From positions 1-40,036 of the IMG/VR virus record IMGVR_UViG_3300031746_000064: a stretch of 40,036 nucleotides of DNA, one strand, 5' to 3'. Of the stretch, positions 1-40,036 are shown piece after piece (positions within the stretch are counted from its first letter, which is position 1; every line of letters starts with the position of its first letter). The position numbers and the translations under genes were made by a program. The notes beneath the pieces are model-generated. The model was not told the origin of the DNA. It made no database searches and saw only the letters and a list, made by a program, of their open reading frames with translations. This DNA is from a virus.

Positions 1-1451
<1,451 letters not shown>

Positions 1452-1474
1452 TATTTTTTAGAAAGGGTTTTTAA

Positions 1475-4400
1475 ATGGCTCTGATTAAGGGTTTAATAGA
1501 TGCATCTTCTGGATATGAGATATCTAATGCTGATGGTCGTTATGGTATTAAAGCATCTTCAGCTAATTATTTAATGACTTTAAATTCAGACGGCTCTTAT
1601 ATAAATTCCCCTTTATATACAGACGGTACTTATGTAAGTTCTTCTATTGGTCTTGACGTCACTGGCAGTATATTGTCATCTTCTTTTTTTAGAGATCAGA
1701 ATGGTTGGATGACTACTAAAAGTCAGTCCATTAATTTACCTGTCACTAATCAGCTCGGAGGAGGTTTTGGAGGAAGTGTTGCCCCTTTATCCTCTGGAGA
1801 CATGACTACTAATGACTTCGTAGAATTTGATGCCTCTACTAATGTTGCTAATACAGTGGCATATAACGGTTCTGTGTTTGATGGCCGGTATCTCTATCAG
1901 GTCCCTTATGGAGGGGCCTCAGCACATGGAAGAGTAATTAGGTATGATACTGCTTCATCTTTCTCTGATAGAAGTTCCTGGACTTCTTATAATGCTTCTG
2001 GTACGGGTAATGCAGATAACTCTACTGCTGTTGGTTATTTAGGGGGTTCTTTTGATGGGCGTTATGTCTATTATAGCCCTTACTGGACAGGGTCTACACG
2101 TTATGGGAATATTTTAAGATATGATACTAAAGCTTCTTTTAATAGCCCATCATCTTACTCAGTATTTGATGCCACAAAGATTAATCCTAATGCTAAAGGG
2201 TTTTATGGGATGGTGTTTGATGGTCGGTATAATTACCATGTCCCTAATTATACGGGGACCGATTATCATGGGAATATTCTGAGGTATGATACTTCCGGTA
2301 GTTTTAAGGATGTAGCATCTTATTCAGTATTTGATGCTACGACATTAGATACATCAGCTAGGGGTTTTGTTGGAGCTATTTTTGATGGTAAATACATCTA
2401 TTATTCCCCTAATAGAGTGACTGGAACAGTCCTTAATGGAAAGGTATTAAGGTATAACACACATAAGGATTTCTTGGATGCAAGTTCTTATAGTATTTTT
2501 GATTTAGGGCTAATGAATCCTTTAGCTAGAGGTTATTTTGGAGGGACTTTTGATGGCAGATTTGTTTATTTAACTCCATATTATAATGCGGCATATCATG
2601 GGAACGTAGCTCGGTATGATACCCTAAAGAATTTCAGTGATACGACTGCCTGGGAGATTTTTAATATTGCTGCACTAGGAACAGGATTTGAAGGGGCCTA
2701 TTTTGAGGGTAGATATGTTTATTTTGTTCCTTATGATAGCTCTAATTTAGTTCGATATGATACCCAGCAGAGGTTTTCAGATATTAGTTCCTGGTCCAGA
2801 TATAATGTGGTAAGAAATAGCTTTACAGGGATAAATTCAGATGGAAGATACTTGTACTTAACTCAGGCTCAGAATTACATTATAAGATTTGATACGAAGA
2901 CAGTGTTATCTTCAAATTATCCGAGTCTGGATAATTTAGCTGTAGGAGAAAATTTATATATAGACTCTTCTTCAGGGTATGTAGGATTAGGGACTAAAAC
3001 TCCTCAGGCTAAATTAGATGTTCAGGATACTACGAACCAGTTAAGATTAGGGTATAATGATTCTACTCAGGTTGTTTTTAATGCTGATTCTTTTGGCAGT
3101 CTGAATATTTCGTCTAATAATTCTCAATCAAATATTAATGTTGATAGAATGTCTGTATCAGCTACTCTTTTTAGAGATCAGAATGGTTGGATGACTACTA
3201 AAAGTCAGTCCATTAATTTACCTGTCACTAATCAGCTCGGAGGAGGTTTTGGAGGAAGTGTTGCCCCTTTATCCTCTGGAGACATGACTGCTAATGACTT
3301 CGTAGAATTTGATGCCTCTACTAATGTTGCTAATACAGCGGGATATTACGGTTCTGTATTCGATGGCCGATATCTTTACGAGGTCCCTACTACTACACCT
3401 ACAACAGCACATGGAGTAGTCATTAGGTATGATACAGCTTCTTCTTTCTCTGATAGAAGTTCCTGGACTTCTTATAATGCTAATGGATCAGGGAATGCAG
3501 ATAATTCTATGGCTGCTGGTTTTGTTGGAGGATCTTTCGATGGCCGCTATATCTATTATAGCCCTAATTATGTGACAGGAGGTCTTACTCTTCATGGGAA
3601 TATTTTAAGGTATGATACTAAAGCTCCTTTTAATAGCTCTTCTTCTTACTCAGTATTTGATGCGACAATGATTAATCCTAATGCTAAAGGGTTTTATGGA
3701 GTAGTATTTGATGGCCGGTATAATTATCATGTCCCTTATAATTTAACAAATGTCGTTTATCATGGAAATATTCTGAGGTATGATACTTCCGGGAGTTTTA
3801 AGGATGTAGCATCTTATTCAGTATTTAATGCTACGACATTAGACACTTCCGCTCAGGGTTTTTCAGGGGCAATATTTGATGGTAAATATATTTATTATGT
3901 CCCTTATATAATAACTAACGCAATTGGTAATGGGAAGGTATTAAGGTATAACACACATAAGGATTTCTTAGATACCAGTTCTTATAGTCAATTTGATTTA
4001 AGTTTAATGAATACTTTAGCTAAGGGGTATCGAGGAGGAACTTTTGACGGTAGGTTTGTATATTTTACTCCCTATTATAATTTATCTACAGCAGTTTATC
4101 ATGGGAACGTAGCTCGGTATGATACCCTAAAGAACTTTAGCGATGCCACTGCTTGGGAGATTTTTAATATTGCATCATTAGGAGTAGGTTTTAATACGGC
4201 TTATTTTGAGGGTAGGTATGTTTATTTAGCTCCTTATGATAGCTCTAATTTAGTTCGATATGATACCCAGCAGAGGTTTTCAGATATTAGTTCCTGGTCA
4301 AGATATAATGTAGTAAGATCTGGGATGGGTGCGTTAAGTTCTGATGGGAGATTTTTATATTTAACGCAGAATTTAACAGAGCAGAATTATGCTATAAGGT

Positions 4401-6370
4401 TTGACACGAAAACCTCGAAGAATTATCCGAGCCTGGATAATTTAGCTGTTGGGAAGAATTTGTATATAGACTCTTCTTCAGGGTGGGTCGATTTTGGGGC
4501 GAAGAGCCCTAGCGCTCCTGTCACGATAGATTCTACTAATAACCCTCAGTTGATGATTAGGTATAATGATACCACGACAGGTTCTTTGAGTGTTAATAAT
4601 CAGGGTAATTTAATAATATCTCATACAGGATCTACTGCCTATTTATCTACTGATATGTCTATTGGAAGAGATGTGTCTATTGGAAGAGATGTGTCTATTG
4701 GAAGAGATTTATCTATAATAGGGCATGTTAAAACACCTGTTATAATTGATTCTACAGTAAATCCTCAGTTGAGAATTGCTTATAATGATACCACGACAGG
4801 TTCTTTAACTGTCAATAGTCAGGGTAATCTACTAGTAGATTACACAGGAGATAGTGTTTATTTTTCTGAAAATGTTCAAGTAGAAGGGATAATTAGAGAT
4901 AAGAATGGGTGGTTAGATACAAATAGATTGTCAATGCGTCGGTTAAATCATAGTAGTGAGGCTTCATTAACTATAGGATTGTCTAGGTTGGAAGGAGGCT
5001 TTCAACCTGATACTGTTACTGATGGCCTTGCTTATTATAGCTGTTGTAGTAATGGACGATATGTTTATTATGGGGGTGGTTATACATGGTGGAATCCAGG
5101 ACCACAAAATTATGGGGCATTTCTTCGTTATGACACTTATAAGCCATTTGAAGCAGCTTCTTATGATTGCATTAATACAAATGTAAATGGTGAGGTTATT
5201 ACCGTTGGTATGGTGGCTACTTTAATTACAGATAGTAGTAATTTATATGGGGCAACAAGGTATACTGAGGTAACGAGGGTACAAAATCCTGGTCATATAT
5301 GGAAGTATAATACTAGGGATCCTTTTGTTAAAAACAGTTTTACTGTATATGATACCTCTAATAATATTGATGCTAGTTGTTGCGGCTATTGGGGTGCTGC
5401 AAATGATGGTAGTAACTTATATTTTGCTCCTTTTGGGTTTGATAATGCAGGTATGGCTTTAAAGTATAATCTTAAAGGAGATTTTACAGATGCTTCTTCT
5501 TGGACGAAATTTGATGTAAGTAATTTAGACGGTACTGGGAATGCTGTAGGATTTAGTGGGGCCTGCTTTGATGGCAAATATGTTTATTTTACTCCATTTA
5601 GTAGAGGAAGTCTGTTAAGATATGATACTTCAAGAGGTGTTTTTAATGATGCATCTTCCTGGCAACATTTTGACTGTTCAAATTCTTTAGGGGTTTTTAA
5701 TCTTGAGGGGGCAGTGTATGATGGTAGGTATGTTTATTATTTGCCTGGTAATATACCCCCAGATTTGCCTCCACCTTCTACTAATAAAAAAGTTCTTCGT
5801 TATGATACTGCTTTAGATTTTACATCGGTTACTTCTTATACGTCTTTTGATATTGGTATGAAAGCTTCAGGGGGTCATTTTGATGGAAGGTATTTACATG
5901 TAGCCCCAGCAAGAGATTATTGTAATGTAAAGGTGTATGACACATATCAAAGATTTGATAGTACCTCTTCTTGGATTACTGTATTTGGCGGTATTGGGGG
6001 TTATTGGGGTATATGTTCAGATGGGGTTTATATATATGTTGCCCCTAATAATTTTGATAATAGCCGTTCCAGCTTAAATAAAATAATGTATCGTTATAAG
6101 TTGACTTCTGTAAAAGAGAATTCATGGAAAAACAGTGCTATTTCAGATGAGCTGTTTATAGGCTCTTCAGGTGTAGGCATAGGGACTATAACTCCTCAAG
6201 CTAAACTAGACGTTAGTGGTAATGCTAGAATAGGGGTTGGAGGTTATAATACTGGACATCTTCTTCTTGGTAATTATCATTTCTGGGTAGATAGTACTGG
6301 TAATTTAAGAATAAATAACGGACAGCCTGCGTCAGATGCTGATGGTACTGTTGTAGGATTACAATCCTAA
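1475..6370 (+). CDS. Large repeat-containing tail-fibre / receptor-binding protein
   Basis: A 1631-residue protein starting at an ATG preceded by AGAAAGG. It is built from repeats of about 45-50 residues with the pattern G-x-x-FDGRYxYxxPY ... HGxxxRYDT ... F-D-x-S-S-W/Y, which suggests a beta-propeller or stacked beta-sheet array. Residues about 70-500 and 565-985 are an internal duplication; a third, more divergent array lies at about 1150-1530. Between them are segments of the G-x-G-T-x-T-P-Q-A-K-L-D-V type (about 505 and 1580), a motif common in phage fibre tips and chaperone-type tail proteins, and a triple DVSIGRD repeat near 1065. No transmembrane segment or enzyme motif is seen. Position after the collagen-like gene supports a role in host recognition. 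The exact fold and receptor are unknown. Confidence 0.8.
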   Translation: MALIKGLIDASSGYEISNADGRYGIKASSANYLMTLNSDGSYINSPLYTDGTYVSSSIGLDVTGSILSSSFFRDQNGWMTTKSQSINLPVTNQLGGGFGGSVAPLSSGDMTTNDFVEFDASTNVANTVAYNGSVFDGRYLYQVPYGGASAHGRVIRYDTASSFSDRSSWTSYNASGTGNADNSTAVGYLGGSFDGRYVYYSPYWTGSTRYGNILRYDTKASFNSPSSYSVFDATKINPNAKGFYGMVFDGRYNYHVPNYTGTDYHGNILRYDTSGSFKDVASYSVFDATTLDTSARGFVGAIFDGKYIYYSPNRVTGTVLNGKVLRYNTHKDFLDASSYSIFDLGLMNPLARGYFGGTFDGRFVYLTPYYNAAYHGNVARYDTLKNFSDTTAWEIFNIAALGTGFEGAYFEGRYVYFVPYDSSNLVRYDTQQRFSDISSWSRYNVVRNSFTGINSDGRYLYLTQAQNYIIRFDTKTVLSSNYPSLDNLAVGENLYIDSSSGYVGLGTKTPQAKLDVQDTTNQLRLGYNDSTQVVFNADSFGSLNISSNNSQSNINVDRMSVSATLFRDQNGWMTTKSQSINLPVTNQLGGGFGGSVAPLSSGDMTANDFVEFDASTNVANTAGYYGSVFDGRYLYEVPTTTPTTAHGVVIRYDTASSFSDRSSWTSYNANGSGNADNSMAAGFVGGSFDGRYIYYSPNYVTGGLTLHGNILRYDTKAPFNSSSSYSVFDATMINPNAKGFYGVVFDGRYNYHVPYNLTNVVYHGNILRYDTSGSFKDVASYSVFNATTLDTSAQGFSGAIFDGKYIYYVPYIITNAIGNGKVLRYNTHKDFLDTSSYSQFDLSLMNTLAKGYRGGTFDGRFVYFTPYYNLSTAVYHGNVARYDTLKNFSDATAWEIFNIASLGVGFNTAYFEGRYVYLAPYDSSNLVRYDTQQRFSDISSWSRYNVVRSGMGALSSDGRFLYLTQNLTEQNYAIRFDTKTSKNYPSLDNLAVGKNLYIDSSSGWVDFGAKSPSAPVTIDSTNNPQLMIRYNDTTTGSLSVNNQGNLIISHTGSTAYLSTDMSIGRDVSIGRDVSIGRDLSIIGHVKTPVIIDSTVNPQLRIAYNDTTTGSLTVNSQGNLLVDYTGDSVYFSENVQVEGIIRDKNGWLDTNRLSMRRLNHSSEASLTIGLSRLEGGFQPDTVTDGLAYYSCCSNGRYVYYGGGYTWWNPGPQNYGAFLRYDTYKPFEAASYDCINTNVNGEVITVGMVATLITDSSNLYGATRYTEVTRVQNPGHIWKYNTRDPFVKNSFTVYDTSNNIDASCCGYWGAANDGSNLYFAPFGFDNAGMALKYNLKGDFTDASSWTKFDVSNLDGTGNAVGFSGACFDGKYVYFTPFSRGSLLRYDTSRGVFNDASSWQHFDCSNSLGVFNLEGAVYDGRYVYYLPGNIPPDLPPPSTNKKVLRYDTALDFTSVTSYTSFDIGMKASGGHFDGRYLHVAPARDYCNVKVYDTYQRFDSTSSWITVFGGIGGYWGICSDGVYIYVAPNNFDNSRSSLNKIMYRYKLTSVKENSWKNSAISDELFIGSSGVGIGTITPQAKLDVSGNARIGVGGYNTGHLLLGNYHFWVDSTGNLRINNGQPASDADGTVVGLQS
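1686..1856 (+). repeat. Direct repeat copy 1 within tail-fibre gene
   Basis: A 171-bp segment that recurs at 3168-3338 with, by eye, a single base difference (A at 1809 against G at 3291). The offset is 1482 bp, exactly 494 codons, so the copies are in frame. Confidence 0.9.
3168..3338 (+). repeat. Direct repeat copy 2 within tail-fibre gene
   Basis: Partner of the repeat at 1686-1856. It marks the start of the second copy of the propeller-like array. The near identity at DNA level, with clear divergence further along the array, indicates recent duplication or gene conversion at this end. Confidence 0.9.
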
Positions 6371-6384
6371 AATAAAAATATTTC

Positions 6385-6413
6385 TTGACAGTAAATGTTT
6401 TTTACTATATATT
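6385..6413 (+). promoter_or_regulatory. Sigma70-type promoter before the RNA strip
   Basis: TTGACA at 6385-6390 and TATATT at 6408-6413 with a 17-bp spacer, just after the tail-fibre stop codon. It is well placed to drive the UCA tRNA and the downstream small RNAs. Confidence 0.7.
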
Positions 6414-6430
6414 TGAGGTAGATTGATAGC

Positions 6431-6443
6431 TGATCTTTGATAA
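6431..6443 (+). promoter_or_regulatory. boxA-like antitermination site
   Basis: TGATCTTTGATAA lies between the promoter at 6385 and the tRNA at 6485. It resembles the boxA element of rRNA leaders (TGTTCTTTGAAA type). Similar sequences recur near 33569, 34738, 36537 and 36730, always just before tRNA-like or gene segments of the array. Confidence 0.4.
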
Positions 6444-6484
6444 AAACGAGAGCTTTGAGCACTTATTACTTCAAGGGCATACAT

Positions 6485-6561
6485 TAACATATAGCTCAGT
6501 TGGTTAGAGCAGTTGCCTTCAAAGCAACATGTCACGGATTCAAACTCCGTTATGTGATCCA
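6485..6561 (+). tRNA. tRNA with anticodon UCA (opal suppressor)
   Basis: Complete cloverleaf: acceptor 6485-6491 with TATGTGA (one A-G mismatch), D-arm GCTC/GAGC, anticodon stem GTTGC/GCAAC with loop CTTCAAA, T-arm ACGGA-TTCAAAC-TCCGT, discriminator T and an encoded CCA (6559-6561). The anticodon TCA reads the UGA stop codon. It lacks the long extra arm and extended acceptor of tRNA-Sec and does not resemble tRNA-Trp in the stems. TGA is a normal stop codon for several genes in this window (for example 10325, 13292, 14285, 15008, 32449), so it would act as a suppressor rather than decode a sense codon. The amino acid it carries cannot be told. Confidence 0.85.
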
Positions 6562-6626
6562 AAGGTTTCGACCCTAAAAGGTCGAGATCGTTTTGCCTGT
6601 GAGACTTGTGCTCAACTCTCTCTTTA

Positions 6627-6660
6627 TATTTTGTCATGCCTTATGGCGTGTGGATTGAAA
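6627..6660 (+). repeat. CRISPR-like repeat unit 1 (type I-C-like)
   Basis: A 34-bp sequence repeated exactly at 6770-6803. Its core, 6633-6660, starts GTC, has a hairpin CATGCC-TTAT-GGCGTG and ends GTGGATTGAAA followed by C. This is the shape of type I-C CRISPR repeats (GTC + 5-bp stem + loop + GTGGATTGAAAC/T), with a slightly shorter loop. No cas genes and no regular spacers are present, so this is a solitary repeat rather than a normal array. Confidence 0.75.
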
Positions 6661-6669
6661 CGAAAATTT

Positions 6670-6745
6670 AGGTGTCTTTTACCGTAAGGGCTTACATTCA
6701 TTTCTCGGTTCGATTCCGAGTGTACCTTCCAAAACTCAGACACCT
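6670..6745 (+). ncRNA. Candidate Y RNA (short form, T-arm only)
   Basis: Closed by AGGTGTC (6670-6676) and GACACCT (6739-6745), then a T-run, so the terminal stem doubles as an intrinsic terminator. Inside are the shared motif TTTTAC...GCTTACATT, a short helix AAGG/CCTT (6686-6689 / 6725-6728), a perfect tRNA T-arm CTCGG-TTCGATT-CCGAG (6704-6720) and an AAACTC box before the closing strand. The same order of elements flanks the permuted tRNA-like RNAs at 34772 and 35120. An alternative, longer pairing uses the second GACACCT at 6841-6847 with an inner helix AGGGC/GCTCT (6687-6691 / 6827-6831). It lies 0.6 kb before the Ro60/TROVE gene, where Y RNAs are commonly encoded. A D-arm and anticodon arm are absent, so it may be a reduced or decayed copy. 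Confidence 0.55.
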
Positions 6746-6769
6746 TTTTTAAAAATTTCATGCGTTTTG

Positions 6770-6803
6770 TATTTTGTCATGCCTTATGGCGTGTGGATTG
6801 AAA
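6770..6803 (+). repeat. CRISPR-like repeat unit 2 (type I-C-like)
   Basis: Exact copy of 6627-6660, here followed by T instead of C, the usual variation at the last base of I-C repeats. The gap between the two repeats is 109 bp, about three times a normal I-C spacer, and contains the Y-RNA-like element. Both units are followed by a shared tail (AACTCAGACACCTTTT at 6734-6749 and 6836-6850), so each may give its own short transcript. Confidence 0.75.
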
Positions 6804-6857
6804 TAAATCAAGCGATATAGAAAATAGCTCTCACAACTCAGACACCTTTTATAATCT

Positions 6858-6909
6858 AAAGCCGGAAAGTAGAAATAAAAAATATTTCTTTTTTCGGCTT
6901 TTATTTTTT
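6858..6909 (+). terminator. Intrinsic terminator of the RNA strip
   Basis: AAAGCCG (6858-6864) pairs with CGGCTTT (6895-6901), with AGAAATA/TATTTCT extending the stem inside, followed by TATTTTTT. It separates the small-RNA region from the ubiquitin-like/TROVE operon. Confidence 0.75.
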
Positions 6910-6928
6910 AATCTAAAAAGTGTATAAT
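6900..6928 (+). promoter_or_regulatory. Probable promoter of the Ubl-TROVE operon
   Basis: A clear TATAAT at 6923-6928 preceded by TG, with only a weak -35 (TTTATT, 6900-6905) at 17 bp. The first gene follows 32 bp downstream with an AAAGGAG ribosome site. Confidence 0.55.
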
Positions 6929-6960
6929 ACATTAAACCTTATTTACAAAGGAGCCTGTTT

Positions 6961-7206
6961 ATGTCAGTTCATGTTATTTACAACGGTCGTACTGAAGACA
7001 TTGCCTTTGATGAAATGTTTTCTTCTGAACATCTCTCAGGCCTGGGTATCACTGGAACGGTCACTCCTCAGTCAGTCACACCTGAGCAGGTTAAAATGGC
7101 CGCTGCTCAACATTTTGATGTTGGTCTTAATGAATTCCAGGACCATTTCGTGGAAATAAATCCAAACGGTAATATCACCGTACGGCCACAGACAACTTTC
7201 GGCTAA
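6961..7206 (+). CDS. Ubiquitin-like modifier (PRTRC protein C-like)
   Basis: An 81-residue protein with a strong AAAGGAG site 7 bp before ATG. The pattern, an N-terminal beta pair, then S-V-T-P-E-Q-V-K-x-A-A-A-x-H-F, an N-E-F-x-D-H-F turn and a C-terminal strand N-G-N-I-T-V-R-P, matches the small beta-grasp PRTRC protein C family as I recall it. It ends in ...TTFG with a single C-terminal glycine, the group that an E1 enzyme would adenylate. JAB protease and E1-like genes lie in the same operon, and the TROVE gene follows 40 bp later. A role as a modifier conjugated to a protein or RNA-protein target is inferred. It could instead be a sulfur-carrier-type protein, although no sulfur-pathway gene is nearby. 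Confidence 0.65.
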   Translation: MSVHVIYNGRTEDIAFDEMFSSEHLSGLGITGTVTPQSVTPEQVKMAAAQHFDVGLNEFQDHFVEINPNGNITVRPQTTFG

Positions 7207-7246
7207 TAGCCCATATATACAAATAAAATAAGATAGGATTAATGAC

Positions 7247-8896
7247 ATGGCTACTCAAAGAACGTCCCCAGAAGAGGATATCAGAGCACAGCTCCTCAAC
7301 TCAATCTTAACCTGTCCTCACAGAGACACTGATAAGGTTGAGGAAGTCCATAAAATGGTTCAGGAAAAAGACCCTGTCTTCTATGCCCATTTTGCTTCAT
7401 GGCATAGAGATAAAGGTGAAATAAGGGATTTCAATGAGGTCTTTTGTGCCCATCTTATCACCGATCCTTATATTGAAAATAGAGAAGTCGGTCTCGGCCT
7501 TTTCCGTGACCATGTCTCTTACATGAAAGAAAGAATTACCGGTTATATTAAAGGAAAGATCGTTAAGCTAAAAAATAAAACCGGTAAAAAAATAACTGTC
7601 AAGGTTGGTAAAAAGAACAAACAAGTCGATGAGTATACTTACACCGATAAAAAAGTCGGCCTTAATAAAAACATACCTGGAGCACTCAAAAATGAAGTGG
7701 CCCAGTATCTGAGATGGCTTGAAAAGAACGATATCCGTTTTGATGCCGAAGCCCTTAAAAACGCCAAACATTTGAAATACCTCTATGCATCAAGAGGTCT
7801 TCAAATCAAGCCTTCTGAAAGAGCCCAAAAAGTACTGTTTGAAAAGAAATATCCTGAAGACAGTCGTTTAAATATCTTTAAAAAGATCACGTCAGCAAAG
7901 TCTGCCGAAGCAGCTAAACTGATTGTTGAAAACAATATACCCTACTCGATTGCTGTGGGTCTTATTGAAAAAGTCACCCCAGCTATTCTGGTAGCCCTAG
8001 TCCATGCCATGACTCCTCAGGAACTCATTGCCAATATGGCTTCCCTGAAGGAGAAAGGGGCTTATGATAATCCTGAACTGAAAACCATCATCATGACCAA
8101 ACTGGACAAGGCTAAGACAGACAAAAGAGTCACATCTTTAAAACCAAAAGAGGCTATTAAAGCCGGCAACATCAAAGATGAGGAGATTGAAAGAAAGCTG
8201 GACTCTGTGGCTGATGCCAGCATCAAAAAATCGGGCGTTATCAGAGTAGACACAGCTGTCTTTGTGGATAGATCTGGTTCAATGAGTACTGCTATTGAAA
8301 TAGGTAAAAGAGTAGCAGCTCTGATATCAGGAGCTACTGAGGCAGCGATATATGCCATAGTATTTGACAGCATGGCCGCAATGATAGAGCCAAAAGGAAC
8401 TACTCTAACTGCATGGGAAAAAGCCTTTGCACCTATCCATCCTCATGGTAATACGTCTGTAGGGTCTGCCCTTGATTTTCTTTCCAGAAGAAATATCAAA
8501 GTAGATCAAATAGTTATTATCACGGATGAGCAGGAAAACTGCCATCCTTTGTTTGTTAACGCTTATGCAGAGTATACTAAAAAGTATAATGTAACGCCTC
8601 ATGTAGTCATTATCAATATAGGCAGTTATGATTCTACTCTCAGCCAGACAATGAAAGCTGCTGGCATTGAGTTTGATTCATATAAACCTACCCAGAATGA
8701 CTATGTGGCATTGCCGGGATTACTGACTCTACTAGCCAGGAAGACTAAACTCGACCTGGTTTATGAGATCATGGATTATCCTCTGGCTACAAGAAGACCT
8801 TTTCCAGTTAATGACATGGACAGCACATTCGTGAAACTTAATAAGAAAAGGAAACCAGGAGCCCGTAAAATTATCCTGGATGTTAATTGCCCATAA
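7247..8896 (+). CDS. rsr: Ro60-like TROVE/vWA RNA-binding protein
   Basis: 549 residues, the usual size of bacterial Ro60 (Rsr). The N-terminal two thirds are helical repeats of the TROVE type, rich in Lys. The C-terminal third is a von Willebrand A domain with an intact MIDAS start D341-R-S-G-S345, a later ITDEQEN acidic loop and the usual alternating strands and helices. Ro60 is a ring that binds Y RNAs on its outer face and the ends of misfolded RNAs in its hole; in bacteria it works with ribonucleases in RNA quality control and stress. Here it is embedded between a ubiquitin-like gene and a JAB/E1 pair, and candidate Y RNAs occur upstream and in the tRNA array. The domain assignment is strong; the partnership with the Ubl genes is inferred from the operon. 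Confidence 0.88.
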   Translation: MATQRTSPEEDIRAQLLNSILTCPHRDTDKVEEVHKMVQEKDPVFYAHFASWHRDKGEIRDFNEVFCAHLITDPYIENREVGLGLFRDHVSYMKERITGYIKGKIVKLKNKTGKKITVKVGKKNKQVDEYTYTDKKVGLNKNIPGALKNEVAQYLRWLEKNDIRFDAEALKNAKHLKYLYASRGLQIKPSERAQKVLFEKKYPEDSRLNIFKKITSAKSAEAAKLIVENNIPYSIAVGLIEKVTPAILVALVHAMTPQELIANMASLKEKGAYDNPELKTIIMTKLDKAKTDKRVTSLKPKEAIKAGNIKDEEIERKLDSVADASIKKSGVIRVDTAVFVDRSGSMSTAIEIGKRVAALISGATEAAIYAIVFDSMAAMIEPKGTTLTAWEKAFAPIHPHGNTSVGSALDFLSRRNIKVDQIVIITDEQENCHPLFVNAYAEYTKKYNVTPHVVIINIGSYDSTLSQTMKAAGIEFDSYKPTQNDYVALPGLLTLLARKTKLDLVYEIMDYPLATRRPFPVNDMDSTFVKLNKKRKPGARKIILDVNCP

Positions 8897-8897
8897 A

Positions 8898-9740
8898 ATG
8901 TCTATTTTTGACCTTATAAAAAAAATAGGAGAGAAGGAACAGGCCATTACTGAAATGGAGTTCATCTCTCCTGTCTTTTCTCAGACCCGGGTAGCCACCA
9001 GAATAGAAGGTCTGTTCTACTTCCTTGACATAGCACAATCCAAACCTGGATGGTATAAAATACGGCCTATAAATACCAGACACGCCGTTATCGTAGAAGC
9101 AGCTGATTTAATGAATATAGAGACTTATCTTAAGGCCCTGGATAAAGTACGGTTGGTTTTAGCCTTTAAGAAAGACGGTGTTTATCACGCTATACCCGAT
9201 AAGGCTAATAAATATGATTTTATTTATTCTCAGCCCCTTCAGGTATATCTTTATGATGATAGCGTATCTGATTTTGATCGTGTTATAGCCCGTTACGATG
9301 GTTCTAATATCTGGTTTGAAAGACTGGACACTTCCAATGACCCAGCCAAGGCAGAGTATCTAAGAAATAGCCTGGAAAAACACTGTGACCCTAAAAACAT
9401 AAAATTTTCAGGGCTTACGTCTGAAGAAAAACTAGCCTATACTCTTCGAACTACTCTGGACAAAACGTTTTTTGAGAGTCAGAAGAAAGGCCGGCTGCAG
9501 AATGATGTGGAACATGCTGGAGGAGTTTTCGTAAAGTTCACTGAAAAATCTGACCATTACAGTGTAACTTATAAAGTAGACGGAGAACAGTTTACCAGTC
9601 ATATCTCAAAAGATCCAACTCATAAAGTAGTAACAGCCGGGCTCTGTTTGAATGGAAACGATCGGAACTTTGATTTAAAGAGTCTGGTGACGGTTATCAG
9701 AGAAGCAAAAAACCGAGATCTGATACATAAAACTATCTAG
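8898..9740 (+). CDS. Unknown protein of the Ubl-TROVE operon
   Basis: 280 residues from the ATG at 8898, one base after the TROVE stop; an upstream in-frame ATG at 8880 overlaps the TROVE end and has no better ribosome site. Two regions can be seen. Residues 1-150 are beta-rich, with F-I-S-P-V-F and F-D-R-V-I-A-R-Y-D-G motifs. A C-terminal domain (about 195-280) has the pattern A-G-L-C-L-N-G-N-D-R-N-F-D-L-K-S-L-V. It sits where an E2-like gene stands in many prokaryotic ubiquitin-like operons, but neither of its Cys-containing segments has an E2 active-site surround that I recognise. I recall similar unnamed proteins with JAB/E1 genes but cannot name the family. It could be an adaptor, substrate or divergent E2. 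Confidence 0.6.
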   Translation: MSIFDLIKKIGEKEQAITEMEFISPVFSQTRVATRIEGLFYFLDIAQSKPGWYKIRPINTRHAVIVEAADLMNIETYLKALDKVRLVLAFKKDGVYHAIPDKANKYDFIYSQPLQVYLYDDSVSDFDRVIARYDGSNIWFERLDTSNDPAKAEYLRNSLEKHCDPKNIKFSGLTSEEKLAYTLRTTLDKTFFESQKKGRLQNDVEHAGGVFVKFTEKSDHYSVTYKVDGEQFTSHISKDPTHKVVTAGLCLNGNDRNFDLKSLVTVIREAKNRDLIHKTI

Positions 9741-9748
9741 GATTTTTT

Positions 9749-10141
9749 ATGACTTCAACAGATGAAAAGATTGAGCAATGCTGGTTCCTTTACGGTATCA
9801 GGATTGGTCGTTGGAGTTTAGGCTATCTTAAATACCATTCAAAAGGAACAGAGGCTTCTGTTGATTTTGATTGGCAAAAAGTCATGGCCTCAAAATATTT
9901 TTTAGGGTGGTATCATACTCATCCTACTTTTTCCTCTGAACCTAGTGAGCTAGACGAAAAAACAATGAGATCCTGGATAAGAGGTCTTGGCCGAAATCTG
10001 ATCTGCGGCATTCTTGGGACAGACGGGCATAAATGCTGGTACTATTTCAGATGGGGTAATTCTATATGTCATCTGAGACTCAGATCTTATAAAGCAGCCG
10101 GATTTGTACTGGTTGATAGGAACAGAACATATGACATGTAG
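9749..10141 (+). CDS. JAB/JAMM metalloprotease (deubiquitinase-like)
   Basis: 130 residues. The zinc motif H56-T-H58-x7-S66-x2-D69 fits the JAMM signature HxHx7SxxD exactly, within G-W-Y-H-T-H-P. An upstream Glu (for example E35) would supply the catalytic base. Such proteins cleave ubiquitin-like tags or mature their C-termini. The gene starts 8 bp after the preceding stop and its end overlaps the next small gene by 11 bp, so it is part of the same operon. It is short, having only the core JAB domain. Because the Ubl encoded upstream already ends in Gly, the enzyme more likely removes tags than matures the precursor, but this is inference. Confidence 0.85.
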   Translation: MTSTDEKIEQCWFLYGIRIGRWSLGYLKYHSKGTEASVDFDWQKVMASKYFLGWYHTHPTFSSEPSELDEKTMRSWIRGLGRNLICGILGTDGHKCWYYFRWGNSICHLRLRSYKAAGFVLVDRNRTYDM

Positions 10142-10325
10142 GACCTGTTTAAGAGCTAAAAAATGTGGTGTTAAGATCATATGTAATCGGTCTAATGCAT
10201 TATCTTCAAATTTTGCGATCGAAGTTACCAGGTACTTTTTGAACAGTACTGTTCCCAGAGATTGTCCTTTAGGTTACGGCACTAAAAATGCCCAGAAAAT
10301 TTTTGATGCTATCAGGAAAAAATGA
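10131..10325 (+). CDS. Small Cys-rich protein between JAB and E1 genes
   Basis: 64 residues from ATG 10131 (M-T-C-R-T-C). Cysteines at 3, 6, 12, 18 and 45 suggest one zinc site or a redox cluster. It overlaps the JAB gene by 11 bp and ends in TGA that overlaps the ATG of the E1-like gene (ATGA), so translation of the three is coupled. It is one of the genes whose TGA stop could be read by the UCA tRNA; read-through would add only a few residues before TAA. No family is recognised. Confidence 0.6.
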   Translation: MTCRTCLRAKKCGVKIICNRSNALSSNFAIEVTRYFLNSTVPRDCPLGYGTKNAQKIFDAIRKK

Positions 10326-10951
10326 ATACTCTAATTCACGAACAAAAATACCGAGGCGATAAGCTCCTGGCAAAAATGGCCGAGCAGGAATTCATTGTAT
10401 GTGGTGCCGGAGCCATCGGTTCTAATCTTGTTGAAAACATGGTCAGACAGGGCTTTAAAAAAATCACTGTAATTGATTTTGATCGGGTGGATGATCATAA
10501 CAGACATACCCAGACCTGGCATAGACGTGACATAGGACAGCTCAAAACTGCTATTCTGAAGAATCAAGTATTCAGTATCATGGGACTGACTATTTACGAT
10601 TTTCCCAGGAAACTGGATGAGTCCAATGTCGGAAAAGTCCTTAAAAAGGGTGCCATAATCATTGATGGCTTTGATAACCATGAGAGCAGAAAATTAGTGA
10701 CCGTGCATTGTCTGAAAAACGACATAGAATGTCTTCATGTAGGTCTTAACAAAGATTGTGCAGAAATACATTGGAACGAGGCTTATCATATTCCAGAGCC
10801 GATAAAAGGCATGGATGTATGTGAATATCCTCTGGCCAGAAACGTCATTATGATGGCAGTATCTGTGGCTAGTGAAGTTCTTATACGATTTCTGGACAAC
10901 GGCTCACGACAGAACTATTTTATTACTCTCGGTGACTTTAAGATAATCTAA
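10322..10951 (+). CDS. ThiF/E1-like adenylating enzyme
   Basis: 209 residues with a Rossmann nucleotide site G28-A-G30-A-I-G33, acidic strand end I-D-F-D (51-54), the N60-R61 pair, D70-I-G-x-x-K75 and D115-x-x-D118-N-x-x-x-R123, all hallmarks of ThiF/MoeB/E1 enzymes that adenylate the C-terminal Gly of ubiquitin-like proteins. Candidate thiol Cys residues are C137 and C146. The Cys4 zinc site of MoeB is absent and the chain is at the short end for the family. It is the last gene of the operon and is followed by a long hairpin. PRTRC-type systems have the same Ubl + JAB + ThiF set; the TROVE gene is the unusual addition here. Confidence 0.88.
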   Translation: MNTLIHEQKYRGDKLLAKMAEQEFIVCGAGAIGSNLVENMVRQGFKKITVIDFDRVDDHNRHTQTWHRRDIGQLKTAILKNQVFSIMGLTIYDFPRKLDESNVGKVLKKGAIIIDGFDNHESRKLVTVHCLKNDIECLHVGLNKDCAEIHWNEAYHIPEPIKGMDVCEYPLARNVIMMAVSVASEVLIRFLDNGSRQNYFITLGDFKII

Positions 10952-10962
10952 AAATCCTCTAA

Positions 10963-11020
10963 ACAAACGGTGCCTAATCAGATATCAGAGGCGGTATCTG
11001 GAAATAATGGCACCGTTTGT
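10963..11020 (+). other. Long two-part hairpin after the E1-like gene
   Basis: A perfect 12-bp stem (10963-10974 with 11009-11020, ACAAACGGTGCC and complement) encloses an internal loop and a second 6-bp stem CAGATA/TATCTG (10979-10984 / 10995-11000). No U-tract follows, so it is not a standard terminator. It may be a processed RNA, a Rho-type stop site or a structured RNA linked to the TROVE operon. Confidence 0.5.
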
Positions 11021-11115
11021 CCCCTTTATAACCCTTTAAATAATAGCTAATTACAAACTATTAATAATCAATTAATTATTCTACCTTTTGGAATTCTATT
11101 TTTAAAGGATATAAT

Positions 11116-11625
11116 ATGTCAATTACATTTGTAAGTGGCCCTGGAAATCATTCCCCTCTAAAAAAGACTCAGAAAGATACCTCTAAAGAAGAACCTAAAA
11201 AGGGGCCTGAATCCTTTAAACAGAAAAGAGATTTAATAAAACAAAAACAAGACATTGATAAAAAATTACGATCTCTTTCTGCAGCATTACGCTATACTGC
11301 GTTACGCATGGCTGCAGATCCTAATGATGATCCCAATGACCTATATAAACAGCTACGACCCATTCTGACAAAAATGAATATCCACGGTAAAGTAGATAGA
11401 AGTAAAACAGTCATTACTGAACAAACAGACGATAAAAAAAATAGACTCTATAGAGTTCAAATGCGAAGAGAGCAACAACTTTCTGATAAAGAAATAGAAA
11501 GAATAAAAAGAGAAAGAGATTCATTTGAGAAAATTGACTGGGATCCCAAAGGTTTAATGATTTATATATGGGCTCCTTATACTGCCGTTCCTTTAAACTT
11601 GGACAAATCTACCCACATGAGATAA
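11116..11625 (+). CDS. Charged coiled-coil phage protein, 3' end altered by an insertion
   Basis: 169 residues with AAAGGAT before ATG. The N-terminus is Lys/Glu-rich and low complexity, followed by a long predicted coiled coil (about 35-60) and another charged helix (about 115-140). The last few codons lie inside the end of the TnpB element: the right-end hairpin at 11604-11630 overlaps the stop. The present C-terminus (D-K-S-T-H-M-R) is therefore probably transposon-derived and the original tail may have been lost or displaced. No family recognised. Confidence 0.6.
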   Translation: MSITFVSGPGNHSPLKKTQKDTSKEEPKKGPESFKQKRDLIKQKQDIDKKLRSLSAALRYTALRMAADPNDDPNDLYKQLRPILTKMNIHGKVDRSKTVITEQTDDKKNRLYRVQMRREQQLSDKEIERIKRERDSFEKIDWDPKGLMIYIWAPYTAVPLNLDKSTHMR

Positions 11626-12849
11626 ATTTGATGTTAAATTCCTGCTTCTCTGAAGAGCACCATCCTCCGCCGTGCGAAGCCCGGCGACGGACTGTGACCT
11701 CTCTTCTCCACAGGCTTTATGTTTAGAGAGACTCCGATGGAACTCACCGTATCTCTTTAAATTTAATGCAGCATTTAAATCTCTGTCAAGAATATTTCCA
11801 CACCCACACTCATAAACCCTATCTTTTAATGTCAGGTCTTCCTTAATCTGACCACAAGAAGAACAAAGTTTACTTGAAGGAAAGAATCTGTCCGCTACGA
11901 TTATTTCAGACCCATACCACAAAGCCTTATAAGTTAACTGCCTTCGGATCTCACCGAAGGATGCGTCACTTAATGCCTTTGACAATTTATGGTTCTTTAG
12001 CATATTCTTGACTGATAAATCCTCAATAACTAAAATCTTAGGCTTGGTTTTCACCAAAGATGAAGTCATTTTATGGATTACATCTTTCCTACAATTAGAG
12101 ACTTTTTTATGCTTTATCTGTAAAATTTCTACCGACTTTCTTTTGTTTGAAGACCCCTTTTTTCTCCTTGATACTTCTCTCTGCTGCCTCTTCAAAGACC
12201 TCTCTAACTTATTAAGATTCTTAGGATTAGCATACTTGGTACCGTCTGATACAGTAGCTAAAGTTTTTATCCCTAAGTCAACCCCAACTATTTCTTCAGG
12301 GTGCATAACAGGATTAAGTAAATTTTCTTCTACCTGGACAGAAATATACCATTTATCTGCTTCTTTACTTATTGTATATGAGTTAAATTTTACCCCTTTT
12401 ACAGGTATATAATTTTTCTCTTTTAATCTTATAGGGGCATTTATTAGAGGTAATTTTATAGAGGATCCAGTGATATAAACTGCCCCTGTAGAAATTCTGA
12501 ATGAGTCTTTGCCTTTGTGTTTGGATTTAAATTTAGGAAATCCTACTTTCTGGCCTGATTTGATACCACGGAAGAAGTTTTTAAAAGCTTTATCCAGGTC
12601 TCTTAGGGATTCCTGAGGGGCACATTTAGTGGACTCGTACATCCAAGGGAATTTTTCATCTTTAAGTTTACAAAGATCTTTATGCTGATTTACGGCTGTA
12701 GTGGATTTTTTCTCATTTTTATAAAGCTCTATGCGTTGAGCCAGGCCCCAATTGAAGGCGAAGCGAGCGCAACCGGCGCTCCGCGCCAGAGCGTTACGCT
12801 GCTTGTTGTTGGGTTTAAGTTCAGCTTTATAGGCTTTATTTATGATCAT
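11593..12849 (-). CDS. tnpB: TnpB RNA-guided nuclease (IS200/IS605 type), solitary
   Basis: 418 residues. RuvC residues are intact: D191 in V-G-V-D-L-G-I, E276 in V-I-E-D-L and D357 in L-D-R-D-L-N-A, with a zinc knuckle C329-x2-C332 ... C348-x-C350. The N-terminus has the usual K-x-E-L-K-P-N-x-x-Q start. No TnpA transposase is present, so the element would be mobilised in trans or is kept for its nuclease. In this family the 3' end of the gene also encodes the omega (reRNA) guide scaffold; here a GC-rich hairpin region at about 11665-11700 and the terminal hairpin at 11604-11630 fit that. The guide would be read from sequence just beyond the right end, at about 11580-11603 on the minus strand. 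It inserts antiparallel to neighbouring genes. Confidence 0.92.
   Translation of the reverse strand: MIINKAYKAELKPNNKQRNALARSAGCARFAFNWGLAQRIELYKNEKKSTTAVNQHKDLCKLKDEKFPWMYESTKCAPQESLRDLDKAFKNFFRGIKSGQKVGFPKFKSKHKGKDSFRISTGAVYITGSSIKLPLINAPIRLKEKNYIPVKGVKFNSYTISKEADKWYISVQVEENLLNPVMHPEEIVGVDLGIKTLATVSDGTKYANPKNLNKLERSLKRQQREVSRRKKGSSNKRKSVEILQIKHKKVSNCRKDVIHKMTSSLVKTKPKILVIEDLSVKNMLKNHKLSKALSDASFGEIRRQLTYKALWYGSEIIVADRFFPSSKLCSSCGQIKEDLTLKDRVYECGCGNILDRDLNAALNLKRYGEFHRSLSKHKACGEERSQSVAGLRTAEDGALQRSRNLTSNLSHVGRFVQV
11604..11630 (-). repeat. Right-end hairpin of the first TnpB element
   Basis: An imperfect palindrome able to form 11 base pairs (some G-U) around a five-base loop, read on the minus strand downstream of most of tnpB. 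IS200/IS605 elements carry subterminal hairpins of this kind. The precise element end is probably within the next 10-15 bases. Confidence 0.6.
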
Positions 12850-12989
12850 GGTATATTAAAATAGTACAGGATTAGGTAGAAATGTCTAAAATTTTAGTTA
12901 ATTGTTACTACCCTATTTTTTAATTTCAATTTCGACCGGAATAAGGTATATTGTAGCTAAATACCATGCTATATTGAAAGATTTTTAAA

Positions 12990-13292
12990 ATGATTAAAAC
13001 GCTCTATCTGGGTAATCTTCCTTGGAATGTTACCAAAGAAGATATCGAAAAACTTTTCAATCCTCTGGGTACTGTATCTTCTATAAAAATTGTTAAAGAT
13101 GGGATTACAGGACGTCCTAAAGGCTACGGATTCATTACCATGGAAAATGCTGAGACGGCAATGAATGTTTTAAATGGTAAAGATTTATGCGGCAGGTCTG
13201 TTAAAATAAACGAAGTACACAAAAATTATCAGAACCAAACCGAGAAGACCTCTCCTAAATTCTATATACCGGCAACAAATACCTACTGCTGA
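12990..13292 (+). CDS. RRM RNA-binding protein
   Basis: 100 residues with one complete RRM: RNP2 L-Y-L-G-N-L (5-10), RNP1 K-G-Y-G-F-I-T-M (44-51) and the expected spacing between them, then a short polar tail. This is the glycine-less single-RRM type found in cyanobacteria, other bacteria and some large phages, which binds single-stranded RNA. It ends with TGA and overlaps the convergent gene by 10 bp. The presence of Ro60-like, RRM and Y-RNA-like elements in one window suggests attention to RNA handling, but no direct link between them can be shown. Confidence 0.88.
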   Translation: MIKTLYLGNLPWNVTKEDIEKLFNPLGTVSSIKIVKDGITGRPKGYGFITMENAETAMNVLNGKDLCGRSVKINEVHKNYQNQTEKTSPKFYIPATNTYC

Positions 13293-13918
13293 TCATCTTC
13301 AATATTCGTACCCATACCTAAATAATCCAGAAATTTCTTAATATTTGTAATATCTATTTTAGGTATCTGGTTTTTAACAGGCACAGGAAGGTCCGATTTA
13401 CTATCAACAAGAACAAGTGCAGTACCTTTTACTTTGATGTTATAATTTGAAAAATTTTTCCATAGCTCAAAGAAATCTTTCAAAGCCAGCCACAACCGTT
13501 GGTATTTTATTCTCAATAAAAAATTCTGACGATGTAAATAGGCCATAAGATTGGTATTTTTAGTCATTGTTGCTTCAACATCTTTTTTTGCCAAATCAAC
13601 TACTCTTCTATCGTACTTTTTAATCTGATCAGACAAATGTTCCGGTATAAAACCTACAATCCTATCTGTAGCAAGAATGTGCTCAAAAGTGTAGAAACAC
13701 CTGGAAGGACGAGGTCTTGACGCTACAATGCTTTTCAATTCATCTCTTTTAGGGTGATCTAAAAGATCCGGAGTGTTGAGAAAGTCGATGAGCTCCTGCC
13801 AGAAATTCATGACTTTAGAAGGGCTCTTTTTCCATTTAAGCTTTATAGAAGTTAAAGCTGGTTTCAGTGCTGGGTCTACTTGAATTATTCTATCAATGGT
13901 AAGGCCTAGATTCTTCAC
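13283..13918 (-). CDS. Hypothetical phage protein
   Basis: 211 residues, GTG start at 13918 with AAGGA about 10 bases upstream. Mostly helical and basic, with a Trp-rich middle (K-W-K-K-S, F-W-Q-E-L, W-L-A-L-K-D-F-F-E-L-W-K-N). No known domain recognised. It is transcribed against the RRM gene and divergently from the gene at 14070; the 150-bp intergenic region between them should contain both promoters. Confidence 0.6.
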   Translation of the reverse strand: MKNLGLTIDRIIQVDPALKPALTSIKLKWKKSPSKVMNFWQELIDFLNTPDLLDHPKRDELKSIVASRPRPSRCFYTFEHILATDRIVGFIPEHLSDQIKKYDRRVVDLAKKDVEATMTKNTNLMAYLHRQNFLLRIKYQRLWLALKDFFELWKNFSNYNIKVKGTALVLVDSKSDLPVPVKNQIPKIDITNIKKFLDYLGMGTNIEDDQQ

Positions 13919-14069
13919 TATGTTATATCCTTTTGATTGTTCTATCTAATAATACAAAAACCGGCCTCTGTTTTTCAACTTAATATAAATAAAATATTAT
14001 ATTCACGACAAATCTATCTTTCAATTTCAACTATAAAATATGTATCATAGCATATAAGGAGAATCGATA

Positions 14070-14285
14070 ATGAATAATTCTATTAATGCACGTATTGAAG
14101 ATGATGTGGAAAAAATAGTTTCAAAAGGAGAAAAACTCGGGACCATGACTCACAACGCACTGAAAAATAAAGGGTTAAAACTTATGACCCTTATTGTCAC
14201 TGTAGTCTTTGGTGTCTTAGGATTAATATATTTTTTCGGAAAACACCTGATTAAGGGAAAAAATAATGCCGAGGCAAAAGTTTGA
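14070..14285 (+). CDS. Small single-span membrane protein
   Basis: 71 residues with TAAGGAGAA before ATG. A polar N-terminus is followed by one hydrophobic helix (about residues 41-61, L-M-T-L-I-V-T-V-V-F-G-V) and a basic tail. It ends in TGA and overlaps the next gene by 20 bp. Function unknown. Confidence 0.7.
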   Translation: MNNSINARIEDDVEKIVSKGEKLGTMTHNALKNKGLKLMTLIVTVVFGVLGLIYFFGKHLIKGKNNAEAKV

Positions 14286-14583
14286 ATTCATCTGCACCAA
14301 CTGCCAAAAATATTTCGATTTTAATCTGAATACGACTTTAAACGGCAATTACAGAATTCATTGCCCTAATTGCGGACATATCCATTATAGACAAGTTAAT
14401 AACGGAGCTATAACAGACAATCGTTTCACTGACGGTCATGATGATCAGATACTTGTCGAAGACATCGTGCCCATGGTGTCTTCTTGCAGAGACTATCAAA
14501 AAGAGACAGTAGAGGATAACTCTCTTAATGCTAGAGGCTTTGTAAAAAGACTCTGGTCAGAGCTGTTTTCCGGTGTGACTTAA
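14266..14583 (+). CDS. Zinc-ribbon protein
   Basis: 105 residues. C10-x2-C13 and C34-x2-C37 (C-P-N-C-G-H) form a typical zinc ribbon in the first 40 residues; the rest is acidic and polar without recognised motifs. It overlaps the membrane protein gene by 20 bp, so the two are probably co-translated. The start codon lies inside the previous gene with AAGGGA upstream. Confidence 0.7.
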   Translation: MPRQKFEFICTNCQKYFDFNLNTTLNGNYRIHCPNCGHIHYRQVNNGAITDNRFTDGHDDQILVEDIVPMVSSCRDYQKETVEDNSLNARGFVKRLWSELFSGVT

Positions 14584-14633
14584 TAAGACTATAAAAAGAA
14601 CAGGCTATAAATATATCATGGAAAGGACCAAAA

Positions 14634-15008
14634 ATGTCCAGAGTAATTCCGTTCATAAAAGGAAAATCAAAAACTGATAAGTCAGCTGTTGTCCTAGATA
14701 CAGGAACAATATACGGTCTGACTTATAACATCTATGCCAGAGGTAATATCCATTTGATAGATGATGATGGACTGGTGTTCAAAAAAGACTGTGATATGTT
14801 TGAAGATGATTTTACCCGGGCAAATCTCAACCAGATAAAAGACGGGGATGAAATCGTCATTAAAGGAGCCGGCGATACTTCTGATCTTGTTGTAAAATGT
14901 ACTGATGGAGATATTCAAATGTCTCTTATCAGTAAAGAATTTCCAATAATGAAATCATTAAGAGATCTTATAAGTAAAGCCAAAAAACATAGGGGGAACT
15001 CGGTATGA
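14634..15008 (+). CDS. Hypothetical phage protein
   Basis: 124 residues with GGAAAGGA before ATG. The sequence is beta-rich and acidic (D-D-D-G, D-G-D-E-I-V-I-K-G) with a basic C-terminal helix. The stop is TGA, overlapping the next ATG (ATGA), which indicates translational coupling. No family recognised. Confidence 0.6.
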   Translation: MSRVIPFIKGKSKTDKSAVVLDTGTIYGLTYNIYARGNIHLIDDDGLVFKKDCDMFEDDFTRANLNQIKDGDEIVIKGAGDTSDLVVKCTDGDIQMSLISKEFPIMKSLRDLISKAKKHRGNSV

Positions 15009-15421
15009 CCGACTTAGTAATGGACAGAAGAATCACATGGGATCGTGCTCGTCTTAAAGAAATTGATGAAGCCAAGGTCATGATTCTAAAATATAAACGT
15101 ATGGGCTATCCGGTTCTAAAGGAAGACGGAACGGAAATGGAAAGATTCGATCCTTTCCTTGAAGAAGTCCTCATCAAAGCACAGAGAATCATGGGTAAAA
15201 AAACCCTGAAAATTCTCAATGAGCATGGAGACGAACGACTGGTCTGGGACATGAATAACGGCCGGGAAGCTAAAGAAGCCAAGAAAAAATTCCTCGATTA
15301 CATCAGCAAAGGCTATAAAGCCTATAGTGTTGATGCTGAAGGAAGAAAGAATCGTCGTATTGAAGAATACGACGTCGAGGCTGAAGAAATTTTGATGGTA
15401 CCCCCAACAGTCAAAGGCTAA
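15005..15421 (+). CDS. Hypothetical phage protein
   Basis: 138 residues, highly charged and mainly helical, with a conserved-looking centre (F-D-P-x-x-E-E-V-L-I-K-A-Q-R-I-M-G) and a C-terminal segment E-E-I-L-M-V-P-P. The style is that of a structural or virion-associated phage protein conserved among jumbo phages, but I cannot name a family. It is coupled to the genes on both sides. Confidence 0.6.
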   Translation: MTDLVMDRRITWDRARLKEIDEAKVMILKYKRMGYPVLKEDGTEMERFDPFLEEVLIKAQRIMGKKTLKILNEHGDERLVWDMNNGREAKEAKKKFLDYISKGYKAYSVDAEGRKNRRIEEYDVEAEEILMVPPTVKG

Positions 15422-15424
15422 TTT

Positions 15425-15871
15425 ATGGCTATAAAAAACTATACCTCTGAAGTCACAGTCAACAAGAGCGTCCAACATATAGAAGACCGTCTGGTAAAGG
15501 TCGGGGCATTTAATATCTTAAAAGAGTACTCAGAAGGTGAGCTTTCAGGAATTTGTTTTATCATAAAAACAAATAACAAAGAAGTACCTTTCAAGTTACC
15601 TTCCAAGGTCAAAAACGTTGAAAATTATTTAGCTTCAAAGGTTAAAAAAAGACGGTCAGGTACTCTGAACAAAATAAAGAACCAAGCAGCCAGGACCGCC
15701 TGGAAGCTACTTTCTGACTGGGTTGATATCCAGGTCAGTCTTATTGAATTGGACCAGGCTGAGCCTTTAGAGGTTTTTCTTCCATATGCATATGATTACC
15801 AGAAGAAACAGACCTTTTTCGATCGTATTAAATCCGGAAACTTTCAGCTTTTAGAACATAAGGATAAATAA
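15425..15871 (+). CDS. Hypothetical phage protein
   Basis: 148 residues starting 4 bp after the previous stop. The segment N-Q-A-A-R-T-A-W-K-L-L-S-D-W-V-D-I-Q-V-S followed by E-V-F-L-P-Y-A-Y resembles a widespread small phage protein family of unknown function. No catalytic motif is visible. Confidence 0.65.
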   Translation: MAIKNYTSEVTVNKSVQHIEDRLVKVGAFNILKEYSEGELSGICFIIKTNNKEVPFKLPSKVKNVENYLASKVKKRRSGTLNKIKNQAARTAWKLLSDWVDIQVSLIELDQAEPLEVFLPYAYDYQKKQTFFDRIKSGNFQLLEHKDK

Positions 15872-15872
15872 C

Positions 15873-16154
15873 ATGGGGGGCACAAACGAAAAAACAATAA
15901 ACGGCCTCAGGTATCACGAGGATAACGGTAACGTACATTTTCATGATGATCCCAGATCTTTGAAATTCTGTATGGATAAAGTTGCTTTCGTTAAGGAGAT
16001 GAAAAATGCTCTCAAAGACCTGTCTAATCAGGATGGTGTTATAAACATAGACGGTAATAATTTTAGTACACTTATTATCGGAAAAATAAACAAAGCCTAC
16101 TTCATTACTGTTCCTGACCTACTCACAGAAGAAACTATTAAAAACTTACTATAA
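15873..16154 (+). CDS. Hypothetical small phage protein
   Basis: 93 residues, ATG two bases after the previous stop with AAGGATAA inside that gene's end. Acidic, with an N-terminal G-L-R-Y-H-E-D-N-G-N-V-H-F-H-D-D segment. Family unknown; retained because of tight operon packing. Confidence 0.55.
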   Translation: MGGTNEKTINGLRYHEDNGNVHFHDDPRSLKFCMDKVAFVKEMKNALKDLSNQDGVINIDGNNFSTLIIGKINKAYFITVPDLLTEETIKNLL

Positions 16155-16166
16155 AGAGGCCTTGTC

Positions 16167-16880
16167 ATGGCAACAGCGGCTGATTATGACATTATGAACG
16201 TGAGTTATACTGGGTCCATCTATTCCACTTTTCCTGTTAAATGGACGATACCGTCTGCTACAAATGTTACAGATGGTAATTATCTGTACCCAACAATAGA
16301 TGATTATAATACATGTATTAATAGCTCCTCTTATACAGTAAAATTTGCAGATGTACCATTAGTAGCAGATTATGTCCCGTTAAAAGAACCGGATGATACA
16401 GGACCATACTATCATATTTATCCTCATATTCTACCTATCAACTGTACTGCTAGTATTTCTTTTAGTAATGAGTACACAATAGAAATTAATCCTGTAAATC
16501 CCAAAAAACTAAAATTACAAGACAATCTTCGAGTATCAGTAAAGACTCGAGCGGATTATTCCAATAATGTTTCCGACAATGAAAAAGCGGCTTTAGGAAC
16601 TCTTCGGGAATATGTAACAGAGCTGGAATTCAGAAAGTATCTCAAATACGGATTTGTTCTGGTCAAAGGCATGAGCGGAAATGTCTATCAGGTCTATAAA
16701 AACAAGGCACATACTCGAGTATGGAAAAATGGAAAGGTCATAGAAGAGATCTGTGTACGTTTAAAAGGTTTTGAAGCACCTCCTACAGATAATGTCATAG
16801 CTTTTAAGACTATGATTGAGGCTGATGAATCTGAATTTAAAAAACTAGGTAATGTCTATAATATGCAATATGCTGCTTAA
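16167..16880 (+). CDS. Phage protein with a conserved C-terminal domain
   Basis: 237 residues. The first 120 are beta-rich and look like a structural or adhesion module. Residues about 140-235 (T-L-R-E-Y-V-T-E-L-E-F-R-K-Y-L-K-Y-G-F ... Y-Q-V-Y ... H-T-R-V-W) form a domain I have seen in proteins of large phages, always without a known function. It starts at ATG with AAAGAGG upstream and is followed after 16 bp by the coiled-coil gene. Confidence 0.6.
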   Translation: MATAADYDIMNVSYTGSIYSTFPVKWTIPSATNVTDGNYLYPTIDDYNTCINSSSYTVKFADVPLVADYVPLKEPDDTGPYYHIYPHILPINCTASISFSNEYTIEINPVNPKKLKLQDNLRVSVKTRADYSNNVSDNEKAALGTLREYVTELEFRKYLKYGFVLVKGMSGNVYQVYKNKAHTRVWKNGKVIEEICVRLKGFEAPPTDNVIAFKTMIEADESEFKKLGNVYNMQYAA

Positions 16881-16896
16881 TTTAAGGAGATTTTTT

Positions 16897-17340
16897 ATGC
16901 CACTACTATCAGAACAGTACAGACTCAATGAAAAAATAAATGAAGCTCAATTGGCTATTGGTAATCAAATATCTCAGATGGAGAGTAACCACAACAGCAT
17001 CAAGGAACTTGAAACACTTAATGAAACTCTGAAAAAAAATCTAGAAAAAACCAAAGAAACCATGTACATCATGGAACAGCAAAGACTACATGTAAATGAA
17101 ATAGTACGCCTTGCAGAAATGCATCTACCTCGATTAAGAGGTGCAACTAATAATGAATTAATAGAATCTGATGTAACTGAACTTAGTAAATGGATTAGCC
17201 GAGTGAAAACTATGGATGGGTATTTGAGTATAATAAATGCTTTTAAAAGAATGGAAACATATCGTCCCAAAGACGTGAAAAATCCTTATGCTCTTATACA
17301 GAAAATTATCATAGAAGGTCCGTTAAAGAAAAAATCTTAA
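16897..17340 (+). CDS. Coiled-coil phage protein
   Basis: 147 residues from the ATG at 16897, which has AAGGAGA at the right spacing; the frame stays open upstream to 16852 but those codons lie within the preceding gene. Residues 5-65 are a long coiled coil; the C-terminal half is helical with a K-x-M-D-G-Y motif. Function unknown. Confidence 0.65.
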   Translation: MPLLSEQYRLNEKINEAQLAIGNQISQMESNHNSIKELETLNETLKKNLEKTKETMYIMEQQRLHVNEIVRLAEMHLPRLRGATNNELIESDVTELSKWISRVKTMDGYLSIINAFKRMETYRPKDVKNPYALIQKIIIEGPLKKKS

Positions 17341-17356
17341 GGAGTTGTTTTTTCTG

Positions 17357-17610
17357 GTGAACTTTAAAACTATTCCAATACCATTAAAAATAGGTCTGAA
17401 TCATATCGATCTTCCGTCAGATTTTGAAATACTCAATATCATTAATTACAGGTCTGTCCCTCATATAGTCATCAATTATTCAGAAGAAGATACAATACGT
17501 TACCCGCAATAGAAGGTAAATCAACTGTAGGCCATACCTATATAGGATCTTCTATTATATACAATGACTTATGTCCTGATCAACTTGTCCATATATGGTT
17601 AAAGAACTAA
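17357..17610 (+). pseudogene. DUF7352-like gene with a -1 frameshift
   Basis: A GTG start at 17357 (GGAG upstream) opens a 51-codon frame ending at TAG 17510. After a -1 shift at about 17506 the frame continues for 34 codons to TAA 17610, and the joined product (... D-T-I-R-Y-P / A-I-E-G-K-S-T-V-G-H-T-Y-I-G ... V-H-I-W) has the layout of the small DUF7352-type proteins: a P-L-K-I start, L-P strand, G-H then Y-I-G strand, and a V-x-x-W end. There is no clear slippery heptamer, so this is a frameshift mutation or sequencing error rather than obvious programmed shifting. The family assignment is from memory and tentative. Confidence 0.55.
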
Positions 17611-17888
17611 CAAAAACAATAAAGATTTTACTGAAAAAAGAGGGCTATAAAGTCCTCAGTACTAAATATTTAAAAGAGTTTAATCTTTTGAATATTAATC
17701 TGGATATTGTAGCTTCTAAATTTACTGGACTAAGAAATGCATTAACTGTTATAAAACAGATAACCGTAGAAGAGCCTGTCACAATAGGTCTACACTGGGA
17801 CCTTATGTCTATAGCTAAAAAATACAAAAATAAGGCCCATCTTTTCAGTAATAGAAGTTTTATTATTGATTTAATGTCCGCTAAATAA
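17595..17888 (+). CDS. Hypothetical basic small protein
   Basis: 97 residues from ATG 17595, overlapping the end of the frameshifted gene by 16 bp. It is Lys-rich and helical with a central L-H-W-D-L-M. No family recognised. The overlap suggests it was coupled to the broken upstream gene. Confidence 0.5.
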   Translation: MVKELTKTIKILLKKEGYKVLSTKYLKEFNLLNINLDIVASKFTGLRNALTVIKQITVEEPVTIGLHWDLMSIAKKYKNKAHLFSNRSFIIDLMSAK

Positions 17889-17979
17889 AGCTATCTTCTT
17901 TTTATACAATGATTTAGGTGTTTTTGATAATCTTTTAATTTTTTAATCATAATTTACTTATTTTTTAGAAAGGTTAATT

Positions 17980-18465
17980 ATGTATAAAAAAATTACTGAT
18001 TCAATTGAAGTTCTGGCATCCAGTCTTGTGTTAGCTGAAATGACCCGGGAAAGAGCTCTTCAGATCATTGAGAAAGCTTCCCCGGAAGAACTTATTCAGG
18101 CCCTAAAAGGCATGAAAGCAATGCCTGGAGAGAAGACTGCCTTGGTTAAAGAGCTTCTTCTAGCTCTTGCTATAGCCATTCCTACACTGGCTCAGGAACC
18201 TGCTCAGGCTGCTGACCTGGCAAAAAAAATTGAAAATATCAAGACAGAATTCGTAAGCCAGGAAGGTAAAGATATTCCTGCCCAGGGAAGAATGACTATC
18301 CTTGTTGATGGTAAACCGAAAACTCTAGAAGCTATGAATGAACATCAGAAAAAAATGCTTGCTGTTATCAGTAAAACCCTGGCTGGTTATAAAGGTCAGC
18401 CTCCCGCTGAATATAACGTGATTGCTCGGGCTTTGGTAAGTATGTACGAAAGAGGCGGAAAATAA
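17980..18465 (+). CDS. Hypothetical phage protein
   Basis: 161 residues with AGAAAGG before ATG. N-terminal helices (E-R-A-L-Q-I-I-E-K-A-S-P-E-E-L), an Ala-rich middle (about 60-85) and a short strand I-L-V-D-G-K-P-K. Similar small proteins are frequent in large phages and may be virion-associated; no function can be assigned. It runs into the 22-bp inverted repeat at 18517-18568. Confidence 0.6.
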   Translation: MYKKITDSIEVLASSLVLAEMTRERALQIIEKASPEELIQALKGMKAMPGEKTALVKELLLALAIAIPTLAQEPAQAADLAKKIENIKTEFVSQEGKDIPAQGRMTILVDGKPKTLEAMNEHQKKMLAVISKTLAGYKGQPPAEYNVIARALVSMYERGGK

Positions 18466-18516
18466 GAAATACTTCTTTAGGTCTTGAAACAGACGTCCCA
18501 AAATCAGCGTTGTATA

Positions 18517-18568
18517 AAGTAGCTGACCTATTGAACAACTACTTTCTTGTTCAATAGGTCAGCTACTT
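18517..18568. terminator. 22-bp perfect inverted repeat between convergent genes
   Basis: 18517-18538 is the exact reverse complement of 18547-18568, with an 8-base loop. It covers the last codons and stop (TAG at 18528) of the minus-strand gene and lies just after the plus-strand gene. No long U-tract follows on either side. It is most likely a bidirectional transcription barrier; the perfection of the stem is notable. Confidence 0.6.
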
Positions 18569-19553
18569 GGGGCCCTTTATCATAATCTTCTATCCAGATG
18601 ACCTCTGATTTTTTATTGTCCTCTTTCTCACTGCCATACCATTGAGCTCTCCAATGCCCGGAAACCCTAACCCTATAAGCTAATTTCCAGGCCCCTATAC
18701 TGCCGGCTTTCTGTAAATCTTTTGATTCCTCTAAATTTTCTTTTAAAGTCGATCCGGCCACAAATAACCGGTATTGATTTGATTTCTCTAACCGCTGTTC
18801 CAGTTTTCTTTTCTTCGCAGGAGACTTAAGTTCAGCCAGCTTCTTATTAAAATCAATAGGATCTTGAGTTATTATGTCAGTATTCTTACTGGTAAGATAC
18901 AGCAGGACATTAAAAACAAAACTAGTAAATTCCTCTGTGTAATCTAAATTTTTTATGGTTTTACCCTGTAAATATCCCCCATCTTTCATATTATTTTTTA
19001 TATAATTTCGAGCTATGTCCATTAATTTCCCTGAAGGAATTTCCAGCCTAAAGTAATAAGTCGTATCATTAAACGGTATTTTTAAAGTGGGCTTCAATAA
19101 AGAACAGGCCATTATCCTGATCTTTTTATATTCTCCAGTATCATTGAAAAAAATATAAAATCCATGAATAGGCACAGTCGACCCATCTATGTCTTTAATA
19201 CTGAAAAGTCCAGAATCTATCTGGATAAATATTTCCCGGAAAGGGGATTTCAGATAATAGGAATCAATATTCAGGTTTGTCTTAGCCAGTCTTCTTGCAA
19301 GTTCCGGCATTATATAATAAATCTTACTGCCACCCTGATCCATATTGAATAAATGAAAATAAATATTCAGAAAATTAGCTGCATTTGCCGGGTCTTTTAC
19401 AGGTTCAGGTATGATTTCTCTGCAGAAGTCCTCATAAGACGGTTCAGGACCTAAAGCTGTAATTACTTTTTCTACCAGCCAGTCGAATTCTGAAACCTTT
19501 TTAAGGTAATTTACTGCAGCTTCATAATGTGTTTTAAGTATGAAATGTGTCAT
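18528..19553 (-). CDS. AcrVA2-like anti-CRISPR family protein
   Basis: 341 residues, close to the 322 of AcrVA2. The C-terminal block A-Y-R-V-R-V-S-G-H-W-R-A-Q-W-Y-G-S ... V-I-W-I-E-D-Y-D-K-G-P matches the hallmark of the AcrVA2-like family (G-H-W-x-x-x-x-x-G followed by an aromatic strand). The middle, with S-P-F-R-E-I-F-I-Q-I-D and H-G-F-Y-I-F-F-N-D, corresponds to the L-P-D-W-C-V-Y-V-D-I ... G-F-W-A-I-Y region. AcrVA2 blocks Cas12a production by acting on its mRNA; distant family members are widespread in phages and plasmids and most are untested. It ends a three-gene minus-strand operon with a nuclease-like gene. Anti-Cas12a activity is inference. Confidence 0.65.
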   Translation of the reverse strand: MTHFILKTHYEAAVNYLKKVSEFDWLVEKVITALGPEPSYEDFCREIIPEPVKDPANAANFLNIYFHLFNMDQGGSKIYYIMPELARRLAKTNLNIDSYYLKSPFREIFIQIDSGLFSIKDIDGSTVPIHGFYIFFNDTGEYKKIRIMACSLLKPTLKIPFNDTTYYFRLEIPSGKLMDIARNYIKNNMKDGGYLQGKTIKNLDYTEEFTSFVFNVLLYLTSKNTDIITQDPIDFNKKLAELKSPAKKRKLEQRLEKSNQYRLFVAGSTLKENLEESKDLQKAGSIGAWKLAYRVRVSGHWRAQWYGSEKEDNKKSEVIWIEDYDKGPQVADLLNKKVVVQ

Positions 19554-19559
19554 TGTATC

Positions 19560-19799
19560 TCAATAATGAGAACTTTTACCATCATTTTCACCGGTCAGGT
19601 TTCCATACTCACTATCAGGTCTGTCGTATTCAGAGGAATCGTGTAAGATATCTTCTTTTACGATAGCCTCATGTATGTTATCTTGATGCTGTTTATAATA
19701 AATTTGCATCATTTTTCTATCTTGGTAATTAATTACCAGGAGAAAAACAAAACCACTAATAAATAAAATACCAAGAATACATAACAAAAATGTTTGCAC
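19560..19799 (-). CDS. Small membrane-anchored protein
   Basis: 79 residues, GTG start at 19799 with GCAGGAG nine bases upstream. Residues 3-25 are one hydrophobic helix (L-L-C-I-L-G-I-L-F-I-S-G-F-V-F-L-L-V); the rest is an acidic, Ser/Asp-rich tail. It ends 6 bp before the AcrVA2-like gene. Function unknown. Confidence 0.6.
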   Translation of the reverse strand: MQTFLLCILGILFISGFVFLLVINYQDRKMMQIYYKQHQDNIHEAIVKEDILHDSSEYDRPDSEYGNLTGENDGKSSHY

Positions 19800-19860
19800 A
19801 ATAAGACACTCCTGCTAAAAAATAGCTCTTAATATAATTATACGAAAATTAAGGCTGAAA

Positions 19861-20487
19861 CTAAAGTTTTTTTATAGTCAGCTCTGCTTTATCTGCGGAA
19901 TAAACCAAAGGAATGACACCAGACTGCTTTAATTCGTCCAATGCATGAGGTTCGTAAGAAGAACATACTGTCACCGGTTGTACATATTTATATAAATGAT
20001 AATGCAACATAAGTCTATGATGCAGCTCATATTTAGCTATCTGACCGATGAGGTCATGCCTGCCCTGGCCTTTTTTAACTTCAACCGGATAAACAGTTTC
20101 TTTGCCCATGAAGACCATGTCAACAAAGCCGTAAGGAGGACAAGGCTGTTCTATATTATACAAATATAAATCGTCATTAAGAATATCTTGAATAATTGTT
20201 TTTTTGTCATTTATTTTTCTTACTAAGTCTTTTTGACGCATAGATTCAGGTTCAGGGTTTCCTTTTACAGACCCAGCTAATTCACTGATCCATGACCTTT
20301 TAGACACGTCCCCAGACGATATGGAATCCCTTATCCTTTTCAGCTCCATGAACTGGTATGATTCTAAAGAATTCTTGGAACCTTTCGTCTTAAACTCGTC
20401 TTGTAATACATTATAAAAGAACTTAGTTTGAGGCAAATTACCTAATAAATAAGCATAATAGCACTTAAAGAAAAGAGTTTCTATCAT
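19861..20487 (-). CDS. PD-(D/E)XK nuclease-like protein
   Basis: 208 residues from ATG 20487; a GTG two codons earlier is possible, and no good ribosome site is visible for either. The C-terminal half has G-F-V-D-M-V-F ... P-V-E-V-K-K-G, the D-x(n)-E-x-K core of PD-(D/E)XK nucleases, followed by H-D-L-I-G-Q-I-A-K-Y, the expected next helix with a Gln. Such proteins occur as phage restriction-like or recombination nucleases. It is the first gene of the minus-strand operon with the membrane peptide and the AcrVA2-like gene. Confidence 0.65.
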   Translation of the reverse strand: MIETLFFKCYYAYLLGNLPQTKFFYNVLQDEFKTKGSKNSLESYQFMELKRIRDSISSGDVSKRSWISELAGSVKGNPEPESMRQKDLVRKINDKKTIIQDILNDDLYLYNIEQPCPPYGFVDMVFMGKETVYPVEVKKGQGRHDLIGQIAKYELHHRLMLHYHLYKYVQPVTVCSSYEPHALDELKQSGVIPLVYSADKAELTIKKL

Positions 20488-20527
20488 ACACACATAAAAA
20501 AAATTAATAAAGAATTACAACTCTCGT

Positions 20528-20556
20528 TTAACAAAGAGACCAGAAAGTTGTATAAT
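20528..20556 (+). promoter_or_regulatory. Sigma70-type promoter of the nicotinamidase gene
   Basis: TTAACA at 20528-20533 and TATAAT at 20551-20556, 17 bp apart. It is the best placed promoter for the plus-strand block beginning at 20609. Confidence 0.7.
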
Positions 20557-20608
20557 TAGGTATTGAAGTACCCTAAAGACAGCTAAAAACTAAACAAAAG
20601 GACATGAA

Positions 20609-21418
20609 ATGGCTTCAAAACAGAAAGTGTGTCTGCTCGCAATCGACCCGCAAAATGATTTTGTAGGCCGAAATGGAGGTTCGCTTGTCGTGGTCAATGC
20701 CATCGGTGATATGGATAGGCTATCAAAAATGACTGATAGAAATGGTCCTGATATTGATGATATCCAGATTACTTTGGATTCACACTACCACTACCACATA
20801 GCTCATTCATGTTTCTGGCTGGATAAGGCAGGTAATCACCCGAAACCGTTCACGGTCATACTCGAAGACTCTATTAAAAACGGTGACTTCCGGGCAACCA
20901 ATCCTGAACACCAGGACTGGGCCAATTATTACATCAGTCAACTAGGGGCACAGAAAAAGTTTGCCCTGGTAGTTTGGGAGGACCATTGTATAATCGGCTC
21001 TTCAGGGCAATGTATCGACCCGGCTTTTTTTGCTGCTGTCACCAAATGGGAAACCAAGTATTTTGCCATGGCTCCTCGAACGACCAAAGGATCAAATCCT
21101 TTTACCGAACATTACGGTGCGGTCAAAGCAGAAGTCGAACATCCCGATGACCCCAAAACCCGGCTCAATACCAGACTCATCGATACGCTCAAAGCCTACG
21201 ACATTCTGCTTCTGAGCGGTGAAGCTCTGTCACATTGCGTGGCTACAACTATCCGGCAGATTGCTGACGAGTTCAGCGACGATCAGATCAAGAAGTTCGT
21301 CCTCCTTGAAGACGCTTGCTCCAATGTGACCGGTTTTGAAAAACAGGGCGAAGACTTTGTCAACGAAATGGTTGGCAGAGGAATGAAAATCGCCAAAACA
21401 ACCACTTTTTTCAAATAA
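20609..21418 (+). CDS. pncA-like: Nicotinamidase / isochorismatase-family hydrolase
   Basis: 269 residues. The fold's catalytic triad can be placed: D13 in A-I-D-P-Q-N-D-F, a basic residue region V-W-E-D-H-C-I-I-G, and the nucleophile C210 in L-S-G-E-A-L-S-H-C-V. Metal ligands are D57-x-H59 and nearby His (the H-Y-H-Y-H cluster), as in nicotinamidases. Nicotinamidase converts nicotinamide to nicotinate for NAD+ salvage. It is longer than bacterial PncA (about 210) owing to extra loops. The canonical catalytic Lys is not certain. In a phage it could restore NAD+ after host NAD+-depleting defence, but that is inference; it heads the vWA-PP2C-kinase block. Confidence 0.75.
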   Translation: MASKQKVCLLAIDPQNDFVGRNGGSLVVVNAIGDMDRLSKMTDRNGPDIDDIQITLDSHYHYHIAHSCFWLDKAGNHPKPFTVILEDSIKNGDFRATNPEHQDWANYYISQLGAQKKFALVVWEDHCIIGSSGQCIDPAFFAAVTKWETKYFAMAPRTTKGSNPFTEHYGAVKAEVEHPDDPKTRLNTRLIDTLKAYDILLLSGEALSHCVATTIRQIADEFSDDQIKKFVLLEDACSNVTGFEKQGEDFVNEMVGRGMKIAKTTTFFK

Positions 21419-21453
21419 TATCAGCCTGATATTATACTGGAAGGAAAAAAATT

Positions 21454-22227
21454 ATGCCAAAACTTGCAGGTCTTTCTCTTACTGATGTCAACAAGACTCT
21501 CAGTGGTTTCGGGTACACCAGTATGTCGGTCGATAAACTGGGTGCTTCTGAATACACTCTCGTGGGTATAGTCGTTGACAAGACCGGTTCTGTTTCTCCT
21601 TTTAAAGATCAGCTCGAAGACATGCTTGCTCTGAGTCTGGAATCTTGCAAAAAATCGCCCCGGGCGTTAAATCTCGTTGCCCGATCAACTGCTTTCAATG
21701 CAACCTTCGGAAAAGTCGATATCGAAGAAATACACGGCTTTACTTCTCTGTCTGCCATTGATACCACGAAATTCAAAGGCACGATCGAGCCTGATGGCGG
21801 GACCCCACTTTTCGATGCCACTCTGGAAGCTGTCGAAGCCTTGTACGATTACGGTAAAAAACTTTACCAAAAACAAATCCTCTCGAACGCCATATTATTT
21901 GTCATCACAGACGGCGATGACAATGCATCGGTCAAGGCCGCCAACAAGCCTGAAAAAATCAAGGAGGTCTTGGATAAGATCAGGAATGAAGAAATTCTTG
22001 AATCTGTCCGGGTCATTCTTATTGGCATCAATGATACCGAGGCCTACATGAAACAACGGCTTGATGAGTTCATGAAAAAAGGTGGTCTGAGCGAGTACGT
22101 CTCCGTGGGTGATGCCACGAAGGGCAAACTGGCTAAATTAGCTCAGTTTGTCAGTCAAAGCACTTCGTCACAGTCTCAGGCCCTCGGTTCTGGTGGAGTA
22201 TCACAGCCGGTCGATTTCACGTTCTAA
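21454..22227 (+). CDS. vWA-domain protein (TerY-like)
   Basis: 257 residues with GGAAGG before ATG. The vWA domain starts at about 34: MIDAS D42-K-T-G45-S46, then T117 in G-G-T-P-L-F-D-A and D153 in I-T-D-G-D-D-N. The C-terminus is a Ser/Gln-rich tail. Together with the PP2C and kinase genes that follow, it resembles the TerY-P triad (vWA + PP2C phosphatase + protein kinase) described near tellurite/stress gene clusters in bacteria, in which a vWA protein is thought to be the regulated partner. Confidence 0.8.
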   Translation: MPKLAGLSLTDVNKTLSGFGYTSMSVDKLGASEYTLVGIVVDKTGSVSPFKDQLEDMLALSLESCKKSPRALNLVARSTAFNATFGKVDIEEIHGFTSLSAIDTTKFKGTIEPDGGTPLFDATLEAVEALYDYGKKLYQKQILSNAILFVITDGDDNASVKAANKPEKIKEVLDKIRNEEILESVRVILIGINDTEAYMKQRLDEFMKKGGLSEYVSVGDATKGKLAKLAQFVSQSTSSQSQALGSGGVSQPVDFTF

Positions 22228-22245
22228 AACCAAAAAAGGTATATA

Positions 22246-23070
22246 ATGAACTCCGATTCTTACTTCGAAATAGGGTGTGCCCATAATGTCTGTCAGGACT
22301 ATGCCCTTAATGGCAGTTATGAAGATATGATTTATGGCATTGTCTCTGATGGATGTTCATCGGCCCCCTTTTCGGAGATCGGGGCACAAGTACTCTGTCA
22401 TGTAGCTAAACATTATCTGGTCACTTTTTATAGATCAGGCCTTTTTATCAATAGTGATAAAAACACCATAGCGAATACCCTTCGCTCTTGTATCATACAG
22501 AGAGCAGACGATATCAGAAAACTATATAACGTCCCTCAAAAAAGTCTACAGGCTACTCTCCTGATCACTTTTGCAATCAAAAACAGGGTCTTTGTTTTTG
22601 CCTGGGGAGATGGTGTTATCATCAAAAGAACAAAATTCCCCAGTCCGATTGCTCATTGTACAGAAATAATCCAGATCGATTACCCACCTTCCAATGCTCC
22701 AGTTTACCCGGTACTTGATTCAGTTGGGTATCTGGCAGAACACCCTGACACGCGTAAAAAAATCATCTCTTGTAGCAGTGATGGAAAAATATTGTCTGAC
22801 TATGACTTTACAGGAAACACACTGTTTTCTCCTTTTATTTTAATTGATGATAACATAACGTATATAACAATATGTACGGACGGACTTCTCAGCTATAAAA
22901 ACAAGGACAAAGACCCTATAGCACACTATAAAATGGCTGCTGAAGTCACCGACTACGCATCCTCAACCGGAGTTTTTGTTGAACGGTGCATGAGATTTTT
23001 AAAAAGAAAAAATCTGAAAAACGGCACCACTCATTATGATGATGTTGCCTGTGCATCTTTAATTTTATAA
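22246..23070 (+). CDS. PP2C-family protein phosphatase
   Basis: 274 residues. The metal-binding Asp residues are in place: D18 (Q-D-Y-A), D35-G36 (I-V-S-D-G-C-S-S), D122 in W-G-D-G, D212-G (C-T-D-G-L-L-S-Y) and D265-D266 (H-Y-D-D-V-A-C-A-S-L). This is a compact PP2C without extra domains. It probably reverses phosphorylation made by the kinase encoded three genes downstream (24028), in the manner of the TerY-P triad. The gene starts 18 bp after the vWA gene. Confidence 0.85.
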   Translation: MNSDSYFEIGCAHNVCQDYALNGSYEDMIYGIVSDGCSSAPFSEIGAQVLCHVAKHYLVTFYRSGLFINSDKNTIANTLRSCIIQRADDIRKLYNVPQKSLQATLLITFAIKNRVFVFAWGDGVIIKRTKFPSPIAHCTEIIQIDYPPSNAPVYPVLDSVGYLAEHPDTRKKIISCSSDGKILSDYDFTGNTLFSPFILIDDNITYITICTDGLLSYKNKDKDPIAHYKMAAEVTDYASSTGVFVERCMRFLKRKNLKNGTTHYDDVACASLIL

Positions 23071-23082
23071 AGGAGAATGTCT

Positions 23083-23607
23083 ATGTCCTTAGATTACAGT
23101 AAAGCCGATGAGTACATCAAAGCGTACCCTAAACACCCGTTCACTGCTTTTGATAAAGAAAATCCGAAATCGGGCATCACCAGCTCTTCCTATTGCAGAA
23201 GACGAACAAAACTGCTCTCAGGAAAAGACACCAAAAGAGCAATTAACAATAACAGAGGAATTGATTACACTCTGCTGGATCAACTTTTTAAAAAAGCTCC
23301 TGACATGACCTATTCAACGTTCCTGGAAAAACATCCTCATTTCAAAATCTCCGATGCCATGTTCTATAATCGTCGGAGACTAATTAATACTAGAAAGGGC
23401 TACACAAAAGCGGAAAAAAGAACCTTTACCAGAAGCACTAATAGCCTCTACATGACTGTCTGGTCAAAGCCCATCGAATCTTTAGGGACAGCTCAGGACA
23501 TCCTTAAGGACCTTATCGAAACTCTTAACACCACTCAAAAACTCCGCTGGGAGCTGGTTGAGCTTAAAAGTCCGGCCTGTCTGGAAATTCGTCAAAGAAC
23601 TCGTTAA
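23083..23607 (+). CDS. Protein with two HTH-like repeats
   Basis: 174 residues from ATG 23083, which has AAGGAG eight bases upstream (the ATG at 23077 is too close to it). Two similar segments, T-A-F-D-K-E-N-P-K-S-G-I-T-S-S-S-Y-C-R-R-R and S-T-F-L-E-K-H-P-H-F-K-I-S-D-A-M-F-Y-N-R-R-R, look like a repeated helix-turn-helix module with a basic recognition helix. It lies between the phosphatase and the kinase genes and may be a DNA- or RNA-binding component or a target. No family name can be given. Confidence 0.6.
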   Translation: MSLDYSKADEYIKAYPKHPFTAFDKENPKSGITSSSYCRRRTKLLSGKDTKRAINNNRGIDYTLLDQLFKKAPDMTYSTFLEKHPHFKISDAMFYNRRRLINTRKGYTKAEKRTFTRSTNSLYMTVWSKPIESLGTAQDILKDLIETLNTTQKLRWELVELKSPACLEIRQRTR

Positions 23608-23644
23608 TGTGACCGTCAAAATTTATTAAAAAGAAAGGTTTTAT

Positions 23645-24031
23645 ATGTCTTTTCACAGTACCTTTATAGCAAAGTTACAGAAAGATAATCATTGGCATGT
23701 TGAACACGATTCCAGCCAGATCAAACTTTCCAAAGTCATTGCAGGAAAAGCGGTCTCTATTATGCTTGAACGGCAAAAAAACGAGACCTATGCTCTGAGC
23801 CCTGTCAAAAATCTTTTCCAGTCTACTACTTCCCACTATGACTATGCCGTACCGGAAGAACGATGGATCAGGAATAAAGGGATTTTCAATAACTTTGTTC
23901 GTACCATCAAACGAGTGGGAATGCACGAGTATATTAATTGGAGTACTTTCATTAAGGTCAATGACAACAATCCGAAATCCAACAAAAAAACGGTCAAGGA
24001 ACAATTAGCCTCACTTTTACTTATCTCATGA
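23645..24031 (+). CDS. Hypothetical protein of the kinase operon
   Basis: 128 residues with AGAAAGG before ATG. Basic, mixed alpha/beta, with N-x-F-V-R-T-I-K-R in the centre. Its TGA stop overlaps the ATG of the kinase gene (ATGA), so the two are translationally coupled. Function unknown. Confidence 0.6.
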   Translation: MSFHSTFIAKLQKDNHWHVEHDSSQIKLSKVIAGKAVSIMLERQKNETYALSPVKNLFQSTTSHYDYAVPEERWIRNKGIFNNFVRTIKRVGMHEYINWSTFIKVNDNNPKSNKKTVKEQLASLLLIS

Positions 24032-25746
24032 AAAAGACCTATCAAATTAAAGCCGGAAAAAATACGGTCACTCTCACCGACAAGGATTACATAGCTGCCG
24101 GTGGCCAAGGTGTGGTATTTGTTCAAAAGGGTCTCGCTTATAAAATTTACCATGACCCTAAACAAACTATTCCTGTGGCCAAGATCAATGAACTGGCAGC
24201 TCTGACAAGGCCTGATATCCTGGGTCCTAAAGAGCCCATATATGACCTGTCTAATACTCCTATTGGGTTTACCATGGATTATGTCGATGGGGTAGAATTC
24301 CTGTGTAAAATTTTCACTCAGGAATTCAGGAATGATCAGAATCTGTCTCCTCAGGACGTTTCCGATCTTGTTGTGTCCATGCAAAAAGCCCTGGAATACG
24401 TACATTCAAAAAGCGTCCTTGTAGTGGACTACAATGAAATGAATTTTCTGCTGGGTAAAAAAATAGTCTATCATATAGACGTTGATTCCTGGCAGACAAA
24501 ACATTTCAAGGCACCCGCCATCATGGAAAGCATTCGTGACCGGTCTACTCCTAAAGGAGTATTCACCGAATTCACTGACTGGTTCAGCTTTGCTGTTGTC
24601 ACCTTTCAAATGTATGCCGGAATCCACCCTTATAAGGGCATGCATCCTGATTTTAAACCCAGTGAATGGGCTAAACGAATGGAACAAGGTGTCTCAGTAT
24701 TTGATAAAAAGACCAAGATCCCGGCTTCCTGTCAGAACTTTAATGTCATCCCCAAACGGCATCTGGAGTGGTATAAAGACATTTTTTCTAAAGGGCAGAG
24801 ATCGATACCACCTTACCCAGATGATGTCACTGTGCCTGCCCAGATCAAGACGGTCATTGTAAGCAAAGGGGATTTCATCATAAAATTATTAGAAAGCTAT
24901 GATGAAAATATCCGTAGTGTCTATCACTACAATAATCGCAGATATGTCATAACTGATAAAGCTCTGTACCATGCAGACAAAAAAGTCTGTGATCTGTACC
25001 CGAAGATCAGGACCGAACTTTACAGCACCCCGGGAAATGACCCTATACTGGTCTGTAAAAAGAATTCAAGTGTTGATTTCCTTGACCTGAAAAAAAACCT
25101 AATCACATCAGTGCCGGCCGAAAACATGATGATGAGTAATGGTCTTATTTATATCATCAATAATGGATTTCTTATTGAAAACACTTTTGAAAATATGGGA
25201 AAGCTTTTTCTTAAGAGTCATGTTGTCTGTGACATCAGCCGGTCTTACAAAGTCTACCGAGGGATCATTACTCAGGATGATTTCATGTCCTGTCATCTGG
25301 CCATACCGTATGCTTCTGGTAAATGTGTCAATATCCATGCAGAAGAATTAGACGGCAGTCATATTATTGACGCTCATTACCACAATCGAATAGCCGTTGT
25401 GATCTCCGAAAAAACAGGGGCTTACTTCCAAACCATCTTTCATTTCTATGACAACTGGCACAACAATTACACCGTCAGAGATGAGCAGATAAATGAAGTA
25501 AACCCAGCTAATTTTATTGTACTTCCAAATAATTTATGTGTTCATGTCGAGCAGAATAAAATCAGCCTCTTTAAGGACAACACAAAAAGAAAAGAGCTGG
25601 CTGATCCTCCAATAGAACCCTCTATGAGACTCTATAATGAGGACATGACTGTTTTATTCGCAGACGGAAAAAAGCTATATTCTATGGGGGTAAACTACCA
25701 CGGACACAAAGCCCGTGGCTTTAAACCTGAGACCCTGAACAGATAA
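24028..25746 (+). CDS. Protein kinase with C-terminal beta-rich domain (TerY-P triad-like)
   Basis: 572 residues. Kinase domain 1-270: Gly-rich loop A-A-G-G-Q-G-V-V (23-30), K39 in Y-K-I-Y, a divergent catalytic loop V-V-D134-Y-N-E-M-N139-F in place of HRDxxxxN, and D151-V-D for the DFG Asp; then a W-F-S-F-A-V helix typical of kinases. All key acidic and Asn residues are present, so it is probably active on Ser/Thr. Residues about 280-572 are beta-rich with repeated G-x-I/L-Y-I units, possibly a propeller. The gene set vWA (21454) + PP2C (22246) + kinase is the TerY-P arrangement. The 3' end overlaps the second TnpB gene by 26 bp, so its last codons may be near an insertion point. Confidence 0.8.
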   Translation: MKKTYQIKAGKNTVTLTDKDYIAAGGQGVVFVQKGLAYKIYHDPKQTIPVAKINELAALTRPDILGPKEPIYDLSNTPIGFTMDYVDGVEFLCKIFTQEFRNDQNLSPQDVSDLVVSMQKALEYVHSKSVLVVDYNEMNFLLGKKIVYHIDVDSWQTKHFKAPAIMESIRDRSTPKGVFTEFTDWFSFAVVTFQMYAGIHPYKGMHPDFKPSEWAKRMEQGVSVFDKKTKIPASCQNFNVIPKRHLEWYKDIFSKGQRSIPPYPDDVTVPAQIKTVIVSKGDFIIKLLESYDENIRSVYHYNNRRYVITDKALYHADKKVCDLYPKIRTELYSTPGNDPILVCKKNSSVDFLDLKKNLITSVPAENMMMSNGLIYIINNGFLIENTFENMGKLFLKSHVVCDISRSYKVYRGIITQDDFMSCHLAIPYASGKCVNIHAEELDGSHIIDAHYHNRIAVVISEKTGAYFQTIFHFYDNWHNNYTVRDEQINEVNPANFIVLPNNLCVHVEQNKISLFKDNTKRKELADPPIEPSMRLYNEDMTVLFADGKKLYSMGVNYHGHKARGFKPETLNR

Positions 25747-26878
25747 CACTATTATGTGCAATCATTTCAAGTACTACCAATCCCGATTTTTCAAGGGTGT
25801 TTACCGACCCTATCCTGCGAAAGCCTTGCTCTCGCAGGATATATCGACTCCTAATGTTCTTACTTGCAGTCAGGTCCGCATCTCCCCTGTGGCCACAGGA
25901 CACACATTGGAACTGCAAACCTGTACGGTTCCCATTAGCTATATGCCCACATCTCGGACATTCCTGACTCGTATATGCAGGATTCACAATCTCTGTTCCA
26001 ATACCTTTCTCGGCAAGCTTATAGCCTGCCTTGAACTGCATTCCTGCATACGGCCACCTACATACCTTCTCTCGAAGATCCTGGCCCTTCTTCAGAGAGG
26101 CTTCTCGAATATTGCTAAGGTCTTCGAACACGACCACCCGAGCATTAGACTGAACGGCATACAGGGTCAAGGCTTTAGAAGCAACATGCAAAAGATGTTC
26201 CGTAATGGCCCTTTCGCGGTGTGCCAATCGCTGCAAAAGGCGATGGGCCGACCGGGTACCTACGGCTTGAATCTTACTCCGTCTCTGTCTAATACATTTC
26301 CTCAGGTGATTAAGTTTTCCGCCAGAAAAGAAGAAAGTTTTATTGTCAGAGGAGTTCGAGGCAACAAGCATCCGCTTGATGCCGGAATCCACACCTACAA
26401 TGGAACCTTTCTGAACAGGTTCTGGAACTTCTTTTTCATAGCACAAAATCAAATAAAGTTTATTTTTAACAAGTTTAAGTTTCGAATCTTTCCAGGTATT
26501 TTGAGGTATGTTGGGATGATACATGGAAATGGTTTCTCCCCAGAGGGAGACACCTTTTTTGGATTTATTGAAATCCCGTTTCCAGACCAGAGGAAGAGTA
26601 GGATTTTTAAAAATGGCCAGTTTCCATTTTTTATTGGACTTAGCAGCCTGATAAGTTGCGGTAATATGCTTGCAAATACTGCAAGCAAGCTGGGACGGGA
26701 GACTAAATTTTTCACGAAGGGCTGGGTAATAAGCCTTGGCGAGTCGATTAGCGTTCATCTCTTTGGAGTCGAACGCTATAGGACTAAGCCAGTTAAGGGC
26801 CAGGAGATAATTTTTGATTATTTCTGGGGCTTTGTTGGAGCCTTTAATTTTAATTTTGGTAGTACGAATGACTTTCAT
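25721..26878 (-). CDS. tnpB: TnpB-family RNA-guided nuclease, second and distinct type
   Basis: 385 residues, unlike the first TnpB in sequence. RuvC residues are D164 (V-G-V-D-S-G-I-K), E252 (V-V-F-E-D-L-S-N-I) and D335 region (R-G-D-A-D-L-T-A), with zinc Cys C307-x2-C310 and C325-x2-C328. The N-terminus is shorter than usual. No TnpA is nearby. A hairpin of 9 bp (25812-25820 with 25832-25840) inside the 3' part of the gene is a good omega-RNA candidate. The stop lies within the kinase gene's 3' end, so the frame probably runs past the element's right end. Confidence 0.9.
   Translation of the reverse strand: MKVIRTTKIKIKGSNKAPEIIKNYLLALNWLSPIAFDSKEMNANRLAKAYYPALREKFSLPSQLACSICKHITATYQAAKSNKKWKLAIFKNPTLPLVWKRDFNKSKKGVSLWGETISMYHPNIPQNTWKDSKLKLVKNKLYLILCYEKEVPEPVQKGSIVGVDSGIKRMLVASNSSDNKTFFFSGGKLNHLRKCIRQRRSKIQAVGTRSAHRLLQRLAHRERAITEHLLHVASKALTLYAVQSNARVVVFEDLSNIREASLKKGQDLREKVCRWPYAGMQFKAGYKLAEKGIGTEIVNPAYTSQECPRCGHIANGNRTGLQFQCVSCGHRGDADLTASKNIRSRYILREQGFRRIGSVNTLEKSGLVVLEMIAHNSVICSGSQV
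25812..25840 (-). ncRNA. Candidate omega-RNA hairpin of the second TnpB
   Basis: A 9-bp perfect stem with an 11-base loop, in the last 120 bases of the tnpB coding sequence, where TnpB guide scaffolds lie. Only the hairpin is visible; the guide junction cannot be placed. Confidence 0.45.
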
Positions 26879-26960
26879 TACACAAATCCCTTGATATCTA
26901 TGTAATGAAAATATATTAATACATTAAGGTAAGCAATGACTGAGAAAGAATTGCTCATAA

Positions 26961-27074
26961 AATTTATGGGAGCCACAAAATGAAAAATTCGCCGGATCTG
27001 ATGAGTATTGGACGTGGTATAATAAATGGAAAAAGTATATAAAGGATCTATCTGAAAAAACATGTTTACCCTAG
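26961..27074 (+). pseudogene. C-terminal remnant of an interrupted gene
   Basis: An open frame with no start codon between TAA 26958 and TAG 27072. It encodes a protein-like segment rich in Trp/Tyr/Lys (F-A-G-S-D-E-Y-W-T-W-Y-N-K-W-K-K-Y-I). The composition is unlike random frames, so it looks like the tail of a gene cut by the TnpB element. It may be the lost end of a gene now upstream of the insertion, but I cannot match it to the kinase. Confidence 0.4.
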
Positions 27075-27112
27075 GTGATTTATCCAGCTAATAAAAATTT
27101 AAATCTTTTAGT

Positions 27113-27141
27113 TTTAAAAACCACTCATAATTTTGTATAAT
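27113..27141 (+). promoter_or_regulatory. Promoter of the exported-protein gene
   Basis: TATAAT at 27136-27141 in the context TTTTGTATAATAGGG, with TTTAAA (27113-27118) 17 bp upstream. The -10 context closely resembles that at 20551 (TTGTATAATTAGG). Confidence 0.55.
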
Positions 27142-27185
27142 AGGGTATATCTGAATAATATTAAATCTCAAGAAAGGTTGGACTT

Positions 27186-27998
27186 ATGAGAAAAGTAGTA
27201 GTTATTCTCCTCAGCTTGTCCCTGTTGCTGTCCTCTGACATTTTGGCCAGGTCCAGTTCTCGTTCCGGAGGTTCTTCTTTTAGGTCTTCACCAAGGTCAG
27301 CTCCTAGACCTGCCCCCAAGCCTGCCCCCAAGCCTTCAACACCCGCCCCCAAACCTTCAACACCTCCAGCACCTACTGTAAAACCACCTTCAGGTATCAG
27401 TGGAGCTGCTGTCGGCAGTGCCGTTGTTGGTGGAGCTGTTGTCGGTGGTGCCGTTGCTCAGTCCTCGACAGAGAAACAACAATCCTCAACTATTAAAAAA
27501 ACTACGACTTCTACAACAGAAAAACCCAAAGCTACTTCAGTCAATACTTTGGACAAGAAGCAACAAAAAATATTGGCAGCTAAAGATCAGACTGCCGCTA
27601 AAAAATACTCAACAAAAACTGCTGCAGAAAGTGATTATAAAGCGTCCTTAGCAAAACAGAGCACCTATACCAGCCCTACTCCTCCGACACAAAAACCAAG
27701 TTATATACCCGACAATGTCACCAGCAACGGCCGGCCTGTAAATGTTACCTATAATGTATACCCAGATGGTCGCTATGGTTATGGCTATATGGACCCCACT
27801 ACCATGCTTTTCGTGGCTCTGGCAGCAGACCATTACAGAGCAGACCCCTATGAGATGAGAAATGCAGGGTACGGCAATTGGGATAATTCAGGAAGACCGA
27901 TTGTAGTAAGAAACAGTCACGGCCTTCTTATCTTTTTTATTATTTTAGGCGGTATCGTTGTCACTGTGATCATCGTTGCAGCTATAAAAGGACAGTAA
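27186..27998 (+). CDS. Exported Pro/Ser-rich membrane protein
   Basis: 270 residues with AGAAAGG upstream. A signal peptide (K-V-V-V-I-L-L-S-L-S-L-L-L, cleavage likely near A21-R22) is followed by a Ser/Arg-rich then Pro/Ala/Lys-rich stretch (to about 65), a Gly/Val segment (A-A-V-G-S-A-V-V-G-G-A-V-V-G), a Thr/Lys-rich linker, a small Tyr-rich domain (170-235) and a C-terminal membrane helix (I-F-F-I-I-L-G-G-I-V-V-T-V-I-I-V). It heads the block with PspA- and YjfI-like genes and may be an envelope protein. Exact function unknown. Confidence 0.65.
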   Translation: MRKVVVILLSLSLLLSSDILARSSSRSGGSSFRSSPRSAPRPAPKPAPKPSTPAPKPSTPPAPTVKPPSGISGAAVGSAVVGGAVVGGAVAQSSTEKQQSSTIKKTTTSTTEKPKATSVNTLDKKQQKILAAKDQTAAKKYSTKTAAESDYKASLAKQSTYTSPTPPTQKPSYIPDNVTSNGRPVNVTYNVYPDGRYGYGYMDPTTMLFVALAADHYRADPYEMRNAGYGNWDNSGRPIVVRNSHGLLIFFIILGGIVVTVIIVAAIKGQ

Positions 27999-27999
27999 G

Positions 28000-28590
28000 A
28001 TGAAGGAGTTTTTAGGCTTTAATAAAGATGATATAGTCACCCTTTCAGATATTCAAACTCAGACGGACTTCTCTGAGATGTCAGTGGATTTCAGAATCAT
28101 TGAAACCCGGATATACCGAGAACCTAATAATTTCTTTGTTTATACCGGATACGTGATTAATTATCAACCACCAGAAGAAGACCCTATAAAAATGCTGATC
28201 CTTATCCGACAGGTAGGGGATGCTTCTGATGTCATGGTCTATTTTCTCGACAATGATGGGGCTGCTTCTGATTTTGAGTCTCTTTTCACCGAGGACAAGC
28301 AAGACCTCGTCAATCGTTTTGATGTCACCATGCACTTAAAAGACAAAGAGTCTGATGTAACATGGGACAAGAAAAACGATCAGTCTACTTTCGGGGTCAT
28401 TACTGGGTCATCTGAGACAGGACCCGATCAAAAAACACTAGCTGAATATATCACCAATGACGATACCGAGGGTAATTCACATGCCTTTGTTGAATGGACA
28501 GGAAGTGTTGAGAAAGGCTGGATCGAAATCTGGTACGGCTGTGAAGCCAGAAAAGAAGATATTGAATTTTTCCATACGAAAAACTCATAA
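28000..28590 (+). CDS. DUF4178/YjfK-like protein of a membrane-stress block
   Basis: 196 residues, starting one base after the previous stop. Beta-rich, with S-D-V-T-W-D-K-K and a C-terminal W-I-E-I-W-Y-G-C-E-A-R-K-E-D-I-E-F-F strand-helix that resembles the end of DUF4178-type domains. In bacteria similar proteins stand beside PspA/YjfJ and YjfI, which also occur here 0.6-1.6 kb downstream. The family assignment is tentative. Confidence 0.5.
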   Translation: MKEFLGFNKDDIVTLSDIQTQTDFSEMSVDFRIIETRIYREPNNFFVYTGYVINYQPPEEDPIKMLILIRQVGDASDVMVYFLDNDGAASDFESLFTEDKQDLVNRFDVTMHLKDKESDVTWDKKNDQSTFGVITGSSETGPDQKTLAEYITNDDTEGNSHAFVEWTGSVEKGWIEIWYGCEARKEDIEFFHTKNS

Positions 28591-28700
28591 AGCTAAAAAA
28601 CTACTTAATATATGGAGAATATTCATTCATTGTATTACAACTAACCCATTTAAAACTACCTATATTAATTTAGTAGAGTAGTTGAAAGGAAATTATTATT

Positions 28701-28868
28701 ATGATAGCTTCAGCTAGATTACCAGTCATACAGATATATGACGGTCAATGTTCTTTAATTCAAAGAGCTTTATTAAAAATCCAGAATGAAACAGGGACAC
28801 CCCTTGACATCAATAAATTAAAAATAGAACAGCATGAAATTTTCGTTGATTTTTATTATGAGTATTAA
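28701..28868 (+). CDS. Small hypothetical protein
   Basis: 55 residues from ATG 28701, with GAAAGGAA eight bases upstream; it is too short for routine calls. Its last 11 bp overlap the start of the next gene. Sequence M-I-A-S-A-R-L-P-V-I-Q-I-Y-D-G-Q then a helix. Function unknown. Confidence 0.5.
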   Translation: MIASARLPVIQIYDGQCSLIQRALLKIQNETGTPLDINKLKIEQHEIFVDFYYEY

Positions 28869-29190
28869 ACTAAAAAAGACAGAGCTACAAACCGTCCGAG
28901 ATAATATTGTAATTAGCTGGTTTAAAAATATTTTATTTAAGGCCACAAAAGAAAAATTTGATTCAAATGAAATTGAAGAATACATAAAAATGTCTGTAGA
29001 TGATTATATTGGTAATAATTTATCTCTTTCTACAGAGGACACTATTAAATGGCTGAAATACAGAATTATCAATTTTGCCTCTACAGCTTTAAGTTATAAT
29101 AAAACACAATTAAAATCAAAAAATTTATTTTTAAAAAAAGCAAAAACATATAGAAATAAAAGTCTTGATCTTGAAAAGAAAGGAATATGA
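28858..29190 (+). CDS. Hypothetical Lys-rich protein
   Basis: 110 residues from ATG 28858, overlapping the previous small gene by 11 bp; an in-frame codon at 28834 has no ribosome site. Helical, very basic C-terminus. It stops at TGA, one base before the next ATG. Unknown function. Confidence 0.5.
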   Translation: MSIKLKKTELQTVRDNIVISWFKNILFKATKEKFDSNEIEEYIKMSVDDYIGNNLSLSTEDTIKWLKYRIINFASTALSYNKTQLKSKNLFLKKAKTYRNKSLDLEKKGI

Positions 29191-29191
29191 T

Positions 29192-29617
29192 ATGGGCTCT
29201 CAAATCGAGATTGATAATGCTCAGAAAGTTTTAGAGTATCTTTCAACCATGGAAGATATCTCCTTCAAAAGTATCCGAGAAGATATTTTTGAAGTCTCTT
29301 GTGACGGCCTCACATGCCTTGTGGATGTTGAGGAAACCATTGTTTGTCTTGCAATGGAAGTAATGGATATTCCTCTGACAAACATAGAGGATCATAAAGA
29401 AACTCAGAAAAAACTTCATTTATACGGGTTTCTTTTGAGGCTCAATAATGAAGCCATTCATGGGAAATTTTGTATCAACGGCGACAAAATTTTCATGAAA
29501 GATAACTTGGAATTTGAAAATCTGGACAAGAACGAGCTCGAATCATCCCTTGCCTGGATCTTCGCCGTAGTCCGTAAAAACATCGAAAAAATTGCATCAA
29601 TCATGGAAGGAGTATAG
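29192..29617 (+). CDS. YjfI/DUF2170-like protein
   Basis: 141 residues from ATG 29192 (AAAGGAATA upstream). A mixed alpha/beta protein with E-D-I-F-E-V-S-C-D-G-L, an acidic middle, L-Y-G-F-L-L-R-L-N-N-E and a C-terminal amphipathic helix L-A-W-I-F-A-V-V-R-K. Size, motif order and the following PspA-family gene match the YjfI (DUF2170)-YjfJ pair of enterobacteria, a membrane-stress module. The domain call rests on pattern and neighbourhood. Confidence 0.6.
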   Translation: MGSQIEIDNAQKVLEYLSTMEDISFKSIREDIFEVSCDGLTCLVDVEETIVCLAMEVMDIPLTNIEDHKETQKKLHLYGFLLRLNNEAIHGKFCINGDKIFMKDNLEFENLDKNELESSLAWIFAVVRKNIEKIASIMEGV

Positions 29618-29621
29618 TACT

Positions 29622-30293
29622 ATGGGTGGTTTCTTTAATCTATTCAAAAATCTCGGTCGGGCCAGTGACGCTAAAGCTCAAAAAGTAGCTGATGTCATCG
29701 ACGACAAAAATTCAGTGGAATTCGCCAAACAGGATGTTGAAAAAATGAGAAAGCAACTGGCGGATTGCAATTCCAATATCGGAACCCTAAAGGGTGAGAT
29801 AAGTGTCAATGAAAGTAGAATAAATGATTTAAAACTCCAGATCAAAAAACATGACGAGGATGCCGTAGCTCTCGACCTCGCCGGCAAACAGGACCTGGCA
29901 GCGAAACATTGTGAAGCAGCCGAGATTATTGAAAGTCAGATCAAGTCTCTGGAAACCGCTCTTCAAACCCATAAAGATGTTCTGGGAGACCAGATAAAAT
30001 CCAAAGAAGAGCTGAAATCGGCTCTTCTACAGTCTGAGTCTGAAATAGTCTCTCTGAAAGCCATGCGGGACGCTGCAGAAGCTAACAGAAATCTGACACA
30101 GATCAGTACCTCCAGCGGAACAAGTGCCCTGGCCGATCTTAAAAGACGACGAGAAGCCGCTGAAAAAGACCTGATCAAAAGCAGGGCCATAAAAGAGGAA
30201 TCTTCCAATAAAGACAGCCTCTCGGATGAAACTGAAAAAGCCTTAGGACGTAGTGGCGGATTATCCCGACTTGAAAGGCTCAAAGCTAAATAA
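29622..30293 (+). CDS. PspA/IM30 (YjfJ-like) membrane-remodelling protein
   Basis: 223 residues from ATG 29622, four bases after the YjfI-like stop, with GGAAGGAG inside that gene. The N-terminus G-G-F-F-N-L-F-K-N-L-G-R is the short amphipathic helix of this family, followed by long coiled-coil helices (30-195). PspA/IM30 proteins form ESCRT-III-like coats that protect damaged membranes. The neighbouring ion channel and exported protein genes fit a membrane theme. A phage could use it to keep the envelope intact during infection, which is inference. Confidence 0.8.
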   Translation: MGGFFNLFKNLGRASDAKAQKVADVIDDKNSVEFAKQDVEKMRKQLADCNSNIGTLKGEISVNESRINDLKLQIKKHDEDAVALDLAGKQDLAAKHCEAAEIIESQIKSLETALQTHKDVLGDQIKSKEELKSALLQSESEIVSLKAMRDAAEANRNLTQISTSSGTSALADLKRRREAAEKDLIKSRAIKEESSNKDSLSDETEKALGRSGGLSRLERLKAK

Positions 30294-30332
30294 TCAGGTT
30301 TGCGTTGTTTAATAAATAAAAAAAGGTGATTT

Positions 30333-30563
30333 ATGAAAAACAAATCAAAGCCAATAGCGGTAGAAATATTGAATGCAAAGAATCTTAAAAATATCCTATG
30401 GGATACCCTTCTTGGTGTAAAGTCAGGAAAGATTGAAGTCGGGGTAGCCGATGCTATCGCTTCACAATCTCGGGAAATAGTTCGTGTTATCAAATCACAG
30501 CAATCAATATTAATTCATGCCAGTAAAAAAGTAACTGCCGACCTTCTTGATTATGCCAAATAA
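30333..30563 (+). CDS. Small conserved-type phage protein
   Basis: 76 residues with AAAAAGGTG upstream. Helical: I-L-N-A-K-N-L-K-N-I-L-W-D-T-L-L-G-V-K-S-G-K-I-x-x-G-V-A-D-A-I-A, a pattern common in small phage proteins (often near replication genes) without known function. It overlaps the next gene by 11 bp. Confidence 0.6.
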   Translation: MKNKSKPIAVEILNAKNLKNILWDTLLGVKSGKIEVGVADAIASQSREIVRVIKSQQSILIHASKKVTADLLDYAK

Positions 30564-30981
30564 GAAGGAATTAAAACGCCTATATGATATTGAGTATAGG
30601 CGTAAAAATAAAAAAAAGATTGAAGAAAAAAAGAGTGCTTATTATCAAACGGAGGCTGGTAAAGCTACAGCAAAAAGAAATAGGGTCAGAATGGCATCCC
30701 GCCATGCAGAGTATTGTAGGACTCTAAAATACAAGAAGTATAAACGCAACTATGACACAATACATTTAGCAATAAAAAGATACGGTGAATACTGGGAGTG
30801 TATGATCTTAGTAGAAAAAATCCATAAAGAAATACTTAAACTTGTACCAGATAAATATGAAAGAGATAAGATTAAAGGTACTGTTGATAGAATGCAAGCG
30901 AAACAAGCTCTTAAAAGGCATATTGAGAAAGGGTGGAATTTCAATTGGGCACATATTTTAAATTTATCAAACCGCTCTTGA
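30553..30981 (+). CDS. Basic phage protein, function unknown
   Basis: 142 residues from ATG 30553. The first half is extremely basic (Y-R-R-K-N-K-K-K-I-E-E-K-K) with R-H-A-E-Y-C-R and Y-K-x-Y-K-R-N-Y-D, followed by an acidic helical half. The pattern resembles small proteins of phages that are sometimes linked to HNH genes, but no HNH centre is present. Its TGA stop overlaps a TTG that may start the channel gene. Confidence 0.55.
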   Translation: MPNKKELKRLYDIEYRRKNKKKIEEKKSAYYQTEAGKATAKRNRVRMASRHAEYCRTLKYKKYKRNYDTIHLAIKRYGEYWECMILVEKIHKEILKLVPDKYERDKIKGTVDRMQAKQALKRHIEKGWNFNWAHILNLSNRS

Positions 30982-32147
30982 ATAAACTATCTTGTTATTT
31001 TCGACACGACTATTATCCGACAGCTTATCAAGACTGGGAAAGGAAAAAAATTAATTTTAAATGTAGGGTCTGTGGAGAGGCTTGTGAAGAGTGGCCTCCA
31101 GAAACTAATAAACGAAGGAAATCCTTTTTATCCTTAATAATTTTCACAGTCTTTAGTTTTATCTCAGCTTCTGACACTCTTACAGTCGGTATCGACCCTT
31201 TTCCCCCCTGTGTTATTATCGACAGTAACAAGGTCACCGGTTTTGACATAGAACTTTTTGAAACCATAGCAGACTCGATTGGCCTGAAATATCAATATAA
31301 ACAGGTCCCTGAATTTAAACAGATGTTTGGATTACTTCAAAATAAGACCTATGACGTCGGAATATCTGGTATAACTATAAATGAGGAAAGAGAAGAGGTT
31401 ATAGACTTTTCTCATCCTTACCTCAAATCCGGACTATGTATTCTTATTAATAATGAAAAGAACAACAATGTTTTTTATATCATCTCTGCCTACCTTAAGA
31501 AAGCCTGGAAAGCTCTATTTTACCTGATAATCTTTCTTTTTATATGTGGCGTTCTTATATGGGCCGTTGAAAGAGGTAAAACATCCTTTAGTAGTAAATT
31601 CTTCTCCGGTGTCGGTGATGGCATGTACTGGACAAATACGACCATGACAACCGTAGGGTATGGCGATAAAGCCCCCCAGACCCCAGTAGGTAAAATACTC
31701 GCCATGGCTGTCCAATGGATCGGTATAGCCTTTGTCTTCCCTTATATAGTCGCCCAGATGACTGTCACTATACAGGAAGCTTCTTACAGAATTAAATGTA
31801 AAGAAGACCTTTTAGGGAAAAAAGTGGCTACCGTGTCAGGTACTACTTCTATTCAGGCTTCTCAAAAATACGGGGCTACAGTAGTCGAACAAAAAAATAT
31901 TGAAGACTGTATAGCCCTATTAAAAAGAGATAAAGTTGACGCTATCGTCTTTGATATGCCTACATTAATGGATGCCGTTAAAAAGGATAATACCCTTACT
32001 CTTACCGGAGGCCTTTTTGAGCCCCAGGATTACGGCATAGCCTTTACACAAGAAAGTCCTCTTCGAGAAAAATTCAACCGTGAATTATTAAGAACCATGT
32101 CGTCAGGAAAATATCAAGAACTATATAGTAAATGGTTTAAAGAATAA
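30978..32147 (+). CDS. GluR0-like ligand-gated potassium channel
   Basis: About 389 residues from TTG 30978, which overlaps the previous stop (TTGA); GTG 30933 is an alternative. Order: a short zinc-like head (C-R-V-C ... C), a signal/anchor helix (about 49-63), ligand-binding lobe S1 (66-155, with G-I-T-I-N-E-E-R-E-E-V-I-D-F-S-H-P-Y, the periplasmic amino-acid-binding signature), membrane helix M1 (about 178-197), a pore with filter T-V-G-Y-G-D (225-230), helix M2 (about 240-262) and lobe S2 (270-389). This S1-M1-P-M2-S2 layout is that of bacterial GluR0 and of eukaryotic glutamate receptors, with the K+-type filter. I know of no well-described phage example. The fused zinc-ribbon head is odd and may stem from fusion with a small phage zinc protein. 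Confidence 0.85.
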   Translation: MNKLSCYFRHDYYPTAYQDWERKKINFKCRVCGEACEEWPPETNKRRKSFLSLIIFTVFSFISASDTLTVGIDPFPPCVIIDSNKVTGFDIELFETIADSIGLKYQYKQVPEFKQMFGLLQNKTYDVGISGITINEEREEVIDFSHPYLKSGLCILINNEKNNNVFYIISAYLKKAWKALFYLIIFLFICGVLIWAVERGKTSFSSKFFSGVGDGMYWTNTTMTTVGYGDKAPQTPVGKILAMAVQWIGIAFVFPYIVAQMTVTIQEASYRIKCKEDLLGKKVATVSGTTSIQASQKYGATVVEQKNIEDCIALLKRDKVDAIVFDMPTLMDAVKKDNTLTLTGGLFEPQDYGIAFTQESPLREKFNRELLRTMSSGKYQELYSKWFKE

Positions 32148-32149
32148 TA

Positions 32150-32449
32150 ATGCCTTACGCTACTCCACCTAAATGTTATATCTGCGGAAAAATTCATTCT
32201 TGTGACACACAGGACACTCTACAACTAGTAAATGCTTATTACGTGACCGTTAAGGTCTGTAAGAGCCATATAGGCGTCATTGAAGAGTCTTATCGACAGA
32301 ACAACCTATCAACAGAGGAAAAAGCTGATCTGGCCTTTAAAACAGTATCTACACCTGAATTTAAAAAAATGTATCAAGAGTACATGGACAGCATGATCGA
32401 AAAGTATCCGCACCATAAAAATTTTATTGAAAGTGTCACTCTGTTTTGA
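32150..32449 (+). CDS. Small Cys/His protein
   Basis: 99 residues, two bases after the channel gene. An N-terminal zinc-finger-like set C9-x2-C12 ... C18 ... C37-x2-H40 precedes a helical domain (E-E-K-A-D-L-A-F-K-T, Y-M-D-S-M-I-E-K). It stops at TGA. No family recognised. Confidence 0.6.
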   Translation: MPYATPPKCYICGKIHSCDTQDTLQLVNAYYVTVKVCKSHIGVIEESYRQNNLSTEEKADLAFKTVSTPEFKKMYQEYMDSMIEKYPHHKNFIESVTLF

Positions 32450-32460
32450 ATGGTAGCATA

Positions 32461-32721
32461 ATGGAAAAATCTGATAGTGAACTCGTAGGCATAAATGTAA
32501 ACAAACCGGCCATAAAAACCCGGCACGATGAACTTGAAAGACTCCATAATCGTAGTCCATACAAAAGTAAATGTCCTGAATGTAAAAAAGGGGTTTTACT
32601 AATAAACCGAGAGATGACCCCTCCTCATAGACTTCTTGATTTTGATAGATGTGTTTTATGCGGTCAACTTTTCCAGTATGTGGACATACTTACAATGAGA
32701 AAAAAAGATTTTAATGAGTAA
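32461..32721 (+). CDS. Small zinc-ribbon protein
   Basis: 86 residues from ATG 32461; the TTG at 32446 is also in frame but less likely. C-P-E-C (residues 38-41) and C-V-L-C-G (64-67) form a zinc ribbon around an N-R-E-M-T-P-P-H loop, the style of small phage DNA- or RNA-binding ribbons. Unknown function. Confidence 0.6.
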   Translation: MEKSDSELVGINVNKPAIKTRHDELERLHNRSPYKSKCPECKKGVLLINREMTPPHRLLDFDRCVLCGQLFQYVDILTMRKKDFNE

Positions 32722-32755
32722 AGCCCAATAATCAATTAATACGATTCTTCAATTC

Positions 32756-32998
32756 ATGTCTGGCACTAAAAAAATCGTGGCAATAAACATTGCCTGTTAT
32801 ATAATAGCCTTATTGAACTTCATACTGAGCTATCTATTATATCATTCTAAATACAAAAACCTGAGTATAAATCTCTCTACATTTTTTCTAGTTTCTGGTG
32901 TAGTAGTTATTATTGCATCCTTTATAATATGCTCTTTTTACATAGCAACTCATGATGATGACGATAACTCAAACGATTATAAAGGATCTGAATTATAA
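32756..32998 (+). CDS. Two-span membrane peptide
   Basis: 80 residues. Two hydrophobic helices (about 8-28 and 39-64) and an acidic tail D-D-D-D. No strong ribosome site. It lies near the end of the membrane-theme block and faces a convergent gene immediately after its stop. It might be a holin-like or channel accessory peptide; neither can be shown. Confidence 0.5.
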   Translation: MSGTKKIVAINIACYIIALLNFILSYLLYHSKYKNLSINLSTFFLVSGVVVIIASFIICSFYIATHDDDDNSNDYKGSEL

Positions 32999-33247
32999 TC
33001 AGGCATTAAAATGTCTGTCACGCTCAAAAGGTCTAAAACATTCGGAATGACTACAATCACATAAGCCACAATTTAAACAGCTATAATTCAAGCTTTCATA
33101 ATAATTCCTGAATAACTCAGCATATTTAGTAATCCACTCAATAAGGGCTTCTTGACCAAGATCGTATTGACAGCGTTCAGACTCAATCCATTTATGGACT
33201 TCCATCTGATGGATTTCTTCTTTTTGAATAAGATCAAATTTATTCAT
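32999..33247 (-). CDS. Small Cys-rich protein
   Basis: 82 residues from ATG 33247, with AAAGGA seven bases upstream on the minus strand. Helical first half, then a cluster C-L-N-C-G-L-C-D-C-S-H-S-E-C that should bind zinc. Its end directly abuts the convergent membrane peptide gene. Unknown function. Confidence 0.6.
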   Translation of the reverse strand: MNKFDLIQKEEIHQMEVHKWIESERCQYDLGQEALIEWITKYAELFRNYYESLNYSCLNCGLCDCSHSECFRPFERDRHFNA

Positions 33248-33320
33248 AAAAAATCCTTTCATAATTGGTATCAAAACATCTTAATAAAATTAGTAGAAAA
33301 TTAAAAAAGTAAAATAGGCA

Positions 33321-33349
33321 TTGACTTTTTCATTTTTATCAGTTATTAT
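33321..33349 (+). promoter_or_regulatory. Promoter of the tRNA array
   Basis: TTGACT (33321-33326), 17 bp, TATTAT (33344-33349): a strong sigma70-type match 235 bp before the first tRNA. A small open frame and a terminator-like hairpin lie between them. Confidence 0.7.
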
Positions 33350-33368
33350 TAAAGCACAAGGAAAAATT

Positions 33369-33506
33369 ATGACTAATCGACAGACCTCGACACAATCCAG
33401 ACAGAACTTATCCATGCAGAAGCATGATAGGTCACCGTTGTGTCTATCCCTGTATCTCAGTTTTTATTTTATTAAAACGAGAACAGGAGCGAGGTCTACA
33501 GTTTAA
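33369..33506 (+). CDS. Possible leader peptide
   Basis: 45 codons from ATG 33369 with CAAGGAA upstream, between the promoter and the hairpin at 33531. Ser/Arg/Gln-rich with a short hydrophobic patch. It could be a leader open frame, or untranslated leader RNA. Low confidence. Confidence 0.25.
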   Translation: MTNRQTSTQSRQNLSMQKHDRSPLCLSLYLSFYFIKTRTGARSTV

Positions 33507-33530
33507 AGCTTAATTAAATAGCATAAAACA

Positions 33531-33565
33531 AAGGCCCCGCTCCGAAAGGATCGAGGCCTTTTTCT
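33531..33565 (+). terminator. Terminator-like hairpin in the array leader
   Basis: AAGGCC (33531-33536) pairs with GGCCTT (33555-33560), with a GAAA-loop inner stem, followed by TTTTTCTTTT. As it stands before the first tRNA, it would attenuate the leader transcript unless antitermination occurs; a boxA-like site follows at once. Confidence 0.65.
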
Positions 33566-33568
33566 TTT

Positions 33569-33580
33569 GTTCTTTGATAT
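33569..33580 (+). promoter_or_regulatory. boxA-like site before tRNA-Phe
   Basis: GTTCTTTGATAT, close to the rRNA boxA consensus, 5 bp before tRNA-Phe and directly after the terminator-like hairpin. Confidence 0.4.
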
Positions 33581-33584
33581 ATAC

Positions 33585-33660
33585 GGCTACTTAGCTCAGT
33601 TGGAAGAGCACCTGTCTGAAGAGCAGGGGGTCCCCGACTCGACATCGGGAGTAGCCACCA
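33585..33660 (+). tRNA. tRNA-Phe(GAA)
   Basis: Full cloverleaf: acceptor GGCTACT/AGTAGCC, anticodon loop CTGAAGA, T-arm CCCGA-CTCGACA-TCGGG (position 54 is C), encoded CCA. Confidence 0.9.
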
Positions 33661-33662
33661 TT

Positions 33663-33749
33663 GCGGTCGTGGAGAAACCAGGTAAACTCGCCAGAATCAG
33701 AATCTGGTGTGAGCTAATCACATTGTTGGTTCGATTCCGACCGACCGCA
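33663..33749 (+). tRNA. tRNA-Leu(CAG)
   Basis: Acceptor GCGGTCG/CGACCGC, loop ATCAGAA, a long variable arm TGTGA/TCACA, T-arm GTTGG-TTCGATT-CCGAC. CCA is not encoded. Confidence 0.9.
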
Positions 33750-34042
33750 TAATTTAGGACACATGTAGACAGACGGGGTTGATACCGTCCCCGGCAGAAC
33801 CCCCGGGACGCTTACTATCTTGCTGTGGCAGGCGCTAATGGCCGAAAGGTACAACACGCCAAGGCTGTAATGTGAGGCGAAGAATATGTGTTCTTCACAT
33901 TCTGATTTTTAAGGCGATTCTCCCCGGAAAAGTCTTAACATCTTAATGTGTAATTTTTCAGACTTATAGTTTAAATAGTTATAACTAAAATAATTAGCAT
34001 TTTGGACTACCCTGATATTATTTTATTATCAAGGAGGTATTT
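33750..34042 (+). ncRNA. Structured GC-rich non-coding segment, unassigned
   Basis: No protein gene. From about 33765 to 33930 the sequence is more G+C-rich than its surroundings and holds several stems: GACGG/CCGTC, CCCGG/CCGGG, GGCG/CGCC with an inner GCC-GAAA-GGT hairpin, and a long bipartite hairpin AATGT...GAAGAA/TTCTTC...ACATT (33870-33903). A further stem AAGTCT/AGACTT lies at 33930-33967. It does not read as a tRNA, tmRNA or known intron. The last 80 bp are AT-rich leader of the HNH gene. Confidence 0.45.
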
Positions 34043-34543
34043 ATGCCAAAATGTAGAAAATGTGGGGAAAAATTTAAAAATTGGGTTTTGATTGAAGGAA
34101 AGGAAAGAAATCTTTGTAAAAGAAAGTATTGTTTATTGTGCTCTCCATGGAATAAGCACAATACAAAAAAAATCGAGACTGTAAAAAACAAAGAAAAGTG
34201 TAATTGTAACATTTGTAAAAAAGATTTTTTTTATGAAAGAAAAAAGGGTGGTACAAAAAATATTTGTGGTGCGTGTTCTCAAAAAAAATCAAGATATAAT
34301 AAAAGAGTTAAATTAATTGAACATTTAGGTGGAAAATGTAAAAAATGTGGATATTCAAGGTGTATAAAAGCACTTGATTTTCATCATATAGAAAGTAATG
34401 AAAAAGAATTGGAATTAAATATCAGAAATTTTCATTTGAAATGGGATGTTTTAGTAAAAGAAGCGGAAAAATGTGTTTTATTGTGTTCTATATGTCATAA
34501 AGAATTACATGCAGGATGTTGGGTGTATAGCCAAGTTGGTTAA
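34043..34543 (+). CDS. HNH homing endonuclease in the tRNA array
   Basis: 166 residues with AAGGAGG before ATG. N-terminal zinc knuckles (C-R-K-C, C-L-L-C, C-N-I-C, C-G-A-C) and a C-terminal HNH: C99-K-K-C102-G, F-H114-H115-I, then C148-S-I-C151-H152 ... H156. Such genes invade phage tRNA clusters. Its last seven codons and the stop TAA (34541-34543) are supplied by tRNA-Ile(GAT), the stop lying in the D-loop. It is more AT- and Lys-rich than its neighbours, in line with recent arrival. Confidence 0.88.
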   Translation: MPKCRKCGEKFKNWVLIEGKERNLCKRKYCLLCSPWNKHNTKKIETVKNKEKCNCNICKKDFFYERKKGGTKNICGACSQKKSRYNKRVKLIEHLGGKCKKCGYSRCIKALDFHHIESNEKELELNIRNFHLKWDVLVKEAEKCVLLCSICHKELHAGCWVYSQVG

Positions 34544-34595
34544 GGCACTACTCTGATACGGTAGCATTACGCTTGTTCAAATCAAGCTACACCCA
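34521..34595 (+). tRNA. tRNA-Ile(GAT)
   Basis: Acceptor GGGTGTA/TACACCC, D-arm GCC/GGC, anticodon stem CTACT/GGTAG (one wobble or mismatch), loop CTGATAC, T-arm GCTTG-TTCAAAT-CAAGC. Its first 23 bases are also the 3' end of the HNH gene. Confidence 0.88.
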
Positions 34596-34608
34596 TTTGA
34601 TAAGATCG

Positions 34609-34625
34609 GATCGTTCAACTCGATC
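34609..34625 (+). other. Orphan tRNA T-arm
   Basis: GATCG-TTCAACT-CGATC is a perfect T-stem and T-loop with no other cloverleaf arm beside it, 12 bp before the degenerate tRNA-Tyr-like element. It may be the remnant of a deleted or rearranged tRNA. Confidence 0.5.
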
Positions 34626-34636
34626 TGAATTAATAT

Positions 34637-34723
34637 GGACAGGTGCCGGAGCGGCTAAAGGGGATGGACTGTAAATCAGCCCTGATAAGGAAGGGGTCGA
34701 CCGTCCAACTCGGTCTAGGCCTA
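34637..34723 (+). pseudogene. Degenerate tRNA-Tyr-like element
   Basis: Its first 40 bases closely match the intact tRNA-Tyr at 36641, including the loop CTGTAAA (GTA), but the anticodon stem is broken (ATGGA against TCAGC) and the acceptor GGACAGG does not pair with the 3' TAGGCCT. The T-arm GACCG-TCCAACT-CGGTC is good. It looks like a decayed or recombinant tRNA. Confidence 0.55.
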
Positions 34724-34737
34724 TATAAATAATAAAA

Positions 34738-34749
34738 GTTCTTTGACAT
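34738..34749 (+). promoter_or_regulatory. boxA-like site / possible -35 before Y-RNA-like element
   Basis: GTTCTTTGACAT; the inner TTGACA could also be a -35 box, but only a weak -10 (ATAAAG, 34766-34771) follows at 17 bp. Confidence 0.35.
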
Positions 34750-34771
34750 TTAGATATTCGTAAAAATAAAG

Positions 34772-34932
34772 TAGTACCCTCTACTTTTGATGCTTACATT
34801 ACCTATCCTGGTTCAATTCCGGGTTCCCCCACACAGAATTTCTACATGGAATTTTATGTGGGGGAATAGCCTAATTGGTAAAGGCAACAGACTATTAATC
34901 TGTCAAAAGACGCATTGATAACTCGGGTACTA
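34772..34932 (+). ncRNA. Permuted tRNA-like RNA 1, candidate YrlA-type Y RNA
   Basis: Outer stem TAGTACCC (34772-34779) with GGGTACTA (34925-34932), then a T-run. Asymmetric internal loop TCTACTTTT / GATAACTC. Second helix GATGC (34789-34793) with GCATT (34912-34916). Then TTACATT and tRNA parts in permuted order: T-arm CCTGG-TTCAATT-CCGGG (34807-34823), acceptor 3' strand TTCCCCC (34824-34830), a loop of about 29 bases that itself pairs, acceptor 5' strand GGGGGAA (34860-34866), D-arm GCC/GGC (34869-34885), anticodon arm ACAGA-CTATTAA-TCTGT (34887-34903). The loop centre is ATT. Every tRNA arm is intact, but the 5' and 3' ends lie in the variable region. This matches a Ro60-binding stem joined to a tRNA-mimic module; a true permuted tRNA gene is the alternative. 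Confidence 0.72.
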
Positions 34933-34945
34933 TTTTTTAAATCAC

Positions 34946-35019
34946 GCCCGTATAGCAGAACTGGTATATGCACCGGACCTAGAATCCGGATTTTGTGGGT
35001 TCGACTCCCTCTGCGGGTA
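34946..35019 (+). tRNA. tRNA with anticodon TAG (Leu-type codon CUA), short variable loop
   Basis: Acceptor GCCCGTA/TGCGGGT, anticodon stem CCGGA/TCCGG, loop CCTAGAA, variable loop ATTTT, T-arm GTGGG-TTCGACT-CCCTC (one T-T mismatch). By position the anticodon is TAG, which reads CUA, yet Leu tRNAs have a long arm and this one has not. Position 33 is C. Confidence 0.75.
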
Positions 35020-35024
35020 TTTTT

Positions 35025-35109
35025 GTGGCTGTGGTGTAATTTGGTAAACGCGCAAGGTCGAGAACCTTGTATCTTTAAAGATGTGCTGGTTCAAGTCCAG
35101 TCAGCCACA
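35025..35109 (+). tRNA. tRNA-Leu(GAG)
   Basis: Acceptor GTGGCTG/CAGCCAC, anticodon stem CAAGG/CCTTG, loop TCGAGAA (C at 33), long variable arm ATCTT/AAGAT, T-arm CTGG-TTCAAGT-CCAG. Confidence 0.87.
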
Positions 35110-35119
35110 CCAAAAATCT

Positions 35120-35255
35120 GTCATGTCCTTTACTTATTGAGCATACATTTCTTCTTGGTTCGAGTCCAAGTATTCCCCGAGGGGAATATAGCCGAATGGT
35201 AAAGGCAACTATCTTAGAATAGTAACACAAATGGCTCGGTTAACTCGGACATGAC
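35120..35255 (+). ncRNA. Permuted tRNA-like RNA 2, candidate YrlA-type Y RNA
   Basis: Outer stem GTCATGTCC (35120-35128) with GGACATGAC (35247-35255), nine perfect pairs with a sequence unrelated to that of element 1. Internal loop TTTACTTAT / GTTAACTC; second helix TGAGC (35138-35142) with GCTCG (35234-35238). Then ATACATT, T-arm CTTGG-TTCGAGT-CCAAG (35154-35170), acceptor TATTCCCC (35171-35178), a two-base loop GA, acceptor GGGGAATA (35181-35188), D-arm GCC/GGC, and anticodon-like arm ACTAT/ATAGT with a six-base loop CTTAGA. The acceptor stem is thus a closed hairpin, which argues for a stable tRNA mimic and against a tRNA that must be cut to expose ends for charging. Confidence 0.72.
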
Positions 35256-35265
35256 ATACTTTCTC

Positions 35266-35340
35266 GGGACTGTAGCTCAGCTTGGTAGCAGCACATCTCT
35301 TTTAAAGATGGGGTCGTGGGTTCGAACCCCACCAGTCTCA
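35266..35340 (+). tRNA. tRNA-Lys(TTT)
   Basis: Acceptor GGGACTG/CAGTCTC, loop CTTTTAA, T-arm GTGGG-TTCGAAC-CCCAC. Regular in all arms. Confidence 0.92.
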
Positions 35341-35352
35341 CTATTTTTCAAT

Positions 35353-35425
35353 GCCTCCTTAACTCAATTGGCAGAGTATCACACCCTTAATGTGAGAGTT
35401 CCGGGTCCGACTCCCGGAGGAGGTA
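35353..35425 (+). tRNA. tRNA-Lys(CTT)
   Basis: Acceptor GCCTCCT/AGGAGGT, anticodon stem TCACA/TGTGA, loop CCCTTAA (C at 33), T-arm CCGGG-TCCGACT-CCCGG (C at 55). Confidence 0.85.
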
Positions 35426-35443
35426 CTTTTATAGTATATTTAC

Positions 35444-35528
35444 GGAAGAGTAGGATAATGGTAATCCAGTGGTTTGCTAAATCACCGTCCGAAAGGACTT
35501 CTCGGTTCAAATCCGGGCTCTTCCGCCA
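35444..35528 (+). tRNA. tRNA-Ser(GCT)
   Basis: Acceptor GGAAGAG/CTCTTCC, loop TTGCTAA, long variable arm GTCC-GAAA-GGAC, T-arm CTCGG-TTCAAAT-CCGGG, encoded CCA after G73. Confidence 0.9.
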
Positions 35529-35570
35529 TTATTTGGAAAAATTGTCCCCCTATCACTTTTAGAAGGGCAT

Positions 35571-36131
35571 ATGTCTAAAAAAGTCACATTAGGTCAGGGG
35601 TGGGCTAAAGGTAAAACTTACGAGGTAATTTACGGTAAAAAATTAGCTGACAAAAAACGAAAATTTTTATCAAACTGTTCTATGGGCGTATCTTCTTGGG
35701 CTGCTATGTCCGCCACGCAAAAGATTATAGCTAATAATAAGAGAAGAAAAAGCATACAAATTAGATACGCTAATGGTTGGAGACCTGGTGGGGGTAGGTG
35801 CAAAAAAATAAAGTATATTAGCCCTTTTGCAGGAGAGGTGACTTTAGATGGGACGTGGGAATTAATTGTAGCCAGATATTTAGATTTGATTAATATTAAG
35901 TGGGAAAGAAACACAAAAAGATTTCCATACATAAAAAAATCCGGAGTTAAGTCTTATTACGTTCCCGATTTTTATGTAAAAGACTGGAAAACTTATATAG
36001 AAATTAAGGGGTATGAAACTTCACTAGACAGAGAAAAGTGGGCTTCTTTTAATGAAAAACTTTTGATCTGGAAAAAAGATGAGATAAAAAAATTAAAAGT
36101 GATTACTCTATCTAATGAAAGGGTTTATTAA
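35571..36131 (+). CDS. PD-(D/E)XK homing endonuclease with NUMOD3-like head
   Basis: 186 residues with AGAAGGG before ATG. The head G-K-T-Y-E-V-I-Y-G-K-K-L-A-D (14-27) matches the NUMOD3 DNA-binding motif of homing enzymes. The C-terminal half carries E97, V-P132-D133-F-Y and Y-I-E144-I-K146-G, a complete PD-(D/E)XK nuclease core. It sits directly between two tRNA-Ser genes, an obvious homing site. A very-short-patch-repair-like (Vsr/EDxHD) fold is possible, but the canonical spacing favours PD-(D/E)XK. Confidence 0.8.
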   Translation: MSKKVTLGQGWAKGKTYEVIYGKKLADKKRKFLSNCSMGVSSWAAMSATQKIIANNKRRKSIQIRYANGWRPGGGRCKKIKYISPFAGEVTLDGTWELIVARYLDLINIKWERNTKRFPYIKKSGVKSYYVPDFYVKDWKTYIEIKGYETSLDREKWASFNEKLLIWKKDEIKKLKVITLSNERVY

Positions 36132-36172
36132 ATTCAGGTAAAGCTAAAGGTTTTGATTTAAGAAAAATGAAG

Positions 36173-36256
36173 GATAGCGTCGGATAACGGTAGTCCATCT
36201 GTCTCGAAAGCAGACGCCCGAAAGGGTTTGGCTGTCAAATCAGCCCGCTACCGCCA
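36173..36256 (+). tRNA. tRNA-Ser(CGA)
   Basis: Acceptor GATAGCG/CGCTACC (one mismatch), loop CTCGAAA, variable arm CCC-GAAA-GGG, T-stem GGCTG/CAGCC with a six-base loop TCAAAT, one short of normal. CCA encoded. Confidence 0.82.
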
Positions 36257-36262
36257 TTTCAA

Positions 36263-36350
36263 GGAGACATACGCTAACTGGTAAGCGGCGACCCTGGAGA
36301 GGTCGTGACGGGTAACCGTCATCGGTGTTCAAATCACCGTGTCTCCGCCA
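36263..36350 (+). tRNA. tRNA-Ser(GGA)
   Basis: Acceptor GGAGACA/TGTCTCC, loop CTGGAGA, long variable arm TGACGG/CCGTCA, T-arm CGGTG-TTCAAAT-CACCG, CCA encoded. Confidence 0.9.
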
Positions 36351-36351
36351 C

Positions 36352-36437
36352 GGAGGCATAGGATAATTGATAATCCATCTGACTTGAGATCAGACATCCG
36401 AAAGGATTTGGGGGTTTGAGTCCCTCTGCCTCCGCCA
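36352..36437 (+). tRNA. tRNA-Ser(TGA)
   Basis: Acceptor GGAGGCA/TGCCTCC, loop CTTGAGA, variable arm ATCC-GAAA-GGAT, T-loop TTTGAGT, CCA encoded. It starts two bases after the previous CCA. Confidence 0.9.
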
Positions 36438-36444
36438 ATTATAT

Positions 36445-36516
36445 GCACCGTTAGCCAAGTGGGAAGGTTATAGTCTGCAAAACTATAATGAGAGGGTCCG
36501 ATTCCCTCACGGTGCT
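36445..36516 (+). tRNA. tRNA-Cys(GCA)
   Basis: Acceptor GCACCGT/ACGGTGC with discriminator T, the Cys identity base; loop CTGCAAA; T-arm GAGGG-TCCGATT-CCCTC. Confidence 0.92.
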
Positions 36517-36536
36517 TTTTGAATCATCAAAGACCA

Positions 36537-36548
36537 GTTCTTGGAAAA
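36537..36548 (+). promoter_or_regulatory. boxA-like site before tRNA-His
   Basis: GTTCTTGGAAAA, 9 bp before tRNA-His; near to the Firmicute-type boxA. Confidence 0.3.
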
Positions 36549-36557
36549 GTTTACATG

Positions 36558-36632
36558 GTGGCTGTAGCTCAGACGGTTTAGAGCATCTGACTGTGGTTCA
36601 GAAAGTCACGGATTCGATTTCCGTCAGCCACA
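36558..36632 (+). tRNA. tRNA-His(GTG)
   Basis: Acceptor GTGGCTG/CAGCCAC, preceded by G (position -1), loop CTGTGGT, T-arm ACGGA-TTCGATT-TCCGT. Discriminator is A rather than the C usual in bacterial tRNA-His. Confidence 0.88.
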
Positions 36633-36640
36633 TAATTTAA

Positions 36641-36725
36641 GGACAGGTGCCCGAGTGGTTAAAGGGGATGGACTGTAAATCCATTGGTCGAAAGGCCTCC
36701 GGTGGTGAAGAAACCAACCTGTCCA
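36641..36725 (+). tRNA. tRNA-Tyr(GTA) with aberrant T-arm
   Basis: Acceptor GGACAGG/CCTGTCC, anticodon arm ATGGA-CTGTAAA-TCCAT, variable arm GGTC-GAAA-GGCC. The T-arm reads GTGGT-GAAGAA-ACCAA, with a six-base loop lacking TTC, so D-loop/T-loop contact would be lost. It may be misfolded or need a different partner. Confidence 0.75.
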
Positions 36726-36729
36726 TTAT

Positions 36730-36775
36730 GTTCTTTGATAATCTAATGATCTTTTAGGTATATTAGTAGTATAAC
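36730..36775 (+). promoter_or_regulatory. boxA-like site, promoter and inverted repeat before 36793
   Basis: GTTCTTTGATAA at 36730-36741. TATAAC at 36770-36775 is a possible -10 with a poor -35. TTTTAGGT (36752-36759) and ACCTAAAA (36774-36781) form an inverted repeat around the -10, which could be an operator or an RNA stem next to the ribosome site AAAGGAGG. Confidence 0.4.
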
Positions 36776-36792
36776 CTAAAAGGAGGCCTGTT

Positions 36793-37503
36793 ATGAATAT
36801 CGAGTCAGGAACGTCTTTGGCCGTGTTCCAGGATCAGCTCATAGCCCGATATAACCAGGGAGGTACTATAAGCTCCGCTGAAATGAGCAGACTTAAAGGC
36901 AATCTCTGGGTAGAAACTGCCGCTGTAACTTCTCCTAATAACCTCGTCGTACGGCACTGGTGTTTGATTGATCTGTTCTCTAAAACAAATACAAGAGAAC
37001 AGAAAATTATCAATTTATTGTACACTATAAGCAGCAGCGGCCTGTGGCTTGAAGGCTACTCATACTATATGTACACGAAAATGGCTTTGACTCCGTATGC
37101 CAAAAAGTTCAATTCCAAGGCCATGACCGAGTTCATGACCTCTGCAGACATAGCCTTTTCAAGATCCGCTTATGTTGGTATAGACGGAAAGAAATGGCCG
37201 GCTCCTTTTGGAGACTTAAGAAAAGCACCAATGGAACCTGAACATCAGTCAGGTAATATTGTGGATCCTTGCGATTATGGATTTCTTAAAAGAGTAGGAA
37301 GCACTTATACTATATCAGCTCGATATCTTGGGTGCAACACGCATACTCCCAAGGATTCTGTAGTTAAAATAGTCGGAGGACAGCCTATGGTTGGTAGTGC
37401 AAGTTTCAAATGGTATGAAGGGTATGATAATAAATACCCGAGTAAAACTGCTGAAATCATAGACACAATAGGCATTAAAAGACTGTTTTCCATATTTAGA
37501 TGA
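36793..37503 (+). CDS. Hypothetical protein in the tRNA array
   Basis: 236 residues with a strong AAAGGAGG site. Acid/Ser-rich N-terminus, a Tyr-rich centre (G-Y-S-Y-Y-M-Y-T-K-M) and a C-terminal strand region (G-S-A-S-F-K-W-Y-E-G-Y). It stops at TGA followed at once by TAA, a double stop that would blunt opal suppression. No family recognised; its codon use resembles the main phage genes rather than the AT-rich homing genes. Confidence 0.65.
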   Translation: MNIESGTSLAVFQDQLIARYNQGGTISSAEMSRLKGNLWVETAAVTSPNNLVVRHWCLIDLFSKTNTREQKIINLLYTISSSGLWLEGYSYYMYTKMALTPYAKKFNSKAMTEFMTSADIAFSRSAYVGIDGKKWPAPFGDLRKAPMEPEHQSGNIVDPCDYGFLKRVGSTYTISARYLGCNTHTPKDSVVKIVGGQPMVGSASFKWYEGYDNKYPSKTAEIIDTIGIKRLFSIFR

Positions 37504-37507
37504 TAAT

Positions 37508-37585
37508 ACCAGAGTAGCTCAGTTGATTAGAGCGCCTGATTCATATCCAGGAGGCCCATCGGTTTAATCCCGATCTCTGGTACCA
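37508..37585 (+). tRNA. tRNA with CAT anticodon (Met or Ile2)
   Basis: Acceptor ACCAGAG/CTCTGGT, anticodon stem CCTGA/CCAGG (A-C mismatch at the loop end), loop TTCATAT, T-arm ATCGG-TTTAATC-CCGAT, CCA encoded. Whether it is elongator Met, initiator or lysidine-type Ile cannot be told. Confidence 0.85.
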
Positions 37586-37605
37586 TAATTTTAAAAGAGG
37601 TTTCT

Positions 37606-37791
37606 ATGCTTGTATCAGACATTATTAAAGACCTTTTAGAGATCATGCGTGTCCACGGAGACCTAGAAGTCTTAGTTGACTGTGAAAGTCTTCTTGAAGA
37701 TGAGGACGAAGAGGATCTTTACAACGTCACTAAAGTTGAAGTCACTGAAACTGTAGACCTTGAAAAAGTTGCATCTATAGTTTTAGACTAG
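37606..37791 (+). CDS. Small acidic phage protein
   Basis: 61 residues with AAAAGAGG upstream. The start V-S-D-I-I-K-D-L-L-E-I-M-R-V-H-G-D-L-E-V-L-V is a pattern found in many small phage proteins (a helix followed by a D-x-E-V-x-V strand). Function unknown. Confidence 0.65.
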   Translation: MLVSDIIKDLLEIMRVHGDLEVLVDCESLLEDEDEEDLYNVTKVEVTETVDLEKVASIVLD

Positions 37792-37855
37792 CCTTAAAAA
37801 TATTCAATAGGAGGTGTGCTATGCTATAATTACCAACTAACAAAGGAGTTATAGT

Positions 37856-38089
37856 ATGAGCAGGTCTTACAGAAAACCATATGTCACGGATGGCTACAAA
37901 GGATCCAAAAGAAAACAGTTCTGTAAAAAATATGCTAATAACGTCGTCAGTAAAACTGAAGATGTCCCTGATGGAAAAGCATACAGAAAGTTTTCAAATA
38001 CCTATGACATATGTGACTATCGATGGCATGAAAGTCCTTCTGGTATAAAAAAACATTGGCCAAAATGGTGGAAATTACTTAGGAAATAA
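37856..38089 (+). CDS. Small basic phage protein
   Basis: 77 residues, ATG 37856 with AAAGGAG upstream and TATAAT at 37825-37830. Rich in Lys/Arg/Tyr/Trp with Y-R-K-P-Y ... Y-D-I-C-D-Y-R-W-H. Similar peptides accompany phage tRNA arrays as far as I recall. It may bind RNA. Confidence 0.6.
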   Translation: MSRSYRKPYVTDGYKGSKRKQFCKKYANNVVSKTEDVPDGKAYRKFSNTYDICDYRWHESPSGIKKHWPKWWKLLRK

Positions 38090-38090
38090 C

Positions 38091-38175
38091 GCCCTGGTGC
38101 TGGAACTGGAATACAGGCTACTCTCAAAAAGTAGTGAGATTAACTCTTATGAGGGTTCGAAGCCCTCCCGGGGTA
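38091..38175 (+). tRNA. tRNA-Leu(CAA)
   Basis: Acceptor GCCCTGG/CCGGGGT, anticodon arm CTACT-CTCAAAA-AGTAG, variable arm GAG/CTC, T-arm GAGGG-TTCGAAG-CCCTC. Confidence 0.9.
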
Positions 38176-38191
38176 TTTTTTAAAATTCAAC

Positions 38192-38265
38192 GCCCCCGTG
38201 ACGCAATTGGACAGCGTAATTGATCTCTAATCAATAAGTTACAGGTTCGAGTCCTGTCGGGGGTA
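38192..38265 (+). tRNA. tRNA-Arg(TCT)
   Basis: Acceptor GCCCCCG/CGGGGGT, anticodon stem ATTGA/TCAAT, loop TCTCTAA (C at 33), T-arm ACAGG-TTCGAGT-CCTGT. Confidence 0.87.
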
Positions 38266-38270
38266 TTTTT

Positions 38271-38290
38271 TAGCTCAGTTGGATAAAGAG
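38271..38290 (+). pseudogene. tRNA 5' fragment at the HNH insertion
   Basis: TAGCTCAGTTGGATAAAGAG is a tRNA D-arm without acceptor or the other arms, directly before the HNH gene. It is probably the relic of the tRNA into which the HNH gene inserted, or a copied flank. Confidence 0.6.
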
Positions 38291-38296
38291 AATCTA

Positions 38297-38845
38297 ATGG
38301 TTGATACTAGAAAATTAGGGTATTCTCCAGATTGGAATAGATTGTCTACTTCAACCGGATATAGAGTTATTTATTGCCCTGACCATCCATTTGCTTGGAG
38401 TACTGGATATGTCTATGTTCATAGAATTATAGCTGAAATCAAAATCGGGAGAATATTACAGCCGGAAGAAAAAGTACACCATATAAATGAAAATAAAAAA
38501 GACAATAGTCCTGAGAATATTAAAATTTTAACTCAATCTGAGCACTCAAAATTACATAAAACCACGGGAATAATTTATGTGACTTTCAACTGTACTTTTT
38601 GCAATAAAACATTTTCAAGAAAAAAATACCAGGTCCATAAAGGTAAGCAATATTGCTCTAAAAAATGCTATCATGCTTCTAAAAAAGGAAAACCAGTATA
38701 TCTTTTTAAAAAAGATATACCTCATGGAGTTTATGGAAAATATAGAAAAGGGTGTAGATGCACTCTCTGTAAAAAAGCTAATACTGATAGATGTAGAAAA
38801 TTCAAACGCCCCCGTAGTTCAGTGGATAGAACACAAATTTCCTAA
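38297..38845 (+). CDS. HNH homing endonuclease ending inside tRNA-Arg
   Basis: 182 residues from ATG 38297; a TTG at 38279 within the tRNA fragment is also in frame. Core: Y-V-H-R-I-I-A ... V-H61-H62-I-N-E-N ... N-S-P-E-N-I-K-I-L-T-Q-S-E-H-S-K-L-H, a classic HNH_3-type motif. Then a zinc pair C-T-F-C / C-S-K-K-C and a G-C-R-C-T-L-C segment. The last 12 codons are read from tRNA-Arg(CCT), and the stop TAA (38843-38845) is in its anticodon loop. Confidence 0.87.
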   Translation: MVDTRKLGYSPDWNRLSTSTGYRVIYCPDHPFAWSTGYVYVHRIIAEIKIGRILQPEEKVHHINENKKDNSPENIKILTQSEHSKLHKTTGIIYVTFNCTFCNKTFSRKKYQVHKGKQYCSKKCYHASKKGKPVYLFKKDIPHGVYGKYRKGCRCTLCKKANTDRCRKFKRPRSSVDRTQIS

Positions 38846-38880
38846 ATTTGGAGTCGTCCGTTCGATCCGGACCGGGGGTA
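38808..38880 (+). tRNA. tRNA-Arg(CCT)
   Basis: Acceptor GCCCCCG/CGGGGGT, D-arm GTTC/GAAC, anticodon arm CAAAT-TTCCTAA-ATTTG, T-arm GTCCG-TTCGATC-CGGAC. The 5' half is shared with the HNH coding sequence. Confidence 0.9.
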
Positions 38881-38894
38881 TATGAAAACAATAT

Positions 38895-38968
38895 GGGGGC
38901 ATAGACCAACTGGTAGAGTCATCAGACCTAAAATCTGTATAGTCAGGGTTCGAATCCCTGTGCTCCTA
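38895..38968 (+). tRNA. tRNA with anticodon TAA (codon UUA), short variable loop
   Basis: Acceptor GGGGGCA/TGCTCCT, anticodon stem TCAGA/TCTGT (T-T at the base), loop CCTAAAA (C at 33), T-arm CAGGG-TTCGAAT-CCCTG. Like the TAG tRNA at 34946 it has a Leu anticodon without the long variable arm. Confidence 0.75.
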
Positions 38969-38986
38969 TTTTAACTAACAGGTACT

Positions 38987-39646
38987 ATGGACTTCAAAGG
39001 TTTTGCATTACGAAGGTCTTGTGCCAAGTATAAAGAGGAAATGTCTGTCATATCGTACAGCATTACTCATGACATACCTTATAAGTTATGTGTAAAGTCT
39101 GAAGAAGTTCCAGAAGGTTACGTTCCTGTAGGCAGCGTAGAATGGTGTGAGAAATTCCTTTCTGCAGAAAAGACAGTACCAGATTACTACCCGGAATTTC
39201 TGTCTGAGTACCTGTACAGGAAGGTCTGGAAGACTGATAAGTGGCCTTTAGGACAAAAAGTTTTTATAAAGCCGGCTGATAAGCATAAGCGGTATACGGG
39301 CTTTGTTACATCCGGCAGGTATAATAAGAAGAAACGGGGACCTAATTGGTGCTCGGAAATCGTTAAGTTCACTAATGAGTGGCGATATTATGTAGCTGAT
39401 GGTAAAATTCTAACAGGGGAATGGTACGATGGAGACCAAATAAACACTCCAGATGCCCCGGAACTGACCGTTAAGATACCTGAAGGATATTGTGGAGCTA
39501 TAGACTTTGGCTATTTAACTACCGGAGAATTAGCCCTGGTAGAAGCTAATTCTCCTTATGCCTGTGGGTGGTATGGAAAAGACCATAAGCTGTTTGTAGA
39601 GTGGCTGATAAAAGGATGGCAGTATCTTGGCACATATAAAAATTAA
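38987..39646 (+). CDS. ATP-grasp domain protein (DUF4343-type)
   Basis: 219 residues. The C-terminal two thirds show the ATP-grasp order: K-V-F-I-K-P-A-D (ATP-binding strand with Lys), E-I-V-K-F-T-N-E-W-R-Y-Y-V (hinge and Arg), G-A-I-D-F-G-Y and L-V-E-A-N-S-P-Y-A (metal-binding Glu and Asn), then C-G-W-Y-G. This small ATP-grasp family is common in phages; members are thought to ligate amino acids or modify a protein or nucleic acid, but substrates are unknown. Start ATG 38987 follows the last tRNA by 18 bp. Confidence 0.75.
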   Translation: MDFKGFALRRSCAKYKEEMSVISYSITHDIPYKLCVKSEEVPEGYVPVGSVEWCEKFLSAEKTVPDYYPEFLSEYLYRKVWKTDKWPLGQKVFIKPADKHKRYTGFVTSGRYNKKKRGPNWCSEIVKFTNEWRYYVADGKILTGEWYDGDQINTPDAPELTVKIPEGYCGAIDFGYLTTGELALVEANSPYACGWYGKDHKLFVEWLIKGWQYLGTYKN

Positions 39647-39953
39647 ATTTTGTAAAGACGGATATCTATATGTCATAGCAGCCAGGAATTCTTATCTTGG
39701 TATCAGTAAGTCTAACGGTACGGAATTCACTATAAGCAGGTTTAAATTCAGGAATAATTTTCTTTATACAGAGGATCATTGGGATAAGGATGAGCATGGA
39801 ACGGTAAAGCCTTTAGAGGAGCTGGAAAAGGTCCCTGAGCTGTCTGAAGAGGACCTGTTAATCTATCTGAATAAGAAGGCTGAAGAATACAAGGACAGAA
39901 TTACTAAGTATATTCCTAATGTTCAGGAATATATCAGGATCCTGAAAGAGTGA
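39627..39953 (+). CDS. Hypothetical small protein
   Basis: 108 residues from TTG 39627, overlapping the ATP-grasp gene by 20 bp. Beta-rich N-terminus, acidic helical C-terminus (E-E-L-E-K-V-P-E-L-S-E-E-D-L). It ends at TGA. Coupled to the previous gene; function unknown. Confidence 0.5.
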   Translation: MAHIKIKFCKDGYLYVIAARNSYLGISKSNGTEFTISRFKFRNNFLYTEDHWDKDEHGTVKPLEELEKVPELSEEDLLIYLNKKAEEYKDRITKYIPNVQEYIRILKE

Positions 39954-39956
39954 TTT

Positions 39957-40036
39957 ATGGAAACTTTAGTATTAAACAAATGTACTGTTCCAGTATCTGT
40001 AATACCAAGCAGACGTGCTACTACTCTAGTTACGTC
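39957..40036 (+). CDS. HNH endonuclease-like protein (3' partial)
   Basis: The first 26 codons, M-E-T-L-V-L-N-K-C-T-V-P-V-S-V-I-P-S-R-R-A-T-T-L-V-T, match the typical N-terminus of HNH nucleases of the type V-L-V-L-N-x-x-x-x-P-I-x-x-x-x-x-R-R-A. The nuclease core lies beyond the window, so the call depends on this lead-in alone. Confidence 0.5.
   Translation, partial: METLVLNKCTVPVSVIPSRRATTLVT

Follow-up and report, generated by a model that had tools for sequence, protein, structure and literature searches.

The window analysed here is a viral DNA stretch of 40,036 nucleotides (IMG/VR record IMGVR_UViG_3300031746_000064, positions 1 to 40,036). It encodes an RNA, named element 1, whose tRNA arms follow each other in a circularly permuted order inside a clamp of two helices. 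Is this RNA a permuted tRNA gene that is matured to a working tRNA, or is it a phage Y RNA in which a Ro60-binding stem is joined to a tRNA mimic, as was claimed in a preliminary description of the sequence? From 5' to 3', element 1 consists of the lower stem, a short internal loop, the second helix, the T-arm, the 3' strand of the acceptor, a closing hairpin, the 5' strand of the acceptor, the dinucleotide UA, the D-arm, the anticodon arm, the second helix, AACUC and the lower stem (Table 1). All parts of the layout given in the preliminary description, i.e. four tRNA arms in permuted order inside a two-helix clamp, are present. The location reported there (34772-34932) was correct; the extent was not, element 1 being slightly wider.

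Folding of the region, proposed at that time as a check, indicated a strongly structured RNA. The minimum free energy of element 1 is -62.3 compared to -35.4 ± 3.8 for shuffled sequences (z = -7.1), and none of 200 shuffles was as low. In the free minimum energy structure (-61.8), another hairpin replaces the D- and the anticodon arm. The full cloverleaf (-60.0) lies only 1.8 kcal/mol above this structure, and the pair probability of the anticodon stem in the ensemble is 0.04. Because free folding slightly favours another structure, it is the comparison with related elements that supports the tRNA fold of element 1. A search of the window for Rfam families gave no Y RNA match at E 5, promoter and terminator scans reached chance level only, and BLASTN of the element region against phages returned ordinary tRNAs as sole matches. 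A signal resembling the boxA of rRNA (GTTCTTTGA/GATCTTTGA) occurs at positions 34738, 33569 and 6432 of the window, upstream of element 1, a tRNA-Phe and element 4, respectively. It recurs before clamps in L130 and L129 (L numbers denote the records compared). HNH-like ORFs (34043-34543 and 38279-38845) lie within the tRNA cluster of the window.

Further clamp elements were found in the window. Element 2 has the layout of element 1 (fold z = -3.9). Element 3, which bears the same number in the preliminary description, comprises a T-arm and a CCA-ended 3' acceptor strand only. Elements 3 and 4 adjoin the gene of a Ro60-like protein; element 1 is located 26 kb away on the same contig. CRISPR-like repeats ending in GGATTGAAAC (6633-6661 and 6776-6804) flank element 3, and the second repeat is followed by a duplicate of part of the 3' half of element 3. 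Similar repeats flank a clamp element of L128 (8733-8757 and about 8897).

Table 1. Clamp elements and the Ro60-like gene block of the window.
Feature	Position	Strand	Basis or remark
Element 4, clamp around unpermuted tRNA	6455-6615	+	tRNA at 6485-6561, anticodon UCA, encoded CCA
Element 3, clamp around T-arm and 3' acceptor strand	6670-6745	+	acceptor strand ends in CCA
Small ORF, conserved upstream of Ro60-like gene	6961-7206	+	gene order; no family match
Ro60-like protein (TROVE-type ring and vWA), probable partner	7247-8896	+	profile, predicted fold
Conserved neighbour, PRTRC-B-like by position	8880-9740	+	no family match
JAB-domain protein	9749-10141	+	
ThiF/E1-like protein	10322-10951	+	
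Element 1, clamp and circularly permuted tRNA-like RNA	34768-34936	+	folding, comparison
Element 1, lower stem, 5' strand	34768-34779	+	pairs with 34925-34936, 12 bp
Element 1, conserved 5' core	34780-34800	+	UCUAC, upper-helix strand, CUUACAUU
Element 1, second (upper) helix	34787-34793/34912-34918		part of clamp
Element 1, T-arm	34807-34823	+	CCUGG-UUCAAUU-CCGGG
Element 1, acceptor stem and long closing hairpin	34824-34866	+	without CCA
Element 1, acceptor 3' strand	34824-34830		pairs with 5' strand 34860-34866
Element 1, acceptor-closing hairpin	34831-34859		29 nt
Element 1, D-arm	34869-34885	+	GG in loop
Element 1, anticodon arm	34887-34903	+	5 bp, loop CUAUUAA (U33, A37, anticodon AUU)
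Element 1, 3' clamp	34912-34936	+	upper-helix strand, AACUC, lower stem
Element 2, layout as element 1	35119-35256	+	acceptor closed by CGAG tetraloop, 6-nt anticodon loop

The presence of a Ro60 gene in the same genome had been claimed as well. In Pfam searches, the respective ORF yielded weak vWA matches only, and TROVE (PF05731) matched neither the window nor any scanned relative. A profile deduced from 13 relatives and applied to the PDB by means of hmmsearch matched human Ro60 with an E-value of 8.1e-7 and Rsr with 7e-3. The best E-value of Pfam vWA_Ro60 among the 13 relatives was 5.6e-8. An AlphaFold model of the ORF (pLDDT 82.8) matched Ro60/TROVE structures with Z values of 18-20 and 436-444 aligned residues; structures ranked below these matched in the vWA domain only. 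By profile and predicted fold, the ORF is the expected Ro60-like protein, composed of a ring and a vWA domain. With Ro60/Rsr (TROVE) proteins, including that of Thermus phage phiLo (9l5y), it shares the fold over the whole length and a vWA domain with the DxSxS motif. It differs from them in sequence (12-16% identity), in being missed by Pfam TROVE, and in its location within a conserved gene block that also encodes JAB and ThiF/E1-like proteins.

A relative with 40% identity is encoded by the 595 kb phage LR756511, and others were found in 13 more viral contigs. The order small ORF, Ro60-like gene, PRTRC-B-like ORF, JAB and ThiF is kept in these loci, with single genes undetected in a few. 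Judging from its context, our guess is that the small ORF encodes a ubiquitin-like/PRTRC-C protein. In L119 (14504-14535) and L002 (14960-15000), a clamp-like hairpin ACTTGGA...TCCCCAA is located immediately upstream of the start codon of the Ro60-like gene, which would fit autoregulation. Elsewhere in the window, vWA-like, PP2C and kinase genes (21454-22227, 22246-23070 and 24028-25746) stand in a row and form a TerY-P-like triad; relatives of all three also occur in L135.

The register of the clamp was fixed by comparison of the elements. On the 5' side, the lower stem is followed by YYNAC, 8 nt and CWUACAWW; the other side consists of 9 nt, ACUY and the lower stem. The second helix results from pairing of 8+1 nt with the 9 nt. 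In this upper helix, which played no part in picking the elements, 84.7% of the cells are paired compared to 63% in shuffles, and 67 two-sided changes were counted compared to 26.8. In LR756511, ten copies of the pattern GTCYCCNAC...TACAAAC were counted, on one strand and all at most 6 kb from the sole Ro60-like gene. A strict detector identified 47 distinct modules (59 raw) in 10 of the 14 Ro60-like phage loci (0.31 Mb), and none in 0.93 Mb of other sequence or in shuffles. Furthermore, Ro60-like genes were predicted for two contigs picked by the clamp pattern alone, and were then found. L126 and L128, which were missed by the strict detector, contain variant clamps discernible by eye, and no clamp was seen in L136. 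L137 (8060-9000) possesses the clamp layout with GAAAC replacing ACUU in the 3' loop, which suggests co-evolution with its Ro60-like protein. When bacterial genomes were scanned, at least 232 Ro60-like relatives were obtained, 80 of which were kept, mostly from cyanobacteria and planctomycetes; a clamp is present in 74 of 79 bacterial Ro60-like loci. Most of the single matches that the first clamp pattern gave in viral contigs were due to chance and were discarded; 13 such contigs lack a Ro60-like gene. On L065, a 58 kb contig lacking a Ro60-like gene, a clear clamp (3756-3884) encloses a tRNA whose anticodon loop has 8 nt.

The cargo enclosed by the clamp is a short hairpin, an entire unpermuted tRNA or a permuted tRNA, and the clamp also surrounds a cargo of 50 nt without any tRNA. 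In several genomes the clamp, closed by a small loop, is inserted in tRNA-ordered genes, either in the D-loop or at the junction of D- and anticodon arm. In L081, for example, a Phe-GAA tRNA harbours it in its D-loop; an Arg tRNA of L002 harbours it between the D- and the anticodon arm. Such clamps were observed in L081 (4240-4400 and 4000-4140, minus strand), L002 (12985-13110), L119 (11379-11510) and L135 (9146-9290). In L132 (14484-14612), downstream of a ThiF gene, the clamp encloses another permutation, namely anticodon arm, T-arm, acceptor and D-arm. Among the bacterial loci (L141-L219), caged tRNAs in unpermuted order and with many anticodons were observed next to Ro60-like genes of cyanobacteria. 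Some are assigned to tRNA-Pyl (CTA) by ARAGORN, and such caged tRNAs are easy to mistake for genuine ones in annotation.

Ten permuted tRNAs that possess an anticodon arm, originating from six records (two from the window, three from L129, two from L130, and one each from L002, L133 and L135) were aligned. Of all cells 99% are paired, a value that is partly selected because the scanner demanded most tRNA stems, and 17 of the 20 pairs changed on both sides, which is much less affected by this selection. Sliding or shuffling reduced pairing to 35-68%. The anticodon arm claimed for element 1 was found, and across the ten elements its helix is 100% paired, with two-sided changes in all five pairs. 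Stem covariation in relatives, whose absence had been named beforehand as evidence against the proposal, is strong in the helices of the clamp and of the tRNA. The anticodons of the permuted tRNAs are AUU, UUU, UGA, GCA, UCG, GAU and UAA. U33 is present in eight of the ten anticodon loops, and every loop of 7 nt contains a purine at position 37. In two relatives, CCA follows the acceptor strand within the loop (ACCA at 8945 of L135 and GCCA at 9198 of L130).

A known Y RNA with a tRNA-like part is YrlA (Rfam family RF02553; structure 6CU1; Chen et al. 2014). Its consensus has the same permuted order, lacks an anticodon arm, and, like the relatives, carries AACUUG before the closing stem. Matches of relatives, all below the Rfam gathering score, were obtained for the bacterial elements of L145 (whole model, E 6.9e-7) and L142 (E 1.7e-4) and for a phage element of L133 (tRNA part, E 7.3e-4). 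Element 1 itself gave no match to RF02553 at E 10. Common to YrlA and element 1 are the outer stem with an internal loop, followed by the permuted T-arm, a closed acceptor hairpin and the D-arm, as well as a Ro60 gene on the same contig, which is adjacent in the relatives. YrlA genes likewise lie near Ro60 (PMC8394870). In contrast to YrlA, element 1 adds a complete anticodon arm, is joined through the variable region, closes its acceptor with a long hairpin, and contains AACUC instead of the consensus AACUUG. With the same scanner, an anticodon arm was detected in the permuted cargo of seven of eight phage cases compared to three of 21 bacterial ones. In the sole negative phage case (L129) the arm is present by eye, and at least one of the three bacterial positives runs into the upper helix. 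Since relatives match YrlA and its consensus is devoid of the arm, the permuted layout corresponds to the YrlA design already known, and the anticodon arm is the difference. Element 1 is most likely a YrlA-type Y RNA with an added anticodon arm; some of the phage RNAs may already be listed in Chen et al. (2014). The original claim of a phage Y RNA that joins a Ro60-binding stem to a tRNA mimic agrees well with the clamps beside Ro60-like genes and with the YrlA-matching relatives.

Other known RNAs were considered as well. Permuted tmRNA (RF04321) was rejected for element 1 (18.2 bits and E 0.12, compared to a gathering score of 47), and the similarity seen between L002 11690-11820 and a 23S rRNA helix lacked Rfam support and was dropped. 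In the Ro-like locus of Streptomyces phage Sham (ON645339), an RNA with permuted T-arm, acceptor and D-arm is located just upstream of the annotated Ro gene; as read by eye only, it differs from element 1 in its clamp sequence and by lacking an anticodon arm. Beside the annotated Ro of this phage (L139, 500-650 and 1490-1660) lie tRNA-like RNAs, permuted and interrupted, with a different recurring clamp motif.

The best overall explanation is that element 1 is a YrlA-type phage Y RNA, i.e. a tRNA mimic held by Ro60, to which we assign a probability of about 0.75. The ring of the Ro60-like protein would bind the two-helix clamp with its conserved internal loop, and that this protein binds the clamp is very likely. 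A tRNA opened in the variable region, joined there to the clamp and closed at the acceptor would then be displayed as an L-shaped mimic. Because its acceptor end is closed, the mimic would not be chargeable as encoded.

In Deinococcus, a Y RNA tethers Ro60 (Rsr) to PNPase (PMC8394870, PMC7790460), and this precedent, together with the shared clamp and Ro60 partner, argues for an alternative in which the tRNA-like end is a RYPER-like adaptor for PNPase or another RNA-decay enzyme and the anticodon arm is of minor importance. This alternative leaves unexplained, however, the covarying anticodon arm that is kept in phages and lacking in bacterial permuted forms, and we consider it rather unlikely.

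Permuted tRNA genes are known in Cyanidioschyzon. If element 1 were such a gene, its clamp would be cut, the ends would be ligated to a circle, and RNase P and RNase Z would remove the acceptor loop to give a working tRNA. As in these genes, the 3' half precedes the 5' half and all arms are present, including an intact anticodon arm; the CCA in the acceptor loops of the L135 and L130 relatives and the encoded CCA of the tRNA enclosed by element 4 also speak for this route. In element 1, however, the acceptor is closed by its long hairpin without CCA and offers no maturable end, and most of the other acceptor ends are likewise closed by tetraloops or long hairpins lacking CCA. Moreover, the same clamp is found on non-tRNA cargo, on unpermuted tRNAs and inside tRNA-ordered genes, and is therefore not a tRNA junction signal. 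Ordinary tRNA genes in the vicinity carry the same anticodons (Lys UUU and Thr UGU in L002, Leu UAA and UAG in L135, Thr UGU in L081), and RtcB was not found in 14 records by a search whose control worked. Of the ten permuted tRNAs, two are without U33 and one has a 6-nt loop. This route is improbable; element 1 is probably not matured to a tRNA, and a mimic is more likely.

It is highly improbable that the clamp, as a mobile or intron-like element, enters tRNA genes or captures tRNA pieces and lies close to Ro60 incidentally: although clamps occupy many tRNA sites (D-loop, D/anticodon junction, variable region, outside the acceptor) and HNH genes occur within the tRNA cluster, clamps concentrate beside the Ro60-like genes of phages and bacteria and are absent from the 0.93 Mb of other sequence scanned, and their helices covary individually, as expected of a bound RNA.

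For the Ro60-held mimic, the persistence of U33 and purine 37 while the acceptor is closed suggests that the anticodon arm is the part that is used; both nucleotides may also be inherited rather than selected. The Ro60-bound mimic would occupy a host reader of anticodon arms, the first candidate being a tRNA-cleaving defence nuclease. Alternatively, it would tether such a reader or PNPase to Ro60. A decoy or adaptor is favoured because phage tRNAs counter tRNA-targeting defences (PMC10264068, PMC11555353), and because the YrlA domain has been proposed, as an unproven suggestion, to inhibit an anticodon nuclease competitively (PMC7790460). The more specific assignment of element 1 as a decoy for tRNA-targeting nucleases is possible and should be taken as tentative.

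To our knowledge, no function has been assigned to phage Ro60 proteins and Y RNAs. A real anticodon arm combined with a closed acceptor makes the hypothesis that a Y RNA is a tRNA decoy or adaptor directly testable. The analysis further exposes a Ro60 subfamily that is missed by Pfam TROVE and is common in cyanobacteria, planctomycetes and huge phages. This subfamily has a fixed, searchable RNA module and is joined to JAB and E1-like genes. One may speculate, with more doubt than for the decoy, that huge phages employ their divergent Ro60-like protein as the platform for a set of RNAs; these would combine a single clamp module with permuted, whole or interrupted tRNAs of varied anticodons and, as anticodon decoys held by Ro60, would blunt tRNA-cleaving defences of the host.
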